A DNA stretch of 64,000 nt, taken from Leifsonia shinshuensis. GTDB taxonomy: Bacteria; Actinomycetota; Actinomycetes; Actinomycetales; Microbacteriaceae. The notes beneath the pieces were generated by a model that saw only the letters and a program-made list of their open reading frames with translations, searched no databases and was not told the origin of the DNA. This document shows, piece by piece, positions 1 through 64,000 of the stretch; position 1 is the first letter of the stretch, and every line of letters begins with the position of its first letter. The translations under genes and the position numbers were made by a program. The stretch lies in assembly GCF_031456835.1 (NCBI RefSeq), contig NZ_JAVDVK010000001.1, forward strand, positions 3,596,001 to 3,660,000. Direction: 5' to 3'.

Positions 1-1
1 C

Positions 2-130
2 AGCACCGGGGCCACGATCGCCATCGGGCTGATCGCCGCCCTCGCTGCCGGGCTCGTGGCGGTCGGCCTGCTGCTCGCGCGCAGGCGCCACGTCTTCGCA
101 GCGGCTCTCGATGCGGAGTCCGTCGCCTGA
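2..130 (+). CDS. C-terminal end of a surface-anchored protein (partial)
   Basis: Only the last 42 residues lie in the window. They read STGATIAIGL, then a hydrophobic stretch of about 20 residues, then RRR and a short charged tail. This is the layout of a C-terminal membrane anchor or a sortase sorting signal. The STG at the window edge could be the end of an LPxTG motif, but the L and P would lie before base 1. The stop codon overlaps the start of the RHS gene (TGATG at 128-132), so the two are probably co-translated. The function of the missing part cannot be told. Confidence 0.7.
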   Translation, partial: STGATIAIGLIAALAAGLVAVGLLLARRRHVFAAALDAESVA

Positions 131-3100
131 TGCGTTCCGGCACAGTGCTCGGGGTCATCGCGACCATCGCGGTCGCGGCCGTCACGATCGTCGGCACCGC
201 GACGCCCGCAGAGGCGTCGGCGTGGGAGAAGGCGAGACGTACGGCGGCGGCAACGCTCGCAGAGGTGCGCTCCGCGGCGGCGGTGTCGGAGGAGCGGGCA
301 GCGACGCAGACGGACGCGCCCGAACCGGAAGCCGAGGGCACCGTCCGGCCGGATGCGGCATCCACCGTCTCGGCGAAGGATGCGGGCGTCTCCGTGACCT
401 TCTCGGGCAACGACGTCGAGGAGGAACTGACCGTCGAGGTGGGCGAAGCGCCGAAGGACGCCCTGGTGTCGGCGCAGGCGGAGCGGCCGGGCGGGGGAAT
501 GCCCGTCTCCGATCCGGTACAGATCACCGCGGCCGATCGATCGGGAGCCCCGCACACGACGTTTCCCGCCAAGCGCATCCACACCCGCGGCGGAGGCAAG
601 AAGGGGCCGATCGTCTCGGACGTCGTCCCGGGCGTCTCGCTCTCGCTGAAGCCCGATCTGGACGCCGTGAAGGCACAGGGTCTGGACGCCGCGTCGCTGA
701 AGATCTACACCCGGGAGCGGGCGGGGGAGCCGTGGGTGGCGCTCCCGTCGTACTTCGACTCGCGGACGGGCACGGTGAAGGGCGAATCGACGCACCTCTC
801 GCAGTTCGTCGTCATCGGCACCAAGTTCGTCCCGCCGCCCGGTCCGGTGGTCGTGCTCGACCCGGACAACGACGAAGGACACGTCTCCACGCCGGCTCCG
901 CCCGTGACCGAACTCGGATACAACATCCGCCTGGCACAGCTGGTGCGCGGGGCCCTGCAGCAGAGTTGCCGGGCGACCGTAACGATCACCCGGGAGGACC
1001 CGGCAGTTCCCTTCATCAGCCGCACGACGCGCGCCGGCATCGCCGCCGCCGCGAATCCGGTGGCCACGCTCGGTATCGGCTTCAACACCTTTGACGGGGT
1101 CTCGTGGGGAGGCGCCGACCCGACCCTCGGGGGCTCGCAGGTCTACTCGCGAGGAGGGGCGGCTGACGACGCGCTCTCGAACTCGCTCGTCGGGAACCTG
1201 CCGACTTACACGACGCGTCCCGCGAAGAACATGGAGAACAACGGCAACTTCCCCGGTGACGAATTCGCAGCGGTCCCGGGAGCGCTGACGCACCTGGAAG
1301 CGCTCTTCCTGGACAACAACCTGGATCGCGCCTGGATCGACGGCGGATTCCCGCACATCGCCGACGGTGTGTTCACGGGTTTGGGCAAGTGGCTGGAGGC
1401 CCAGGGCTTCGACTGCACCGACCCGGTGACCGGTGGCTGGCCGTCACCGCCGTCCGCCGCCGAGATCGCGCGGCTGGCGCTTCTCGGACTGCACAACTAC
1501 CTCACCTACGGCGGAGAGCCGTTCTCGTTCTCCACCGGCAACCTGGTGGAGCAGGAGAAGCTCTTCACGCTTCCCGGCCTCGGGGGGTCGTCCACCGATG
1601 TGACCCTGTTCTACAACTCCCAGGACGGCCGCTTGTCGCGCGTGGGCGCCGGCTGGTCCTTCGGGCTGGGAGCCCGAGCGCAACGCTTCAGCGACGGCAG
1701 CGTGATGGTGGTCCGCGCGGACGGCGCGAGCTTCGTCTTCACGGGGGACGGCCACGGCGGCTACCAGAGCGTCCCAGGGCTGCATCAGACGCTGACCGAG
1801 CAGCCCGGCGGCCGGCTGCTCCTGCGCGACGTCTCCGGCGAAGCCTGGGTCTTCGACGCGAGCGACATCGAGGGGATCGGCGAGCTCGTCTCGCACACCG
1901 ACGCCCAGGGCAACACCACCACGCTGACGTACGGCGCGCCGGACCCCGACGTGCAGCAGTTCGTCCCCTTGACGTCGATCACGGTGCCGGGCGGCCAGGT
2001 GATCCAGGTCACGTCGGACGCGCTCGGGCGGGTGACCGCGTTCACGCGCCCCGGAGGCGACCGCTGGTCGCTCTCCTACGATGTCGCTGGCGACCTCACC
2101 ACGGTCACCCTCCCGGATGGGCGGACGCACCGGTTCGGGTACGACTCGTCGCACCAGCTGCTCACGGCCGTCGACGCGACCGGCACGCAGTACCTGAAGA
2201 ACCAGTACGACGCTTCGGGCCGGATCGTGAAGCAGTGGGATGCGACCGGCAAGCTGCGCTCACTCGACTATTCGAAGCCCGGGCAGACCACTTACACCGA
2301 CACCCTCGGCCGGGTCAGTGTCTACTTCTACGACAGCGCCTTCCGCATCACGAAGGTGCAGCATCCCGACGGCACCACAGCGTCCTTCTCGTTCGACGCG
2401 CAGAACAACGTCACGAGCTCGACCGACGAGAACGCCCGGATCACGACGTACACGTACGACGGGTCGGGCAACATCCTCACCGAGAAGAAGCCGTCCGGTC
2501 AGGTCGTCGCCTACACGTACACGCCCACCGGTCAGCTGGCGACGAAGACGGACGCGGGCGGCCCGAAGGGAGCACCGCGCACGTGGGCGTACGACTACGA
2601 CGCCGCCGGCCGCCTCGTCACCACCCATCAGCCCGACGGGACGACGGTCACCAACGTGTACGACGCCACGGGCAACATCCTCAAGACCGTCCAGCCATCG
2701 GGGGCGACGACGAGCTACGGCCACGACGCCGCCGGCAACATCACGGTCGTCACCGACCCGGTCGGCGCGGTGACCCGCTACGGCTACGACAGCGCCGGCC
2801 GGATCACGTCGAAGACCGATCCGAACGGTCGCACGACGACCTACGGCTGGGACAACGGCGACCGTGTCGTCGCGGTCACCGACCCGGCCGGTGCGGTGAC
2901 CACGTACGGCTACGAACCGAACGACCATGTCGCCTCCGTCACCGACCCGAACGGTGCGACGAGCCAGTTCGCCTGGGACGCGCTCTTCCATCTGACGTCT
3001 GCCACGACCGCGACCGGTGGCACCACGTCGTACACCTACGACTCCGAGGACTCGCTGCTCGCGGAGAAGAACCCGCTCGGGTCGACGACCTCTTACGCCA

Positions 3101-6100
3101 CCGACAGTCAGGACCGCGTCTCCACGGTCACCGATCCGAACGGCGGCGTGTGGAAGCGCACGTACGACGGCGTCGGCAACGTCACCGGCGTCACGTCGCC
3201 CAGCGGGGCCACCACGCGCTACCGGTACGACGCCGACGGCGCTCTGACGAGCCAGACGGACGCCACCGGCGCGGTCACCCGCTACCGCTACGACGCCGTC
3301 GGGCGGATGATCGCTCAGGTCGACCCGGACGGCGTCACGACGCGCTACGCCTACGACGTGATGGATCGGGTCATCCGGGTGACGGACGGGACGGGGAAGC
3401 ACACCGACGTCACGTACGACGCCGACGGCAACGTGACCTCCGTCGTGAATCGTCGCGGCGATCCGACCACCTTCACCTACGACGCGGCCGGCCGGATGAC
3501 CTCGACGACGACTCCGCTCGGCGAGAGGACCTCGTTCGCATACGACGCCGCCGGCAACCGCACGGCGGTGACCGACCCGCTCGGACGGACGACCACCACG
3601 ACCTACACGGCCACCGGCCTTGTCGCGTCCACGACCGACCCGGCCGGCCACACCACCACGTACACGTACGACGCCGCCGGACGCCGCACCGGCGTCACCG
3701 ACGCGAACGGCCACACGACTTCGACCGCTTATGACGCGGACGGTCGCCAGACCTCGCTCACCGATCCGACGGGCGCGGTGACGGCGTACGAGTACGACGC
3801 GGCGGGGCAACAGTCCGCCACGGTGACCCCGAACGGCAACCGGACGCAGTACGCGTATGACCCGGCAGGTCAGCTCACGAAGGTCGTCGAGGGGCACCGC
3901 GCCGGCGCGCCTGCGTCGTCCGACACCAACGTCGCGACCGCGTTCACGTATGACACCGATGGCAACCTCACCGCTGTGACCGACCCGAACGGACACATCA
4001 CCCGTTACACCGTGGACCCCCTCGGCAGGACGACGAGCGAGACGAACGCCGTCGGCAACACGTCGCGTACCACCTACACGGCTGCCGGTCGCACGGCGTC
4101 CGTGGTCACCGGAACCGGTGCAACGACCGCCTACGGCTACGACAGGCGGGGCGACCTCATCCGTCAGGACGCCGCGGGAGCGATCGCGACCTTCGAGTAC
4201 GACGGTGAGCAGAAGCTCATCGCCGTCACCGACCCCGGAGGAGTCACCGGCTTCACGTACGACAAGGACGGCCGCACGACGACCCAGATCGACCAGCAGG
4301 GCGGCAGGCTGCACACCGCCTACGACGCCGCAGGCCAGACCACCGGCGTGACCCTGCCCACCGGCCAGAAGCTGTCGTACACGTACGACCAGGCGGGCCG
4401 GGCGACCTCGCAGTCGTCTCCCTGGGGTTCGCTCAGTTACGAGTGGGATCCCGCGGGCAACCTCACGCGCCAGACCAGGTCGACGGGCGTCGCGACCGGC
4501 TACGCGTACGATGCCGCCGACCGCGTGACGACGATCTCCCACGTAACGCCCGAGCCTCCCGCGCCTGCGGCGCCGTCGCCCACTCCGACGCCCGCGCCCT
4601 ACTCATCTCGCGATGCAGCGGCCGCGAAATGCTCCGGTGTGGCGGGCTACCTGGGCGCCCGGGCCACGGCGACTAATTCGGCCCCGCTGTGCGAGCGGAC
4701 GGCGCCGTACCTGGCCGGTCGAACCGTGCCGACTCCGACGAACCCGGTCCCCGACGGCGGTGTCCTCTCCTACCGTTACACCTACGACGGCGACGGCAAC
4801 GTCGCCTCCGCGACCCGGACGATCGCATCCGGTCAGAATCGCGTGGAGACGAACGACAGCGCGACGCCCACCGACCCGTTGTCCGTGAAGCAGTCGACCG
4901 TGTCGTACGCCTACGACGCGCTGGACCGCCTGACCGGGTCGACAGCCACCTCGGGCGAGAAGAACATCTACGGCTACGACGCGGCAGGCAACCGCACGAG
5001 CTGGTCACGTTCAGGCGCCAAGGACGGGAACTTCTCGCAGAAGGCGGTGTTCAGCGACGCGAACCAGCTGACCCGCTCCACGACGACCGGTCGCGGCCGT
5101 GGTGTGCCCGAGGGTGTCGCCTCGTACGCCTACGACGGTGCGGGCAACCGAGTGGACCAGGTCGTCGGCGGTGTGTCGACGCGGTTCGCGTACAACCCCG
5201 CCGGCCAGACCACTCAGGCGACGCGGGAGGGCCGCTCCACCTCGTACGGGTATGACGGCCTGGGTCGCCGCACGACGACCACGGACCACAGCCAGTACGG
5301 CACGACCACCACCCGCACGGCCTTCGACGGCCTGAGCCCGGTTCAGTCCAGCATCGCGGGAAAGGGCACGGAGACGCTGATCCGGGATGCAATCGGCGTA
5401 CTGGTGGAACACGTCTCGCAGAACGGTGAGGCGACCTGGGACCTGTTGGACCGTCTCGGCTCGACGGTCGCCGGCGCCCGGGGCGCGTCGATCACCGAGC
5501 TGTCCTCCTACGAGGACTGGGGCGCCCAGCAGTTCGAGACCACCGGATGGTCGTCCCCGCTGAACTTCACCGGCGAGACCACCGACCCGACGCAGGGCCT
5601 GAACCACTATCACGCGCGCACATACGACCCCGCGGCGGCGAGCTGGACGAGCGCGGACCCGTGGCACGGCCTTCTGGCGCAGCCGCAGTCGCTGCACCGC
5701 TACGCCTACGTGGAGAACAATCCGGCGTCGGACGTGGATGTGCTGGGCTTCAAAGCCAAACAGCAACGGATGCCGCAATTGTTCCCCGGCTGGGGCGCCC
5801 TGCTTCCCCCGATCCCACCCGGCCTCACGAAGGCGCCCGCGACTTCATCCTCGCCAGGCGCAAAGCCGCCCGCCAATCCAGCGCCAACTCCACCTAGCGG
5901 GAAGAGCCCGGCGCCGAGCAAGCCCAAGCCGGTCGGTCCAAACTCCCAGAACGACGTTCAAGAGCGACACGACGAAGCGCGTGACAAAGCCGTAGCCTTC
6001 TGGAGCACCGCCTCGTTCTACTTGGGCATTATCGGCGGTGCCGCAGATGTTCTCTCGTTAGTCCTTCTATTCTCTCCCGGAGTTGGGCCTGCGGCCGCTG

Positions 6101-6363
6101 CGATCGCGAAATGGATTGGCTTGATAGCAAACGTCGCGTCGACGGCTATTTCTTGCATCCTTGCGGTTGCGGGCGAGTCGCCTGTCGGCTGCGTTGTGGG
6201 AGCGATCGGTTCAGTGCTGGGTATCGGTGCGAGTGCGTTCAGGGTCGCGATTGATGCGCTTCAAGATTCGGCGAGAGTTCTGGACAAAGCCCTCGCCGCC
6301 CTGGGTGTCCAGGTAGACCTAGTGGGATTCTTTGCCGGCCTCAGAGACCAGCTTCATGCGTGA
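130..6363 (+). CDS. Secreted RHS/YD-repeat protein, candidate polymorphic toxin
   Basis: This 2077-residue protein begins with a signal peptide (about residues 1-30, ending near PAEASA). A beta-rich region ending in STHLSQFVVIG follows (to about 235). Residues about 237-432 resemble an N-acetylmuramoyl-alanine amidase (Amidase_3) fold that has lost its zinc histidines. A DUF6531-like region follows (STGNLVEQEKLFTLPGLGG, about 460-600). Dozens of RHS/YD repeats of the form YDAAGR..TDPNG..T.Y run to about 1800. The RHS core end is RTYDPAAASWTSADPW to ENNPASDVDVLGF (about residues 1830-1874). The last 203 residues are a Pro/Ser/Lys-rich linker and then three or four hydrophobic segments, in DNA of visibly lower GC. 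In RHS proteins the shell encloses a variable C-terminal toxin; that the hydrophobic tip is a membrane-acting toxin is inference. The starting ATG overlaps the stop of the upstream surface-protein gene. Confidence 0.9.
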   Translation: MRSGTVLGVIATIAVAAVTIVGTATPAEASAWEKARRTAAATLAEVRSAAAVSEERAATQTDAPEPEAEGTVRPDAASTVSAKDAGVSVTFSGNDVEEELTVEVGEAPKDALVSAQAERPGGGMPVSDPVQITAADRSGAPHTTFPAKRIHTRGGGKKGPIVSDVVPGVSLSLKPDLDAVKAQGLDAASLKIYTRERAGEPWVALPSYFDSRTGTVKGESTHLSQFVVIGTKFVPPPGPVVVLDPDNDEGHVSTPAPPVTELGYNIRLAQLVRGALQQSCRATVTITREDPAVPFISRTTRAGIAAAANPVATLGIGFNTFDGVSWGGADPTLGGSQVYSRGGAADDALSNSLVGNLPTYTTRPAKNMENNGNFPGDEFAAVPGALTHLEALFLDNNLDRAWIDGGFPHIADGVFTGLGKWLEAQGFDCTDPVTGGWPSPPSAAEIARLALLGLHNYLTYGGEPFSFSTGNLVEQEKLFTLPGLGGSSTDVTLFYNSQDGRLSRVGAGWSFGLGARAQRFSDGSVMVVRADGASFVFTGDGHGGYQSVPGLHQTLTEQPGGRLLLRDVSGEAWVFDASDIEGIGELVSHTDAQGNTTTLTYGAPDPDVQQFVPLTSITVPGGQVIQVTSDALGRVTAFTRPGGDRWSLSYDVAGDLTTVTLPDGRTHRFGYDSSHQLLTAVDATGTQYLKNQYDASGRIVKQWDATGKLRSLDYSKPGQTTYTDTLGRVSVYFYDSAFRITKVQHPDGTTASFSFDAQNNVTSSTDENARITTYTYDGSGNILTEKKPSGQVVAYTYTPTGQLATKTDAGGPKGAPRTWAYDYDAAGRLVTTHQPDGTTVTNVYDATGNILKTVQPSGATTSYGHDAAGNITVVTDPVGAVTRYGYDSAGRITSKTDPNGRTTTYGWDNGDRVVAVTDPAGAVTTYGYEPNDHVASVTDPNGATSQFAWDALFHLTSATTATGGTTSYTYDSEDSLLAEKNPLGSTTSYATDSQDRVSTVTDPNGGVWKRTYDGVGNVTGVTSPSGATTRYRYDADGALTSQTDATGAVTRYRYDAVGRMIAQVDPDGVTTRYAYDVMDRVIRVTDGTGKHTDVTYDADGNVTSVVNRRGDPTTFTYDAAGRMTSTTTPLGERTSFAYDAAGNRTAVTDPLGRTTTTTYTATGLVASTTDPAGHTTTYTYDAAGRRTGVTDANGHTTSTAYDADGRQTSLTDPTGAVTAYEYDAAGQQSATVTPNGNRTQYAYDPAGQLTKVVEGHRAGAPASSDTNVATAFTYDTDGNLTAVTDPNGHITRYTVDPLGRTTSETNAVGNTSRTTYTAAGRTASVVTGTGATTAYGYDRRGDLIRQDAAGAIATFEYDGEQKLIAVTDPGGVTGFTYDKDGRTTTQIDQQGGRLHTAYDAAGQTTGVTLPTGQKLSYTYDQAGRATSQSSPWGSLSYEWDPAGNLTRQTRSTGVATGYAYDAADRVTTISHVTPEPPAPAAPSPTPTPAPYSSRDAAAAKCSGVAGYLGARATATNSAPLCERTAPYLAGRTVPTPTNPVPDGGVLSYRYTYDGDGNVASATRTIASGQNRVETNDSATPTDPLSVKQSTVSYAYDALDRLTGSTATSGEKNIYGYDAAGNRTSWSRSGAKDGNFSQKAVFSDANQLTRSTTTGRGRGVPEGVASYAYDGAGNRVDQVVGGVSTRFAYNPAGQTTQATREGRSTSYGYDGLGRRTTTTDHSQYGTTTTRTAFDGLSPVQSSIAGKGTETLIRDAIGVLVEHVSQNGEATWDLLDRLGSTVAGARGASITELSSYEDWGAQQFETTGWSSPLNFTGETTDPTQGLNHYHARTYDPAAASWTSADPWHGLLAQPQSLHRYAYVENNPASDVDVLGFKAKQQRMPQLFPGWGALLPPIPPGLTKAPATSSSPGAKPPANPAPTPPSGKSPAPSKPKPVGPNSQNDVQERHDEARDKAVAFWSTASFYLGIIGGAADVLSLVLLFSPGVGPAAAAIAKWIGLIANVASTAISCILAVAGESPVGCVVGAIGSVLGIGASAFRVAIDALQDSARVLDKALAALGVQVDLVGFFAGLRDQLHA

Positions 6364-6393
6364 TTTGCTGCGCTTCCAATGCGAGAGGTTGAG

Positions 6394-7056
6394 ATGAAAC
6401 GCTCGTCAAATCTATGGATTCCACTCGCGCTTGGTGTTGTGGTGGTCGTCGTTGACGTCGTCGGAATAATGTTCAAAGGCGTCGCCGCAGGTGTTGACTC
6501 GGGGACCTTAGTCGTAGCAATTCCGTCGTGTCTTGCCATCGTGGTCGTGATTTGCGTGGCGGGACTGATGGCGACCGCACACTCGCGGGCTCTGAGGACG
6601 ACCGCCCTTGCAACGATGTTCCCGGACGCTGTGATCGAGAATGTCAACGACCAGGTCGGGCGCCAACTCTATCACTTTCGCAGCCTGATCCGCGATCCCG
6701 TCTTGGTGGAAAGGCGCTATCTGGCTCGTTCGAGCCTGTCGATCGTCGTTACGGCCGACTCGATCCAGGGGTGGGTCGGGAGCAGACATCCCCGGCGCGC
6801 ATTCCTGCTTCCGAAGTCTGCGATTGCCTCCGTTTCCCTTGGCGAAAGCGCGGCGACACCGATTGCGGTGAAGCCCGCGATGAAGGTTGTCCTCGACTTC
6901 GACGGCACGGTCGGCGATGTGTTTTTCATGTTCGGTGGTGGAAAGAGCCGAAACTCGTGGTCGCTCCTTAGCGAATCCCAAACACAGGGGGTCGTCCGAA
7001 AGGTGCAGCAGAAGCTCTCGCTCGCACAACAACGGGGCGCAAGTGAATCTAGTTGA
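6394..7056 (+). CDS. Two-TM membrane protein, candidate RHS immunity protein
   Basis: About 220 residues, family not recognised. Two hydrophobic helices near the N-terminus (LALGVVVVVVDVVG and the stretch around CLAIVVVICVAGLM) are followed by a cytosolic beta-rich region with SLSIVVTADSIQGWVG and a second hydrophobic strand set, reminiscent of a PH-like fold. ATG at 6394 is preferred to ATG at 6379 because GAGAGG at 6383-6388 lies 5 nt before it. It begins 30 bp after the RHS stop and its GC is lower than that of housekeeping genes here. Position directly behind an RHS C-terminus fits an immunity gene. That role is inferred from position only. Confidence 0.6.
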   Translation: MKRSSNLWIPLALGVVVVVVDVVGIMFKGVAAGVDSGTLVVAIPSCLAIVVVICVAGLMATAHSRALRTTALATMFPDAVIENVNDQVGRQLYHFRSLIRDPVLVERRYLARSSLSIVVTADSIQGWVGSRHPRRAFLLPKSAIASVSLGESAATPIAVKPAMKVVLDFDGTVGDVFFMFGGGKSRNSWSLLSESQTQGVVRKVQQKLSLAQQRGASESS

Positions 7057-7330
7057 AGAATCCGAACGAAGTCGCCTTCTCCGAGCTTCGCGCGCCTCAT
7101 CGTCCGGGCAGCCGCTGTTGTCGCGCCTGATGGGCGGGGATCAGCTGACCACATGCATCATCGGAGTACTCCTAGCACTCGTTCCTCTCGCCGGAGGAGT
7201 GACTAAAGCACTCGTAACGGGATGGCTGAAGGATGCCGTTAAGGGTGTCGTTGATGCTCTCGGCGGTGTGGGGAGCGCCCTTGGGCTGGTGCTGAGCGGA
7301 GGTGATCTGTATCTCATCCGCGACAAGTAG
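7043..7330 (+). CDS. Small Gly-rich hydrophobic protein
   Basis: A 95-residue reading frame starting at GTG and overlapping the end of the preceding gene by 14 bp. The C-terminal half is hydrophobic and glycine-rich (CIIGVLLALVPLAGG, then VDALGGVGSALGLVLSGGD) and could form two membrane helices. No clear ribosome binding site precedes the GTG, and the frame stays open further upstream, so the start is uncertain. The family was not recognised. Its composition resembles the hydrophobic tip of the RHS protein, so it could be a displaced toxin-tip fragment or an accessory membrane protein of the island. Confidence 0.45.
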   Translation: MNLVEESERSRLLRASRASSSGQPLLSRLMGGDQLTTCIIGVLLALVPLAGGVTKALVTGWLKDAVKGVVDALGGVGSALGLVLSGGDLYLIRDK

Positions 7331-7679
7331 TGACTCTTTCGATGGGCGGATCCTGCGGGGACCGACGGCTGACTCGCTTCGAGCGATTGGCCTCGCGTTC
7401 GCGTCGGCCTGCCTTGCGTTCCTAGTGGCCGGAGGTGTGGCGGTACTCGTGCGACTCCCCACCGTGATCCTCGTCTGGGTGCCCCTCGTGATGTTGGCGA
7501 GCGCGTTGGTTACAGCGATGTCGGTCGGTGCATTCTGTCTCCAGGTCTGGCGCGAATCGCGCGCTGGCTACACGACTCTCGCGGGCAGGCAGCGCCATCT
7601 GCCGTATATCGACGTCCGCTCGGGGAAGGTGCTTCGATCTGCGGGTTCCCCATTCTCCCCTCCGAGGAGGGACGCGTGA
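7302..7679 (+). CDS. Small membrane protein of unknown function
   Basis: 125 residues with two predicted membrane helices (AIGLAFASACLAFLVAGGVA and VILVWVPLVMLASALVTAM), then a short tail containing RAGYTTLAG and YIDVRSGKVLRSAG. The tail looks like the conserved segment found at the ends of small actinobacterial membrane proteins. The assigned start is GTG inside a strong Shine-Dalgarno-like string (GGAGGTGAT, 7300-7308), so the true start may lie slightly downstream. It overlaps the previous frame by 29 bp and the next by 4 bp (GTGA), indicating translational coupling within the island. Role unknown. Confidence 0.6.
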   Translation: MICISSATSSDSFDGRILRGPTADSLRAIGLAFASACLAFLVAGGVAVLVRLPTVILVWVPLVMLASALVTAMSVGAFCLQVWRESRAGYTTLAGRQRHLPYIDVRSGKVLRSAGSPFSPPRRDA

Positions 7680-8203
7680 CGAGTTACATCATCTGCGGCG
7701 GGGCGGGCTTCCTCATGCTGGTCGCCGCCGGTGTGGCAATCATCTTAAGGCTCGCGAAGGTCACGCTTCGGAAGCAGGTCCTTGCGATCTCAGGCAGGTT
7801 TCCGCAGGCGCTGTCGACATCTGCACAGGGGGCCCTAGTGACGTACTGGGCTTTGCGAAGAATCGCCGCGGTAGATCGAAGCCCGTATGGCAGAACGGGG
7901 TCCGTGTACTCCCTGGTGGCGAGCCGTGGCCACCTCACAATCGTTCGAGGTCGGGAGGCGAAAGTTTTAGCTGATTTCACCGCGGAGCAGGTCGCGGATG
8001 TTCGAGTCGATACAACATCGGTTTTGTTAGCTGACTACACCACCCTGTTCTTCGGCATTCGCGCAGGCGATCGGACGTTCGAGCTGCCCGTGCGTGTCAA
8101 TGGGCCCATGGCCACCTCGCTACGCACGGCGTCGACGGAGTGGGCCAAAGCTCGAGGAGACGCGATCGTCAAAACGGTGCGAGGCGAAAGCGTCGGCACA
8201 TGA
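7676..8203 (+). CDS. One-TM membrane protein with beta-rich domain, candidate immunity protein
   Basis: 175 residues. One N-terminal membrane helix (FLMLVAAGVAIILRLAKV) is followed by a soluble part with alternating hydrophobic strands (SLVASRGHLTIVRG, then LFFGIRAGDRTFELPVRV). The plan of membrane helix plus PH-like beta domain matches that of the gene at 6394, although the sequences are not obviously close. It starts at GTG overlapping the previous stop, with GAGGAGGG a few bases upstream. It is the last gene of the RHS-linked cluster. The proposed immunity or envelope role is inference; the family was not recognised. Confidence 0.6.
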   Translation: MTSYIICGGAGFLMLVAAGVAIILRLAKVTLRKQVLAISGRFPQALSTSAQGALVTYWALRRIAAVDRSPYGRTGSVYSLVASRGHLTIVRGREAKVLADFTAEQVADVRVDTTSVLLADYTTLFFGIRAGDRTFELPVRVNGPMATSLRTASTEWAKARGDAIVKTVRGESVGT

Positions 8204-8685
8204 CAGCGTGCCGTCTTCGCTGAGGCGAATCAGCTCACCGGTGCTCAAAGTTCGGTTTCTCGGGCTGGCTGAGCTTCGCCGCATCGGTCGTTTGCCGCGG
8301 ACCTAGATACTGAGTGGTTCCCCCTGAGAAAGGCAGCGGGCCATACGAAGAGTGCGACGCGCGTGGCGAGCGCCTCACCGCCGCAGCCGGAATCGCCGGA
8401 GCCTTCCTCCCGGGCTCATCGTGAGGACGAGATGCAAATGGAGAGACATGCCGTAGTGAGAGGCTGCGGGTAAACGGCCGCTTGCCATACCAAAGCGCAT
8501 AGTCGTCCCGATTGCTGTGATTGCCATCGTTGCCGGCGTTGCTCTCATGGCGACCCGATAAACGAGACCACCGGGGGCGCCGCTGTAGCCGCACACCCTG
8601 CCCGCCCGTTCCTGAGAGCTTCGGTCAGCGTGCGCTTCGCGCGTACCGTGCGTCGTACGATGTGCGAGGACCGAAGGAGGGCCGC
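8204..8685. other. Intergenic stretch with no intact gene
   Basis: About 480 bases between the last island gene and the Lrp-type regulator. No frame on either strand has both a credible start site and recognisable content. Base composition is intermediate between the low-GC island and the housekeeping genes. The only coding-like trace is a short hydrophobic peptide at 8460-8561. The stretch probably marks the decayed right edge of the island. Confidence 0.6.
8460..8561 (+). pseudogene. Remnant of a membrane-protein C-terminus
   Basis: A 33-codon open stretch after an in-frame stop. It encodes a basic run (PLAIPKR), a hydrophobic helix (IVVPIAVIAIVAGVALM) and ATR, then stops. It has no proper start codon or ribosome binding site. 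It looks like a leftover piece of a membrane protein at the island edge, but a chance open frame is possible in this GC-rich DNA. Confidence 0.25.
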
Positions 8686-9192
8686 ATGGTCGACAAGCTC
8701 GACGCCGAGCTGATCGCGTTGCTGGCCGCGGAGCCGCGGCTGGGCGTGTTCGAGGCGTCGCGGCGGCTAGGGGTCGCGCGCGGGACCGTTCAGGCGCGGC
8801 TGGACCGGCTGCAGCGGTCCGGCGTCGTGCGCGACTTCGCGCCCACCGTCGACACCGAGCAGCTCGGGTTCCCGGTGACGGGTTTCGTGACCGTCGAGCT
8901 CGCCTCGGGGGAGGAGGGCCGGGATGCGGCGATCGTCGAGCACCTGCGCCAGATCCCCGAGATCCTGGAGGTGCACCGCGTGACCGGGCCCGGGGACCTC
9001 ATGGTCCGGGTGGCCGCGCGGTCCAACAGCGACCTGCAGCGCGTCATCGACCGCATCGGCGGCGACCGCGCGGTGGCGCGCACCACCACGGTGATCGCGC
9101 TGACCACCATGATCGACCACCGGACCGTGCCGCTCGTGCAGGCGGCCGTGGCACCGGACGACGACCGGACGAACGAGGAGGAACACGACTGA
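8686..9192 (+). CDS. Lrp/AsnC family transcriptional regulator
   Basis: 168 residues. An N-terminal winged helix (LIALLAAEPRLGVFEASRRLGVARGTVQARLDRL) is followed by an AsnC-type ligand-binding domain (RQIPEILEVHRVTGPGDLMVRV). The frame is open further upstream, but ATG at 8686 is chosen because AAGGAGG at 8674-8680 lies 5 nt ahead and the domain starts there. Family members bind amino acids or related small molecules and control nearby catabolic genes. Its stop overlaps the start of the aldehyde dehydrogenase gene (ATGA), so it most likely belongs to and controls the operon reaching to 12672. Confidence 0.9.
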   Translation: MVDKLDAELIALLAAEPRLGVFEASRRLGVARGTVQARLDRLQRSGVVRDFAPTVDTEQLGFPVTGFVTVELASGEEGRDAAIVEHLRQIPEILEVHRVTGPGDLMVRVAARSNSDLQRVIDRIGGDRAVARTTTVIALTTMIDHRTVPLVQAAVAPDDDRTNEEEHD

Positions 9193-10655
9193 TGGATGAG
9201 AAGGCTCTGCTGGAGCGCGTGCCGGACGGACTGTACATCGGCGGCGAGTGGACGACCGGATCGGCCGGCACGTTCCCCGTCTACGACCCGGCGACCGGCA
9301 ACCGGATCGCCGAGATCGCGGACGCATCCCCCGAGGACGGCATCCGCGCGCTCGACGCGGCGGTCGCGGCCGCCGACGACTGGGCGGCCACGCCGGCCCG
9401 GCAGCGCGGCGAGATCCTGCGCCGCGCGTTCGACCTGCTGCAGGAGCGGCGCGACGAATTCGCGCTGCTGATGACGCTCGAGATGGGCAAGCCGCTCGCG
9501 GAGGCCAGCGGCGAGGTCACCTACGGCGGCGAGTTCCTGCGCTGGTTCTCCGAGGAGGCCGTGCGCATCACCGGGCGGTACGGCGCCAATCCGGAAGGCA
9601 CCGGGCGGATGATCGTGTCGCAGCATCCCGTCGGTCCGTGCTTCCTCATCACGCCCTGGAACTTCCCGCTCGCGATGGCGACGCGCAAGATCGCGCCGGC
9701 GCTCGCCGCGGGCTGCACGGTCGTCATCAAGCCGGCCGAACTCACCCCGCTCACGACCCTCTACTTCGCGAAGCTCCTCGAGGATGCAGGCCTCCCGGGC
9801 GGTGTGCTCAACGTGGTCACGACGACGACCTCCGGCAAGGTGTCCGCACCGATCATCGCGGACCCGCGCCTCCGGAAGCTCTCGTTCACCGGCTCGACCG
9901 AGGTCGGCAGGAAGCTGCTGCAGCAGGCCTCCGAGAACGTGCTCCGCACCTCCATGGAACTCGGCGGCAACGCGCCCTTCGTGATCTTCGACGACGCGGA
10001 CCTCGACAAGGCGGTCGACGGCGCCATGCTCGCCAAGTTCCGCAACATCGGCGAGGCCTGCACGGCCGCCAACCGGTTCATCGTGCACGAGGCGGTCGCC
10101 GACGAGTTCGCCCGGCGCGTGACCGAGCGGGTGAACGGCCTCAAGGTCGGACGCGGAACCGAGGAGGGCGTCACCATCGGCCCGCTCATCAACGAGGGCG
10201 CCATCGACAAGGCGTCCGAGCTGCTCCAGGATGCGGTCACCCGCGGCGCGTCCGTGCTCACCGGCGGTTCGCGCGTCGAGGGCACCGGCACGTTCTTCGA
10301 GCCGACAGTGGTGACGGACGTGCGCGCGGGCAGCGAGATCCTGCGGCAGGAGATCTTCGGGCCGGTCCTCTCGATCGTGCGGTTCTCCGACGAGGACGAG
10401 GCGGTGCGGCTCGCGAACGACACCGAGTACGGGCTCGTCTCGTACGTGTTCACCAAAGATCTGGCCCGGGGCCAGCGGATGATCGAACGGCTGGAGACCG
10501 GGATGATGGGCCTGAATGTCGGCGTCGTCTCCAACGCGGCGGCGCCGTTCGGCGGGGTCAAGCAGTCCGGGCTCGGACGCGAGGGCGGCTTCGAGGGCAT
10601 CCACGAGTACCTCAACACCAAGTACACGCTCACGCCGAACCCGTTCGGAGCCTGA
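9192..10655 (+). CDS. gabD: NAD(P)-dependent aldehyde / succinate-semialdehyde dehydrogenase
   Basis: 487 residues, full length for the ALDH superfamily. Glu256 in MELGGN and the nucleophile Cys290 in GEACTAANRF are present, as are the cofactor strand FTGSTEVG and the C-terminal AAPFGGVKQSGLGREGG typical of succinate-semialdehyde dehydrogenases. It oxidises an aldehyde to the acid, classically succinic semialdehyde to succinate. It overlaps the regulator upstream and is followed after one base by a thiolase. The neighbours (thiolase, SDR) suggest a carboxylic-acid or amino-acid breakdown route in which the true aldehyde may differ, so the gabD label is tentative. Confidence 0.85.
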   Translation: MDEKALLERVPDGLYIGGEWTTGSAGTFPVYDPATGNRIAEIADASPEDGIRALDAAVAAADDWAATPARQRGEILRRAFDLLQERRDEFALLMTLEMGKPLAEASGEVTYGGEFLRWFSEEAVRITGRYGANPEGTGRMIVSQHPVGPCFLITPWNFPLAMATRKIAPALAAGCTVVIKPAELTPLTTLYFAKLLEDAGLPGGVLNVVTTTTSGKVSAPIIADPRLRKLSFTGSTEVGRKLLQQASENVLRTSMELGGNAPFVIFDDADLDKAVDGAMLAKFRNIGEACTAANRFIVHEAVADEFARRVTERVNGLKVGRGTEEGVTIGPLINEGAIDKASELLQDAVTRGASVLTGGSRVEGTGTFFEPTVVTDVRAGSEILRQEIFGPVLSIVRFSDEDEAVRLANDTEYGLVSYVFTKDLARGQRMIERLETGMMGLNVGVVSNAAAPFGGVKQSGLGREGGFEGIHEYLNTKYTLTPNPFGA

Positions 10656-10656
10656 C

Positions 10657-11847
10657 GTGGCCAACGCAGAAGCGGTCATCGTCGACGTCGTCCGCACCCC
10701 GTCGGGCCGGGGGAAGCCGGACGGGGAGCTGTCCGACATCCACCCGGCCGACCTCCTCGCCGGCGTGCTGCTCGAACTGGTGGGGCGCACCGGGATCGAC
10801 CCGGCCGTGATCGACGACGTGATCGGCGGATGCGTCACCCAGTCGGGCGAGCAGGCCGGCAACATCACGCGCACGGCCGTGCTCAGCGCGGGATTCCCCG
10901 AGAGCGTGCCGGCGGTGACGATCGACCGCCAGTGCGGGTCCAGCCAGCAGGCGGCCGCGTTCGCCGCGCAGGGCGTGATCTCCGGGGCCTACGACGTCGT
11001 CATCGCGTGCGGCGTGGAGTCGATGAGCCGGGCGCCGATGGGGTCCAACGTGCAGGGCGCCCGGCTCGGCGGCGAGCTGCTCGCCGGGCGGTATCCCGAC
11101 GGGCTGGTGAACCAGGGCGTCGCGGCGGAGCTCATCGCCGACCGCTGGGGGTTCAGCCGCGCGCAGCTGGACGACTACGCGGCCGAGTCGCACGGCCGCG
11201 CCGCCTGGTCGGCGGCGAACGGCGCCTACGACGGAGAGCTGATCGCCGTGCCGACGCCCGACTCGGGCAGCGTCATCGCCGACGAGACCATCCGGCCCGG
11301 CACGACCCCGGAGAAGCTCGCGCAGCTGCAGCCGGTGTTCCGCACCGAGCGGCTGGCCCAGCGGTTTCCGCAGCTGGAGTGGCGGATCACAGCGGGCAAC
11401 TCGTCGCCCCTCACCGACGGGGCGTCGGCCGCGCTGATCATGAGTGCGGACGCCGCGAAGCGGCTGGGCCTGCGCCCTCGCGCGCGCTTCCACTCGTTCG
11501 CGGTCGCGGGGAGCGACCCGTTGCTGATGCTGACCGGCATCCTGCCCGCGACGCGCAAGCTGCTCGACCGCAGTGGCGTCTCGCTCGACGAGATCGACGC
11601 GTACGAGGTGAACGAGGCGTTCGCGCCCATCCCGCTGCTGTGGCAGCAGGAGTTCGGCGCCGACGCGTCCAAGCTGAACCCGCGCGGCGGGGCCATCGCC
11701 CTCGGGCACGCGCTGGGTTCGTCCGGCACGCGCCTCCTCGCGACCCTGCTCAACGAAGTGGAGGCGCGGGGCGGCCGCTACGGCCTCCAGACCATGTGCG
11801 AGGGCGGCGGCACGGCGAACGCGACGCTGATCGAAGTGCTGCGCTGA
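10657..11847 (+). CDS. Acetyl-CoA acetyltransferase / 3-ketoacyl-CoA thiolase
   Basis: 396 residues from GTG at 10657, one base after the preceding stop; the longer upstream frame is a shadow of gabD. All thiolase catalytic parts are visible: nucleophile Cys93 in DRQCGSSQQA, NEAFAP, His351 in GHALGSSGTR, and Cys381 in MCEGGGTANA. The enzyme cleaves 3-ketoacyl-CoA with CoA, or condenses two acetyl-CoA. Together with the following SDR, which resembles 3-hydroxyacyl-CoA dehydrogenases, it could carry out the last two steps of a beta-oxidation-like pathway. Substrate not determinable. Confidence 0.9.
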   Translation: MANAEAVIVDVVRTPSGRGKPDGELSDIHPADLLAGVLLELVGRTGIDPAVIDDVIGGCVTQSGEQAGNITRTAVLSAGFPESVPAVTIDRQCGSSQQAAAFAAQGVISGAYDVVIACGVESMSRAPMGSNVQGARLGGELLAGRYPDGLVNQGVAAELIADRWGFSRAQLDDYAAESHGRAAWSAANGAYDGELIAVPTPDSGSVIADETIRPGTTPEKLAQLQPVFRTERLAQRFPQLEWRITAGNSSPLTDGASAALIMSADAAKRLGLRPRARFHSFAVAGSDPLLMLTGILPATRKLLDRSGVSLDEIDAYEVNEAFAPIPLLWQQEFGADASKLNPRGGAIALGHALGSSGTRLLATLLNEVEARGGRYGLQTMCEGGGTANATLIEVLR

Positions 11848-11910
11848 CCTGCGCCTTCTCGAAATGACCTTCCCGGACAACCGGGGATCCACGCGAAACG
11901 AAGGAGAACC

Positions 11911-12672
11911 ATGCAGCTCGACGGATGCTCCGCCCTCGTCACCGGCGGGGCGAGCGGACTCGGCAACGCGACCGCCCACGCGCTCACCGAGGCGGGCGCC
12001 CACGTCGTCATCCTCGACCTCCCGCGGTCGGAGGGGGAGAAAGCAGCGATCGCCCTCGGACCGACAGCCCGGTTCGTCGCGGCGGACGTGACCGACGAGG
12101 AGCAGGTGCAGGCGGCGGTCGACACGGCCTCCGGGCTCGCGCCACTCCGGGTGGTCGTCAACTGCGCCGGCATCGCAACAGCGGAGAAGGTCATCGGCCG
12201 CGAGGGACTCATCCCGCTGGAGCACTTCGAGCGGGTGATCCGGGTCAACCTGGTGGGCACGTTCAACGTCGTCCGGCTCGCGGCGGCGGCCATCGCGCAG
12301 ACCGAGCCCGTCGGCGAGGAACGCGGCGTCATCGTCAACACGGCGTCCGTCGCCGCATTCGACGGGCAGATCGGACAGCCCGCCTATTCGGCGTCCAAGG
12401 GCGGGGTGGCGGCCATGACGCTGCCGTTGGCGCGGGAGTTCGCGCGCAGCCTCATCCGCGTGATGACGATCGCGCCCGGCATCTTCGAGACGCCGATGAT
12501 GGCGGGGCTGCCGCAGGCGGCGCAGGACTCGCTGGCCGCGCAGGTGCCGCATCCGTCGCGGCTCGGGCGGCCGGCGGAGTACGCGGCGCTGGTGCGCGCG
12601 ATCGTCGAGAACCCCATGCTCAACGGCGAGACGATCCGCCTCGACGGCGCGATCCGCATGCAGCCCAAGTAG
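11911..12672 (+). CDS. SDR-family 3-hydroxyacyl-CoA dehydrogenase-like oxidoreductase
   Basis: 253 residues. The Rossmann motif [13 protein letters not shown] is at residues about 10-22, NCAGIA is the conserved NAG-type motif, and the catalytic pair is Tyr159/Lys163 in YSASKGG. The sequence through to the end ([36 protein letters not shown]) is like type-2 3-hydroxyacyl-CoA dehydrogenases (HSD17B10 group). Such enzymes oxidise L-3-hydroxyacyl-CoA with NAD+, the step before the thiolase encoded just upstream. A 63-bp gap with GAAGGAGAA ahead of ATG separates the two genes. Last gene of the operon, followed by a palindrome array. Confidence 0.88.
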
Positions 12673-12695
12673 CCGCGACGGGCTGCGCCCACGCG

Positions 12696-12827
12696 ACATT
12701 CGTGCCGAATGTGGCGAAACGACCGCGGGAGGCCCACATTCGTGCCGAATGTCGCCCCACGCCCCGCGGGACATTCGTGCCGAATGTCGCGAAAGGGGCG
12801 CGCGGAGGCGACATTCGTGCCGAATGT
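12696..12827. repeat. Array of four 17-bp palindromes between convergent genes
   Basis: Four exact copies of ACATTCGTGCCGAATGT start at 12696, 12736, 12771 and 12811, with start-to-start distances of 40, 35 and 40. Each has 7-bp perfect arms around TGC. The first and third spacers resemble each other (GGCGAAAC and CGCGAAAG near their starts, G-rich ends). The array fills the gap between the SDR stop (12672, plus strand) and the ramB stop (12836, minus strand). The same core in reverse orientation recurs at 63501-63817. It could act as a bidirectional terminator or as a binding-site array. Confidence 0.9.
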
Positions 12828-12835
12828 GCTGCGCG

Positions 12836-14290
12836 TCAGGCGCCGGAGTGCGCCTCCAGGAAGGCGTACACGTCCGAGTCGTCGACGCCCGGGAACGAAC
12901 CAGAGGGCAGCGGCGACAGGATGTGCGCGTGCAGCCGCGCGCTCGGCCACGCCTTGCCCGCCCAGCGCCCGGAGAGGTCCGCCGGCGGGCGCTTGCAGCA
13001 CGACTCGTCGGGGCAGCGCGACTCCGCCCGGTCCGTCGTCTCGCGGCCCCGGAACCACTTCGCCTCGTCGAACGGGACGCCGACGGTGATCGAGAAGCCG
13101 CCCTCGGCGGTGGTCCCGGTCTGGGTCGCGCACCAGTACGTCCCGGCGGGGGTGTCGGTGTACTGGTACAGCTCCGTGGTGCGGTTGGTGTGCGTGAAGG
13201 CGGTGCGCGCTCCCCACTTGCGGCACACGACCTGCCCCTCGATGGAGCCGGTCACATCCGTCGGCAGCGGAAGCCCGTCGTTCTCGTACCCCTTGTAGAG
13301 GGCGCCGTCGTCGCCGACCCGGAGGAAGTGCATCGTCATGTCCAGGTGACTCGTCGCCAGGTTCGTCAGCCGCAGCGCCGCCGCCTCGTGGGTCACACCG
13401 AAGGCGTCGCGGAAGTCCTCGACCGCGAGGTCCTTGTCCTTCTTCGCCTGCTGGAGGAAGCCGACGGCGGCCTCGCGCGGCATCAGGCAGCAGGCCGCGA
13501 AGTAGTTGATCTCCAGCCGCTGGCGGAGGAAGTCGGCGTAGGAGGCGGGGCGCGTGTGCCCGAGCAGCCGGTGCGCCATCGCCTGCAGGGCCATCGAGCG
13601 GAGGCCGTGGCCGCCGGGGATGGACGCCGGCGGCAGGTAGATCCGCCCGTTCTCGAGGTCGGTGATCGACCGCGCCGACCGGGGGAGGTCGTTCACGTAG
13701 ATCAGCTCGAAGCCGAGCCGTTCCGCCATCACGCTGACCTCGCGGTGGGTGAGCGCCCCGCGCACGTGCCCGGATTCGCGCACCTGCTGCTCCGCGAGCT
13801 CCTCGATCTCGGGGATGTAGTTGTTCTCGCCGCGCATCCGCTCGCGCAGCTCGGTGTTGGCCCGGCGCGCCTCCTCCGGTGTGGCGATCGCCTCACTGGC
13901 GCGGCGGCTGAGCTCCCGATGCAGTCCGACCAGGGAGCGCAGCGTCTCCGTCGGCGTGCCCTTCGTCGGCTTCACCGCGGGCAGACCGAGAGACGCGTAC
14001 AGCGGGCCGCGCTGCGCCCGGGCCAGTTCGATCTCGAGGGCTGCGCGCTCGTCCGGCGGCTCGGCCGAGAGCAGGTCGGCCGGCTGCACGCCGAGAGCGC
14101 TCGCCAGCGCGCTGAGCAGCGAGATGCGGGGCTCGCGTTTGCCGTTCTCGATCAGCGACAGCTGGCTCGGGGCGACCCCTGCCGCGGCCCCCAAGTCGTC
14201 GAGGGTCATGCCCCGGCGCGTGCGGAAGTGCCGGATGCGGTGGCCGAGCGTGGCGACGTCGATGTCGCCGGTGTCCACGGGAGTGCTCAT
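12836..14290 (-). CDS. ramB: RamB-type XRE-family regulator of acetate / carbon metabolism
   Basis: 484 residues. An N-terminal helix-turn-helix (residues about 15-70: TLDDLGAAAGVAPSQLSLIENGKREP) is followed by an IrrE-like central domain with a degenerate metalloprotease motif (AMAHRLLGH, then LRQRLEINYFAACCLMP). The cysteine-containing C-terminal domain (CRKWGA, SRCPDESCCKR) is that of short-chain fatty acid regulators. In Corynebacterium glutamicum RamB controls acetate and glyoxylate genes; here the target is inferred from position. It is divergent from pckG, and a 16-bp palindrome lies 17 bp before its start, suggesting control of itself and pckG. Confidence 0.88.
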   Translation of the reverse strand: MSTPVDTGDIDVATLGHRIRHFRTRRGMTLDDLGAAAGVAPSQLSLIENGKREPRISLLSALASALGVQPADLLSAEPPDERAALEIELARAQRGPLYASLGLPAVKPTKGTPTETLRSLVGLHRELSRRASEAIATPEEARRANTELRERMRGENNYIPEIEELAEQQVRESGHVRGALTHREVSVMAERLGFELIYVNDLPRSARSITDLENGRIYLPPASIPGGHGLRSMALQAMAHRLLGHTRPASYADFLRQRLEINYFAACCLMPREAAVGFLQQAKKDKDLAVEDFRDAFGVTHEAAALRLTNLATSHLDMTMHFLRVGDDGALYKGYENDGLPLPTDVTGSIEGQVVCRKWGARTAFTHTNRTTELYQYTDTPAGTYWCATQTGTTAEGGFSITVGVPFDEAKWFRGRETTDRAESRCPDESCCKRPPADLSGRWAGKAWPSARLHAHILSPLPSGSFPGVDDSDVYAFLEAHSGA

Positions 14291-14306
14291 GGCTTCACGT
14301 TAGCGA

Positions 14307-14322
14307 AAGAATCGCGATTCTT
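14307..14322. promoter_or_regulatory. Operator-like perfect palindrome between ramB and pckG
   Basis: AAGAATCGCGATTCTT is a perfect 16-bp palindrome in the 115-bp divergent region, 17 bp before the ramB ATG and about 84 bp before pckG. A further GAATCGAAAT follows. A good candidate for an autoregulatory site; which protein binds it is unknown. Confidence 0.55.
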
Positions 14323-14405
14323 GAATCGAAATCTCTGGGTGCAAGCGGCCGAAGGTCGCGGATGCTGGATCTATCGCCGCTTCTTTCCACGAAAAGGACT
14401 CCGCC

Positions 14406-16238
14406 ATGAGCATCGCCGAGCTGCCCCTGACCGACGCCGCCCCCTCCGGCGGGATCGCCGCCGTGCGCGCGTGGGTGGACGACATCGCCGCCCTCACGCA
14501 GCCCGCCGAGGTCGTCTGGTGCGACGGATCGCTGGGGGAGGCCGACCGCCTCACCAAGCAGCTCGTCGCCGAAGGCAAGCTCATCCGCCTGAACCCGGAG
14601 TGGCGCCCGAACAGCTTCCTCGCGCGCACAGACCCGGGTGACGTGGCCCGCGTCGAGGACCGCACGTTCATCTGCTCGGTCGACGAGTCCGACGCCGGAC
14701 CGACCAACAACTGGCGGGAGCCCGAGAGCATGCGCGCCGAGCTGCGCGGCGTCTTCGCCGGCAGCATGCGCGGCCGCACGATGTACGTCGTGCCGTTCTC
14801 GATGGGCCCGGTCGGCGGTCCGCTCTCGCAGGTCGGCATCCAGCTCACGGATTCGGCGTACGTCGCGGTCAGCCTCGGGATGATGACCCGCGTCACCGAG
14901 ACGGTGCTCGACCTGATCGACGCCGGGCAGCCGTGGGTGCCGACCGTGCACAGCGTCGGCTACCCGCTGATCGATGCGCACGGCGTCGCCCGCGACGACG
15001 TGCCGTGGCCGTGCGACACCACGAAGTACATCGTCCAGTTCCCCGAGACCCGCGAGATCTGGTCTTACGGCTCGGGATACGGCGGCAACGCCATCCTGGC
15101 CAAGAAGTGCTTCGCGCTGCGCATCGCGTCGGTGATGGCGCGCGACGAGGGCTGGCTGGCCGAGCACATGCTCATCATCAAGGTGACCTCGCCCGAGGGG
15201 CGCGCCTTCCACTTCGCGGCGGCGTTCCCCTCGGCATGCGGCAAGACGAACCTCGCGATGCTGCAGCCGAGCATCCCCGGCTGGACGGTCGAGACGATCG
15301 GCGACGACATTGCGTGGCTGCGACCGGGTCCGGACGGCCGCCTGCGGGCGATCAACCCGGAGGCGGGCTTCTTCGGGGTCGCGCCCGGGACCGGCGAGAG
15401 CACGAACCGCACCGCGGTCGACACCCTGTGGGGCAACACGATCTTCACCAACGTGGCACTGCGCGACGACGGAGACGTCTGGTGGGAGGGGCTGACCGAC
15501 GAGCCCCCGGCGCACCTGATCGACTGGGAGGGGAAGGACTGGACGCCCGGGAGCGGTCGCCCGGCCGCGCATCCGAACTCCCGCTTCACCGTGAGCGCCG
15601 CGCAGTGCCCGTCAATCGCCGACGACTGGGACGCCTTCGACGGCGTGCCGATCGACGCGATCCTGTTCGGCGGACGCCGCGCGACCAACGTGCCGCTCGT
15701 GGCGCAGGCGCGCGACTGGCGGCACGGCGTGTTCCTCGGAGCGACGATCTCCTCGGAGCGGACGGCCGCCGCCGAGGGCACCGTCGGGGAGCTGCGGCGC
15801 GACCCGTTCGCGATGCTGCCGTTCTGCGGCTACAACATGGCCGACCACTGGGCGCACTGGCTCGAGGTGGGAGAGGCGCTGGGCGCGGACGCTCCCGAGG
15901 TCTTCCAGGTGAACTGGTTCCGTCGCGGTGACGACGGGCGCTTCCTGTGGCCCGGGTTCAGCGAGAATGCGCGCGTGATCGAGTGGATCGCGCGCCGGGT
16001 GGAGGGCACGGCGGGCAGCATCGAGACGCCCATCGGACGGCTGCCGCGGGTGGAGGACCTCGACCTCGACGGACTGGACCTCCCGGCGGAGGACGTGGAG
16101 GCGCTGTTCGAGGTCGACCGGTCCAGCTGGCTGGCCGAGTGCGACCTCACGGACGAGTTCTTCGACCGCTTCGGCACCCGCGTCCCCGCCGCCCTCCGCG
16201 CCGAGCTCGCGTCCCTCCGCTACCACCTCCGCGCCTGA
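14406..16238 (+). CDS. pckG: Phosphoenolpyruvate carboxykinase, GTP-dependent
   Basis: 610 residues, normal length for the GTP-using family. Recognisable parts are [35 protein letters not shown], the P-loop [12 protein letters not shown] with the family-specific cysteine at 278, and [14 protein letters not shown]. The enzyme converts oxaloacetate and GTP to phosphoenolpyruvate, CO2 and GDP, the first committed step of gluconeogenesis from TCA-cycle carbon, in the cytosol. AAAAGGA precedes the ATG by about 8 nt. Divergent ramB suggests acetate- or carbon-source-dependent control. Transcription probably ends at the long hairpin downstream. Confidence 0.97.
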
Positions 16239-16281
16239 CCCGTCCCCCCGCGCCGGGACCCCACCGTCGAGCGCCCCTTCA

Positions 16282-16341
16282 TCGAGTACACGAAAAGTGC
16301 ACGCGAATCGCCCGATTCACGTGCACTTTTCGTGTACTCGA
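16282..16341. terminator. 60-nt near-perfect hairpin between convergent genes
   Basis: Arms of 29 nt (16282-16310 and 16313-16341) begin TCGAGTACACGAAAAGTGCA and pair at 28 of 29 positions (C16304/A16319 mismatch) around a 2-nt CC loop. It lies between the pckG stop and the stop of the minus-strand ABC exporter. It can serve as a bidirectional terminator but is longer and more perfect than needed; its sequence differs from the 13-bp palindrome arrays. Confidence 0.85.
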
Positions 16342-16357
16342 GGGAGGGGGGAGGGGG

Positions 16358-18355
16358 TCAGACGAGGAGCTGGTGCTTGGCGAGGTCGCGGTAGAGGGGG
16401 GTCGTCTCGACGAGTTCGGAGTGGGTGCCGGTGCCGATGACGCGGCCGTGGTCGAGCACCACGATCTGGTCCGAGTCGACGACGGTGGACAGGCGGTGCG
16501 CGATCACGAGGAGCGTCCTGTCCTCGGCGACCGCGTCGATCGCCTCCCGCATCAGCTGCTCGTTGCGCCCGTCGAGGCTCGACGTGGACTCGTCCAGCAG
16601 CAGCACCGGAGGCGCCGCGAGCAGCGCCCGGGCGATCGCGAGACGCTGACGCTCTCCGCCGGAGAGCATGATGCCGTCCTCGCCGACCTGCGCGCTGAGC
16701 CCGAGCTCGTTGCGCTCCAGCACCTCGGTGAGGTTGACGGCGTGCAGCACGTCGATGCACTGCTCGTCGGTCGCACCGGGAGCCGCCAGCGTCAGGTTGT
16801 CGCGCAGCGTTCCGGCCAGCACCGGCGCATCCTGCTCGACGTAGCCGATCTGCGAGCGAAGCGCGACGCGGTCGAGGGTGCGCACATCCATCCCGCCGAA
16901 CCGCACCTCGCCGCCCTGCGGGTCGTAGAACCGCTCGACGAGGGCGAGGATGGTCGACTTGCCCGCCCCGGACGGCCCGACCAGCGCCGTGCGCTTGCCG
17001 CGCGGCACGCGGAAGCTGACCCCGTGCAGCACGCCGCCGTGCCGCGCCTGCGCCGCATCCGATCCCGCACCGGCGGCGGCCTCGGCCTCCGCGACGACGT
17101 CCGCGCCGGTCAGCGCCTCGAACGCCAGACGCTCGGGGGACGGTTCGGCGTCCACCCGGCCGGCGCCAGCCCGCCCAGCGGGAGCGGGGGCGGAGTCCGC
17201 GGCCCCGTCCTCTCCCGCACCCTCCGGGTACGCGAACCGCACGTCCACGAACTCGATCGCCGGCGCTTCGGGGGCGAGCCCCTCGTTGGCCGCTCCGACC
17301 GTCATGGCGAGCGGGGCGATGTCGCGGTCGTGCTGGTCCTCGGCGGGCAGGTCGAGGATCTCCTGGATGCGCCCCAGCGCACCGAGCGCCGAGTTCACGG
17401 CGGCGATGGCGCCGAAGGCCTGCCCGAGCGGCAGGATCATCATGAACAGGAACAGGATGAACGCCACCAGGTTCGCGATCGTGATCGCGCCGCTGGCCAC
17501 CCGGAAGCCGCCGACGCCCAGCACGACGAGGAACGACACCTGCATCGCGATCCCCGCCACCGGCACGACGAGGGCGGAGATCTTCGCGACCTGGATGCCC
17601 ATCCGCCACGCTCCCGTGGCGTCCTCGTCCACCGCCGCGATCTCGCGCTCTGTGGCGTTCGCCGCCCGGATGGTCCGCACCGAGCTGATCGCCCGCTCGA
17701 CGGCGGCGGCGAGATCGCCGACCTTGTTCTGCGCCTTCTGGCTCGCGACGCGGATGCGCCCGGAGAGCAGCACGACGGTCACGACCGAGATCGCGACGAC
17801 GAGCACGGTGAGCCCGAGGAGCACGGGATCGATGATGAGCATCGCGATGAGCGCGCCGATGAACGTCAGGGCGCCGCCGATGGCCTCCACGAGTCCCTGG
17901 GTCAGCACGGCGCGCAGCAGCGTGGTGTCGGAGCCGACCCGCGAGACGAGGTCGCCGGTGCGCCGGGTGTCGAACTCGCTGATCGGCAGGCGCAGCATCC
18001 GTCCGACCAGCTTGCGCCGCGACGAGAGCACCACGCCTTCGCCCGTCCGCTGCAGCAGGTAGTGCTGGTAGCCGGAGATGAGGGCGGACACCACGACCAG
18101 GGCGACGAGGCCCCAGACGAGGCCGTTCAGCGGCTGCTGCTTGCCGACGAGGTCGATCACCTGGCTGACGAGCAGCGGCTGGGCGAGGCTTGCGGCTGCG
18201 CCCAGGATGCTGAGCACGACGACGACGGACAGCACCCGCTTGTGCTCGAGCAGGTACGGCAGCAGCTGGGAGAACCTCGCGCGGGGCCCGGCGTCGTCGG
18301 CGGGACGGCCGAAGCCGCGTCGGCGGCGCGGGGAGGCGGTGGAGGTGGTCGACAT
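16358..18355 (-). CDS. ABC exporter half-transporter (membrane domain fused to ATPase)
   Basis: 665 residues from ATG at 18355; the longer frame upstream lacks the family's start. An N-terminal six-helix ABC_membrane domain begins LPYLLEHKRVLSVVVVLSIL. The ATPase domain has Walker A VGPSGAGKST, signature LSGGERQRLAIARALL, Walker B LLLDESTSSLDG and the H-loop IAHRLST. Such proteins work as homo- or heterodimers exporting drugs, lipids or peptides. Odd: about 65 Ala/Gly/Glu-rich residues are inserted between the first ATPase strand (FAYPEG) and HGVSFRVP. No partner gene lies adjacent, so a homodimer is likely. Substrate unknown. Confidence 0.9.
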   Translation of the reverse strand: MSTTSTASPRRRRGFGRPADDAGPRARFSQLLPYLLEHKRVLSVVVVLSILGAAASLAQPLLVSQVIDLVGKQQPLNGLVWGLVALVVVSALISGYQHYLLQRTGEGVVLSSRRKLVGRMLRLPISEFDTRRTGDLVSRVGSDTTLLRAVLTQGLVEAIGGALTFIGALIAMLIIDPVLLGLTVLVVAISVVTVVLLSGRIRVASQKAQNKVGDLAAAVERAISSVRTIRAANATEREIAAVDEDATGAWRMGIQVAKISALVVPVAGIAMQVSFLVVLGVGGFRVASGAITIANLVAFILFLFMMILPLGQAFGAIAAVNSALGALGRIQEILDLPAEDQHDRDIAPLAMTVGAANEGLAPEAPAIEFVDVRFAYPEGAGEDGAADSAPAPAGRAGAGRVDAEPSPERLAFEALTGADVVAEAEAAAGAGSDAAQARHGGVLHGVSFRVPRGKRTALVGPSGAGKSTILALVERFYDPQGGEVRFGGMDVRTLDRVALRSQIGYVEQDAPVLAGTLRDNLTLAAPGATDEQCIDVLHAVNLTEVLERNELGLSAQVGEDGIMLSGGERQRLAIARALLAAPPVLLLDESTSSLDGRNEQLMREAIDAVAEDRTLLVIAHRLSTVVDSDQIVVLDHGRVIGTGTHSELVETTPLYRDLAKHQLLV

Positions 18356-18405
18356 GACGGTGGCTCCGTTCGGGGGAGGAAGGGGCGTCGGAGGCGGCGG
18401 TGCCG

Positions 18406-18531
18406 TCAGCTCCGACCGTACTTCTTGTGAACTGCCTGTTTGCTGACACCGAGCGCCAGGGCGATCAGCTGGCAGGTCGCGTTGACAGCATCCCACCCCC
18501 AAATGTCCGTGGTCGCGGCTACAGTGCAGAA
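18406..18531 (-). pseudogene. Helix-turn-helix gene fragment (Clp-N-linked HTH type)
   Basis: A 41-codon stretch bounded by stops, ending QLIALALGVSKQAVHKKYGR and S. This is the helix-turn-helix seen in actinobacterial DNA-binding proteins of the form ..LGVS(K/R)QAVHKRY, often next to Clp N-terminal domains. No ATG, GTG or TTG start is in frame, and upstream sequence is cut off by a TAG close to the start of the next gene. It looks like the stranded end of a deleted regulator gene. The fragment overlaps the promoter region of the ABC ATPase at 18534. Confidence 0.5.
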
Positions 18532-18533
18532 CT

Positions 18534-19457
18534 ATGCCGCCCGTCATCGCCGCCCGCGACCTGGTCAAGAAGTACAAGGACTTCCCCGCCGTCGACGGCA
18601 TCAGCTTCGAGGTCGAGCCGGGGGAGTCGTTCGGACTGCTCGGGCCCAACGGCGCGGGCAAATCCACGACGATGCGGATGATCGGCGCCGTCTCCACCCG
18701 CTCGGCGGGCGACCTCAGCATCCTGGGCCTCGACCCCGACCGGTACGGACCCGAGATCCGCTCGCAGCTGGGCGTGGTGCCGCAGGCCGACAACCTCGAC
18801 ACCGAGCTGCGCGTGCGCGACAACCTCATCGTCTACGGCCGCTACTTCGGGCTGCCGTCGGCACGAGTGCGTGCGCGGGCGGACGAGCTGCTCGCCTTCG
18901 CCCAGCTCGAGGACAAGGCGAAGGCGAAGGTCGACGACCTCTCCGGCGGCATGAAGCGGCGGCTCACGATCGCGCGGGCGCTGATCAACGACCCGCGCAT
19001 CCTGCTGCTCGACGAGCCCACGACCGGTCTCGACCCGCAGGCGCGCCACATCCTCTGGGACCGCCTCTTCCGGCTCAAGGAGCAGGGCACGACGCTGGTC
19101 CTGACGACGCACTACATGGATGAGGCGGAGCAGTTGTGCGACCGGCTGGTCGTCGTCGACAAGGGCGCCATCATGGCGGAGGGGTCGCCGGCCGCGCTGA
19201 TCCGCGAGTACTCGACGCGCGAGGTGCTCGAGGTGCGGTTCGGGTCGGAGCGCAACGCCGAGGTGGCCGAGGGGCTCCACGGCATAGGCGATCGCATCGA
19301 GGTGCTGCCCGACCGCATCCTCGTCTACAGCGACGACGGCGAGGCCGAGCTGGTCCGGATCGCCGAGCGCGGACTGCACCCCCTCACCAGCCTGGTGCGG
19401 CGATCGAGCCTCGAGGATGTCTTCCTGCGGCTGACCGGACGGAGCCTGATCGAATGA
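18534..19457 (+). CDS. ABC transporter ATP-binding protein (DrrA/NodI-like)
   Basis: 307 residues. Walker A is GPNGAGKSTTMRM, signature LSGGMKRRLTIARALI, Walker B LLLDEPTTGLDPQ, and the switch histidine is in TTHYMDEAEQL. The C-terminal extension (about 230-307) is typical of DrrA-like exporter ATPases. It energises the two ABC-2 permeases encoded immediately downstream. No Shine-Dalgarno is seen; TACAGT at 18520-18525 lies 8 nt before the ATG, so the transcript may be leaderless or nearly so. Likely role: export of a drug, lipid or glycan; substrate unknown. Confidence 0.93.
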   Translation: MPPVIAARDLVKKYKDFPAVDGISFEVEPGESFGLLGPNGAGKSTTMRMIGAVSTRSAGDLSILGLDPDRYGPEIRSQLGVVPQADNLDTELRVRDNLIVYGRYFGLPSARVRARADELLAFAQLEDKAKAKVDDLSGGMKRRLTIARALINDPRILLLDEPTTGLDPQARHILWDRLFRLKEQGTTLVLTTHYMDEAEQLCDRLVVVDKGAIMAEGSPAALIREYSTREVLEVRFGSERNAEVAEGLHGIGDRIEVLPDRILVYSDDGEAELVRIAERGLHPLTSLVRRSSLEDVFLRLTGRSLIE

Positions 19458-19467
19458 GGCCCATCGG

Positions 19468-20358
19468 ATGAGCGCGATCGTCGGGCCCGCGGGGCCGGCC
19501 GGCGCCTCGGGCGCCGGCGACGAGCACGGGCCGGGCGCGGATGCGCGCGCGGCGCTCGCGGCCGCGGGTCGGCCGCGGCGCTTCGGAGCCTGGTACGTCG
19601 CCGAGCACCGCTTCCGCGTCATGCGGTCGTACCTGCAGACGCTGCTGGTCACCGGCTTCGGCAACCCGCTGCTGTACCTGCTCGCGATGGGCCTCGGCCT
19701 CGGCAGCCTGGTCAGCGCCAACCTCGGGCCGAACGCCGTCGACGGGGTCAGCTACCTGGCCTTCGTCGCCCCCGCCCTGCTCTGCACGGCCGCGGTGACC
19801 GTCGCGAGCGAGGAGTTCACGTACCCGATCATGCTCGGGTTCAAGTGGAACCCGACCTTCTTCGGCATCAACGCGTCGCCCATCGCACCCGGGCAGATCA
19901 TCGACGGGATCATCATCTCGGTCGTCGCCCGGCTGCTGGGCACCTGCACGGTGTACTTCGTCTTCACCGTGCTGTTCGGGGCGGTGCCGAGCCCGTGGGG
20001 GTGGGTCAGCATCCTGATCGGCACCCTCGGCGGGCTCGCGTTCGGGGCGCCGATCATGGCGTACGTGGCCACGCTCGAGCAGGACACCGGGCAGATCGCG
20101 ATGCTGATGCGCTTCGTGCTGCTGCCGATGTCGCTGTTCTCCGGCACGTTTTTCCCGCTGGCGAACATGCCCGTCTACCTGCAGTGGATCGGGTGGATCT
20201 CGCCGCTCTGGCATTCGACGGAACTGTCGCGCGTGTTCACCTACGGCATGAGCGAGCCGCTCTGGCTGTCGGTGGTGCACGTCCTCTACCTGCTCGTTCT
20301 CTTCGTGGTGTTCTGGCGGTGGGGCCGGCGCATCGCCGCCCGGAGGCTGAACAAGTGA
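19468..20358 (+). CDS. ABC-2 type permease (DrrB/NodJ-like), first of two
   Basis: 296 residues. A Gly/Ala-rich N-terminal tail (to about residue 45) precedes six membrane segments with ABC-2 features: YLAFVAPALLCTAAVTVASEEF, LPMSLFSGTFFPLANMPVYLQ and WISPLWHSTELSRVFTYG. It starts 10 bp after the ATPase stop and its own stop overlaps the next start (GTGA at 20355-20358). It should form a heterodimeric membrane channel with the next protein, driven by the ATPase at 18534. The long Ala/Gly tail is unusual, and a later start cannot be ruled out. Confidence 0.9.
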   Translation: MSAIVGPAGPAGASGAGDEHGPGADARAALAAAGRPRRFGAWYVAEHRFRVMRSYLQTLLVTGFGNPLLYLLAMGLGLGSLVSANLGPNAVDGVSYLAFVAPALLCTAAVTVASEEFTYPIMLGFKWNPTFFGINASPIAPGQIIDGIIISVVARLLGTCTVYFVFTVLFGAVPSPWGWVSILIGTLGGLAFGAPIMAYVATLEQDTGQIAMLMRFVLLPMSLFSGTFFPLANMPVYLQWIGWISPLWHSTELSRVFTYGMSEPLWLSVVHVLYLLVLFVVFWRWGRRIAARRLNK

Positions 20359-21185
20359 CCGCCACCGACCAGCGCACCGCCGCATCCGCTCCGCGGCAGC
20401 GGCCGATGCGCGCGCTCTATGCGGGCAACGCGCGCTCGGTGATGCAGCGCGGCTGGTCGGCGACGCGCAGCACCAACTGGCTGGTGATCGTGTCCGGCTT
20501 CTTCGAGCCGATCTTCTACCTGCTCTCGCTCGGCATCGGCTTCGGCGGGCTGGTGGGGGACATCACCACGTCGTCGGGCCAGACCGTGCCGTACGCGGCG
20601 TTTATCGCTCCCGCGCTGCTTGCGACCGCGGCGATGAACGGCGCCGTCTACGACTCGACGTGGAACGTGTTCTTCAAGATGCACTTCGCCAAGCTGTACG
20701 AGGGGATGCTGGCCACCTCGCTCGGGCCGCTCGACGTCGCGCTGGGCGAGATCCTGCTGGCGCTGCTGCGCGGTGCGCTCTACGCGCTCGGCTTCATGCT
20801 GGTGATGCAGGCGCTCGGGCTCAACCTGTCGTGGTGGGCGCTCCTCGCGCTGCCGGCCGTGCTGCTCATCGCCTTCGGCTTCGCCAGCTTCGGGATGGGT
20901 GTCACCAGTTACATGAAGACGTTCCAGCAGATGGACTGGATCAACTTCATCCTGCTGCCCATGTTCCTGCTCTCGGCGACGTTCTACCCGATCACCGTCT
21001 ATCCCGAACCGGTGCAGGTGATCATCAAGGCGCTGCCCCTGTGGCACGGCGTCGAACTCGTGCGCGGCCTGACGACGGGACAGGTGGATCCCGGGATGCT
21101 CTGGCACGTGCTGTACTTCGCCGTGATGGTGGTGCTGGGGCTCGTCCTCACCACCCGCCGGCTCCGCGCGCTCTTCCTCGACTGA
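20355..21185 (+). CDS. ABC-2 type permease (DrrB/NodJ-like), second of two
   Basis: 276 residues from GTG at 20355. Six membrane segments; homologous in plan to the previous permease: PYAAFIAPALLATAAMNGAVYD, LLPMFLLSATFYPITVYPEPVQ and LPLWHGVELVRGLTTG. The paired ABC-2 permeases and one ATPase form a complete exporter of the daunorubicin-resistance or nodulation type. The gene is the last of this operon and is followed by a 71-nt imperfect hairpin in the gap to a convergent permease gene. Confidence 0.9.
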   Translation: MTATDQRTAASAPRQRPMRALYAGNARSVMQRGWSATRSTNWLVIVSGFFEPIFYLLSLGIGFGGLVGDITTSSGQTVPYAAFIAPALLATAAMNGAVYDSTWNVFFKMHFAKLYEGMLATSLGPLDVALGEILLALLRGALYALGFMLVMQALGLNLSWWALLALPAVLLIAFGFASFGMGVTSYMKTFQQMDWINFILLPMFLLSATFYPITVYPEPVQVIIKALPLWHGVELVRGLTTGQVDPGMLWHVLYFAVMVVLGLVLTTRRLRALFLD

Positions 21186-21204
21186 GCTCCTCCGACATGC
21201 GAAA

Positions 21205-21275
21205 GGGCCGCCGAGTAGTGAGTCGTTGCGCGAATCCCGTGGGGATTGCGACGACATGTCACCACTCGACGGCCC
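21205..21275. terminator. 71-nt imperfect inverted repeat between convergent genes
   Basis: The outer arms start GGGCCGCCGAGTAGTGA and end TCACCACTCGACGGCCC, pairing at 15 of 17 positions. The inner arms (about GTCGTTGCG / CGACGAC side and AATCCC / GGGATT) continue the stem with a small bulge. It fills the junction of the ABC permease (plus) and the MFS gene (minus), and could terminate both. Confidence 0.7.
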
Positions 21276-21280
21276 GAGAG

Positions 21281-21300
21281 CGTCGCCCGAGAGGGCGACG
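21281..21300 (-). terminator. Short GC hairpin at the end of the MHS permease gene
   Basis: CGTCGCCC and GGGCGACG form a perfect 8-bp stem around GAGA, directly beyond the stop of the minus-strand permease gene at 21303. No T-run follows; a GC-rich hairpin terminator of this kind is usual in actinobacteria. Confidence 0.5.
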
Positions 21301-21302
21301 CG

Positions 21303-22700
21303 TCAGCTCACGTTGTCGGTGAAGTCGACGTCGCGGGTCTCCTTCGACAGCAGCAGCGCGATGAGCGTCAGCACTCCGGCCAGCGACAGGTAGACGCCGA
21401 CCCAGACGGTGCTGCCGTGGGCGCTGGTCCACAGCCACACAGCGATCGTCGGCGCGACGGCCGCGCCCAGCACGCTGGACAGGTTGTAGGAGATCGCCGA
21501 GCCGGTGTAGCGGACGTTGGTCGGGAACAGCTCCGGCAGCTCGGCGCCCATCGGGCCGAACGTGAGGCCCATCAGGGTGAACCCGATGATGAGCAGCGCC
21601 ATGGTCCCGACGGTTCCGCCGGCGAACAGCGGCACGAACAGCAGACCGAAGACGATGATGCCGATCGTGACCGAGATGAGCGTCTTGCGCCGCCCGAAGC
21701 GCTCCGCCAGCGGACCGGCGACGAGGGTGAAGACACCGAAGAACACGACGCCGACGATGAGCATCACCAGGAAGTCGTTGCGGCTGTAGCCGAGGCCGGG
21801 CACGAAGGTTGCGGCCGAGAACGTCTTGCCGGCCTTCTCGGCGGCGGCCTGCGCCTGCTCCGGGGTGGCCGCGGTGGTTCCGTAGGTCAGGGTGAACGCG
21901 GTCATCAGGTAGAACAGCACGTAGGTCGCGAGCATGATGAACGTGCCCAGCACGATCTGCCACCAGCTGGTGCGGAAGACGCGGGCCAGCGGCAGCTTCG
22001 CGACCTCGCCGGTGTCGACCACCTTCTGGAAGGCGGGAGTCTCGACCAGCTTGAGCCGCACGTACAGCCCGACGATCACGAGCACGGCGCTCAGCAGGAA
22101 CGGGATGCGCCAGCCCCACGCCGCGAAGGCTTCGGGCGAGATCGTCAGGCTCAGGATGAGGAACAGCACGTTGGCGACGATGAAGCCGATCGGGGCGCCG
22201 AGCTGCGGGAACGTCCCGTAGATGGCGCGCTTGCCCGCGGGCGCGTTCTCGGTGGCGAGGAGGGCTGCGCCGCTCCACTCGCCGCCGAGGCCGAGGCCCT
22301 GGCAGAAGCGCATCACCACGAGCAGGAAGGGCGCCCAGAACTCCCACCCGGGCACCTGAGCGGTGGGCAGGCAGCCGATGAGCACCGTGGCGATGCCCAT
22401 GGTGAGCAGCGAGCCGACGAGCGTGCCCTTGCGGCCGATGCGGTCGCCGAAGTGGCCGAACAGGATGGAGCCGACCGGCCGCGCGATGAAGGCGACGCCG
22501 AAGACGGCGAACGACGAGAGCAGCGCGGTCGTCGGGTCCTCACTAGTGAAGAACAGCGAGGGGAAGACCAGCACGGCCGCGGTCGCATAGACGTAGAAGT
22601 CGTAGAACTCGATGGACGTGCCGATGAGGCTGGCGAGGATGACCCTGCCGCGGGTGTTCGCGGTCGCGGGGGTGGTGGTGACGGGGGCCGTCGTAGACAT
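21303..22700 (-). CDS. MFS metabolite:H+ symporter (MHS family)
   Basis: 465 residues from ATG at 22700, the start of the conserved region; 36 further codons are open upstream without family match. Twelve membrane helices. Family marks are IEFYDFYVYATAAVLVFP at the start, ARPVGSILFGHFGDRIGRK in the helix 2-3 loop, GLGLGGEWSGAALLATENAP in helix 4-5, and AERFGRRKTL in the matching C-terminal loop. MHS proteins (ShiA, KgtP, ProP types) bring in organic acids or osmolytes with protons. Substrate unknown. A gene of its own, convergent with the ABC operon. Confidence 0.9.
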   Translation of the reverse strand: MSTTAPVTTTPATANTRGRVILASLIGTSIEFYDFYVYATAAVLVFPSLFFTSEDPTTALLSSFAVFGVAFIARPVGSILFGHFGDRIGRKGTLVGSLLTMGIATVLIGCLPTAQVPGWEFWAPFLLVVMRFCQGLGLGGEWSGAALLATENAPAGKRAIYGTFPQLGAPIGFIVANVLFLILSLTISPEAFAAWGWRIPFLLSAVLVIVGLYVRLKLVETPAFQKVVDTGEVAKLPLARVFRTSWWQIVLGTFIMLATYVLFYLMTAFTLTYGTTAATPEQAQAAAEKAGKTFSAATFVPGLGYSRNDFLVMLIVGVVFFGVFTLVAGPLAERFGRRKTLISVTIGIIVFGLLFVPLFAGGTVGTMALLIIGFTLMGLTFGPMGAELPELFPTNVRYTGSAISYNLSSVLGAAVAPTIAVWLWTSAHGSTVWVGVYLSLAGVLTLIALLLSKETRDVDFTDNVS

Positions 22701-22857
22701 GCGTGTGAAGGGCTTCCGGAGTGCGAGGGACGCCCGCGGTTCGTGCGCGGCGTCGGTCGGGCGGAGAGCGCGCGGGGGCGGGGAGGACGGAAAGCGCTTG
22801 TGGCGCACCTTCTACCCTATGCGTGGTCGGGGAGTCCGCCGAATCGGGGCCGCTCGG

Positions 22858-22863
22858 TACGCT
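22858..22863 (+). promoter_or_regulatory. -10 element for a probable leaderless gene
   Basis: TACGCT ends 6 nt before the ATG of the DUF2269-like gene, which has no credible ribosome binding site. This is the TAnnnT-N6-ATG layout that places the transcript start at or next to the start codon. Confidence 0.45.
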
Positions 22864-22869
22864 GAGGGC

Positions 22870-23298
22870 ATGGAAACGCTCTTCGCCGTCCTGCACGTGG
22901 TCACCGCCGTCTTCATCGTCGGGCCGATGGCCATCCTCCCGATGACGGCCATGCGCGCCGTCCGCGCCGGCGACGCCCGGCAGGTGGAGACGCTCGCGAA
23001 GTCGACGAATCTGCTGTCGCTGCTCTCGCTGCTGGTCGTCCTGTTCGGCTTCGGCGTGATGGGGCTGGCCGACAAGAAGTACGACCTGAGCGTCACGACG
23101 CCGTGGATCCTGTGGTCGATCATCCTCTACGTCGTCGCCCTCGGGCTGACGCTGTTCGTCGTGGTGCCCGCGATGCGTCGAGCGGGGGAGTCGCTGCGCG
23201 ACGGCACCGCCTCCCGCTACCCGCAGATCGCCGCCGGGTCGGGTGTCGTCAGCCTGCTGCTCGTGGCGGTCGTCGTCCTCATGGTCTGGAAGCCGTAG
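22870..23298 (+). CDS. DUF2269-like integral membrane protein
   Basis: 142 residues with four membrane helices: TLFAVLHVVTAVFIVGPMAI, NLLSLLSLLVVLFGFGVMGL, LWSIILYVVALGLTLFVVV and VSLLLVAVVVLMVWKP. The first-helix histidine and GPMA resemble small predicted integral membrane proteins of the DUF2269 group, whose function is unknown. ATG at 22870 is chosen because the hydrophobic pattern starts there and a -10-like TACGCT lies 6 nt ahead; the frame is open much further upstream into the divergent MFS region. Confidence 0.75.
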   Translation: METLFAVLHVVTAVFIVGPMAILPMTAMRAVRAGDARQVETLAKSTNLLSLLSLLVVLFGFGVMGLADKKYDLSVTTPWILWSIILYVVALGLTLFVVVPAMRRAGESLRDGTASRYPQIAAGSGVVSLLLVAVVVLMVWKP

Positions 23299-23350
23299 CT
23301 TCTCGCTGCGCGAGGCTTGTGCTCCGCGCTCATTCGTCTTATCGTTGTAT

Positions 23351-23366
23351 TCAACAGATTGGTTGA
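23351..23366. promoter_or_regulatory. Operator-like inverted repeat before the ArsR gene
   Basis: TCAAC and GTTGA arms flank AGATTG, giving 12 symmetric positions of 16. The site is 18 bp before the ArsR start and in a locally AT-rich patch, the usual place for an ArsR autorepression site. Confidence 0.5.
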
Positions 23367-23384
23367 TAAACCGAGAGGTTGACG

Positions 23385-23732
23385 ATGCGGGATGAGGAAG
23401 CGCTCGACCGGGCGTTCGCGGCCCTGGCCGACCCCGTCCGCCGGGCGATCATCGCCCGGCTGAGCCGAGGGCCGGCGACCGTGAACGAGCTCGCCGAGCC
23501 GTTCGCCATCTCGCTTCAGGCGGTCTCCAAGCACATCAGCGTGCTCGAGACGGCCGGCCTCGTCTGGCGCAGCCGAGAGGCTCAGCGCCGGCCGGTCCAC
23601 CTGGAGGCCGCCGCTCTCGAGCGGCTCACCTCGTGGATCGACCGCTACCGGCTCGAGGCGGAGGCGCAGTTCCGCCGGCTCGACGCCGTCCTCGAAGAAA
23701 GCAAGCACTCCGTGAAGGAGAAGGAATCATGA
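23385..23732 (+). CDS. ArsR-type winged-helix repressor
   Basis: About 115 residues. The winged helix reads AFAALADPVRRAIIARLSRGPATVNELAEPFAISLQAVSKHISVLETAGL. There is no cysteine metal site, so this belongs to the metal-independent ArsR branch usually found beside SRPBCC (AHSA1-like) genes, as here. ATG at 23385 is preferred to the TTG at 23379 because GAGAGG (23373-23378) is 6 nt ahead. The stop overlaps the next start (ATGA). It likely represses its own four-gene operon through the inverted repeat at 23351. Confidence 0.9.
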   Translation: MRDEEALDRAFAALADPVRRAIIARLSRGPATVNELAEPFAISLQAVSKHISVLETAGLVWRSREAQRRPVHLEAAALERLTSWIDRYRLEAEAQFRRLDAVLEESKHSVKEKES

Positions 23733-24214
23733 GCAACCCCGTCACCATCGAGGCGGTCGAGGGCACGTCCTACGCCGACCTCACCCGCGAGTTCGATGCC
23801 CCCGTCGAGGCCGTATTCCAGGCCTACGCCGATCCCGAGCTGTTCGCGCAGTGGATCGGCCCGCGCCGCCTGCGCAACGTCATCACCGAGTGGGATTTCC
23901 GCACCGGTGGCGTGTGGGCCTACGAGTCGCACGACAGCGACGGCTCGGTCTACGCGTTCCGGGGCACGTTCCACACCGTCGAAGAGGATGCGCAGATCAT
24001 CCAGACCTTCGAGTACCTCGGCGCGCCGGGCGAGGTGAGCCTGGAGCGGATGCGCTTCGAGGCACTCCCCGGCGGCCGCACCCGCCTGTCCGGGCGCTCG
24101 GTCATGACCTCCCGCGAGGCTCTGGAGCAGATGATCCAGAGCGGGATGGAGACCGGTATGCGCGAGGGATACGAGAAGCTCGACGAGCTGCTGCTCCGCC
24201 CGGGCCGGGCGTAA
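23729..24214 (+). CDS. SRPBCC (AHSA1-like) domain protein
   Basis: 161 residues forming one START-like ligand-binding fold: LTREFDAPVEAVFQAYADPELFAQWIGP at the front, WDFRTGGVWAYE, the strand FRGTFHTVEEDAQIIQTFEY, and the closing helix SREALEQMIQSGMETGMREGYEKLDELL. Such proteins bind small hydrophobic molecules. They are almost always paired with the ArsR type seen just upstream and probably act in a stress or detoxification response. AAGGAGAAGGA precedes the ATG. Ligand unknown. Confidence 0.92.
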   Translation: MSNPVTIEAVEGTSYADLTREFDAPVEAVFQAYADPELFAQWIGPRRLRNVITEWDFRTGGVWAYESHDSDGSVYAFRGTFHTVEEDAQIIQTFEYLGAPGEVSLERMRFEALPGGRTRLSGRSVMTSREALEQMIQSGMETGMREGYEKLDELLLRPGRA

Positions 24215-24218
24215 CGCC

Positions 24219-24854
24219 GTGGGCACGACGTACCTCCATGCGGTGGCGTCGCTCGACGGCTTCATCGCCGACGAGCACGACGACGTCGGGCCGCTGCACG
24301 ACTGGTACTTCGGCGGCGACCATCCCTTGGACGTCGAGGACCATCCCGAGGTGCACAGCGGGCCGTTCCGCGTCTCGGCCGCGTCGGTCGACTACGTGAG
24401 CGGGATGTGGTCGCGGCAGAGCGCGCTCGTCATCGGGCGCCGGCTGTTCGATCTCACCGACGGCTGGCAGGGCCACCCGCCGGCGAGCGACCACGTGGTG
24501 GTCGTCTCGCATCGCCCCAAGCCCGACGGCTGGCACCCGGAGGCGTCCTACCACTTCGTCGACTCGGTGGAGGGCGCCGTCGCACTCGCGCAGCAGCTCG
24601 CCGGCGACGGCGAGGTCGGCGTCACGGCCGGCGACATCGGCGGGCAGGCGCTCGCGCTCGGACTCATCGACTACGTCGCGATGGATGTCGTGCCCGCCGT
24701 GTTCGGCCGCGGCAGGCGGTACTTCGGGTCGTTCACGGGCGCACCGCTCGTGCTCGACGACCCGGACGTCGTGATCCCGGGGGAGCGCGTGCTGCACCTG
24801 CGCTACCCGGTGCGCCGCGGACCCGCGGCGCTCAGCACCGATCAGGAGGCATGA
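24219..24854 (+). CDS. Dihydrofolate reductase / RibD C-terminal family protein
   Basis: 211 residues from GTG at 24219, 4 bp after the previous stop. It starts TYLHAVASLDGFIAD, the hallmark of the DHFR-RibD reductase family, and keeps LVIGRRLFDLTDGW and GDIGGQALALGLIDYV. These proteins are NADPH-binding reductases of unknown substrate; they are not true folA and not the riboflavin RibD found nearby at 27734. The gene sits in the ArsR-SRPBCC operon, which suggests a linked stress-related role. The end overlaps the VOC gene start. Confidence 0.88.
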   Translation: MGTTYLHAVASLDGFIADEHDDVGPLHDWYFGGDHPLDVEDHPEVHSGPFRVSAASVDYVSGMWSRQSALVIGRRLFDLTDGWQGHPPASDHVVVVSHRPKPDGWHPEASYHFVDSVEGAVALAQQLAGDGEVGVTAGDIGGQALALGLIDYVAMDVVPAVFGRGRRYFGSFTGAPLVLDDPDVVIPGERVLHLRYPVRRGPAALSTDQEA

Positions 24855-25264
24855 TGTCCGAGAACCCGACCCCGCCCGTCCCCGCCGGGGCGATGATGCT
24901 CGAACTGGTGATGCTACCGGTGTCCGACATCGACCGGTCCATCGGCTTCTACCGCGACCAGGCCGGCTTCACGCTGGATGTGGATGTGCGGCCCGCCGAC
25001 GGCGTGCGCGTCGTGCAGCTGACCCCGCCCGGGTCGTACTGCTCGATCACGATGACTGCCGGCATCGGTCAGGCGCCGTCGGAGCCGGGGTCCGTGCGGG
25101 GTCTGCACCTCGTGGTCGCCGACATCGAGGCGGCCCGCGCCGCTCTCGTCGAGCGCGGCATCGACGTGTCGCCCGTCCAGGACATGGGCGGCGTGTTCTA
25201 CGCGTGGTTCGCCGACCCCGACGGGAACACCTGGGCGCTGCAGCACATGCCCTGGAGGGCATAG
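24854..25264 (+). CDS. VOC (glyoxalase/bleomycin-resistance) superfamily protein
   Basis: 136 residues with the paired beta-alpha-beta-beta-beta module of VOC proteins: MLELVMLPVSDIDRSIGFYRD, the middle strand RGLHLVVADIEAARAALVERG, and the end GGVFYAWFADPDGNTWALQ, where the last glutamine stands in the usual metal-ligand position. ATG at 24854 is chosen because AGGAGG (24844-24849) lies 4 nt ahead; ATG at 24851 is only 1 nt away. Members isomerise or bind toxic small molecules. Last gene of the ArsR operon, ended by the hairpin at 25266. Confidence 0.9.
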   Translation: MSENPTPPVPAGAMMLELVMLPVSDIDRSIGFYRDQAGFTLDVDVRPADGVRVVQLTPPGSYCSITMTAGIGQAPSEPGSVRGLHLVVADIEAARAALVERGIDVSPVQDMGGVFYAWFADPDGNTWALQHMPWRA

Positions 25265-25265
25265 A

Positions 25266-25305
25266 CGACGGCGGTCCGGTCGCCGAAGCGACCGGACCGC
25301 CGTCG
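25266..25305. terminator. Bidirectional hairpin terminator
   Basis: Perfect 18-bp stem (CGACGGCGGTCCGGTCGC with its complement) around a CGAA loop. It lies 2 bp after the VOC stop and 11 bp from the ribH stop on the other strand, so it serves both convergent operons. Confidence 0.85.
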
Positions 25306-25316
25306 GGCCCGCGGCG

Positions 25317-25793
25317 TCAGTCGCGCAGTTCGCGCAGGGCCACCGCGGTCGCGAGAGCGGCGTGGGCCGCCTCGGCGCCCTTGTCCTCCTTGGAGCCGGG
25401 CAGGCCGGAGCGGTCGATGCCCTGGGCCTCGTCGTCGAGCGTGAGCACGCCGAAGCCGACCGGCTTGCCGGTGTCGAGGGCGACGCGGGTGAGGCCGTCC
25501 GTCGCGGCGGCGGAGACGTACTCGAAGTGCGGTGTCCCGCCGCGGATGATGACGCCGAGCGCGACCACCGCGTCCGCGCCCGCCTCGAGCGCGGCCTTGC
25601 TCACCACCGGCAGCTCGAAGCTGCCCGGTACGCGGACCAGCGAATGGGTGGCGCCGGAGGCGTCCAGCGTCCGCTGGGCGCCCGCGATGAGCGCCTCGCT
25701 GATCGTCTCGTGCCAGCTGCCGGCGACGACGACGACGGTCAGGCCGCTCCCGTCGATCTGCTCCTGCGCGTCCGGTGCTCCCGCTCCGCTCAT
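25317..25793 (-). CDS. ribH: 6,7-dimethyl-8-ribityllumazine synthase
   Basis: 158 residues, normal length. Visible parts are VVVVAGSWHETISEALIAGA, RVPGSFELPVVSKAAL, ALGVIIRGGTPHFEYVSAAATDG, and GVLTLDDEAQ near the end. It joins 5-amino-6-ribitylamino-uracil to dihydroxybutanone phosphate to give lumazine, the penultimate step of riboflavin synthesis, and assembles into large cytosolic shells. Last gene of the rib operon; its start overlaps the ribBA stop by 4 bp. The family's usual D(E/Q)A(E/Q)-type loop is kept as DDEAQ. Confidence 0.97.
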   Translation of the reverse strand: MSGAGAPDAQEQIDGSGLTVVVVAGSWHETISEALIAGAQRTLDASGATHSLVRVPGSFELPVVSKAALEAGADAVVALGVIIRGGTPHFEYVSAAATDGLTRVALDTGKPVGFGVLTLDDEAQGIDRSGLPGSKEDKGAEAAHAALATAVALRELRD

Positions 25794-27091
25794 CGTGTGG
25801 TCCTCCCCGCCGCGATCCCCGCGGCCGTCTCGTTCGTCGCGGACACCGGGTCGATGTCCCCGATCGCGTGACCCATCCGGTCGCGCTTGGTCTCCAGGTA
25901 GCCCTCGTTGAAGGCGCCGACGCCGACGACGAGGGGCACCCGCTCCTCGACCTCGATGCCGTGCTCCTCCAGCTGGCGCACCTTCTCCGGGTTGTTGGTG
26001 AGCAGGCGCACCGACTCGATGCCGAGATCCTGCAGGATGGCCGTGGCCGCCCCGTAGTCGCGGGCGTCGATCGGCAGGCCGAGGGCGAGGTTGGCGTCGA
26101 GCGTGTCGAGGCCCTCCTCCTGCAGCTTGTAGGCGCGCAGTTTGTTGATCAGGCCGATGCCGCGTCCCTCGTGGCCGCGCAGGTACACCACTACGCCGCC
26201 TTCGCGCTGGATGGTGTCCATGGCGGCGTCGAGCTGCGGCCCGCACTCGCACTTCAGCGACCCGAAGGCCTCGCCGGTCAGGCACTCCGAGTGCACGCGC
26301 ACCAGCGTGCCGTCGCGCTGCGGGGTGCCCGCGACGATCGCCACGTGGTCGGCGCCGGTCATGCGGTCGCGGTAGGCGCGCATCCGGAACGGCCCGTGGG
26401 TGGTCGGAACCGTGGTCTCCACCTCGAAGATCACCCGCGACGTCTCCGGGATGGGCGTCACCGTCTCCAGAGGCTGGTCGCAGTGGAACTCCTGCAGGTA
26501 GGCGATGAGAGACTCGATCGTGACCACGAGGACGCCCTCGCGCTGACCGAGCTCGATGAGACCGGGCAGGCGCATCATCTCGCCGTCGTCGGCGACGATC
26601 TCCGCGATCGCGCCGACGGGGGTCATCCCGGCGAGCTTCAGCAGGTCCACCGCGGCCTCGGTGTGCCCGTCGCGCTCGCGCACACCGCCCTCGACGGCGC
26701 GCAGGGGGAGGATGTGGCCCGGCCGGTGCAGGCTCGACGGCGTCGAGTCGAGGTCGGCGAGCACGCGCAGTGTGTGCGCGCGGTCGGCGGCGCTGATGCC
26801 GGTGGAGAGACGGTCGGCCGCATCCACGCTCACGGTGTAGTTGGTGCCGCGCGCGTCCTCGTTGTGGGCGACCATGACCGGCAGCTCCAGGCGGTCCGCG
26901 ATCTCGTTGGTCATCGGCGCGCAGATGAAGCCGGAGGAGTTCTTCACCGTCCAGGCGATCCACTCCTGGCTCGCCAGCTCGGCGGCCAGGACGACGTCGC
27001 CTTCGTTCTCGCGGCTCTCGTTGTCCACCACGATGACCGGACGGCCGGCGCGCAGCTCGGACAGGGCCTCGGGGATGGTGGCCAGGCTCAT
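25790..27091 (-). CDS. ribBA: Bifunctional DHBP synthase / GTP cyclohydrolase II
   Basis: 433 residues from ATG at 27091. The N-terminal half (about 1-200) is 3,4-dihydroxy-2-butanone-4-phosphate synthase with NESRENEGD and GHTEAAVDL. The C-terminal half is GTP cyclohydrolase II with its zinc cysteines in HSECLTGEAFGSLKCECGPQ and YLRGHEGRGIGL. Between them it supplies both branches of the pathway, from ribulose-5-phosphate and from GTP. The gene overlaps ribE and ribH by 4 bp on each side, so the four rib genes should be translationally coupled. Confidence 0.97.
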   Translation of the reverse strand: MSLATIPEALSELRAGRPVIVVDNESRENEGDVVLAAELASQEWIAWTVKNSSGFICAPMTNEIADRLELPVMVAHNEDARGTNYTVSVDAADRLSTGISAADRAHTLRVLADLDSTPSSLHRPGHILPLRAVEGGVRERDGHTEAAVDLLKLAGMTPVGAIAEIVADDGEMMRLPGLIELGQREGVLVVTIESLIAYLQEFHCDQPLETVTPIPETSRVIFEVETTVPTTHGPFRMRAYRDRMTGADHVAIVAGTPQRDGTLVRVHSECLTGEAFGSLKCECGPQLDAAMDTIQREGGVVVYLRGHEGRGIGLINKLRAYKLQEEGLDTLDANLALGLPIDARDYGAATAILQDLGIESVRLLTNNPEKVRQLEEHGIEVEERVPLVVGVGAFNEGYLETKRDRMGHAIGDIDPVSATNETAAGIAAGRTTR

Positions 27092-27732
27092 GAGGAGCTC
27101 CGTTCGCTCAGGGCCGCGCCGAACGCGGCCGGTTCGAGCGCCAGCATGCGCTCGACATGACGGGCGAGGATGTCCGTCTCGATGTTGACGCGATCGCCCG
27201 GGACGCGGTCCCCGAGCGTGGTGGCGGCGAGGGTCTCCGGGATCAGGGACACCTCGAACCAGCCGTCCTCGCGGCCGCCGCCGACCTCGCTGACCGTGAG
27301 GGAGACGCCGTCGATGGCGATGGAGCCCTTGCGCGCGACGAGCGGCGCGTGCTCCGGGTCGAGGGAGAGCCGCACGACGCGCCAGGCGCTTCCGTCGGTC
27401 ACCGAGAGCACGGTCGCGGTGCCGTCGATGTGGCCCTGGACGATGTGGCCGCCCAGGCGGTCGCCGACCTGCGCGGCGCGCTCCAGGTTGACCCGGCGGC
27501 CGGGCTGCACGTCGTCGAGGGTGCTGATGGCGAGGGTCTCGGCCATGACGTCCGCGGTGAAGCTCTCGGCGTCGCTGTCGATCACGGTGAGGCACACGCC
27601 GCTCACCGAGATGGAGTCGCCGTGGCGCGCGTCGCTGACGGCGAGCGGGCCGCGCACGGTCACGCGGGCGGCGTCGGCGCTGCGCTCGACCGCCGTGATC
27701 TCGCCGAGCTCTTCGATGATTCCGGTGAACAT
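27088..27732 (-). CDS. ribE: Riboflavin synthase, alpha chain
   Basis: 214 residues beginning MFTGIIEELG, the invariant start of this family. Two homologous lumazine-binding halves follow: SISVSGVCLTVID with LERAAQVGDRLGGHIVQGHIDG, then SIAIDGVSLTVSEV with NIETDILARHVERML. It dismutates two lumazine molecules to riboflavin and the pyrimidine precursor. The upstream open frame belongs to ribD in another frame. It starts one base after the ribD stop and overlaps ribBA by 4 bp. Confidence 0.97.
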   Translation of the reverse strand: MFTGIIEELGEITAVERSADAARVTVRGPLAVSDARHGDSISVSGVCLTVIDSDAESFTADVMAETLAISTLDDVQPGRRVNLERAAQVGDRLGGHIVQGHIDGTATVLSVTDGSAWRVVRLSLDPEHAPLVARKGSIAIDGVSLTVSEVGGGREDGWFEVSLIPETLAATTLGDRVPGDRVNIETDILARHVERMLALEPAAFGAALSERSSS

Positions 27733-27733
27733 G

Positions 27734-28849
27734 TCAGCCCTCCTGGCCGGTGGGGATCGGGGGTGCGGGGAAGATGTCGGCCCCGCCGACGTCGACGGGG
27801 ACGTGCTCGCCGGCCGGCGCGCGGTCTGCGCGCAGGGCCGGCGCCGGGATGGGCACGGCACGAACCAGCAGGTCGCCGCCGAGCCGTTCGATGTCGAGGA
27901 TGCGGAGCCGGCGCTGCTCGCCGATGCTCCCGACCCCGACGTCGCCGATCGCGACCCGGGGGCCGCCGAGCAGGGTCGGGGCGAGGTAGATCGCGTACTC
28001 GTCGACGAGGCCGGCGGCGATGAACGCGCTGGCGAGGGTCGGGCCGCCCTCGACGTACACCCGCCGGAAGCCGCGCTGGTGCAGGTCGGCGACGGCCTCG
28101 TGCAGGTCGTGCGTCCCCTCGAAGACCACCGGGTTGGGGTGCGAGAACACTGCCGCGTCCTTGGGCACCGCGCGGGTGCCGATGACGACGGGTGTCGGCT
28201 GCGTGCCCATCAGCTCGCCGGCGTCGCCCCGAGCGGTCAGGCTCGGGTCGTCGGCGAGCACCGTGCCGGTTCCGACCACGATCGCGTCGGACGCCTCCCG
28301 CTGCTCGTGCACGCGCTGCCGCGCCGCCGCTCCGGTGATCCACTTGCTACTGCCGTCCGCGGCCGCCGCGCGGCCGTCCAGGCTGCTGGCCCACTTGACC
28401 ACGATGTACGGGCGGCCGAGCCGGGCGGCGGTCAGCCAGTCGCCGAGGAAGACGTCGATCTCGTCGCGCAGCACGCCCGCGACCACCTCGACGCCGGCCT
28501 CGCGCAGGCGCTCGGCGCCTCCGCCGGAGTGGTGCCCGGGGTCGTCGGTGCCGTAGACCACGCGGGAGACGCCGGCCGCGATGAGCGCTTCGGAGCAGGG
28601 GCCCGTGTGACCCCAGTGGTTGCAGGGCTCGAGGGTGACGACGGCGGTCGCGCCGCGGGCTCCGCCCTCGGGCAGCTTGCTCAGCGCATCCACCTCGGCG
28701 TGCGGCGTGCCGACACCGCGATGCCAGCCTTCGGCGAGGATGCCCCCCTCGGCGTCGAGGAGGACGCAGCCGACGCGCGGGTTCACGCCCGTCGCAGGCC
28801 CGTTGGCGGCGAGTTCGAGCGCCGTGCGCATTGCGGCGTCCCACGTCAT
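27734..28849 (-). CDS. ribD: Bifunctional riboflavin deaminase/reductase RibD
   Basis: 371 residues from ATG at 28849. The deaminase half has the zinc site HAEVDAL and EPCNHWGHTGPC. The reductase half begins YIVVKWASSLDGRAAAADG and ends with the RibD C-terminal signature. It deaminates and reduces the pyrimidine intermediate using NADPH. First gene of the ribDE-BA-H operon; the leader upstream is an FMN riboswitch, so expression should fall when FMN is plentiful. The 40 extra in-frame codons upstream lie in the riboswitch leader and are not part of the protein. Confidence 0.96.
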   Translation of the reverse strand: MTWDAAMRTALELAANGPATGVNPRVGCVLLDAEGGILAEGWHRGVGTPHAEVDALSKLPEGGARGATAVVTLEPCNHWGHTGPCSEALIAAGVSRVVYGTDDPGHHSGGGAERLREAGVEVVAGVLRDEIDVFLGDWLTAARLGRPYIVVKWASSLDGRAAAADGSSKWITGAAARQRVHEQREASDAIVVGTGTVLADDPSLTARGDAGELMGTQPTPVVIGTRAVPKDAAVFSHPNPVVFEGTHDLHEAVADLHQRGFRRVYVEGGPTLASAFIAAGLVDEYAIYLAPTLLGGPRVAIGDVGVGSIGEQRRLRILDIERLGGDLLVRAVPIPAPALRADRAPAGEHVPVDVGGADIFPAPPIPTGQEG

Positions 28850-28894
28850 CCGGTTGCCATCCTGTCTCTCGTCGAGACGTGTCGCCGGGGTCGC

Positions 28895-28923
28895 GTGGGC
28901 GCAGGCTCGCGTGAGCCGCCCAC
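28895..28923 (-). promoter_or_regulatory. Expression-platform hairpin of the FMN riboswitch
   Basis: On the minus strand GTGGGC and GCCCAC, with inner GGCTC and GAGCC, can pair in the gap between aptamer and ribD start. Its place just after the aptamer suggests a terminator or a start-site sequestering stem. No T-run is seen. Confidence 0.5.
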
Positions 28924-28926
28924 CGT

Positions 28927-29071
28927 GCTTCCTCCCATCCGGACTGAGCGCGAAGGCTGTCGCCTGCACGCATTACCGTCGGTGCCGGAATTCCACCGGC
29001 TCAGCAGGGCGCCTGGGCGCACCGCTCGCGGACTGTCACCGCCGGTTCGGACTCTCACCGACCCCGGAGCA
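28927..29071 (-). ncRNA. FMN riboswitch (RFN element)
   Basis: On the minus strand the order of RFN blocks is complete: GGGGTCGGTGAGAGTCCGAA, CCGGCGGTGACAGTCCGCGA, a variable arm, GCCGGTGGAATTCCGGCACC, GACGGTAATG..., and the closing AGTCCGGATGGGAGGAAGC. It senses FMN and lowers expression of the riboflavin operon. It sits about 80 nt before the ribD start. A -10-like TAGACT at 29087-29092 lies where the promoter is expected. Confidence 0.96.
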
Positions 29072-29171
29072 CGTATTTCGTTGTCGAGTCTAGATCAACG
29101 CGCACGCGCGCCGACTATTCCCGGGCGTCGTGCGACGCCGGATGACGGCGGGCGGCGGCGTAGGAGCGCGG

Positions 29172-30185
29172 TCAGGCCGCCTCTGCGGCCTCCGCCGCCG
29201 GGGCGACCGGCTGGGTCAGCTGCACGAGGGCGCGGGCGGTCCCCTCGTCGACGATGAGGTCCGTGATCAGCCCGGCGGCGAGGGCGCCGCGGAGGCTGTG
29301 CACCTTCGATGGGCCCGACACGATGCAGACACGGCGGGGCACGCGCTTGATGAGGTCGATGTCCGGGCCGCTGGCCCGCTCGTTCAGAGGGATGCCGTGG
29401 TGGCTGCCGTCCTCGCGGAAGAACACGGTCGCGACGTCGCCCACGACGCCCGAGTCGTCCAGCGACGCGTAGTCGGCCTGGTCGAGGTACCCGCCCGCGT
29501 AGACGTGCGAGCGCACCTCCGAGAACGGCGAGCCGAGGCCGAACAGCGCGACGTCCATCCGCTCCTGGATGTCGAGGATGCGGCGGGTGCTGCGCTCGCG
29601 CCACATCGCGATCTTCGTCTGCGGGTCGTCGAAGAGCGCCGGGACGGGGAACTCCTGGATCGTGCCCGAGTAGGTGTCGCCGAACCGGCGCAATATCTCC
29701 GACGCGTAGAGCACGCCCGTCGTGTACGTGTTGCCCGCACCGTTCAGCTGCACGAACTCGACGTTGTGCAGCTCCTTGGGGATGAGGTGCCTGCTCAGGG
29801 CGCTCATCGTCGAGCCCCAGGCGATGCCGACGGTCTGGTTGGAGTCGATGAAGCGGTCGAGGATGCGCGCGGCGGAGATCGCGACGCGCTCCAGCCGGTC
29901 GACGTCGCTGATCGCGCTCGGCATGGGGACGATGTGCGCCGCGATGCCGAAGCGCTCGTGGATCGTCTGCTGGATGCGCGTTGCACCTTCGTGCGGTTCG
30001 GCGATCTGGATGGTCACCAGACCGGACGAGCGCGCATAGCTGAGCAGGCGCGAGACCGACGAGCGCGACGTGTGCATCTCGTGCGCGATCGCCTCCATCG
30101 TCAGGTCCTGCATGTAATAGAGGTGGCCGGCCTTGAGGGCGTCGCGGACCTTCTCGGGCAGATGCTCGGTGTCGGGCTGGGGCAT
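29172..30185 (-). CDS. SorC/DeoR-type transcriptional regulator of the glycerol genes
   Basis: 337 residues from ATG at 30185. The N-terminal helix-turn-helix reads LTMEAIAHEMHTSRSSVSRLLSYARSSGLV. The long C-terminal sugar-binding domain is that of SorC regulators, with GIAWGSTMSALSRHL, FGLGSPFSE and RVCIVSGPSKVHSLRGALAAGLI. Such proteins bind a phosphorylated sugar or polyol and control nearby uptake and breakdown genes. It is divergent from glpD, and two identical-pattern palindromes lie in front of glpD and glpF, so glycerol-3-phosphate or a relative is the likely inducer (inference). Confidence 0.88.
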   Translation of the reverse strand: MPQPDTEHLPEKVRDALKAGHLYYMQDLTMEAIAHEMHTSRSSVSRLLSYARSSGLVTIQIAEPHEGATRIQQTIHERFGIAAHIVPMPSAISDVDRLERVAISAARILDRFIDSNQTVGIAWGSTMSALSRHLIPKELHNVEFVQLNGAGNTYTTGVLYASEILRRFGDTYSGTIQEFPVPALFDDPQTKIAMWRERSTRRILDIQERMDVALFGLGSPFSEVRSHVYAGGYLDQADYASLDDSGVVGDVATVFFREDGSHHGIPLNERASGPDIDLIKRVPRRVCIVSGPSKVHSLRGALAAGLITDLIVDEGTARALVQLTQPVAPAAEAAEAA

Positions 30186-30231
30186 TGGGGGGCCTTCTTC
30201 GGTGTGACGGCTTCTCGGGACCGATCCGGTG

Positions 30232-30247
30232 CTGCACGTATGTGCAG
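30232..30247. promoter_or_regulatory. Operator-like palindrome before glpD
   Basis: CTGCAC and GTGCAG flank GTAT. The core TGCAC-N4-GTGCA recurs exactly at 32065-32078 before glpF. The site lies in the 139-bp divergent region between the SorC-type gene and glpD, 47 bp from the regulator start. Confidence 0.7.
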
Positions 30248-30324
30248 GGCGCTTGATCGAAGTTGTGCTGCCACGAAGACTATAGCCACACGGCATCCGC
30301 AAGACAGAAGCACAGGAGAGAATC

Positions 30325-32064
30325 GTGACGACGAAGTCGAACACCCGCACCGGGGTCCAGCGCCTCCGCGAACGCCCCCGAGCACAGGTGCTCGTCGTCG
30401 GCGGCGGCATCAACGGCCTCGGCACCTTCCGCGACCTGGCGCTCCAGGGCGTCGACGTCGTCCTCGTCGAGCGCAACGACTTCGTCTCGGGTGCGTCGGC
30501 GGCCTCCAGCCACATGATCCACGGCGGCATCCGCTACCTCGAGAACGGCGAGTTCCGGCTCGTCAAGGAGTCGGTCACCGAGCGCAACGGCCTGCTGAAG
30601 ATCGCCCCGCACTACGTGAAGCCGCTCGAGACGACCATCCCGATCTTCTCGACCTTCTCGGGCATCCTGGCCGCCCCGCTCCGCTTCCTCACGCACAAGC
30701 AGGGGAAGCCGAAGGAGCGCGGCGCGTTCCTCATCAAGACCGGCCTCACCATCTACGACTCCTTCTCGCGCGACGGAGGCTCGGTGCCGCGGCACAGCTT
30801 CCACGGGCGCAAGAAGTCCCTCGAGATCCTTCCGGCGCTCAACCCGGGCCTCAAGTACACCGCCACCTACTTCGACGCCTCGGTGCACGACCCGGAGCGC
30901 CTGGCGCTCGACGTGCTCGCCGACAGCCTCGCCGCCGGCCCCCACGCCCGCGCCGTCAACTACGTCGAGGCGATCGGCACCCGCGACGGCGGCGTGCTCG
31001 TCCGCGACCGTGAGACGGGCGAGGAGTTCGCCATCACCGCGGACGTCGTGGTGAACGCCTCCGGACCGTGGACCGACCTGACCAACGAGGCCCTCGGATC
31101 CGCGACGCGCTACATGGGCGGCACCAAGGGCTCGCACATCGTGCTCGACAACCCCGAGCTGCTCGAGGCGTGCAAGGGCCGCGAGATGTTCTTCGAGAAC
31201 AACGACGGCCGCATCGTGCTGATCTACCCGCTCAAGGGCCGGGTCATGGTCGGCACCACCGACATCGACGCCGACATGTCGGAGCGCGCGGTGATCACCG
31301 AGGACGAGATTGACTACTTCATCGAACTGGTCGCGCACGTTTTCCCAGGCATCCCGGTCACCCGTGAGCAGATCGTCTACACCTTCTCCGGCGTCCGCCC
31401 GCTCCCGCACCACGACGACACCGCGCCGGGCTTCGTCTCCCGCGACTACCGCATCGTGCCCGGCACGATCGCCGGCCTCGGCGACACCACCGTGCTGAGC
31501 CTGGTCGGCGGCAAGTGGACGACCTTCCGTGCGCTGAGCGAGCACCTCGCGAACGAGACCCTCGACGCCCTCGGCGTGAAGCGCACCGTTCAGACCCTCG
31601 GCCTGCCGATCGGCGGCGGCGCGGGCTTCCCGACCACCCCGCAGGCGGAGCGCGACTGGATCGCCCGCTACGGGGCGGACGTCGGCGCCGAGCGCGCTGC
31701 CGTGCTGCTGAACCGCTACGGCACCAAGGCCACGTTCGTGCTGGATGCGATCGCCGGCTGGGACGGGGAGGACGCACCGCTCGCCGCCGCCCCCGGATAC
31801 TCCCGCGCGGAGATCGACCACCTGGTGCGCTCGGAGCACGTGGTGCACCTCGGCGACCTCTTCCTGCGGCGCACCAGCCTGGCCTTCACCGGTTCCGTGA
31901 CACCCGCTCTGGTGCACGAGATCGGCGAAATCGCGGCAAACGCGCTCGGATGGTCGCCAAACCAGCGGGCGGAGGAGGAAGATTCGTTCGTAGCGGACCT
32001 CGCCGACGCCCATCGGGTGCAGCTCAAGTCGGGGGACGGGAGCGAAGCCGCGGCTGTTCGATAA
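30325..32064 (+). CDS. glpD: Glycerol-3-phosphate dehydrogenase, FAD-dependent
   Basis: 579 residues from GTG at 30325 with GGAGAG ahead. The FAD motif is VLVVGGGINGLGTFRDLALQG, and family blocks include ASAASSHMIHGGIRYLE, NASGPWTDLTNE, MVGTTDID and YTFSGVRPL, plus the DAO C-terminal domain. It oxidises glycerol-3-phosphate to dihydroxyacetone phosphate and passes electrons to the membrane quinone pool. Together with glpF and glpK downstream it completes glycerol catabolism. A palindrome in front and another straight after its stop codon suggest that glpD and glpFK are separate units under one regulator. Confidence 0.97.
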   Translation: MTTKSNTRTGVQRLRERPRAQVLVVGGGINGLGTFRDLALQGVDVVLVERNDFVSGASAASSHMIHGGIRYLENGEFRLVKESVTERNGLLKIAPHYVKPLETTIPIFSTFSGILAAPLRFLTHKQGKPKERGAFLIKTGLTIYDSFSRDGGSVPRHSFHGRKKSLEILPALNPGLKYTATYFDASVHDPERLALDVLADSLAAGPHARAVNYVEAIGTRDGGVLVRDRETGEEFAITADVVVNASGPWTDLTNEALGSATRYMGGTKGSHIVLDNPELLEACKGREMFFENNDGRIVLIYPLKGRVMVGTTDIDADMSERAVITEDEIDYFIELVAHVFPGIPVTREQIVYTFSGVRPLPHHDDTAPGFVSRDYRIVPGTIAGLGDTTVLSLVGGKWTTFRALSEHLANETLDALGVKRTVQTLGLPIGGGAGFPTTPQAERDWIARYGADVGAERAAVLLNRYGTKATFVLDAIAGWDGEDAPLAAAPGYSRAEIDHLVRSEHVVHLGDLFLRRTSLAFTGSVTPALVHEIGEIAANALGWSPNQRAEEEDSFVADLADAHRVQLKSGDGSEAAAVR

Positions 32065-32079
32065 TGCACGAACGTGCAT
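32064..32079. promoter_or_regulatory. Operator-like palindrome before glpF
   Basis: ATGCACG and CGTGCAT flank AA, a perfect 7-bp-arm palindrome overlapping the last base of the glpD stop. It shares TGCAC-N4-GTGCA with the site before glpD and lies about 118 bp before the glpF start. Confidence 0.7.
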
Positions 32080-32196
32080 GACACGGTTCTTGTCAAGGTG
32101 AGCGCGACCGCAATAGCGTTCAAGGGCTCACCCTGACGAGAACCACACCAGAACGCACAACAGGGTGCGCGTCAACTGAACAACTGGAAGGTCAAC

Positions 32197-32973
32197 GTGG
32201 ACAATATCGGTGTAGATTTCCTGTCCGAGCTCGTGGGCACAGCGATGCTGCTCCTCCTCGGTACCGGTGTCGTGGCGAACGTCGCCCTCATCAAGAACAA
32301 GGGCTTCAACGGCGGGTTCCTGATGGTCAACTTCGGTTGGGGCCTCGCGGTCTTCGCCGGTGTGATCGTCGCCTACAACTCCGGTGCGCACCTCAACCCC
32401 GCCGTGACGCTCGGTCTCGTCGCCAACGGCGCCAAGGCGTTCGGCTCCGCGGCGGCGGGCACCCTCGTGCCGGTGAACTTCATCACGGTGCTGCTGTACA
32501 TCCTGGCTCAGCTGATCGGTGCCATCATCGGCGCCGTCCTGACGTTCCTGGCGTACAAGCGGCACTTCGACGAGGAGCCCGACCCCGCCAACAAGCTGGG
32601 CGTCTTCTCGACCGGTCCTGCCATCCGCAGCTACGGCTGGAACCTGGTCACCGAGATCATCGGCACCTTCGTGCTGGTCTTCGTGGTGATCGCCTTCGGC
32701 CACCAGCCCGGTCAGGCAGCCGGACTCGCTGCCCTCGGGGCTCTGCCCGTCGCTCTGCTCGTGGTCGGCATCGGTGCCAGCCTCGGTGGTCCGACCGGAT
32801 ACGCCATCAACCCGGCCCGTGACCTCGGTCCGCGCATCGCCCACGCCTTCCTCCCGATCAAGGGCAAGGGCTCGAGCGACTGGGCGTACTCCTGGGTCCC
32901 GGTGGTCGGACCGATCATCGGCGGCCTCCTCGCCGGATGGCTCGCGCTTCTCCTGCTCCCCATCCTCAAGTGA
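32197..32973 (+). CDS. glpF: Glycerol uptake facilitator (aquaglyceroporin)
   Basis: 258 residues, six membrane helices with the two half-helix signatures HLNPAVTLG (about residue 66) and INPARDLGPR (about residue 205). Aspartate after the second NPA-R marks the glycerol-conducting branch rather than pure water channels. It lets glycerol diffuse across the inner membrane, where GlpK traps it by phosphorylation. It starts at GTG with GGAAGG ahead. A 72-bp gap separates it from glpK, with which it probably forms an operon. Confidence 0.96.
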   Translation: MDNIGVDFLSELVGTAMLLLLGTGVVANVALIKNKGFNGGFLMVNFGWGLAVFAGVIVAYNSGAHLNPAVTLGLVANGAKAFGSAAAGTLVPVNFITVLLYILAQLIGAIIGAVLTFLAYKRHFDEEPDPANKLGVFSTGPAIRSYGWNLVTEIIGTFVLVFVVIAFGHQPGQAAGLAALGALPVALLVVGIGASLGGPTGYAINPARDLGPRIAHAFLPIKGKGSSDWAYSWVPVVGPIIGGLLAGWLALLLLPILK

Positions 32974-33045
32974 CACCGGGGGCCGGCCGGGAGGGATCCC
33001 GCCGGCCCCTTCCCGTTCCACCCCCAAAGAACAAAGGAGTTACCT

Positions 33046-34566
33046 ATGGCCGACTACGTCGTCGCCATCGATCAGGGCACGACCAGCACCCGGGCGATCA
33101 TCTTCGACAAGTCCGGGTCGATCGTCTCGACCGGACAGCTGGAGCACGAGCAGATCTTCCCGAAGGCCGGGTGGGTCGAGCACAACCCGGTCGAGATCTG
33201 GAACAACACCCGCGAAGTGATCGGCCAGGCGCTCTCCAAGGCCGACCTCACCCGCCACGACATCGCGGCGGTCGGCATCACCAACCAGCGCGAGACCGCG
33301 GTGGTCTGGGACAAGAACACCGGCGAGCCCGTGTACAACGCCATCGTCTGGCAGGACACCCGCACCCAGCCGATCGTCGACCGGCTCGCCGCCGACGGCG
33401 GCGTCGAGCGCTTCAAGTCGATCGTCGGCCTCCCGCTGGCGACCTACTTCTCCGGAACCAAGATCACCTGGATCCTCGAGAACGTCGAAGGAGCGCGCGA
33501 GCGCGCCGAGGCGGGCGACCTGCTCTTCGGCAACACCGACGCCTGGGTGCTCTGGAACCTCACCGGCGGTCCCGACGGCGGCGTCCACGTCACCGACGTG
33601 ACCAACGCGTCCCGCACCATGTTCATGGACCTCGAGACGCTGACCTGGCGCGACGACATCCTCGAGGCGTTCGGCGTGCCGAAGTCGATGCTGCCGGAGA
33701 TCAAGAGCTCCTCCGAGGTCTACGGCCAGGTCGAGTCGTCCAGCCTGCTCCGCGAGGTGCCCGTCGCGGGCATCCTCGGCGACCAGCAGGCCGCGACGTT
33801 CGGTCAGGCGGCGTTCGATCCGGGCGAGTCCAAGAACACCTACGGCACGGGCAACTTCCTCATCTTCAACACGGGTGAGGAGATCGTCCACTCGAAGAAC
33901 GGTCTGCTGACGACGCTGGGCTACAAGCTCGGCGACGACGCTCCGCACTACGCGCTCGAGGGCTCGATCGCTGTCACCGGTTCGCTGGTGCAGTGGCTGC
34001 GCGACAACCTCGGCATCATCTCCAGCGCGCCGGAGATCGAGGACCTCGCCAAGACCGTCGACGACAACGGCGGCGCGTACTTCGTGCCGGCGTTCTCGGG
34101 TCTGTTCGCCCCGTACTGGCGGTCGGATGCGCGTGGCGCCCTCGTGGGCCTCACGCGGTACGTCAACAAGGGCCACATCGCCCGCGCGGTGCTGGAGGCC
34201 ACGGCCTTCCAGACGCGCGAGGTGCTGGACGCGGTCAACGCGGACTCCGGCGTGGACCTGCAGGAGCTCAAGGTGGACGGCGGCATGATCGCCAACAACA
34301 CGCTCATGCAGTTCCAGGCCGACATCCTCGGTGTGCCGGTGGTGCGTCCGGTGGTCGCCGAGACCACCGCGCTGGGCGCCGCGTACGCCGCGGGCCTCGC
34401 GGTCGGCTTCTGGTCGGACCTCGACGACCTGCGCAAGAACTGGCAGGAGGACAGCCGCTGGACTCCGAACATGGAGCCGGAGGAGCGCGAGCGTCAGCTG
34501 CGGCTCTGGAAGAAGGCCGTCACCAAGACCTTCGACTGGGTCGACGACGACGTCCGCAACGCCTGA
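33046..34566 (+). CDS. glpK: Glycerol kinase
   Basis: 506 residues, standard length for the FGGY family. It opens [18 protein letters not shown] and keeps [14 protein letters not shown], the substrate loop [26 protein letters not shown] and [20 protein letters not shown]. It phosphorylates glycerol to glycerol-3-phosphate with ATP, providing the substrate of GlpD. AAAGGAG precedes the ATG. A hairpin just after the stop ends the operon against a convergent gene cluster. Confidence 0.98.
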
Positions 34567-34579
34567 GCAGTCCCCCTCA

Positions 34580-34614
34580 CGAAGCGCCGTCCGGCATCGC
34601 CGGGCGGCGCTTCG
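34580..34614. terminator. Bidirectional hairpin terminator after glpK
   Basis: CGAAGCGCCGTCCGGC pairs with GCCGGGCGGCGCTTCG around ATC, with one T/G wobble. It ends both glpK and the minus-strand HAD gene, whose stop lies 9 bp beyond. Confidence 0.85.
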
Positions 34615-34622
34615 CCGTCCGC

Positions 34623-35363
34623 TCAGGCGAGCAGCGGCGCCAGCTCGTCGAGCGACCGGATCGTGCGGACGCCGGCGAGCATCGCATCCCTCTCGTCCTC
34701 CGGGGAGGGCACCGCGTCGCGCCGGTTCAGCCACACGCCCGTGAGCCCGGCCTGAGCGGCGCCGATGGCGTCCGTCCGCAGCCGGTCGCCGACGTAGGCC
34801 GCCTCTGCCTCGGTGACGCCGAAGGCGGCGCAGGCGGCCCGGAAGATCGCCGGGTCGGGCTTCGCCACGCCCAGCTCGCCGGAGGCGATGAGGTGCTCCA
34901 TCCGCGCATCCAGGCCGACGGCCTCCACCTTGCGGCGCTGGAACGCGAGGTCGCCGTTGGTGATGAGCCCGAAGCGGACGCCGGGGATGGCGCGCTCCAG
35001 CGCATCCAGGGCGGCGGTGGTGTCGTCGTGCAGCGACCACGCCGCGACGTAGTGCTCGAAGTAGTCGGCGAACCAGGCGCTCGCCTGCTCGTCGGTCAGC
35101 GCGACACCGTGGCGGGCCGCGAAGTCACGGGCGCGCGCCTGGCGCTGGCCCTCGAAGTCGAGCCGGCCGGCGAGGTAGGAGTGGTAGTGCTCCTCCTCGA
35201 GGTCGTGCCAGATGGAGGTCAGCTCCTCGGCCTCGAGCGCGCCGTACGGAGCGCCGAGCGTCTCGGCGTAGCGGAGGATGCCGGACTCCACCGCCGCCCG
35301 GTGCGCGAAGAGCGTGTCGTCCAGATCGAAGAGCACGACCCGGGGAGGTGTCGCCGCCGTCAC
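34623..35363 (-). CDS. HAD-family hydrolase
   Basis: 246 residues from GTG at 35363. Motif I is VVLFDLDDTLFAHR with both catalytic aspartates, motif II is FGLITNGD, the lysine is in GVAKPDPAIF, and motif IV is YVGDRLRTDAIGAAQAG. The cap is the helical C1 type, as in YjjG-like nucleotidases and phosphoglycolate phosphatase-like enzymes. It should dephosphorylate a small metabolite; substrate not determinable. It overlaps the acetyltransferase gene by 4 bp (GTGA). Confidence 0.9.
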   Translation of the reverse strand: MTAATPPRVVLFDLDDTLFAHRAAVESGILRYAETLGAPYGALEAEELTSIWHDLEEEHYHSYLAGRLDFEGQRQARARDFAARHGVALTDEQASAWFADYFEHYVAAWSLHDDTTAALDALERAIPGVRFGLITNGDLAFQRRKVEAVGLDARMEHLIASGELGVAKPDPAIFRAACAAFGVTEAEAAYVGDRLRTDAIGAAQAGLTGVWLNRRDAVPSPEDERDAMLAGVRTIRSLDELAPLLA

Positions 35364-35952
35364 AGCGGAGCCTGGACGAAGGAGACGTCCGGCCAGTCGC
35401 CGGCGGGCTGCCGCGGGTCGTCCCGACCCATGCTGCCGCGCCACTCGTCGAACCGCTCACCGCGCTGCTCGGCGCCCTGCGGCACGATGCCCTCCCAGCG
35501 GAAACCGGCGCGGCGCGCGACCGCGGCGCTGGCGGCGTTGCCGACCAGCGCCCGCCACACCATCCGCTGCAGGGCGAGACCCTGCGGCGCCGGGGCGAAC
35601 CCGTAGTCGATCACCAGGCGCGCGGCCTCCGACATCACGCCGCGGCCGCGAGCCTCGGGTGCGAGCCAGTAGCCGATCTCGCCCTGGTGCCCGTGGATGT
35701 CGCCGATGCTGATCATGCCGACCAGCGCTGCGTCGTCGCGGACCGCCCAGGTGCAGACCCGTCCGCTCGCCCAGCCGTCCGGGACCACCTTCGTCACGAA
35801 CCCGACCGCGTGCCGGTGGAGGTACGGGGCGGGCACGGTCGTCCAGCGCGCGATGGCCGGGTCGCTGCACACCTCGGCGATGCGGTCGATGTCCGCCTCC
35901 GTGGGTGTGGACAGCACGACCCGGTCGCCGCGCAGCTCGACGGGATGCGGCA

Positions 35953-35953
<1 letters not shown>
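35360..35953 (-). CDS. GNAT acetyltransferase (RimJ/RimL type)
   Basis: 197 residues. The fold starts LRGDRVVLSTPTEADIDRIAEVCSDPAIARWT. The acetyl-CoA loop is WLAPEARGRGVMSEAARLVIDYGF, followed by RMVWRALVGNAASAAVARRAGFRWEG, as in ribosomal-protein N-acetyltransferases. It may acetylate a protein N-terminus or a small amine; target unknown. Its start shares a base with the trpS stop (TGATG) and its stop overlaps the HAD gene, so it is the middle of a trpS-GNAT-HAD operon. Confidence 0.9.
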
Positions 35954-39108
<3,155 letters not shown>

Positions 39109-39149
39109 TCAGGATAGCGAGCGGCCGCGCCCCTCGGAGATGCAGCGAC

Positions 39150-39174
39150 GGCCCGCCCCGATGCGGGGCGGGCC
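39150..39174 (-). terminator. Hairpin terminator of the sdh operon
   Basis: GGCCCGCCCC pairs perfectly with GGGGCGGGCC around GATGC, with partly paired flanks. It lies 24 bp after the sdhB stop on the minus strand, before the YihY-type gene. Confidence 0.8.
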
Positions 39175-39198
39175 ATCGTCGACGTGCGGTGGCTGCGA

Positions 39199-39960
39199 TC
39201 AGCGCTTGCCGCGCATGATGGCCTGCTTCACCTCGGCGATCGCCTGCGTGACCTGGATGCCACGCGGGCACGCGTCGGTGCAGTTGAAGGTCGTGCGGCA
39301 GCGCCACACGCCCTCCTTGTCGTTGAGGATGTCGAGGCGCACCTGCGAGTTGTCGTCGCGCGAGTCGAAGATGAAGCGGTGCGCATTGACGATCGCGGCC
39401 GGGCCGAAGTACTGGCCGTCCGTCCAGAACACCGGGCACGACGAGGTGCACGCGGCGCACAGGATGCACTTGGTGGTGTCGTCGAAGCGGGCGCGGTCGG
39501 CGACCGACTGGACGCGCTCCTTGCCCTTCTCGGGCTTGGAGTTGGCGACGAGGAACGGCTGCACCTCGCGGTACGACTCGAAGAAGGGCTCCATGTCGAC
39601 GATGAGGTCCTTCTCGAGCGGCAGGCCCTTGATCGCCTCGACGTAGATCGGCTTCGAGATGTCGAGGTCCTTGATCAGCGTCTTGCAGGCGAGGCGGTTG
39701 CGGCCGTTGATGCGCATAGCGTCGGATCCGCAGATGCCGTGGGCGCACGAGCGGCGGAAGGTGAGCGAGCCGTCCTGCTCCCACTTGATCTTGTGGAGGG
39801 CGTCGAGGATGCGGTCGGTCGGGAACAGCTCGACGTCGAAGTCCTGCCAGCGCGGCTCGCTGTCCACATCCGGGTCGAAACGGCGGATGATGAGCGTCAC
39901 GGTGAACGACTCGACCGGGGCCTCGGGGGCCGGGGGAGTCTCGAGCACGGCGTTCGACAT
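39199..39960 (-). CDS. sdhB: Succinate dehydrogenase iron-sulfur subunit
   Basis: 253 residues. The [2Fe-2S] cysteines are in CAHGICGSDAM with the later NRLACKT. The [4Fe-4S] and [3Fe-4S] clusters are held by CILCAACTSSCPV and CRTTFNCTDACPRGI. It carries electrons from the flavin of SdhA to the quinone site in the membrane anchors. Its start shares a base with the sdhA stop (TGATG). Last gene of sdhCDAB. Confidence 0.98.
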   Translation of the reverse strand: MSNAVLETPPAPEAPVESFTVTLIIRRFDPDVDSEPRWQDFDVELFPTDRILDALHKIKWEQDGSLTFRRSCAHGICGSDAMRINGRNRLACKTLIKDLDISKPIYVEAIKGLPLEKDLIVDMEPFFESYREVQPFLVANSKPEKGKERVQSVADRARFDDTTKCILCAACTSSCPVFWTDGQYFGPAAIVNAHRFIFDSRDDNSQVRLDILNDKEGVWRCRTTFNCTDACPRGIQVTQAIAEVKQAIMRGKR

Positions 39961-41762
39961 CAGTACTTCCTCTCCATCGGCTGGTAGCGGGTCACCACGA
40001 CCGGCTTCCAGTCGAGCGTGATGTGGTCTGCCGCATCCGACGAGTGCGGGTCGCCGGTGAGGTAGGCCATCGTGTGCTTCATGTAGTTCTCGTCGTCGCG
40101 CTTCGGGAAGTCGTCGCGCATGTGGCCGCCGCGGGACTCCTTGCGGTTGCGCGCGGAGTAGACGACGACCTCGGCGAGGTCGAGCAGGAAGCCGAGCTCG
40201 ACGGCCTCCAGCAGATCGGTGTTGTAGCGCTTGCCCTTGTCCTGCACCTGCACGTTGCGGTAGCGCTCGCGCAGCTGGTGGATGGTCTCGGTGACCTTGG
40301 CGAGGGACTCGTCGGTGCGGAACACCTGGGCGTTCCGGTCCATCTCGTCCTGCAGCTCCTTGCGGATGGCGGCGATGCGCTCGGTCCCGGTGGAGCCGCG
40401 GAGGTCGCCGATCATGCTGCGGACCGCGCCGGCCGGGTCCTCCGGCAGCGGGACGAACTCGGCGGTCTTGACGTACTCGACCGCGTTGTTGCCCGCGCGC
40501 TTGCCGAAGACGTTGATGTCGAGCAGCGAGTTCGTGCCCAGGCGGTTGGAGCCGTGCACGGAGACGCAGGCGCACTCGCCGGCGGCGTAGAGGCCGGGGA
40601 CGACCGTCGTGTTGTCGCGCAGCACCTCAGCGGCCGTGTTCGTCGGGATGCCGCCCATGGCGTAGTGCGCGGTGGGCATCACCGGGACCGGCTCCACCAC
40701 GGGGTCGACGCCGAGGTAGGTGCGGGCGAACTCCGTGATGTCGGGGAGCTTGGTCTCGAGCACCTCGGCGCCCAGGTGCGTGCAGTCGAGCAGCACGTAG
40801 TCCTTGTGCGGTCCGGCGCCGCGGCCCTCGGCGACCTCCTGGACCATGCAGCGGGCGACGATGTCGCGCGGCGCGAGGTCTTTGATGGTCGGGGCGTAGC
40901 GCTCCATGAACCGCTCGCCGGACGCGTTGCGGAGGATGGCGCCCTCGCCGCGGGCGCCCTCGGTGAGGAGGATGCCCAGGCCGGCCAGACCGGTCGGGTG
41001 GAACTGGAAGAACTCCATGTCCTCAAGCGGCAGCCCCTTGCGCCAGATGATGCCGACGCCGTCGCCGGTCAGCGTGTGGGCGTTGGAGGTGGTCTTGAAG
41101 ATCTTGCCGAAGCCGCCGGTCGCGAAGATGATCGCCTTCGAGTGGAAGACGTGCAGCTCGCCGGTGGACAGCTCGTACGCGACGACGCCGGCCGGCTGGG
41201 GGACGCCGTCCACCTCGTTCATGATCACGTCGAGCACGTAGAACTCGTTGAAGAAGTTGATGCCGAGCTTCACGCAGTTCTGGAACAGCGTCTGCAGGAT
41301 CATGTGGCCGGTGCGGTCGGCGGCGTAGCAGGCCCGGCGGACCGGCGCCTTGCCGTGGTCGCGGGTGTGGCCGCCGAAGCGGCGCTGGTCGATCTTGCCC
41401 TCGGGCGTGCGGTTGAACGGCAGGCCCATGTTCTCGAGGTCGATGACCGCGTCGATGGCCTCCTTGGCGAGGATCTCCGCCGCGTCCTGGTCGACCAGGT
41501 AGTCGCCGCCCTTCACCGTGTCGAAGGTGTGCCACTCCCAGCTGTCCTCCTCGACGTTCGCGAGCGCCGCGGCCATGCCGCCCTGCGCCGCGCCCGTGTG
41601 CGAGCGGGTGGGGTAGAGCTTCGAGATAACGGCCGTGCGGGCGTGGGGGCCCGCCTCGATCGCCGCGCGCATCCCGGCGCCGCCGGCGCCGACGATGACG
41701 ATGTCGAACTCGTGGTAGTGGACGCCGTCGATGACGGTGGATTCAATGGCTTCTGATGTCAC
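39960..41762 (-). CDS. sdhA: Succinate dehydrogenase flavoprotein subunit
   Basis: 600 residues from GTG at 41762. The FAD fold is [19 protein letters not shown], and covalent FAD attaches at the histidine of [17 protein letters not shown]. Active-site blocks are [20 protein letters not shown] and [15 protein letters not shown]. It oxidises succinate to fumarate in the TCA cycle and feeds complex II. The longer open frame upstream covers sdhD in another frame and is not part of the protein. 47 bp separate it from sdhD. Confidence 0.98.
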
Positions 41763-41809
41763 AGGGTTTCCGTGTCGATTCGTCGCGGGGTCAGGATGCG
41801 TGGGCTCGT

Positions 41810-42253
41810 TCAGCGCGCCGGGCAGAACGACGGCAGGTCGGAGGCCGCAGCGCCGGCGGGGCAGGGGTCGAAGGTGAAGATCACGAGCGTGCCGAGCACG
41901 ATCAGCACCACCACGGCGGCCAGGATGGCCCACTTGAGGATGCGGTTGACGACGCGGTTGTACGCGTAGTCGTTGACGAGCGTCCGCATCCCGTTGCCGC
42001 CGTGGATGAGCGCGAGCCACAGCATCAGCAGGTCCCAGACCTGCCAGAACGGGGTGGCGTACTTGCCGGCCACGAAGGCGAAGTCGATCTGCTTCACGCC
42101 GTCGCCCAGCACCAGGTTGATGAGCAGGTGGCCGAAGATCAGGACCACCAGGATCAGGCCGGAGAACCGCATGTAGATCCAGCCCCACTTCTCCCAGTTC
42201 TTGCCACGGGAGGAACGGGCGGCGGGGGTGCGCGGCGCCTCGATGGTCGTCAC
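41810..42253 (-). CDS. sdhD: Succinate dehydrogenase membrane anchor subunit D
   Basis: 147 residues, three membrane helices: [20 protein letters not shown] (with a haem-ligand-type histidine), [22 protein letters not shown] and [18 protein letters not shown]. Together with SdhC it anchors the enzyme and forms the quinone and haem b sites. It starts at GTG one base after the sdhC stop, and a strong GGAGGTGA ribosome site is embedded in the end of sdhC. Confidence 0.93.
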
Positions 42254-42254
42254 G

Positions 42255-42671
42255 TCAGTTCACCTCCGAGAAGATGTGGATGAGCTGCGTCGGCACGAAG
42301 CCGGCCATCAGGATGACCCACAGGGCGAGGACGATCCAGAACATGACCTTCTGGTACTTGACGCCCTTGCTCCAGAAGTCGATCAGGATGATCCGGATGC
42401 CGTTGAAGGCGTGGAAGATGATCGCCGCGACGAGCGCCATCTCGCCGAATCCCATGATCGGGTTCTTGTAGGTGCCGATCACCGCGTTGTAGGCCTCGGG
42501 GCTCACGCGGATGAGCGACGTGTCCAGGATGTGGACGAGAAGGAAGAAGAAGATGGCCACACCGGTGATGCGGTGGAGGACCCACGACCACATCCCCTCG
42601 CGGCCTCGGTACAGTGTGCCGCCGGGCCGGGTCTTGGCCGGCTGCAGCGTCCCTGTCGCTTGGTCTGACAC
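42255..42671 (-). CDS. sdhC: Succinate dehydrogenase cytochrome b556 subunit C
   Basis: 138 residues from GTG at 42671, with GGGAGGG 8 nt ahead. Hallmarks are the N-terminal GTLYRGREGMWSWVLHRITG and the haem-ligand region FFLLVHILDTSLI, then AIIFHAFNGIRIILIDF. Three membrane helices. It binds quinone and haem b with SdhD. First gene of sdhCDAB; two palindromes upstream (42772-42825) are candidate control sites. Confidence 0.95.
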   Translation of the reverse strand: MSDQATGTLQPAKTRPGGTLYRGREGMWSWVLHRITGVAIFFFLLVHILDTSLIRVSPEAYNAVIGTYKNPIMGFGEMALVAAIIFHAFNGIRIILIDFWSKGVKYQKVMFWIVLALWVILMAGFVPTQLIHIFSEVN

Positions 42672-42771
42672 GGGACAACCCTCCCTGGTTGCGATTCGCT
42701 TCATCGGGGCGCGGTGAGCGCAGCGCAAGTCTATGCCGCGTGCGCATCGGACGCCTCTTAGGGTGACCTCA

Positions 42772-42793
42772 GTTATCTCGATGTCGAGATAAC
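42772..42793. promoter_or_regulatory. Perfect 22-bp palindrome upstream of sdhC
   Basis: GTTATCTCGA and TCGAGATAAC flank TG. It lies 101 bp upstream of the sdhC start and 43 bp upstream of the small divergent gene, in an otherwise GC-rich region. The size and symmetry suit a dimeric repressor; the binding protein is not known. Confidence 0.7.
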
Positions 42794-42800
42794 CCGGCCT

Positions 42801-42825
42801 GTACGCCGGGAGGCTCCCGGCGTAC
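42801..42825. promoter_or_regulatory. Perfect 25-bp palindrome overlapping a -10 element
   Basis: GTACGCCGGGA and TCCCGGCGTAC flank GGC. The right arm runs into TACCGT (42823-42828), the -10-like element 7 nt before the ATG of the small gene at 42836. A protein bound here would block that promoter; a hairpin role is an alternative. Confidence 0.6.
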
Positions 42826-42835
42826 CGTCCACCCC

Positions 42836-43060
42836 ATGAGCCAGGACGAACCGATCATGCAGGGCGCCACCGATGCGAGCGACCAGTCGAAGGTGGCGGG
42901 CATCGTCGAGCAGGTGCGCGCCGACATGCAGCTGCGCGGGTCGGAGGACAGCGAACGGCTGCTGAAGCAGCGGCTGTCGGAGACGGGCATCGAGCTGCCG
43001 CAGGAGGAGATCTCCCGGCTGGTCCAGGAGATCCAGAACGGCCCGTCGGTCGTCGACTGA
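42836..43060 (+). CDS. Small conserved acidic protein
   Basis: 74 residues, acidic and mostly helical (VAGIVEQVRADMQLRGSEDSERLLKQRLSETGI, then LPQEEISRLVQEIQ). No known domain recognised; it has no membrane segment or cysteine. There is no ribosome binding site, and a -10-like TACCGT ends 7 nt before the ATG, so it is probably leaderless. It is divergent from sdhC and ends 9 bp from the convergent manC stop. Function unknown. Confidence 0.7.
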   Translation: MSQDEPIMQGATDASDQSKVAGIVEQVRADMQLRGSEDSERLLKQRLSETGIELPQEEISRLVQEIQNGPSVVD

Positions 43061-43069
43061 CCGACCGGC

Positions 43070-44209
43070 CTACAGCACGTCGGTGGACCCGGTGATCTTC
43101 AGCGCATCCACCACCGACTTCACGCGCTGAGCGTTCTCGCTCGTGGTGACGAGCAGGGCGTCGGGCGTGTCGACGACCACGATGTCCTTCACCCCGATCA
43201 GGCTGATGACCCGGCCGCTCTGGCTGACCACGATGCCGCTCGACGAGTCCGCGAGCACGCGGGCGTTCTCGCCGAGGATGGCGAGGTCCGACTTGCGGCC
43301 GCCGGAGTTGAGCTTGGCGAGCGAGGCGAAGTCGCCCACGTCGTCCCAGTCGAAGTAGCCGGGGATGACGGCGAGCCGGCCGGCCGCCGCGGCGGGCTCC
43401 GCGACGGTGTAGTCGATCGCGATCTTCTCCAGGCCCGGCCAGATGCGGTCGACCGCCGGCCCGCGGGTGGCGGGGTCGTCCCACGCCTCGGCGAGCTCGA
43501 GGAGCCCGGCGTGGAGCTGCGGCTTGTTGCGGCCGATCTCCTCGAGCAGCCGGTCGGCGCGCGAGATGAACATGCTGGCGTTCCAGAGGTAGGAGCCGTT
43601 CGCGAGGTAGCGCTCGGCGGTCTCCAGGTCCGGCTTCTCCTTGAAGGAGTCCACCGCCAGGGCGCTGGGCGCGCCGTCGATCTCCAGCCGGTCGCCGTAG
43701 TGGATGTAGCCGAAGCCGACCGCGGGCTCCGTCGGCCGGATGCCGATGGTCGTGATGTAGCCGGCTTCCGCGGCGGCCGCGGCCTCGCGCACGGCCGACT
43801 GGAACAGCGGCAGGTTCTTGATGACGTGGTCCGCGGCGAACGAGCCGATGATCACACCGGGCTCCCGGCGTTCCAGGATGGCGGCCGCCAGGCCGATGGC
43901 GGCCGTGGAGTCCCGCGGCTCCGACTCCAGCACGACGTTCGGGTCGGCGAGGTCGGGGAGCTGGCGCTCGACGGCCAGCCGGTGCGCGCGCCCGGTGACG
44001 ACCATGATGCGCTGCTCCCCGGAGAGCGGCGCCAGCCGGTCCCAGGTGTCGCGGAGCAGCGTCTGGCCGGAACCGGTCAGATCGTGGAGGAACTTGGGCG
44101 CGTCCGCGCGCGACAGCGGCCACAGCCGGGAGCCGATGCCTCCGGCCGGGATCACGCTGTAGAAGCGGTCGATGGGAGGCCCCTGGGTGATCCTGCGCTG
44201 CTGCGTCAT
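43070..44209 (-). CDS. manC: Mannose-1-phosphate guanylyltransferase
   Basis: 379 residues from ATG at 44209; a GTG 10 codons upstream is possible. The nucleotide-transfer signature is VIPAGGIGSRLWPLSRADAPKFL, followed by IGSFAADHVIKNLP, GFGYIHYGD and FKEKPDLETAERYLANGSYLWNASMFI. It makes GDP-mannose from mannose-1-phosphate and GTP. The neighbouring divergent gene encodes a GDP-mannose-type glycosyltransferase, so the pair likely feeds mannosylation of envelope glycolipids. The isomerase domain of larger ManC proteins is absent, as usual in actinobacteria. Confidence 0.93.
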   Translation of the reverse strand: MTQQRRITQGPPIDRFYSVIPAGGIGSRLWPLSRADAPKFLHDLTGSGQTLLRDTWDRLAPLSGEQRIMVVTGRAHRLAVERQLPDLADPNVVLESEPRDSTAAIGLAAAILERREPGVIIGSFAADHVIKNLPLFQSAVREAAAAAEAGYITTIGIRPTEPAVGFGYIHYGDRLEIDGAPSALAVDSFKEKPDLETAERYLANGSYLWNASMFISRADRLLEEIGRNKPQLHAGLLELAEAWDDPATRGPAVDRIWPGLEKIAIDYTVAEPAAAAGRLAVIPGYFDWDDVGDFASLAKLNSGGRKSDLAILGENARVLADSSSGIVVSQSGRVISLIGVKDIVVVDTPDALLVTTSENAQRVKSVVDALKITGSTDVL

Positions 44210-44271
44210 GCCGAAAGGATACCGAGCGGTGCCGGACACCGGCCGTTCACGGTCACGACACCGGCCGAACC

Positions 44272-44277
44272 TAGCGT
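44272..44277 (+). promoter_or_regulatory. -10 element for a probable leaderless gene
   Basis: TAGCGT ends 6 nt before the ATG of the glycosyltransferase gene, which lacks a Shine-Dalgarno sequence. Confidence 0.45.
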
Positions 44278-44283
44278 GAGGCC

Positions 44284-45420
44284 ATGCGGGTCGCGGTGGT
44301 CAGCGAGAGCTTCCTCCCCACGGTGAACGGGGTCACGACGAGTGTGCTGCGGGTGCTGGACCACCTCGCGGCCGAGGGGCACGAGGCGATCGTGATCTGC
44401 CCGGATGCGGGCGCCCCGGCCGAGTACGCCGGCTTCCGCATCCACCAGGTGCCGTCGATCGCCTACCGCCAGTTCCCGGTGGGGCTGCCGAGCCCGCAGG
44501 TGCAGCGCATCCTCTCGGGGTTCGGGCCGGACGTGCTGCACGCGGCGTCCCCCTTCTTCCTCGGCGCGCAGGCGATCGCCGCGGCCAACCGCCTCGGCGT
44601 CCCGTCCGTCGCGATCTACCAGACCGACGTCGCCGGCTTCGCCCGGCGCAACGGCCTCGGGGTCACCTCGGCGATCGCCTGGAAGTACGTGCGATGGGTG
44701 CACGAGGGCGCCGACCTGACGCTCGCCCCGTCCGCGGCGAGCGAGTACGACCTCCGCACGGCCGGGGTCAGCCGGGTGGGCCGCTGGGGACGCGGCGTCG
44801 ACCTCGAGCGCTATCACCCCAATAAGAGGAGGACGCCCGCGGCGGCCGCGCTCCGGGAGCGCCTGTCGCCGGACGGCGAGACGGTCGTCGGCTACGTCGG
44901 CCGCATCGCCCCCGAGAAGCAGGTGGAGCGGCTGCGGGCCCTGCGCGGGATCGGCGGCGTCTCGGTCGCCATCGTCGGCGACGGCCCGTCGCGGGATGCG
45001 GTCGCACGCGAGCTGCGCGGCGTCAACGTCCACTGGCTCGGCCGGCTGGGCGGCGACGACCTCGCCGCGGCCTACGCGGCCTTCGACGTGTTCGTGCACA
45101 CGGGCTCCGAGGAGACCTTCGGTCAGACGGTGCAGGAGGCGCACGCCTCCGGGCTCCCGGTGGTCGCCCCGCGGGCGGGCGGACCGATCGACCTCGTCGA
45201 GCACGGTGTCGACGGGCTGCTCTTCCCGCCCTCGGACGACCGGGCGCTCCGCGCCGCGGTGTCGATGCTCGTCCACGACGGAGCGCTGCGGCGCCGGATG
45301 GGTGAGGCCGGACGCCGGGCCGTGCTCGGCCGCAGCTGGGACGTGATCTGCCGCGAGCTCACCGGTCACTACGAGCGCGTCATCCTGAGTGCCGTCAGCG
45401 GGGTGGGAGCGTACAGTTAG
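44284..45420 (+). CDS. mgtA: GT4-family glycosyltransferase, MgtA-like alpha-mannosyltransferase
   Basis: 378 residues with the two Rossmann halves of the GT-B fold. The acceptor half opens VAVVSESFLPTVNGVTTSVLRVLDHL. The donor half has VGYVGRIAPEKQVERL, VHTGSEETFGQTVQEAHASGLPVVAPRAGGP, containing the E-x7-E-type donor motif, and DGLLFPPSDD. Close relatives in Corynebacterium and mycobacteria (MgtA, PimB) add mannose from GDP-mannose to a glycolipid at the membrane. The adjacent divergent manC supports GDP-mannose as donor. The exact acceptor is unknown. Confidence 0.85.
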   Translation: MRVAVVSESFLPTVNGVTTSVLRVLDHLAAEGHEAIVICPDAGAPAEYAGFRIHQVPSIAYRQFPVGLPSPQVQRILSGFGPDVLHAASPFFLGAQAIAAANRLGVPSVAIYQTDVAGFARRNGLGVTSAIAWKYVRWVHEGADLTLAPSAASEYDLRTAGVSRVGRWGRGVDLERYHPNKRRTPAAAALRERLSPDGETVVGYVGRIAPEKQVERLRALRGIGGVSVAIVGDGPSRDAVARELRGVNVHWLGRLGGDDLAAAYAAFDVFVHTGSEETFGQTVQEAHASGLPVVAPRAGGPIDLVEHGVDGLLFPPSDDRALRAAVSMLVHDGALRRRMGEAGRRAVLGRSWDVICRELTGHYERVILSAVSGVGAYS

Positions 45421-45473
45421 GTGGCCCCAGCGGGCCGCCCGCCTTGCACTCTCGCGACCCTCGGAGGTGACCG

Positions 45474-46607
45474 ATGGCCAACATGAATCGACGCGGCATC
45501 CCCATGCCCTTCGTGACCAGGACCCGCCGGGCCGAGCCTCCATCCGCCTCGGTCGCGCGGCAGCAGACCGACCTCGCGCCAGGCCGGCGCAGCATGGTCG
45601 ACAGCGCGATCTACGCCGACGGCGTGCGGGTCGCCTCGCCGACCACCCTCGCCGAGACCTACACGGCGCTCGACCGCACCCCCGGCGGCGTCGCCTGGAT
45701 CGGCCTCTACCGGCCGAGCGAGCAGGAGCTGCTCTCGCTGTCGGAGGAGTTCAACCTGCACCCGCTGGCGATCGAGGACGCCATCGTCGCCCACCAGCGG
45801 CCGAAGCTGGAACGATACGACACCGTCCTCTTCGTCGTGCTCAAGGCGGCCAACTACCTGGACGCGCCCGAGGAGGTCGACTTCGGCGAGCTGCACCTCT
45901 TCGTCGGACGCAACTTCGTCATCACCGTCCGGCACAGCGAGTCGCCCGACCTCTCGCACGTGCGGCAGCGGATGGAGGGGGAGCCCGAGCTGCTCGCCCT
46001 CGGCCCGCAGGCCATCCTGTACGCGATCATCGACGCCGTCGTGGATGCGTACAGCCCGGTCGTCGCCGGTCTCGCCAACGACATCGACGAGATCGAGACG
46101 CAGGTGTTCGGCGGCGACGCCCTGGTGTCGCGGCGCATCTACGAGCTGTCGCGCGAGGTCATCGACTTCCAGCGGGCGACGCATCCCCTCTCGGCCGTCA
46201 TGCTCGCGCTGGAGCGCGGGTCGGCGAAGTACGGGGTGACGCAGGAGCTGGAGCGGCGCCTCCGCGACGTGGCCGACCACCTCACCCAGGTCAACGAGCG
46301 GGTGGACGGGTTCCGCTATCTGCTGCGCGACATCCTCACCGTGAACTCCACGCTGGTGTCGGAGCGGCAGAACGAGGAGATGACCCGGCTGGCGCACTCG
46401 AGCCACCGGCAGGGCGAGGAGGTCAAGAAGATCTCGTCGTGGGCGGCGATCCTGTTCGCCCCGACCCTGATCGCGAGCATCTACGGCATGAACTTCACGC
46501 ACATGCCGGAGCTGGAGTGGCCGCTGGGCTACCCCCTCGCCGTGCTCGCGATGGTCGGCCTCAGCGCACTGCTGTACTCGATCTTCAAGCGGCGGGGCTG
46601 GCTCTGA
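45474..46607 (+). CDS. corA: CorA-type magnesium/cobalt channel
   Basis: 377 residues. A large cytosolic part (about 1-310) carries LYRPSEQELLSLSEEFNLHPLAIEDAI and long helices (LANDIDEIETQVFGG, LRDVADHLTQVNERVDGFRYLL). The last 60 residues hold two membrane helices with the signature YGMNFTHMPELEW between them. CorA pentamers pass Mg2+ (and Co2+, Ni2+) into the cell. GGAGGTGA lies just ahead of the ATG. It has its own unit between the mannosyltransferase and the nucleoside uptake operon. Confidence 0.96.
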   Translation: MANMNRRGIPMPFVTRTRRAEPPSASVARQQTDLAPGRRSMVDSAIYADGVRVASPTTLAETYTALDRTPGGVAWIGLYRPSEQELLSLSEEFNLHPLAIEDAIVAHQRPKLERYDTVLFVVLKAANYLDAPEEVDFGELHLFVGRNFVITVRHSESPDLSHVRQRMEGEPELLALGPQAILYAIIDAVVDAYSPVVAGLANDIDEIETQVFGGDALVSRRIYELSREVIDFQRATHPLSAVMLALERGSAKYGVTQELERRLRDVADHLTQVNERVDGFRYLLRDILTVNSTLVSERQNEEMTRLAHSSHRQGEEVKKISSWAAILFAPTLIASIYGMNFTHMPELEWPLGYPLAVLAMVGLSALLYSIFKRRGWL

Positions 46608-46664
46608 ACCGGCCCCTCCCGAACGGGTGACAGGCCGCTCGAATGAGCACGTGCCAACCGCGTG

Positions 46665-46679
46665 AGCGTTTGTAACGCT
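46665..46679. promoter_or_regulatory. Inverted repeat upstream of the BMP lipoprotein gene
   Basis: AGCGTT and AACGCT flank TGT, a perfect 6-bp-arm repeat 107 bp before the start. A second weaker symmetry (GGTTC at 46711, GAACC at 46733) frames TAACGT, a possible -10. Candidate operator for nucleoside-dependent control. Confidence 0.4.
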
Positions 46680-46786
46680 TGCATGAAGAAGCCGGATTTT
46701 CGAACGGAGTGGTTCGTCACATTCGGTAACGTGAACCGCAGAAGCCTGCGATTACCCGCGCGGCTACGCATCTTGGAGGAATCACC

Positions 46787-47869
46787 TTGACAATCACAGC
46801 CCGTAAGGCCGGCCTCGTCGGCCTGGCGGCGATCGGCGTCATGTCGCTGCTCGCCGCGTGCTCGGCTGCCCCGTCGGACAGCTCGTCCGGCGGCGCCGCG
46901 AAGAGCGACTTCCAGCCCTGCATGGTCTCCGACTCCGGCGGATTCGACGACCACTCGTTCAACCAGCTCGGCTACGAGGGTCTGCAGCAGGCCGCGAAGT
47001 CGCTGAACGTGAAGTACAAGTCGGCCGAGTCGAAGAGCGAGAACGACTTCGCTCCGAACATCGACAGCATGGTCAACGCGAACTGCAACCTCGTCGTGAC
47101 GGTCGGCTTCCTTCTCAAGGACGCGACGGAGAAGGCCGCGAAGGCGAACCCGGACGTCGACTTCGCGATCATCGACGACAACGAGATCCAGGCGAAGAAC
47201 GTCAAGCCGATCATCTTCGACACGGCCCAGGCCGCGTTCCTGGCCGGCTACGCCGCCGCCAGCTACTCGAAGACCGGCATCGTCGGCACCTTCGGCGGCA
47301 TGCAGATCCCGACGGTCACCATCTTCATGGACGGCTTCGCCGACGGTGTGAAGTACTTCAACGACCAGAAGGGCAAGTCCGTCAAGGTCGTCGGCTGGGA
47401 CGTCGACAAGCAGAACGGCTCCTTCACCGGTGGCTTCGACGCCAACGAGACCGCGAAGAACACGGCTCAGGGCATCATCGACCAGAACGCCGACGTCATC
47501 ATGCCGGTCGGCGGCCCGATCTACCAGTCGGCCGCTCAGGCGATCAAGGACTCCGGCAAGCCGATCGCGATGATCGGTGTCGACGCGGACGTCTACGAGT
47601 CCGACCCGACCGTGAAGGACCTGCTCCTCACCTCGGTCATGAAGGGCATGAAGCCGGCGACCAACGACGTCGTCACGCAGGCCGCCAAGGGCAAGTTCGA
47701 CGCGACCCCGTACGTGGGCACGCTGAAGAACGACGGCGTCGGCATCGCGCCGTTCCACGACTTCGAGTCGAAGGTGGACTCGGGTCTGCAGGGTGAGCTC
47801 GACAAGATCAAGGCCGGCATCATCGACGGCTCGATCAAGGTCACGTCGCCCTCGTCGCCGAAGCAGTAA
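46787..47869 (+). CDS. BMP-family nucleoside-binding lipoprotein
   Basis: 360 residues from TTG at 46787, with GGAGGA 6 nt ahead. The signal peptide ends in the lipobox LLAACS (lipidated Cys25). The BMP fold follows: VSDSGGFDDHSFNQLGYEGL, DFAIIDDNE, FLAGYAAASYSKTGIVGTFGGM, DVIMPVGGPIYQSAAQAI and GVDADVYES. Proteins of the PnrA/BmpD group bind purine and pyrimidine nucleosides outside the membrane and hand them to an ABC importer, which is encoded directly downstream. A strong hairpin after the stop may raise its yield relative to the transporter genes. Confidence 0.95.
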   Translation: MTITARKAGLVGLAAIGVMSLLAACSAAPSDSSSGGAAKSDFQPCMVSDSGGFDDHSFNQLGYEGLQQAAKSLNVKYKSAESKSENDFAPNIDSMVNANCNLVVTVGFLLKDATEKAAKANPDVDFAIIDDNEIQAKNVKPIIFDTAQAAFLAGYAAASYSKTGIVGTFGGMQIPTVTIFMDGFADGVKYFNDQKGKSVKVVGWDVDKQNGSFTGGFDANETAKNTAQGIIDQNADVIMPVGGPIYQSAAQAIKDSGKPIAMIGVDADVYESDPTVKDLLLTSVMKGMKPATNDVVTQAAKGKFDATPYVGTLKNDGVGIAPFHDFESKVDSGLQGELDKIKAGIIDGSIKVTSPSSPKQ

Positions 47870-47889
47870 TCAGCGACCAGAACGCATCG

Positions 47890-47921
47890 ACGGGGAGGTC
47901 AGCCACGGCTGGCCTCCCCGT
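47890..47921 (+). terminator. Hairpin after the BMP gene
   Basis: ACGGGGAGGTCAGCC pairs with GGCTGGCCTCCCCGT around AC, with one wobble, 20 bp after the stop. It may end or attenuate transcription before the ABC ATPase gene 180 bp on, or protect the abundant lipoprotein mRNA. Confidence 0.75.
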
Positions 47922-48101
47922 TGCGTTCCGCACTTGTCCGGGATGCTCATCTGAGCACACACTGACATATGTGCAGAAAGGTAGGGTGAGGAGGCGCGAC
48001 GAGGCCACCAGCCGTTCCGCGTGCCCCTCTCCGTAACACGGCTCTGTGCTCCACAAGGCGCTGCGCTCCCCACGGGCGAGTAAGAGAAGGAACCCACCCG
48101 A

Positions 48102-49622
48102 ATGAAGCTCGAACTCCGCGGCATCACCAAACGGTTCGGTGCCCTGGTCGCCAACGACCACATCGACCTCACGGTCGAACCCGGCGAGATCCACTGCCTG
48201 CTCGGTGAGAACGGCGCAGGCAAGTCCACCCTGATGAACGTGCTCTACGGCTTCTACCAGGCCGACGAGGGCGAGATCCTGCTCGACGACGTCGTCCAGC
48301 GGTTCGCGGGTCCGGGTGACGCGATGAAGGCCGGCATCGGCATGGTGCACCAGCACTTCATGCTCATCCCCGTCTTCACGGTCGCGGAGAACGTGATGCT
48401 CGGCCACGAGCAGACGAAGTTCGGCGGCCGCCTCGACCTGAACGCGGCCCGCGCGAAGGTGCGCGAGATCTCCGCCCGGTTCGGCTTCGACGTCGACCCG
48501 GACGCCCTGGTGGAGGACCTTCCGGTCGGCGTCCAGCAGCGCGTCGAGATCATCAAGGCGCTCTCGCAGGACGCCAAGGTGCTCGTCTTCGACGAGCCGA
48601 CCGCTGTGCTGACCCCGCAGGAGACCGACGAGCTGATGGCGATCATGCGCCAGCTCAAGGAGCAGGGCACCGCGATCATCTTCATCACCCACAAGCTCCG
48701 CGAGGTGCGCGAGGTCGCCGACCGCATCACCGTCATCCGCCTCGGCAAGGTGATCGGCGAGGCCGAGCCGACCGCGACCAACGTCGAGCTCGCCTCGATG
48801 ATGGTCGGCCGCGCCGTCTCGCTCACGGTCGAGAAGGAGGTCGCCACCCCCGGCGCCCCCGCGCTCGTCGTGAAGAACCTCTCGGTGATCGACCCGATCG
48901 GCCAGCTGGTCGTCAACAACGTCAGCTTCGAGGTGCGCGCCGGCGAGATCCTCGCAATCGCGGGCGTCCAGGGCAACGGGCAGACCGAGCTGACGGAGGC
49001 GATCATCGGCCTCCAGCCGCGCGTCCAGGGCGAGATCCTCCTCGACGGCACGCCCATCCAGGGTCACAGCGTGCGCAAGGTGCTCGATGCCGGCGTCGGG
49101 TTCGTGCCGGAGGACCGCAACGAGGACGGGCTGGTCGGCGAGTTCAGCATCCAGGAGAACCTGATGCTAGACCGGTCGACCGGGGATCCGTTCGTCAAGG
49201 GCGGCAACATCCAGTTCTCGTACCTGAAGGACTTCGCCGAGGAGAAGGTGCGCGAGTTCGACGTGCGCACCCAGTCCATCGACACGAAGGTCGGCCGGCT
49301 CTCCGGCGGCAACGCGCAGAAGGTGGTGCTCGCCCGCGAGCTCAGCCGCGAACTGCGCCTGTTCGTCGCGGCGCAGCCGACACGCGGTCTGGATGTCGGA
49401 TCGATCGAGTTCGTGCACAAGCGCATCGTCGAGACCCGCGACGCCGGCGTCCCGGTGATCGTGGTGTCGACGGAGCTCGACGAGGTCGCGGCCCTCGCCG
49501 ACCGGATCGCCGTGATGTACCGCGGGGGGATCGTAGGAATCGTGCCGGGGGACACGTCGCGTGACGTCCTCGGCCTGATGATGGCCGGCGAGTCGCCGGA
49601 GCAGGCAGGAGCAGCAGCATGA
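48102..49622 (+). CDS. Nucleoside ABC importer ATPase (double NBD)
   Basis: 506 residues, two fused ATPase domains as in RbsA-type importers. Domain 1 has Walker A LLGENGAGKSTLM, LPVGVQQRVEIIKAL and VLVFDEPTAVLTP. Domain 2 has the weaker Walker A AGVQGNGQTEL, LSGGNAQKVVLAREL and the degenerate Walker B LFVAAQPTRGLDVGS. It powers uptake of nucleosides delivered by the upstream BMP lipoprotein through the two permeases that follow. AGAAGGA precedes the ATG. The stop overlaps the next start (ATGA). Confidence 0.95.
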   Translation: MKLELRGITKRFGALVANDHIDLTVEPGEIHCLLGENGAGKSTLMNVLYGFYQADEGEILLDDVVQRFAGPGDAMKAGIGMVHQHFMLIPVFTVAENVMLGHEQTKFGGRLDLNAARAKVREISARFGFDVDPDALVEDLPVGVQQRVEIIKALSQDAKVLVFDEPTAVLTPQETDELMAIMRQLKEQGTAIIFITHKLREVREVADRITVIRLGKVIGEAEPTATNVELASMMVGRAVSLTVEKEVATPGAPALVVKNLSVIDPIGQLVVNNVSFEVRAGEILAIAGVQGNGQTELTEAIIGLQPRVQGEILLDGTPIQGHSVRKVLDAGVGFVPEDRNEDGLVGEFSIQENLMLDRSTGDPFVKGGNIQFSYLKDFAEEKVREFDVRTQSIDTKVGRLSGGNAQKVVLARELSRELRLFVAAQPTRGLDVGSIEFVHKRIVETRDAGVPVIVVSTELDEVAALADRIAVMYRGGIVGIVPGDTSRDVLGLMMAGESPEQAGAAA

Positions 49623-50905
49623 CCGGGACCGACACCGCGCCGGCCCAGCCCGTGGAGCCGGGAGCCCCGGCCCCCGCGTCCGGCCGGGGCGAGGAGCCCT
49701 CGCGCTGGAGCAGGGCGGTCCGCGACATCATGAGCGGACCGGTGATCATCTCGGTGCTGGCCGTCGTGCTCGCGCTGGTCGTCGGAGCCGTGCTCATCGC
49801 GGTCACCGACCCGGACGTGCAGAAGGCCGCCGGCTACTTCTTCGCCCGGCCCGGTGACACGTTCTCGGCGATCTGGACCTCCGTGTCCGACGCCTACGTG
49901 TCGATGTTCCAGGGCGCGATCTACAACTTCCGCCGGCCGACGTTCTCCGCCGGCATCCGGCCGCTCACCGACACGCTCACGTTCGCCACCCCGCTGATCG
50001 TCAGCGGCCTCGGCGTCGCGCTGGCGTTCCGCGTCGGTCTGTTCAACATCGGCGGCCAGGGGCAGATCCTGATCGCCGCCGCGGCCTCCGCCTGGGTGGG
50101 CTTCTCGTTCGACCTGCCGCCCGTCGTGCACCTGGTGCTGGCGATCGTGGCCGGCATCGTCGGCGGCGCGATCTGGGCCGGCATCGTCGGCCTCCTGAAG
50201 GCGAGGACCGGCGCGCACGAGGTGATCGTCACGATCATGCTCAACTACATCGCCTTCTATCTGATCGCCTACATGCTGCGCACGCAGGGGCTGCTGCAGG
50301 CGCCGGGCTCCAACAACCCGAAGGCGCCGGCCGTGCACCCGAACGCGGTGTTCCCGCCGCTGTTCGGCGAGCAGTACAACCTGACCTGGGCCTTCATCCT
50401 GGTCATCGCCGCGACGGTGTTCGTGTGGTGGCTGATCAACCGGTCCGGCCTCGGCTTCCGCTTCCGCGCGGTCGGCGAGAACCCGAACGCAGCACGCGTC
50501 GCGGGCATCAACGTCAAGAACATCTACGTCTACGCGATGCTCATCGCCGGTGGACTGGTCGGCCTCGCGGGCGCCAGCCAGGCGCTCGGCGTGTTCCCAG
50601 CGGGCATCAGCTCCGGTGTGGATGCGGGTATCGGCTTCGACGCGATCACCGTCGCGCTGCTCGGCCGCTCGCGGCCGTGGGGCGTCTTCATCGCCGGCCT
50701 GCTCTTCGGAGCCCTGAAGGCCGGCGGCTACACCATCCAGGCGGCCAACGACATCCCGATCGACATCGTGCTGATCCTCCAGTCGCTCATCGTCCTCTTC
50801 GTCGCGGCGCCGCCGCTGGTGCGCGCGATCTTCCGTCTGCCCGAGCCGGGGAGCGCGCCCCGGAGACCGGGTCCCATCGTCACGAAGGAGGTGGAGGCCA
50901 AGTGA
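49619..50905 (+). CDS. Nucleoside ABC importer permease 1
   Basis: 428 residues. A Pro/Ala-rich N-terminus (about 40 residues) is followed by about ten membrane segments of the branched-chain/ribose/nucleoside permease family: TPLIVSGLGVALAFRVGLFNIGGQGQI, EVIVTIMLNYIAFYLIAYML, FRFRAVGENPNAARVAGINV and GFDAITVALLGRSRPWGVFIAGLLFGAL. It pairs with permease 2 in the BMP-type importer. Overlaps by 4 bp both with the ATPase upstream and with permease 2 downstream. Confidence 0.94.
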   Translation: MTGTDTAPAQPVEPGAPAPASGRGEEPSRWSRAVRDIMSGPVIISVLAVVLALVVGAVLIAVTDPDVQKAAGYFFARPGDTFSAIWTSVSDAYVSMFQGAIYNFRRPTFSAGIRPLTDTLTFATPLIVSGLGVALAFRVGLFNIGGQGQILIAAAASAWVGFSFDLPPVVHLVLAIVAGIVGGAIWAGIVGLLKARTGAHEVIVTIMLNYIAFYLIAYMLRTQGLLQAPGSNNPKAPAVHPNAVFPPLFGEQYNLTWAFILVIAATVFVWWLINRSGLGFRFRAVGENPNAARVAGINVKNIYVYAMLIAGGLVGLAGASQALGVFPAGISSGVDAGIGFDAITVALLGRSRPWGVFIAGLLFGALKAGGYTIQAANDIPIDIVLILQSLIVLFVAAPPLVRAIFRLPEPGSAPRRPGPIVTKEVEAK

Positions 50906-52191
50906 CCACCACCGCCCCCGTCGTCCCCGACTCGTCGCCGATCGTCCTCGAGAAGGCGGAGATCCGGTCCTGGAAGGCCCCGATCGCCCTCGCCGTCTTC
51001 GTCGTGATCAGCATCGTGCTGTTCTTCGGCTTCGCCCGGCACGGAGAGAGCACGTTCCGCTTCTCGGAGACCTCCGACGCGATCAAGCTGGCGAACCTCA
51101 CCGTCGACACCTTCGTCACGACGACCATCGTCACCATCCTCCTGATCGTGCTGACGGCGCTCAGCGCGTACTACTCGTACCGCGCCCGCAAGACGCCGAT
51201 CTGGCTGGTCATCGTCTTCGCCGCGCTGTTCATGTTCGCCTTCCTCGCCTGGGCGGGGTCGGGCGAGCTGCCGGTGCCCGTCACCGGACTCCTGCTCGGC
51301 ACGATCAGCCTCTCCGTGCCCCTCGTGTTCGGCGCCCTGGGCGGTGTGATCTCCGAGCGCGGCGGTGTCGTGAACGTCGCCATCGAGGGCCAGCTGCTCG
51401 CCGGAGCGTTCGTCTCCGCGATGACCGCGACGCTCACCGGCAGCTGGGTCGTCGGCCTCCTGGCCGCGCTGATCGCCGGCGTGCTGGTGTCGTTCGTGCT
51501 CGCGGCGTTCTCGATCAAGTACCTGGTCGACCAGGTGATCGTCGGCGTCGTGCTGAACGTGCTGGTCACCGGCCTCACCAGCTTCCTCTACTCCACCGTG
51601 CTCGCGGGCGACCCGCAGCTGCTCAACCACCCGCCGCGCCTGCCGGAGTGGCCCATCCCGGTGCTCGGCGACATCCCGATCATCGGCCCGGTGCTGTTCC
51701 GCCAGACGATCATCGAGTACCTGATGTACATCGCGATCTTCGCGGTCTGGTTCGGGCTGTTCAAGACCCGCTGGGGCCTCCGCCTCCGCTCGGTCGGCGA
51801 GCACCCGGAGGCCGCGGACACCGTGGGCATCAACGTCAACAGCACCCGGTTCTGGAACGTCTCCCTCGCGGGTGCCGTCGCCGGGCTCGGCGGCGCGTAC
51901 TTCACGCTGGGGTCGGTCGGCGCCTTCTCGAAGGAGATGACCGCTGGTCAGGGCTTCATCGCCCTCGCGGCCGTGATCTTCGGACGCTGGGACCCGATCC
52001 GGGCGACCCTCGCGGCGCTGCTGTTCGGCTTCGCCTCCAACCTGCAGAACGTGCTCGGCATCATCGGCTCGCCGGTGCCCAGCGAGTTTATGCTCATGCT
52101 CCCGTACGTCGTGACGATCTTCGCGGTGGCCGGCCTGGTCGGGCTCTCGCGGGCGCCCGCCGCCGACGGCAAGCCGTACATCAAGTCATGA
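50902..52191 (+). CDS. Nucleoside ABC importer permease 2
   Basis: 429 residues from GTG at 50902. Same family as permease 1: VPLVFGALGGVISERGGVVNVAIEGQLLAGAF, KYLVDQVIVGVVLNVLVTGL, WGLRLRSVGEHPEAADTVGINV and GFIALAAVIFGRWDPIRATLAALLFG. It keeps the ERGGVVNVAIEG loop characteristic of the PnrD/YufQ-type permeases. It closes the importer and overlaps cdd by 4 bp (ATGA), linking uptake to catabolism in one operon. Confidence 0.94.
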   Translation: MTTTAPVVPDSSPIVLEKAEIRSWKAPIALAVFVVISIVLFFGFARHGESTFRFSETSDAIKLANLTVDTFVTTTIVTILLIVLTALSAYYSYRARKTPIWLVIVFAALFMFAFLAWAGSGELPVPVTGLLLGTISLSVPLVFGALGGVISERGGVVNVAIEGQLLAGAFVSAMTATLTGSWVVGLLAALIAGVLVSFVLAAFSIKYLVDQVIVGVVLNVLVTGLTSFLYSTVLAGDPQLLNHPPRLPEWPIPVLGDIPIIGPVLFRQTIIEYLMYIAIFAVWFGLFKTRWGLRLRSVGEHPEAADTVGINVNSTRFWNVSLAGAVAGLGGAYFTLGSVGAFSKEMTAGQGFIALAAVIFGRWDPIRATLAALLFGFASNLQNVLGIIGSPVPSEFMLMLPYVVTIFAVAGLVGLSRAPAADGKPYIKS

Positions 52192-52634
52192 GCGACAGGA
52201 GCGGAACCGCAGGCATGAGCGACGCGATCGACTGGGAGGCGCTGCGCGTCGCCGCGACCGAGGCGATGCACCACGCGTACGTGCCGTACTCGAAGTTCCC
52301 GGTCGGCGCGGCGGCCCTCGTCGACGACGGCCGGATCGTCAGCGGCTGCAACGTCGAGAACGCCAGCTACGGCGTGACGCTGTGCGCCGAGTGCGGACTG
52401 GTCTCGTCGCTCGCGATGACCGGGGGCGGCCACCTCGTCGCCTTCACCTGCGTCAACGGCGACGGCGACATCCTGATGCCGTGCGGCCGCTGCCGTCAGC
52501 TGCTGTACGAGCACTCGGCCGAGGGGATGCTGCTGGAGACGGTCTCCGGCATCCGCACCATCGACCAGGTGCTGCCCGACGCGTTCGGGCCGCGCCAGCT
52601 CGCCGCCTACGCGGCCGAGCACGAGAACGACTGA
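52188..52634 (+). CDS. cdd: Cytidine deaminase
   Basis: 148 residues (139 if the second ATG at 52215 is used, which has AGGAG about 10 nt ahead). The zinc-site motifs are CNVENASYGVTLCAEC with the catalytic glutamate, and PCGRCRQLL; AYVPYSKFPVGAA is the substrate segment. It turns cytidine and deoxycytidine into uridine and deoxyuridine, preparing them for phosphorolysis by the next gene product. Tetrameric one-domain type. In the operon with the importer and deoA. Confidence 0.96.
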   Translation: MSDRSGTAGMSDAIDWEALRVAATEAMHHAYVPYSKFPVGAAALVDDGRIVSGCNVENASYGVTLCAECGLVSSLAMTGGGHLVAFTCVNGDGDILMPCGRCRQLLYEHSAEGMLLETVSGIRTIDQVLPDAFGPRQLAAYAAEHEND

Positions 52635-52648
52635 ACAGGAACACCTTC

Positions 52649-53956
52649 GTGACCGATCTTGCAGGAGAGGTCGAGGCGTTCGACGCCGTCGACCTGATCA
52701 GGACCAAGCGCGACCGCGGCGAGCTCAGCACCGCCGAGATCGACTGGCTCGTGGATGCATACACCCGCGGCTACGTCGGCGACGAGCAGATGTCGGCGAT
52801 GACGATGGCCATTTTCCTCAACGGGATGACGCGCCGCGAGATCAAAGACCTCACGCTCGCGATGATCGCCTCGGGCGAGCGGATGGACTTCTCCGGGCTC
52901 GGCAAGCCGACCGCGGACAAGCACTCCACGGGAGGCGTCGGCGACAAGATCACGCTGCCCCTGATGCCGCTGGTGGCGACCTTCGGGGTCGCCGTTCCGC
53001 AGCTCTCCGGCCGCGGCCTCGGCCACACCGGCGGGACGCTGGACAAGCTGGAGAGCATCCCCGGCTGGCGCGCCAACCTCAGCAACGAGGAGATGTTCGC
53101 CCAGCTGCGCAACGAGGGCGGCGTCATCTGCGCCGCCGGTTCGGGTCTCGCCCCGGCGGACGGCAAGCTGTACGCGCTGCGCGACATCACCGGGACGGTC
53201 GAGGCCATCCCGCTGATCGCCTCCTCGATCATGTCGAAGAAGATCGCCGAGGGCACCGGTGCGCTGGTGCTCGACGTGAAGTTCGGATCCGGAGCGTTCC
53301 TGAAGGACATCGAGCGCTCGCGCGAGCTGGCTCGCACCATGGTGGAGCTGGGCCGGGACGCCGGGGTCGCGACGTCCGCGCTGCTGACCGACATGAACGT
53401 GCCGCTCGGCCTCGCGATCGGCAACGCGAACGAGGTCCGCGAGTCCGTCGAGGTGCTCGCCGGCGGCGGCCCCGCCGACATCGTCGAGCTGACGGTCGCC
53501 CTCGCCCGCGAGATGCTGACGCTGGCCGGGCGCCCGGACGAGGACGTCGAGGCGGCGCTGAAGGACGGCCGCGCGATGGACAAGTGGCGCGAGGTCATCC
53601 GCGCGCAGGGCGGCGACCCCGACGCGGCCCTCCCGGTGGCCAAGGAGACCCACACGGTGGTCGCCGACAGCGACGGCGTGCTGGTCGAGCAGCAGGCGCT
53701 GCCGTTCGGCATCGCCGCCTGGCGCCTCGGCGCCGGCCGCGCCCGCAAGCAGGACCCGGTGCAGCACGCCGCGGGCATCGACCTGCATGCGAAGCCGGGG
53801 GACGAGGTCCGCGCCGGCCAGCCGCTGTTCACGCTGTCCGCCGACGAGCCCGCCCGCTTCGAGCGCGCGCTGGAGGCGCTGCAGGGCGCGTACCGCATCG
53901 CGCCCGCAGGGACCCCGTTCGAGCGCGGCCCGCTGATCGCCGACCGCATCGCCTAG
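52649..53956 (+). CDS. deoA: Thymidine (pyrimidine-nucleoside) phosphorylase
   Basis: 435 residues from GTG at 52649, with AGGA 8 nt ahead; the longer open frame covers cdd in another frame. Signatures: RTKRDRGELSTAEIDWLVDA, ADKHSTGGVGDKITLPLMPL, SGRGLGHTGGTLDKLESIPG and DVKFGSGAFLKD. It splits thymidine, deoxyuridine or uridine with phosphate to the base and (deoxy)ribose-1-phosphate. The sugar phosphate can be rearranged by the PGM2-like mutase encoded at 57452. Confidence 0.96.
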   Translation: MTDLAGEVEAFDAVDLIRTKRDRGELSTAEIDWLVDAYTRGYVGDEQMSAMTMAIFLNGMTRREIKDLTLAMIASGERMDFSGLGKPTADKHSTGGVGDKITLPLMPLVATFGVAVPQLSGRGLGHTGGTLDKLESIPGWRANLSNEEMFAQLRNEGGVICAAGSGLAPADGKLYALRDITGTVEAIPLIASSIMSKKIAEGTGALVLDVKFGSGAFLKDIERSRELARTMVELGRDAGVATSALLTDMNVPLGLAIGNANEVRESVEVLAGGGPADIVELTVALAREMLTLAGRPDEDVEAALKDGRAMDKWREVIRAQGGDPDAALPVAKETHTVVADSDGVLVEQQALPFGIAAWRLGAGRARKQDPVQHAAGIDLHAKPGDEVRAGQPLFTLSADEPARFERALEALQGAYRIAPAGTPFERGPLIADRIA

Positions 53957-53959
53957 GCT
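53954..53959 (+). promoter_or_regulatory. -10 element for probable leaderless add transcript
   Basis: TAGGCT, overlapping the deoA stop codon, ends 7 nt before the add ATG, and no ribosome binding site is present. add may thus have its own promoter within the operon. Confidence 0.45.
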
Positions 53960-53966
53960 GAATCCC

Positions 53967-55085
53967 ATGAGCGACGCCTGGAACGAGTACGAGCTGGCCG
54001 ACGGCACGGAGATCCGTCCGCTTCCGAAGGTCTCCCTCCACGACCACCTGGACGGCGGGCTCCGCCCGGCGACCGTGCTGGAGCTGGCCGACCAGGCCGG
54101 CGTCGAGCTCCCGGCGCAGGACCCCGCGGAGCTGGGCCGCTGGTTCGGCGAGAAGTCGAACTCCGGCTCGCTGGTGGAGTACCTGAAGACGTTCGACCTG
54201 ACGACCGCGGTCATGCAGACCCGGGAGGGTCTGAGCCGCGTCGCCCGCGAGTTCGTCCAGGACCTCGGCGAGGACGGCGTCGTCTACGGCGAGATCCGCT
54301 GGGCCCCCGAGCAGCACCTCACGCGCGGGCTCTCGCTCGACGAGACGGTGGAGGCCGTGCAGGAGGGCATCGAGCAGGGCATCCAGGATGTGCGCAGCGC
54401 CGGTGGGCGCATCCGCGTCGGCCAGCTGGTGACCGCAATGCGTCACAATGACCGCGGCCTGGAGATCGCCGAGCTCGCCGTCCGCCACCGCGACCGCGGC
54501 GTCGTCGGCTTCGACATCGCCGGCCCCGAGGCCGGTTTCCCGGCGTCGAACCACCGCGCGGCGTTCGACTACCTCGCCTCGGAGTTCTTCCCGGCCACCG
54601 TGCACGCGGGGGAGGCCGACGGCCTGGACAGCATCCGCAGCGCGCTCCTCGACGGCCGCGCCCTGCGCCTGGGACATGGCGTCCGCCTGGCCGAGGACAT
54701 CACGATCGAGCGCCAGGACGACGAGAACACCTACGTCACGCTGGGTTCCCTGTCCCAGTGGGTGAAGGACCGCGAGATCGCGCTCGAGACGAGCCCGACC
54801 TCCAACCTGCAGACGGGCGCCATCGCGGCCTGGGGGGACGACATCCTCGACCACCCGTTCGACCTGCTCTACCAGCTGGGCTTCCGGGTCACGGTGAACA
54901 CCGACAACCGGCTCATGAGCGGCACGACCCTCACGCGCGAACTGAGCCTGCTGGCGGACGCCTTCGCGTACGACCGGACCGACCTCGAGATCTTCCAGCT
55001 GAACGCCACCGCTGGCGCGTTCCTGCCGCTCGAGGAGCGCGAAGAGCTGGCCGAGATCATCACAGCAGGTTTCGAGGGTTCCTGA
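53967..55085 (+). CDS. add: Adenosine deaminase
   Basis: 372 residues of the metal-dependent amidohydrolase barrel. The metal histidines are in PKVSLHDHLDGGLRPATV and TVHAGEADGLDS; FDIAGPEAGFP carries the substrate loop, with LETSPTSNLQTGA and VTVNTDNRLMSGT at the end. The TDN in place of TDD is typical of the actinobacterial enzymes. It deaminates adenosine and deoxyadenosine to inosine, the substrate of the phosphorylase at 59170. Ten bp follow the deoA stop. Confidence 0.96.
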   Translation: MSDAWNEYELADGTEIRPLPKVSLHDHLDGGLRPATVLELADQAGVELPAQDPAELGRWFGEKSNSGSLVEYLKTFDLTTAVMQTREGLSRVAREFVQDLGEDGVVYGEIRWAPEQHLTRGLSLDETVEAVQEGIEQGIQDVRSAGGRIRVGQLVTAMRHNDRGLEIAELAVRHRDRGVVGFDIAGPEAGFPASNHRAAFDYLASEFFPATVHAGEADGLDSIRSALLDGRALRLGHGVRLAEDITIERQDDENTYVTLGSLSQWVKDREIALETSPTSNLQTGAIAAWGDDILDHPFDLLYQLGFRVTVNTDNRLMSGTTLTRELSLLADAFAYDRTDLEIFQLNATAGAFLPLEEREELAEIITAGFEGS

Positions 55086-55097
55086 CCCACCGGGCGT

Positions 55098-55103
55098 TAC
55101 GCT
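55098..55103 (+). promoter_or_regulatory. -10 element for probable leaderless PTS IIA gene
   Basis: TACGCT ends 6 nt before the ATG at 55110; no Shine-Dalgarno sequence is seen in the 24-bp gap after add. Confidence 0.45.
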
Positions 55104-55109
55104 GAACTC

Positions 55110-55571
55110 ATGTCACTGCCACCGCTGCCTGATTCCGCCATCACCGTCGGCGCGCACGCCGTCGACTGGCGCCAGGCCGTCGAGCTGGCGGGGGAAGCGC
55201 TGGCGCGCTCCGGGGCCACGGAGCAGGGGTACGGGCAGCGCATGATCCAGGTGATCGAGGAGTTCGGCGCGTACATCGTGATCGCTCCGGGGCTCGCGCT
55301 CGCGCACGCCCGTCCGGGGCCCGACGTGAACGCGGACGGCCTGTCCGTCGTCACGCTGGACGAGCCGGTGGTGTTCGGTCACCCCCACAACGACCCCGTC
55401 TCCGTCGTGCTCGGTCTCGCCGTCTCCACGCCGGAGGCGCACGTGACGAGCGTGGCCGAGCTGGCCAACGTCTTCAACGACCCGGAGGCCATCCCGGCGC
55501 TCGCGGCGGCCACCGATGTCGCGGAGGTGCAGCGCATCCTCACGCTGACCGAGGAGGAGACGGCGCGGTGA
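55110..55571 (+). CDS. PTS sugar transporter subunit IIA (mannitol/ascorbate type)
   Basis: 153 residues. The phosphorylation histidine is His66 in ALAHARPGPDVNADGLSVV; IAPGLALAHARP and VFGHPHNDPVSVVLGLAVSTPEAH are the family strands of EIIA type 2 (Mtl/Fru/Ula). It passes phosphate from HPr to the IIB protein encoded next. No IIC (membrane) gene lies in the cluster, and the next gene downstream is unrelated. Substrate therefore unknown; a distant IIC or a regulatory role are both possible. Confidence 0.88.
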   Translation: MSLPPLPDSAITVGAHAVDWRQAVELAGEALARSGATEQGYGQRMIQVIEEFGAYIVIAPGLALAHARPGPDVNADGLSVVTLDEPVVFGHPHNDPVSVVLGLAVSTPEAHVTSVAELANVFNDPEAIPALAAATDVAEVQRILTLTEEETAR

Positions 55572-55840
55572 AGATCGTCGCCATCTGCGGCGTCGGCGTC
55601 GGGACGTCGGGCATCCTGAAGGTCAACGCAGAGCGCGTCCTCGACCGGCTGGGCATCGACGCCGAGGTGACCGCGTCGGACGCCGCCAACATCGCGGAGG
55701 CGGCGGCGAACGCCCAGGTCGTGCTCACGTCTCCCGAACTGGTGGACCGGATCGGCCGCACCAACGCGGACGTGATCGTCGTCAACAACTACTTCGACCT
55801 CGAGGAGCTCGAGCAGAAGCTCGACGAAGCCCTCGGCTGA
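55568..55840 (+). CDS. PTS sugar transporter subunit IIB
   Basis: 90 residues from GTG at 55568, overlapping the IIA stop by 4 bp. The phosphocysteine is Cys7 in VAICGVGVGTSGILK, the loop of the lactose/ascorbate-type IIB fold, and the rest (VVLTSPELVDRIGR, DVIVVNNYFD) fits the same small Rossmann-like domain. It takes phosphate from IIA and would pass it to a sugar bound to a IIC protein, which is missing here. It ends 5 bp from the convergent ArsR gene with no room for a terminator. Confidence 0.88.
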   Translation: MKIVAICGVGVGTSGILKVNAERVLDRLGIDAEVTASDAANIAEAAANAQVVLTSPELVDRIGRTNADVIVVNNYFDLEELEQKLDEALG

Positions 55841-55845
55841 GGTCG

Positions 55846-56148
55846 TCAGCCTCGCAGCAGCGCCTCCACGAGCCCGGGGAACCGGGCGTCGAGCTCGTCG
55901 CGCCGCAGCTGGATCTCGTGCGTGCGGCCGGACACGATGGTGCGCGTGACGCCGGCCTCGCGGAGCGTCTTGAAGTGGTGCGCCATGGTCGACTTCTGCA
56001 CGTCGACGCCCCACTCCGTGAGAGTCTTCGGATGCGGGCGCCCGTCGGCGAGCACGCGCACGATCTGCAGCCGGATGGGGTCGCCGACCGCGCGCAGCAC
56101 ATCCACGAGCTGGACCTCGGACATGTCGGGGGTGGGGTAGTCGGTCAT
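55846..56148 (-). CDS. ArsR-type winged-helix repressor
   Basis: 100 residues from ATG at 56148 (another start further upstream in the same frame cannot be excluded). The winged helix reads LRAVGDPIRLQIVRVLADGRPHPKTLTEWGVDVQKSTMAHHFKTLREAGV. No metal-binding cysteines. It is divergent from an MFS exporter, and three copies of a TCGAACAAT half-site lie in and after the shared promoter, so it most likely represses the exporter and itself. Inducer unknown. Confidence 0.88.
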   Translation of the reverse strand: MTDYPTPDMSEVQLVDVLRAVGDPIRLQIVRVLADGRPHPKTLTEWGVDVQKSTMAHHFKTLREAGVTRTIVSGRTHEIQLRRDELDARFPGLVEALLRG

Positions 56149-56156
56149 GCGCACCA

Positions 56157-56216
56157 ATTGTTTGACAATCATCGAACAATAGTCGTACCTTAACGGTATG
56201 ACATCCGTCGAACAAT
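56157..56216. promoter_or_regulatory. Triple half-site operator for the ArsR/MFS pair
   Basis: ATTGTTTGA (56157-56165) and TCGAACAAT (56172-56180) form an inverted pair with one mismatch and a 6-nt gap. A third TCGAACAAT (56208-56216) lies inside the first codons of the MFS gene, 36 bp on. The first pair covers the -35 element, as expected of a repressor site. Confidence 0.65.
56162..56191 (+). promoter_or_regulatory. Sigma-70-type promoter of the MFS gene, leaderless
   Basis: TTGACA (56162-56167) and TACCTT (56186-56191) are 18 bp apart, and the -10 ends 6 nt before the MFS ATG. No ribosome binding site is present, so the mRNA probably starts at the ATG. Confidence 0.7.
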
Positions 56217-57385
56217 CGTACCGCAGAACGCTCCCCGCACTGCTGGTGCTCGCACTCGCGCTGTTCGTGGTCGGCACGAACGCCTTCGTGATCGCCGGGC
56301 TGCTGCCCCGCGTCGCCACCGGGCTGGGGGCGACCCCCACCCAGGTCAGCTGGTCCATCACCACGTACAGCCTCGTCGTGGCCGTCGCCGCCCCGGCGGT
56401 CTCCATCCTGCTGCCGCGGGTTCCCCGCGCCGGCCTCATGGCCGCGGGCCTCGGCGTCTTCGCCCTCGGCACCGCCGTCTCGGCGCTCGCCCCGAACCTC
56501 ACCGTGTTCATCGCGGGCCGCACGTTCTCCGGCCTCGGCGGGGCCGCGCTCGTGCCGACGGCGACCGCCGCAGCCGCGTCGCTCGCCCGGTCGGGCAAGC
56601 GCGGGCAGGCGCTGGCCATCGTGGGCGCCGGGTTCACGCTCGCGACCGCGGTCGGGTCGCCGCTCGGAACCGCGCTCGGCGGACTCGCCGGCTGGCGGTT
56701 CGCCCTGTGGTGCATCGTGGCGCTCGCCGCGGTGCTCGTGGTCGCCATCCCGCTGCTGGTGCACGGGGTGCCGGTCCCGCCGGCGGTCTCGCTGGGGCGG
56801 AGGCTCGCGCCGCTCGCCGACCTGCGGATCGTCGCCCCGCTCGCCACCACGCTGCTGATGATCGCGGGCTTCAACATCGTCTACATCTTCTCTGCGGCGG
56901 TGACCCACGCCTCCACCGGCGGATCGGGAACCCTGCTCGCGGTCCTGCTGCTGGCCTACGGTGTCGCGGGTGTCGCGGGCAACGCGGTGGCCGGCCCGCT
57001 CACCGACCGGTTCGGGAGCAGGGCGGTGGCGACGTTCGCGCTCGCCGCGCAGGCGGTCACCCTGGTCGTGCTCGCGGCGACGGAGGCGTCGTTCGTCGCG
57101 TCGGTCGTGGTCTTCGCGCTCTGGGGCGTCGCGGCGTTCGCCATCGCCATCCCGGTGCAGCACCGGCTGGTGCACGTGGAGCCGGAGAACGCGGCGCTCG
57201 CCCTCTCGTGGTACTCCACCGCGATGTACGTCGGGATCGCCATCGCCCCGCCGATCGGCACGCTGGCGCTGGCGGCCGGCGGTCCGGTGGCGGTGCCGCT
57301 GGCCGGTGCGGTCGTCACCGTCGCAGCCCTCGCCGCGTTCCTGCTCGGCTACCTGGCGCGCGCTCCGCGCGCCGTCACCGCCTGA
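56198..57385 (+). CDS. MFS exporter (Cmx/AraJ-like drug efflux type)
   Basis: 395 residues, twelve membrane helices. Motifs: the first helix LFVVGTNAFVIAGLLPRVATGLG, the helix 5 antiporter-type motif IVGAGFTLATAVGSPLGTALGG, and GNAVAGPLTDRFGSRAVA in the middle loop. This is the DHA1 group that includes chloramphenicol and arabinose exporters. It should expel a small hydrophobic compound in exchange for protons. Control by the divergent ArsR protein fits an inducible resistance pump. Substrate unknown. Confidence 0.88.
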   Translation: MTSVEQSYRRTLPALLVLALALFVVGTNAFVIAGLLPRVATGLGATPTQVSWSITTYSLVVAVAAPAVSILLPRVPRAGLMAAGLGVFALGTAVSALAPNLTVFIAGRTFSGLGGAALVPTATAAAASLARSGKRGQALAIVGAGFTLATAVGSPLGTALGGLAGWRFALWCIVALAAVLVVAIPLLVHGVPVPPAVSLGRRLAPLADLRIVAPLATTLLMIAGFNIVYIFSAAVTHASTGGSGTLLAVLLLAYGVAGVAGNAVAGPLTDRFGSRAVATFALAAQAVTLVVLAATEASFVASVVVFALWGVAAFAIAIPVQHRLVHVEPENAALALSWYSTAMYVGIAIAPPIGTLALAAGGPVAVPLAGAVVTVAALAAFLLGYLARAPRAVTA

Positions 57386-57397
57386 CGGGAGCCGCCC

Positions 57398-57440
57398 AGC
57401 GGGCCGCGCCGCCCCTTCGTCGGGGTCGGCGCGGCCCGCT
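57398..57440. terminator. Bidirectional hairpin terminator
   Basis: AGCGGGCCGCGCCGCCCC and GGGGTCGGCGCGGCCCGCT pair along about 17 positions around TTCGTC. It sits between the MFS stop and the convergent mutase stop and serves both. Confidence 0.88.
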
Positions 57441-57451
57441 GCGGCGCTCGC

Positions 57452-59173
57452 TCAGGCCGTCAGCAGCCGCATCGCCTCGGCGAGGGCCGTGACCCGCGCC
57501 GTCGCCGTCGCGCGACGCTCCTCGACCGTTCCCTCGTCGCTCGACGCGTCGATGTAGATCTTGAGCTTCGGCTCGGTGCCGCTCGGTCGCACCATGACGC
57601 GGGAGCCGTCCTCCAGGAGGATGCGCAGCACGTCGCTGGGCGGGAGGCCGCCGAAGCCGTCACGAAGGTCGTCGATCTGCGTGACGCGGACGTCGCCCAG
57701 GTGGCTCGGGGGCGCCGACCGCAGGGCCGCCATGATCTCGCCGATGCGCGACAGCTCGGTCACCCGGAGCGAGATCTGGTCGCTCGCGAAGAATCCGAAC
57801 CGCTCCGCGAAGGCGTCCAGCTGCTGCGCGATCGTGACGCCGCCGGCCGCGAGCGCGTTGGCCAGGTCGAGGAACGCGACGGCCGCGGAGATGCCGTCCT
57901 TGTCGCGGACGGTGCCGGGGTTCACGAGGTAGCCGAGGGCCTCCTCGTAGCCGTAGACGAGGCCCGGGGCCCGGGAGACCCACTTGAAGCCGGTCAGGGT
58001 GTCCGCGAAGTCGAGCCGGTACGCGCGGGCCACGGCGGCGAGGGCGGGGGAGGACACGATCGAGCAGGCCAGGGTGCCGAAGGCGCCCCGCTCGTCGGCG
58101 GACGCGGTGGCGAGCTCGGCGGCGCGCCAGCCGAGGAGTGCGCCCACCTCGTTGCCGGAGAGCCGGCGGTAGCCGTCGGCGCTGGCCCGGTCAGGGATGG
58201 CGACGGCGAGGCGGTCCGCGTCCGGGTCGTTGGCGATGATCAGGTCGGCCCCGGCGTCGCGAGCCGTCGCGAAGGAGAGGTCCATCGCCCCCGGCTCCTC
58301 CGGGTTCGGGAACGCCACCGTGGGGAAGGCCGGGTCCGGGTCGATCTGGGCGGCGACGGGCGTGGGGGCGGCGAAGCCGGCCCGCGCGAAGACCTCGCGG
58401 GCGGTGCGCCAGCCGACGCCGTGCATCGCCGTGTAGACGAACGAGACGGCGTCGCGCGCAGCCGGCGACGAGGCGACGTCGACGGTCGCGTCGATGTACG
58501 CCTGCTCGACCTCGTCGGGCGCCACCTCGTAGCGGTCGGACCGGGGGAGGTCGGCGACGCTTCCCGTGGCGACGTCGAGGATGTGCGCGGCGATCTCCGC
58601 ATCCACCGGCGGCACGATCTGCGAGCCGTGGTCCTCGCCGCCGAGGTACACCTTGTAGCCGTTGTCGTTCGGGGGATTGTGGCTCGCCGTCACCATGACG
58701 CCCGCGCTCGCCTCCAGGTGCCGCACCGCGAAGGCGAGCACCGGCGTGGGCAGGAGACGCGGGAGCAGCACGGCGCGGATGCCCGCCCCGGCCATGAGCT
58801 CGGCGGTGTCGCGGGCGAACACGTCGGAGTTCTTGCGGCCGTCGTAGCCGATCACGACCGACGGCGTCCCGCCCTCGGCGTGCTCCAGCAGCCAGCGCGC
58901 CAAGCCCGCGGCGGCCTGGGCGACGAGCACCCGGTTCATCCGGTTGGGGCCTGCGGCGATCTCCCCGCGCAGTCCGGCCGTGCCGAACGCGAGGCGCTCG
59001 TCGAAGCGGGAGTGGAGGTCGGCGACGGCCTCGGCGGACCCCGCCTCGGCGGCCACGATGAGGGAGTCGAGCTCCGCGCGGGTCTCCGGGTCCGGGTCCT
59101 GCGCCAGCCAGGCGCGGGCCTCCTCGAGCAGCTGCGGCGTGTCCTTCGTGCTCACGGTGTGCTCGGTGGTCAC
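57452..59173 (-). CDS. Phosphosugar mutase (PGM2-like), probable phosphopentomutase
   Basis: 573 residues from GTG at 59173. Signatures of the alpha-D-phosphohexomutase family: FGTAGLRGEIAAGPNRMN, catalytic serine loop VMVTASHNPPNDNGYKVY, metal loop ANDPDADRLAVA, and the phosphate loop RPSGTEPKLKIY near the end. The length and the PPNDNGYKVY form match the PGM2 branch, some of whose members interconvert ribose-1- and ribose-5-phosphate. It overlaps the purine nucleoside phosphorylase gene by 4 bp (GTGA), which makes phosphopentomutase the likely main role; phosphoglucomutase or phosphomannomutase activity remains possible. Confidence 0.9.
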   Translation of the reverse strand: MTTEHTVSTKDTPQLLEEARAWLAQDPDPETRAELDSLIVAAEAGSAEAVADLHSRFDERLAFGTAGLRGEIAAGPNRMNRVLVAQAAAGLARWLLEHAEGGTPSVVIGYDGRKNSDVFARDTAELMAGAGIRAVLLPRLLPTPVLAFAVRHLEASAGVMVTASHNPPNDNGYKVYLGGEDHGSQIVPPVDAEIAAHILDVATGSVADLPRSDRYEVAPDEVEQAYIDATVDVASSPAARDAVSFVYTAMHGVGWRTAREVFARAGFAAPTPVAAQIDPDPAFPTVAFPNPEEPGAMDLSFATARDAGADLIIANDPDADRLAVAIPDRASADGYRRLSGNEVGALLGWRAAELATASADERGAFGTLACSIVSSPALAAVARAYRLDFADTLTGFKWVSRAPGLVYGYEEALGYLVNPGTVRDKDGISAAVAFLDLANALAAGGVTIAQQLDAFAERFGFFASDQISLRVTELSRIGEIMAALRSAPPSHLGDVRVTQIDDLRDGFGGLPPSDVLRILLEDGSRVMVRPSGTEPKLKIYIDASSDEGTVEERRATATARVTALAEAMRLLTA

Positions 59174-60003
59174 AGGGCCTCCACGATCTGGGCGAGGAGG
59201 GCGCTGATCACCGGCTCGGCGGCACGGCCGGCGTCGATGACCTCCTGGTGGCTGAGCGGGGTCTTCTGGATGCCGGCGGCGAGATTCGTGATCAGCGACA
59301 TCCCGAGGATCTCCATGCCGGCCTGCCGGGCCGCGATGGCTTCGAGCGCGGTGGACATGCCCACGATGTGGCCGCCCATCGCCTTCGCCATCTGCACCTC
59401 GGCGGGCGTCTCGTAGTGCGGGCCGCGGAACTGCGTGTACACGCCATCGTCGAGCGACGGGTCGATCGTGCGCGCGAGCTCACGGAGGCGGTGCGCGTAG
59501 AGGTCCGTCAGGTCGATGAACGTCGCGCCCTCCAGCGGCGAGTCCGCCGTCAGGTTGATGTGATCGCTGATCAGCACGGGTGTGCCGGGCTTCCAGTGGT
59601 CCTTGATGCCGCCCGCCCCGTTCGTGAGCACCATGGTGGTCGCGCCCGCGGCCGCGGCAGTGCGGACGCTGTGGACGACGCGGCGGACGCCGTGACCCTC
59701 GTAGTAGTGCGTGCGGGCGCCGATGACCAGGGCGTGCTTGCCGTTCGGCAGACGGATCGACCGCACGGTGCCGACGTGGCCTTCGAGTGCCGGCTTGCTG
59801 AAGCCGACGATCTCCGTGGCGGGGACGGTCGCGACCGTCTCCCCGATGAGGTCGGCGGCCCTGCCCCAGCCGCTGCCGAGGGTGAGAGCGATGTCGTGGC
59901 GCTCCACCCCGGTCTTCTCGGCCAGCTGGGCGGCGGCCTGGCGGGCCACGTCGAACGGGTCGGCGGCGGGGTCGTCGAGCGGGTTGGTGGTGGAATCCAG
60001 CAT
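59170..60003 (-). CDS. punA: Purine nucleoside phosphorylase
   Basis: 277 residues of the trimeric PNP type: LTLGSGWGRAADLI, GARTHYYEGHGVRRVVHSVR, VLTNGAGGIKDHWKPGTPVLI and RGPHYETPAEVQMAKAMGGHIVGMST. It splits inosine, guanosine and deoxy forms with phosphate to base and ribose-1-phosphate. The partner mutase gene overlaps its end. With the importer, cdd, deoA and add nearby the window covers uptake and full breakdown of purine and pyrimidine nucleosides. Confidence 0.96.
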   Translation of the reverse strand: MLDSTTNPLDDPAADPFDVARQAAAQLAEKTGVERHDIALTLGSGWGRAADLIGETVATVPATEIVGFSKPALEGHVGTVRSIRLPNGKHALVIGARTHYYEGHGVRRVVHSVRTAAAAGATTMVLTNGAGGIKDHWKPGTPVLISDHINLTADSPLEGATFIDLTDLYAHRLRELARTIDPSLDDGVYTQFRGPHYETPAEVQMAKAMGGHIVGMSTALEAIAARQAGMEILGMSLITNLAAGIQKTPLSHQEVIDAGRAAEPVISALLAQIVEAL

Positions 60004-60088
60004 GGACCAACTCTACTGAGGCGCCGGCTCTCCACAGGGCGGCGGCAGGATGCGCATCGGTGCACCCCCATACGGAAGAATGGTCGGC

Positions 60089-61525
60089 ATGGCGTATGAA
60101 TTCGAGCGGAAGCAGCGCATCGCGGTTCTCGGCGGCGGCCCGGGCGGCTACGAGGCGGCCCTGGCGGGCGCGCAGCTCGGCGCCGACGTGACCCTGGTGG
60201 AGCGTTCCGGGGTGGGTGGCTCCGCGGTCATCACCGACGTGGTGCCGTCCAAGAGCCTGATCGCGACCGCGGAGGCGACCAACTCGATCGGCGAGGCCAC
60301 CGACCTCGGCGTCCAGTTCTTCTCGCGGGGAGACACCGGGAAGCCGGTCCGTCCCGAGATCGCGGTCAACCTGTCGGCGGTCAACAAGCGGCTGGTCGGG
60401 CTCGCCCGGCAGCAGTCGGAGGACATGCGGGCGGAGCTCGTCCGCTCGGGCGTGCGCATCGTCAACGGGGAGGGCCGCCTCGACGGCGACGGCGCGATCA
60501 TCGTGTCCACCGCGAAGGGCGACTCCGGCACCGACTTCGACCGGGTCGAGGGCGACACGATCGTCATCGCCGTCGGCGCGAGCCCGCGCATCCTGCCGTC
60601 CGCCGTCCCGGACGGGGAGCGCATCCTCACCTGGACCCAGCTCTACGACCTGCAGTCGGTGCCGTCGCACCTCATCGTGGTCGGGTCGGGTGTCACCGGC
60701 GCGGAGTTCGCCTCGGCGTACACGGCGCTCGGCTCGAAGGTCACGCTCATCTCCTCCCGCGACCAGGTGCTGCCCGGCGAGGATGCGGACGCGGCGGCCG
60801 TGATCGAGAACGTCTTCAAGCGCAACGGCATGCAGGTGCTGTCGAAGTCCCGCGCCGAGTCGGTGGTGCGCACCGAGAACGGCGTGATCGCCACCCTCAC
60901 CGACGGACGCACCGTCGAAGGGTCCCACTGCCTCATGGCCGTCGGCTCCGTGCCCAACACATCCGGGATCGGGCTCGAGGAGGCCGGGGTCCAGGTCACG
61001 AAGTCCGGCCACATCCGGGTCAACCGCGTGGCGCGCACGTCCATCCCGAACATCTACGCCGCGGGCGACTGCTCCGACTCGCTGCCGCTCGCCTCCGTCG
61101 CCAGCATGCAGGGCCGCACCGCGGTCTTCCATGCGATGGGCGACGCGGTCAACCCGATCGAGCTCCGCAACGTGACCTCGAACATCTTCACGCAGCCGGA
61201 GATCGCCACGGTCGGGTGGAGCCAGAAGCAGATCGAGGAGGGCATCGCGCAGGGCGACGTCTACAAGCTGCCGCTCAAATCGAACCCGCGGGCCAAGATG
61301 CTGGGCATCCGCGACGGCTTCGTGAAGCTGTTCGCGCGCACCGGCTCTGGCACGGTCATCGGCGGTGTCATCGTCGCGCCGCGCGCCTCCGAGCTGATCT
61401 TCCCGCTCGCGCTCGCCGTCGAGCAGCGGCTGACCGTCGACGAGGTGGCCCGGGCGTTCACGGTGTACCCGTCGCTCTCCGGCTCCATCACCGACGCGGC
61501 ACGCGCGATGCACATCGTGCTCTGA
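60089..61525 (+). CDS. lpdA: NAD(P)H-quinone reductase, LpdA-like flavoprotein
   Basis: 478 residues from ATG at 60089 (ATG at 60080 possible). The FAD motif is IAVLGGGPGGYEAALAGAQLGA, the NAD motif LIVVGSGVTGAEFASAYTALG, the second FAD motif IYAAGDCSDSLPLASVA, and a dimerisation domain ends the chain. The redox-cysteine segment of lipoamide dehydrogenases is replaced by GVGGSAVITDVVPSKSL, with no cysteine. This matches Mycobacterium tuberculosis Rv3303c (LpdA), which reduces quinones rather than lipoamide and helps against oxidative stress. Divergent from punA; it may be followed in the same transcript by the antiporter gene 16 bp on. Confidence 0.93.
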   Translation: MAYEFERKQRIAVLGGGPGGYEAALAGAQLGADVTLVERSGVGGSAVITDVVPSKSLIATAEATNSIGEATDLGVQFFSRGDTGKPVRPEIAVNLSAVNKRLVGLARQQSEDMRAELVRSGVRIVNGEGRLDGDGAIIVSTAKGDSGTDFDRVEGDTIVIAVGASPRILPSAVPDGERILTWTQLYDLQSVPSHLIVVGSGVTGAEFASAYTALGSKVTLISSRDQVLPGEDADAAAVIENVFKRNGMQVLSKSRAESVVRTENGVIATLTDGRTVEGSHCLMAVGSVPNTSGIGLEEAGVQVTKSGHIRVNRVARTSIPNIYAAGDCSDSLPLASVASMQGRTAVFHAMGDAVNPIELRNVTSNIFTQPEIATVGWSQKQIEEGIAQGDVYKLPLKSNPRAKMLGIRDGFVKLFARTGSGTVIGGVIVAPRASELIFPLALAVEQRLTVDEVARAFTVYPSLSGSITDAARAMHIVL

Positions 61526-61541
61526 TCGGAAGGCCCGGGGG

Positions 61542-63464
61542 ATGGAGCTCGCGCTGACCGTCGGCGTCCTCGCCGTGCTGGCGATCGCGGCGGCCGGCAC
61601 GATCGGGCCAAAATTCGGGGTGGCGTCCCCGCTGATCCTGGTTGTCGCCGGCATCCTGGTCAGCCTGTTGCCGTTCGTGCCCGCGCTGGAGCTGAAGCCC
61701 GAGTGGATCATCGCGGGCGTCCTCCCACCGCTTCTCTACTCCGCGTCGGTCTCCATGCCCGCCATGAACTTCCGGCGCGAGTTCGGCGCCATCGGCGGGC
61801 TCTCGGTGCTGCTGGTCATCGTCACCTCGGTGCTGCTCGGACTGTTCTTCGCGTGGGTGATCCCCGGCCTGGGGCTCGCCTGGGGCATCGCCCTCGGCGC
61901 CATCGTGAGCCCGACCGACGCTGTCGCCACGAGCATCGTGAAGCGCGCCGGGATCTCTCCGCGCGTCGTCGCGATCCTCGAGGGCGAGAGCCTGCTCAAC
62001 GACGCGACCGCGCTGGTGCTGCTGCGTTCGGCGGTCGCGGCCGCGGCCGCATCCTTCACCCTGGGCAGCGTTACCCTGTCGTTCTTCTACTCCGTCGCCG
62101 TCGCCGTGGCCTTCGGAGTGCTCGTCGGCTGGCTCAATTTGAAGGTTCGCCAGCGGGTGAAGGATGCGACGGTCAACACGGTCATCTCGTTCACTGTCCC
62201 GTTCCTCGCCTCGCTGCCCGCGGAAGCGCTCGGCGCCTCCGGCCTCGTGGCGGCCGTCGTCGCCGGACTCGTGACGGGCAGCCGGGCGCCGCGCCTGCTC
62301 TCGCCGGAGCACCGCCTCTCGGACGCGCAGAACTGGCGGACGGTGGAGCTCATCCTCGAGGGCCTGATCTTCCTCACCATGGGGCTGGAGCTGTTCGGCA
62401 TCCTGCAGAACGTGCAGAACGACCACGCCGGCGTGCTGCCGGCGATCGGGGTTGCGGCCGGGGCACTGGTGCTGACCATCCTGGTGCGCGCCGGTTTCGT
62501 CGCGCCGCTGCTCGCGCTGCTCGCGCGGCGGCACCGGCGGGGCGAGCGGATGCGCCCGCGGCTGCAGCAGCTGCAGGAGCACCTGTCCGACCCGGAGGCG
62601 CTGCAGCGCGGGATCGCGCGGCGGGTGGCGCCGGCGGGGCCGGCGGCGCTCACGGCGGGGCCGGGGGAGGCGGATGCGCGGGCGGCGGATGCGGACGGCT
62701 CGGGCGACGGGGTGGATGCCGGCGGGGTGGATGCTGCCGGGACGGACGCCGCCGGGGCGGACGCTGCCGTGGGGGAGGCTGCCGTGGGGGACGCTGCCGT
62801 GGCGGATCAGGTGTTCGCCTACCCGCGCGCGGAGGGCCAGCGGGCGATCTCGCCCCAGCGGGCGGAACGTCGCCGGCGTCGCCTGGCCCGCCGCGGCATC
62901 CCCACCGTCGAGAACCTGACCCGCTTCGGAACGCGCCTGCGCCGGGTGCTCGCGGACATCGACTACTTCACCGGCGCGCCGCTCGGCTGGCGGGAGGGCG
63001 CGATCGTGGTGTGGGCCGGGATGCGCGGCGCTGTGACCGTCGCGGCCGCCCAGTCGCTGCCGACGGAGACGCCGGGACGCTCGGTGCTCGTGCTGATCGC
63101 GTTCCTCGTCGCGGCGGGCTCGCTCCTGCTGCAGGGCGGAACCCTCACCCTTGTGCTGCGGCTCGTGAAGCCCGCAGGGATCGACCCGCAGGCCGAACGC
63201 GACGAGCGCCGCCGCCTGATGGAGCTGCTGTTCGAGGCGGGCAAGACGGTACCGCTCCCATCCACCACCGAGCGCACCCCGGAGGTCTTCGCCGAGTACA
63301 AGGCCGCGCGGCTGGCCCAGCTGCGGGCTCAGCGCGACGCGCTGCTGGACGCGCGCGACGACGGCACGTTCAGCGCGGACGTGCTGGAGGGCGCACTCGT
63401 CAACCTCGACGCCGACGAGATCAGCATCGACCTCAAGGGCGACCCCGGCGACCCCACGGGCTGA
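61542..63464 (+). CDS. CPA1-family Na+/H+ antiporter
   Basis: 640 residues. The transport core has IIAGVLPPLLYSASVSMP, IVSPTDAVATSIVKRAG and ILEGESLLNDATALVLL with the aspartates of CPA1 exchangers, and ends VVWAGMRGAVTVAAAQSLP. It exchanges Na+ (or K+) for protons at the membrane. A hydrophilic loop of about 100 residues between late helices holds an Ala/Asp/Gly-rich imperfect repeat (DAAGTDAAGADAAVGEAAVG) followed by a basic run (RAERRRRRLARRG). A charged C-terminal tail of about 95 residues follows. GGAAGGCCCGGGGG lies ahead of the ATG. Confidence 0.93.
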   Translation: MELALTVGVLAVLAIAAAGTIGPKFGVASPLILVVAGILVSLLPFVPALELKPEWIIAGVLPPLLYSASVSMPAMNFRREFGAIGGLSVLLVIVTSVLLGLFFAWVIPGLGLAWGIALGAIVSPTDAVATSIVKRAGISPRVVAILEGESLLNDATALVLLRSAVAAAAASFTLGSVTLSFFYSVAVAVAFGVLVGWLNLKVRQRVKDATVNTVISFTVPFLASLPAEALGASGLVAAVVAGLVTGSRAPRLLSPEHRLSDAQNWRTVELILEGLIFLTMGLELFGILQNVQNDHAGVLPAIGVAAGALVLTILVRAGFVAPLLALLARRHRRGERMRPRLQQLQEHLSDPEALQRGIARRVAPAGPAALTAGPGEADARAADADGSGDGVDAGGVDAAGTDAAGADAAVGEAAVGDAAVADQVFAYPRAEGQRAISPQRAERRRRRLARRGIPTVENLTRFGTRLRRVLADIDYFTGAPLGWREGAIVVWAGMRGAVTVAAAQSLPTETPGRSVLVLIAFLVAAGSLLLQGGTLTLVLRLVKPAGIDPQAERDERRRLMELLFEAGKTVPLPSTTERTPEVFAEYKAARLAQLRAQRDALLDARDDGTFSADVLEGALVNLDADEISIDLKGDPGDPTG

Positions 63465-63500
63465 CGCCCCGCCCGCCCCGCACGCACCCGTCTGCTCACG

Positions 63501-63817
63501 ATTTGGCACAAATCGTGGCAATGCGCAGCCCATAACGACGATTCGGCACAAATCGCGGCCGACATCGAAGGCACATTCGGCACGAATGACCGGGATGCCG
63601 CGCGCAAAGCCTTCATTCGGCACGAATGGCGACCGAGCACGAAGCGCGCATTCGGCACGAATCACCGTGACGCTCGGCGCAGAGCCTTCATTTGGCACGA
63701 ATCGCGCTCGAGCGGCAGACGCACATTCGGCACGAATCGAGGGGATGCCGCACGTAAAGCGTCCATTCGGCACAAATCGCGGCAATGCGCCGCGCATAAC
63801 GACGATTTGGCACAAAT
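63501..63817. repeat. Array of nine 13-bp palindromes between convergent genes
   Basis: Nine copies of ATTYGGCACRAAT start at 63501, 63541, 63575, 63615, 63650, 63690, 63725, 63765 and 63805. Distances are 40, 34, 40, 35, 40, 35, 40 and 40. The long spacers (27 nt) resemble each other (CGTGGCAATGCGCAGCCCAT and CGCGGCAATGCGCCGCGCAT for the first and last), and the short ones (about 22 nt) form a second group. The core is the reverse complement of that at 12696-12827. It fills nearly all of the 386-bp gap between the antiporter stop and the carboxylase stop; no gene is seen there. Confidence 0.9.
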
Positions 63818-63850
63818 CGTGCGACTGCCGCGCCGAACGCGGCGGCGGCG

Positions 63851-64000
63851 TCAGACGATGTTGAGCAGCAGGTGACCGGACGAGACCGTCTCGCCGACCG
63901 ACGCGTTGATGCCGGAGACCGTGCCGTCCTTGTGGGCGGTGAGCGGCTGCTCCATCTTCATCGCCTCGAGGACCAGCACGAGGTCGCCCTTCACCACCGG
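63851..64000 (-). CDS. Acyl-CoA carboxylase biotin-carrier end (partial)
   Basis: The last 49 residues of a minus-strand protein whose start lies beyond the window. The biotinyl lysine is in VLEAMKMEQPL, followed by the second half of the biotinyl hammerhead (KDGTVSGINASVGETVSSGHLLL). In actinobacteria this domain ends the fused biotin carboxylase/carrier alpha chain of acetyl-/propionyl-CoA carboxylases; the rest cannot be seen, so other biotin enzymes remain possible. Confidence 0.92.
   Translation of the reverse strand, partial: PVVKGDLVLVLEAMKMEQPLTAHKDGTVSGINASVGETVSSGHLLLNIV

Follow-up and report, generated by a model that had tools for sequence, protein, structure and literature searches.

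Dispersed palindromic elements of Leifsonia are coupled to genes for Vsr-fold nucleases

REPs and REPINs count among the most frequent repeats of bacterial genomes, and RAYT is, to our knowledge, the sole enzyme family that has been tied to them. In the available portions of two papers (PMC3116915, PMC8049555), the REPIN/RAYT system comprises short palindromes that form inverted doublets around a less conserved spacer, that are extragenic and that occur in tandem clusters. The RAYT gene is portrayed there as near-vertical in its inheritance and as adjoining its own repeat type, and one genome can hold several repeat types with several enzymes. In PMC3116915, deep population reads had been examined for intermediates at REPINs. 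According to parts of a third paper (PMC3733652), REPs tagged with GTAG or CGTC adjoin the 3′ ends of convergent genes, while CGTC REPs reportedly have no dedicated transposase; neither 'Actinobacteria' nor 'Leifsonia' occurs in its text. MTES_1575 is presented in a portion of a further paper (PMC3710099) as a Vsr REase domain within a large fusion protein, and that portion mentions no link of MTES_1575 to palindromes. In those parts of the open-licence PMC literature that were accessible, we found no paper describing a nuclease-palindrome link.

The DNA under study here is a 64,000-nucleotide stretch from the soil bacterium Leifsonia shinshuensis (the window). At 63501–63817, on the + strand, it carries nine exact copies of the 13-mer ATTYGGCACRAAT, starting at 63501, 63541, 63575, 63615, 63650, 63690, 63725, 63765 and 63805, with successive spacings of 40, 34, 40, 35, 40, 35, 40 and 40. 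This bore out a first-pass annotation, which had reported nine regularly spaced 13-bp palindromes at distances that nearly always alternate between 40 and 35. With at most one mismatch allowed, the window contained 13 matches to the 13-mer, as compared to a mean of 0.26 and a maximum of 2 in 100 shuffles. The nine 13-mers, of the form ATTYG-nnn-CRAAT, make up five 40-bp pairs on the + strand, the last two of which share a 13-mer. Pair 1 (63501–63553) has a T-class-like spacer (cgtggcaatg...cataacgacg), and T-class elements also flank the resident nuclease gene. Pairs 2 (63575–63627), 3 (63650–63702) and 4 (63725–63777) are of the C-class (ATTCG...CGAAT), pair 3 with a mixed second 13-mer (ATTTGGCACGAAT), while pair 5 (63765–63817), which has one 13-mer in common with pair 4, is again T-class-like. 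The array is a mosaic with a T-like pair at either end and three C-class pairs in the middle. It begins 36 nt after the end of a Na+/H+ exchanger gene (PF00999; 61542–63464, + strand) and is faced by the 3′ end of a biotin carboxylase/biotinyl-carrier gene (PF02785, PF00364; 63851–63997, − strand), the gap being convergent.

A second array, absent from the first-pass annotation, was found in a convergent gap at 12698–12825, in the opposite orientation (− strand); its four copies form two C-class pairs (12698–12750 and 12773–12825). In addition, a palindrome of 76 bp from a different family, J (...CGAGTACACGAAAAGTGCACG...; 16274–16349), lies in the gap where a PEPCK gene and an ABC-transporter gene converge; palindromes of family J also bracket a further nuclease gene of the strain (G000:C1:3059088–3059987). 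An RNA family was ruled out as the identity of the nine-copy array, since an Rfam search of 61001–64000 gave no match up to an E value of 1.

Throughout the own genome of the strain (G000), 144 exact copies of ATTYGGCACRAAT were counted (86 + 58), whereas the reversed control pattern gave none (0 + 0); the motif is indeed above chance genome-wide. The spacing proved to be conserved as well, as 40-bp pairs recurred in 23 of the 28 genus genomes, with 3 to 331 pairs each, and were missing from five. By far the highest number, 331, was found in G015, where the nuclease of the A clade (see below) falls outside the common-locus group. Among the matches listed, almost all named records with such pairs were from Leifsonia, and one ATTCG pair (L101) matched in a contig labelled as a Bacteroidia MAG. 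A region of ~726 kb of the own chromosome (G000:C1:2640647–3366943) contained no exact 13-mer.

The own-genome stretches and the window together held 177 ATTYGnnnCRAAT 13-mers with any central triplet, and for 81 of these the following 13-mer was exactly 40 bp away. Other spacings depended on the array: 32–36 in the own genome, 48 in G024, and 44 or 55 in G017 (the G017 values obtained by subtraction). Because the inter-unit spacing varies across arrays while 40 bp is constant, the 40-bp distance falls inside one element and the 35-bp distance separates tandem elements. The unit is two 13-mers exactly 40 bp apart within an inverted repeat of ~61 bp, and the double palindrome of ~75 nt that had been proposed was replaced by a 53-bp core, or ~61 bp including the paired ends. 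An intact T-form element reads CACG-ATTTGTGCCAAAT-CGTGGTTATG-n7-CATAACCACG-ATTTGGCACAAAT-CGTG. Spacings of 38–46 other than 40 were met in 7 cases only, and any two of the 81 spacers differed, on average, at 14.6 of their 27 positions, which indicates that the sequence drifts while the length is kept. The constancy of the 27-nt length despite this divergence may reflect a phased array for a DNA-binding protein. T-class elements are in most cases inverted pairs centred on GGTTATG-n7-CATAACC, C-class elements are often direct and often tandem, and direct-orientation pairs exist beside inverted doublets. In some species, three palindromes lie 20 bp apart.

As judged from covariation in a fixed-length alignment of 133 isolated elements, with z-scores that ignore relatedness, the ATTYG elements pair as one long hairpin. 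Columns 4 and 50 were paired in 97% of the elements versus an expected 63%, and further covarying column pairs (10–44, 25–29, 14–40, 19–35, 8–46 and 18–36) spanned the element, beside local covariation within each 13-mer (4–10, 44–50, 0–14 and 40–54). Furthermore, two apparent ortholog pairs, recognised by their spacers rather than their flanks, differed jointly at all four arm positions (G022:C1:1340775/G060:C15:29189 and G022:C5:88338/G060:C9:11318). Column frequencies around the 13-mers of the same 133 elements revealed no GTAG or CGTC tag; the outer flanks were rich in A, C and G, and the inner ones read GTCG or CGCG.

The elements are dispersed, extragenic and biased to the 3′ ends of genes. 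With gene contexts taken from a home-made gene caller, 23 of the 46 own clusters were convergent, 18 tandem and 3 divergent, one was inside a predicted gene, and one, the nine-copy array itself, was at the window edge and convergent by a separate check; of the element-free gaps of at least 30 bp, 21/154 were convergent. The 84 clusters in other species were distributed over convergent (38), tandem (24), divergent (6) and edge (11) contexts, with 5 inside predicted genes. The suggestion of a BIME/REP-like element was therefore right in kind, these being dispersed, extragenic, 3′-end-associated and hairpin-forming doublets. LacI-type regulator genes were recurrent neighbours of the elements (L081, L084, L194, L195, L197 and L199; seven proteins, one cluster), which may reflect their abundance only.

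The gap orthologous to that of the second array was searched in 28 genomes and read in 27. Of these 27, 11 had ATTYG elements there, 7 had long hairpins of other kinds, 7 had neither and 2 had other genes. When 400 kb of G022 and its partner G060 (~94–96% identity at best-matched flanks) were compared, all six G022 sites matched at both flanks had elements in both genomes, with differences in copy number at two and in spacers at one. Transposition was not observed at these six sites, and neither a cleanly empty site nor a duplicated target turned up in the 400-kb two-genome comparison. At a seventh site, matched by its right flank only, the partner also has an element. Spacer identity was 19/27 (70%, hand count) at site 496760/503468 and 21/27 at another site. 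At G022:C3:315119/G060:C17:295451, two 13-mers stand against one, as if a 40-bp unit had been gained or lost between 13-mers. A second dispersed palindrome family, CAGCTCCTGAGTTNTTC, had 30 to 85 matches in 5 of the 28 genomes; its + and − copies are 40 or 41 bp apart and flank nuclease genes in G013 and G019 (L331, L394 and L417). Several further palindrome families emerged when 400 kb were scanned for inverted repeats in an unbiased way.

The gene linked to these palindromes encodes a putative AbiEi-like DNA-binding domain fused to a nuclease of the Vsr/homing-endonuclease fold. In the own genome, the ATTYG-linked gene lies outside the window at G000:C1:1267993–1269000, with one element on either side, the downstream one overlapping its stop codon. 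These are ATTTG elements, and the orthologous locus is bracketed by elements in other species as well. Its matches to the MTES_1575/DUF559 profiles (PF18741, PF04480) are below or near the curated cut-offs, and it has the catalytic-domain fold of Vsr and I-Bth0305I. The acidic residues E198 (113/115), D231 (111/115), E242 (114/115) and D258 (115/115) are conserved, and we infer that they are catalytic; H248 is present in only 82/115. PF18741 was detected in 28/28 genus genomes, element-free ones included, which rules out its mere presence as an explanation and leaves only the A clade plus its flanks as discriminating. The nuclease genes occupy about five conserved loci (A in 21 genomes, H/I in 20, C/D in 18, K in 16, B/J/M and others in 13) and are vertically inherited, so that gene counts are not independent. 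The A-locus ortholog of G012, a genome without pairs, has no ATTYG flanks. In 18 genomes, the antiporter gap orthologous to that of the nine-copy array contains a nuclease gene whose palindromes are of a different type; in the own genome, it contains the array and no nuclease gene. The nuclease clades are too divergent for tblastn with an A-type query, which gave no match in the antiporter gaps even though PF18741 locates nuclease genes in them. Palindromes with a GGCGTGTCG-type loop were seen a few hundred bp downstream of PF18741 proteins of ~1255 aa (L257 and L259).

The coupling between nuclease genes and palindromes is tight. Of 84 nuclease genes, 49 had an inverted repeat upstream, 30 downstream, 60 on either side and 19 on both, whereas the corresponding frequencies for 596 control genes, taken from two genomes only and unmatched in gap length, were 7.0%, 15.8%, 21.8% and 1.0%. 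In the full set of 119 nuclease genes, a palindrome (median length 58) was located upstream of 61, downstream of 50, on either side of 84 and on both sides of 27, and 35 had none at the threshold used. This set excludes the ~1255-aa PF18741 proteins, at least one gene of ~300 aa (G022:C3:287066) and L062 (the same gene as L358), and L419 stands in for L071 of the same genome. In 26 of the 27 two-sided genes, both palindromes belonged to the same family (similarity score of at least 20), and the similarity within a gene was 35.0, compared to a mean of 11.1 and a maximum of 18.0 after permutation. Among 48 downstream palindromes, 32 overlapped the stop codon.

On a tree of 115 of the 119 genes, from which the short frames L241, L262, L391 and L400 were excluded, the 21 ATTYG-flanked genes made up exactly one clade, A (SH-aLRT 99). 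All 21 members of this clade had ATTYG flanks, and no member of another clade had them after two exclusions by hand. The raw pattern placed an ATTYG 13-mer within 350 bp of 24/119 genes, the three additional ones being L262, which is truncated and outside the tree, and two that were relabelled by hand: L385, with a chance ATTCGggcCGAAT inside the hairpin of another family, and L361, with a single upstream 13-mer in another clade. Other clades carry other palindrome families of ~58 bp. With families labelled by handwritten regexes, since automatic clustering had merged families I and K, the label changed 11 times on the tree versus a mean of 53.6 and a minimum of 49 after shuffling, a count that covers 82/115 genes and omits 10 'other' and 23 palindrome-less rows. 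Dispersed pairs were present in 21/21 genomes with an A-clade gene and in 2/7 without one, namely G006 (8 pairs) and G011 (20 pairs and a truncated A-clade gene). An earlier impression that own-genome nucleases are weakly linked, with 1/5 beside an element, was dropped once the other palindrome families had been recognised.

The flanks also differ in dialect. At one locus, both sides change in step, reading ATTTGTGCC in G000, ATTTGCGCC in G013 and G019, and ATTCGTGCC in G002, G016 and G022, and the same locus has a 20-bp-spaced ATTCGTGAC in G005 and G014 and three-palindrome forms in G010, G025 and G026. Elements in the SDR gap scored 43.7 against the nuclease flanks of their own genome and 31.2 against those of others (0/20,000 permutations), where species relatedness inflates this dialect test as it does the nuclease-palindrome coupling. 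The own nuclease ranked first in 5 of 11 cases, second in 3, fourth in 2 and tenth in G000, whose C-class SDR-gap array is a poor match to its own T-class nuclease flanks (rank 10/11).

A plasmid collection contained five homologs of 29–36% identity, three in Arthrobacter and two in Tsukamurella. Together with one from Microbacterium, all six distant homologs had a palindrome on at least one side, and four of the six had the same type on both. The Tsukamurella palindrome had 20 match positions spread over 8 records, and the Arthrobacter ones had 7 in one record and 11 in two, with true copies at about half of these counts because the palindromes match both strands. At an E value of 0.01, neither was detected in any other organism of the plasmid collection. 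One phage record contained a nuclease homolog.

On either strand, the motif TTNTCCACA occurred in the 200 bp upstream or the initial 40 bases of 79/115 nuclease genes versus 4/603 control genes (from two genomes only, gap length again unmatched), and its background was 6 in 864 kb. By its likeness to the consensus TTATCCACA, it may be a DnaA box; alternatively, it could be the nuclease protein's own operator. Nine cases of an inverted TGTGGA-n11-13-TCCACA pair were noted, and the motif lies, for example, upstream of L176, L351 and L434. At the three Arthrobacter homologs, CTGTGGATAA lies at −47 to −61, and the full motif TTNTCCACA is missing at both Tsukamurella homologs and the Microbacterium gene.

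Like REPIN/RAYT, the Leifsonia system has dispersed extragenic inverted doublets with a less conserved spacer, tandem clusters, a near-vertical enzyme gene beside its own repeat type, and several repeat types with several enzymes in one genome. By analogy, it appears to work in the same manner, with a vertically kept enzyme gene that is bracketed by, and matched in dialect to, dispersed hairpin repeats. It departs from REPIN/RAYT in its enzyme, which joins an AbiEi-like half to a Vsr-fold nuclease and is no Y1/HUH transposase, in the single palindrome at either side of the gene, the downstream one so often on the stop codon, and in its elements, which combine strict 40-bp spacing with the lack of a GTAG/CGTC tag. 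They share with the tagged REPs the convergent 3′-end placement but not the tag. In contrast to Vsr and I-Bth0305I, the Leifsonia nuclease has an N-terminal AbiEi-like half and its gene is flanked by dispersed palindromes, outside introns and with no adjacent cytosine methylase in the stretches viewed. It differs from AbiEi antitoxins and Rv2827c in that the putative AbiEi-like half is fused to a nuclease, and it has the profile match in common with MTES_1575/DUF559.

We consider it probable, with some reserve, that small, non-autonomous elements akin to REPINs have clustered locally to form the array and that the cognate AbiEi-Vsr nuclease copies or converts its palindrome; the step from coupling to mobilisation is inferred. 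The nuclease would recognise its own palindrome and cause its copying or conversion within the genome, perhaps through a cut at the palindrome that is then repaired with another copy as template, a role that would parallel that of RAYT for REPINs. The upstream DnaA-box-like motif might tie nuclease expression to replication. T-class copies would represent the current dialect and C-class copies an older one, and the nine-copy array would have both dialects stacked, plus tandem expansion.

It is rather unlikely that the palindromes are host-owned structural sites, such as bidirectional terminators, 3′-end stabilisers or sites for gyrase or nucleoid proteins, which are selected at gene ends in gaps that nuclease genes happen to share. 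The convergent bias of the own clusters over element-free gaps, the covariation over the whole hairpin and the positions kept between close species though spacers change are what such sites would lead one to expect, but a terminator can do without a fixed ATTYG core and without a spacer of exactly 27 nt, pairs are missing altogether from five of the genus genomes, and the one orthologous gap read in 27 genomes varies in its content. The same-family two-sided flanks and the clade-family match would also be left unexplained. Lower still we place the idea that these are recognition sites or self-marks of an AbiEi-Vsr nuclease in defence or regulation, acting by foreign-DNA cutting or autoregulation, with a copy number that reflects function and not mobility: a self-mark has no need of a downstream position on the stop codon or of anything from 0 to 331 pairs per genome.

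MITE-like elements of another transposase, for which nuclease genes are merely common landing sites, would be small inverted-repeat elements in shared gaps with copy numbers that differ among species, as seen here. They do not predict that ATTYG flanks accompany every A-clade gene and, after the two hand exclusions, no gene of another clade, or that cognate palindromes lie beside homologs of 29–36% identity in other families, and we regard this origin as improbable. Classical REPIN/RAYT would account for the doublets, the hairpins and the extragenic 3′ bias, and the first-pass annotation had envisaged spread by a RAYT-type transposase. However, the PF01797 profile for Y1 (RAYT) transposases matched 0/28 genus genomes and 5/14 control genomes, so that RAYT was rejected as the partner enzyme, the gene in its place being that of the Vsr-fold nuclease. 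As the defining transposase and tag are both absent, the system is not a REPIN/RAYT member, and we give this identity hardly any credence.

Taken more broadly, from Leifsonia, Microbacterium, Arthrobacter and Tsukamurella, the chances seem even that the palindromes are an Actinomycetota-wide class of repeats propagated by standalone AbiEi-Vsr-type nucleases and not by HUH transposases, with several vertically kept genes per genome, each having a two-sided dialect that is homogenised by cutting and copy-repair, and with DnaA-coupled expression. If the dispersed palindromes do have a second, unrelated enzyme family, the two-component arrangement arose more than once, and the very common genes annotated as 'DUF559/very-short-patch-repair-like' would gain a role. 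The spread of palindromes without a Y1 transposase would then become testable, and the matched dialects offer ready enzyme-substrate pairs for biochemistry.
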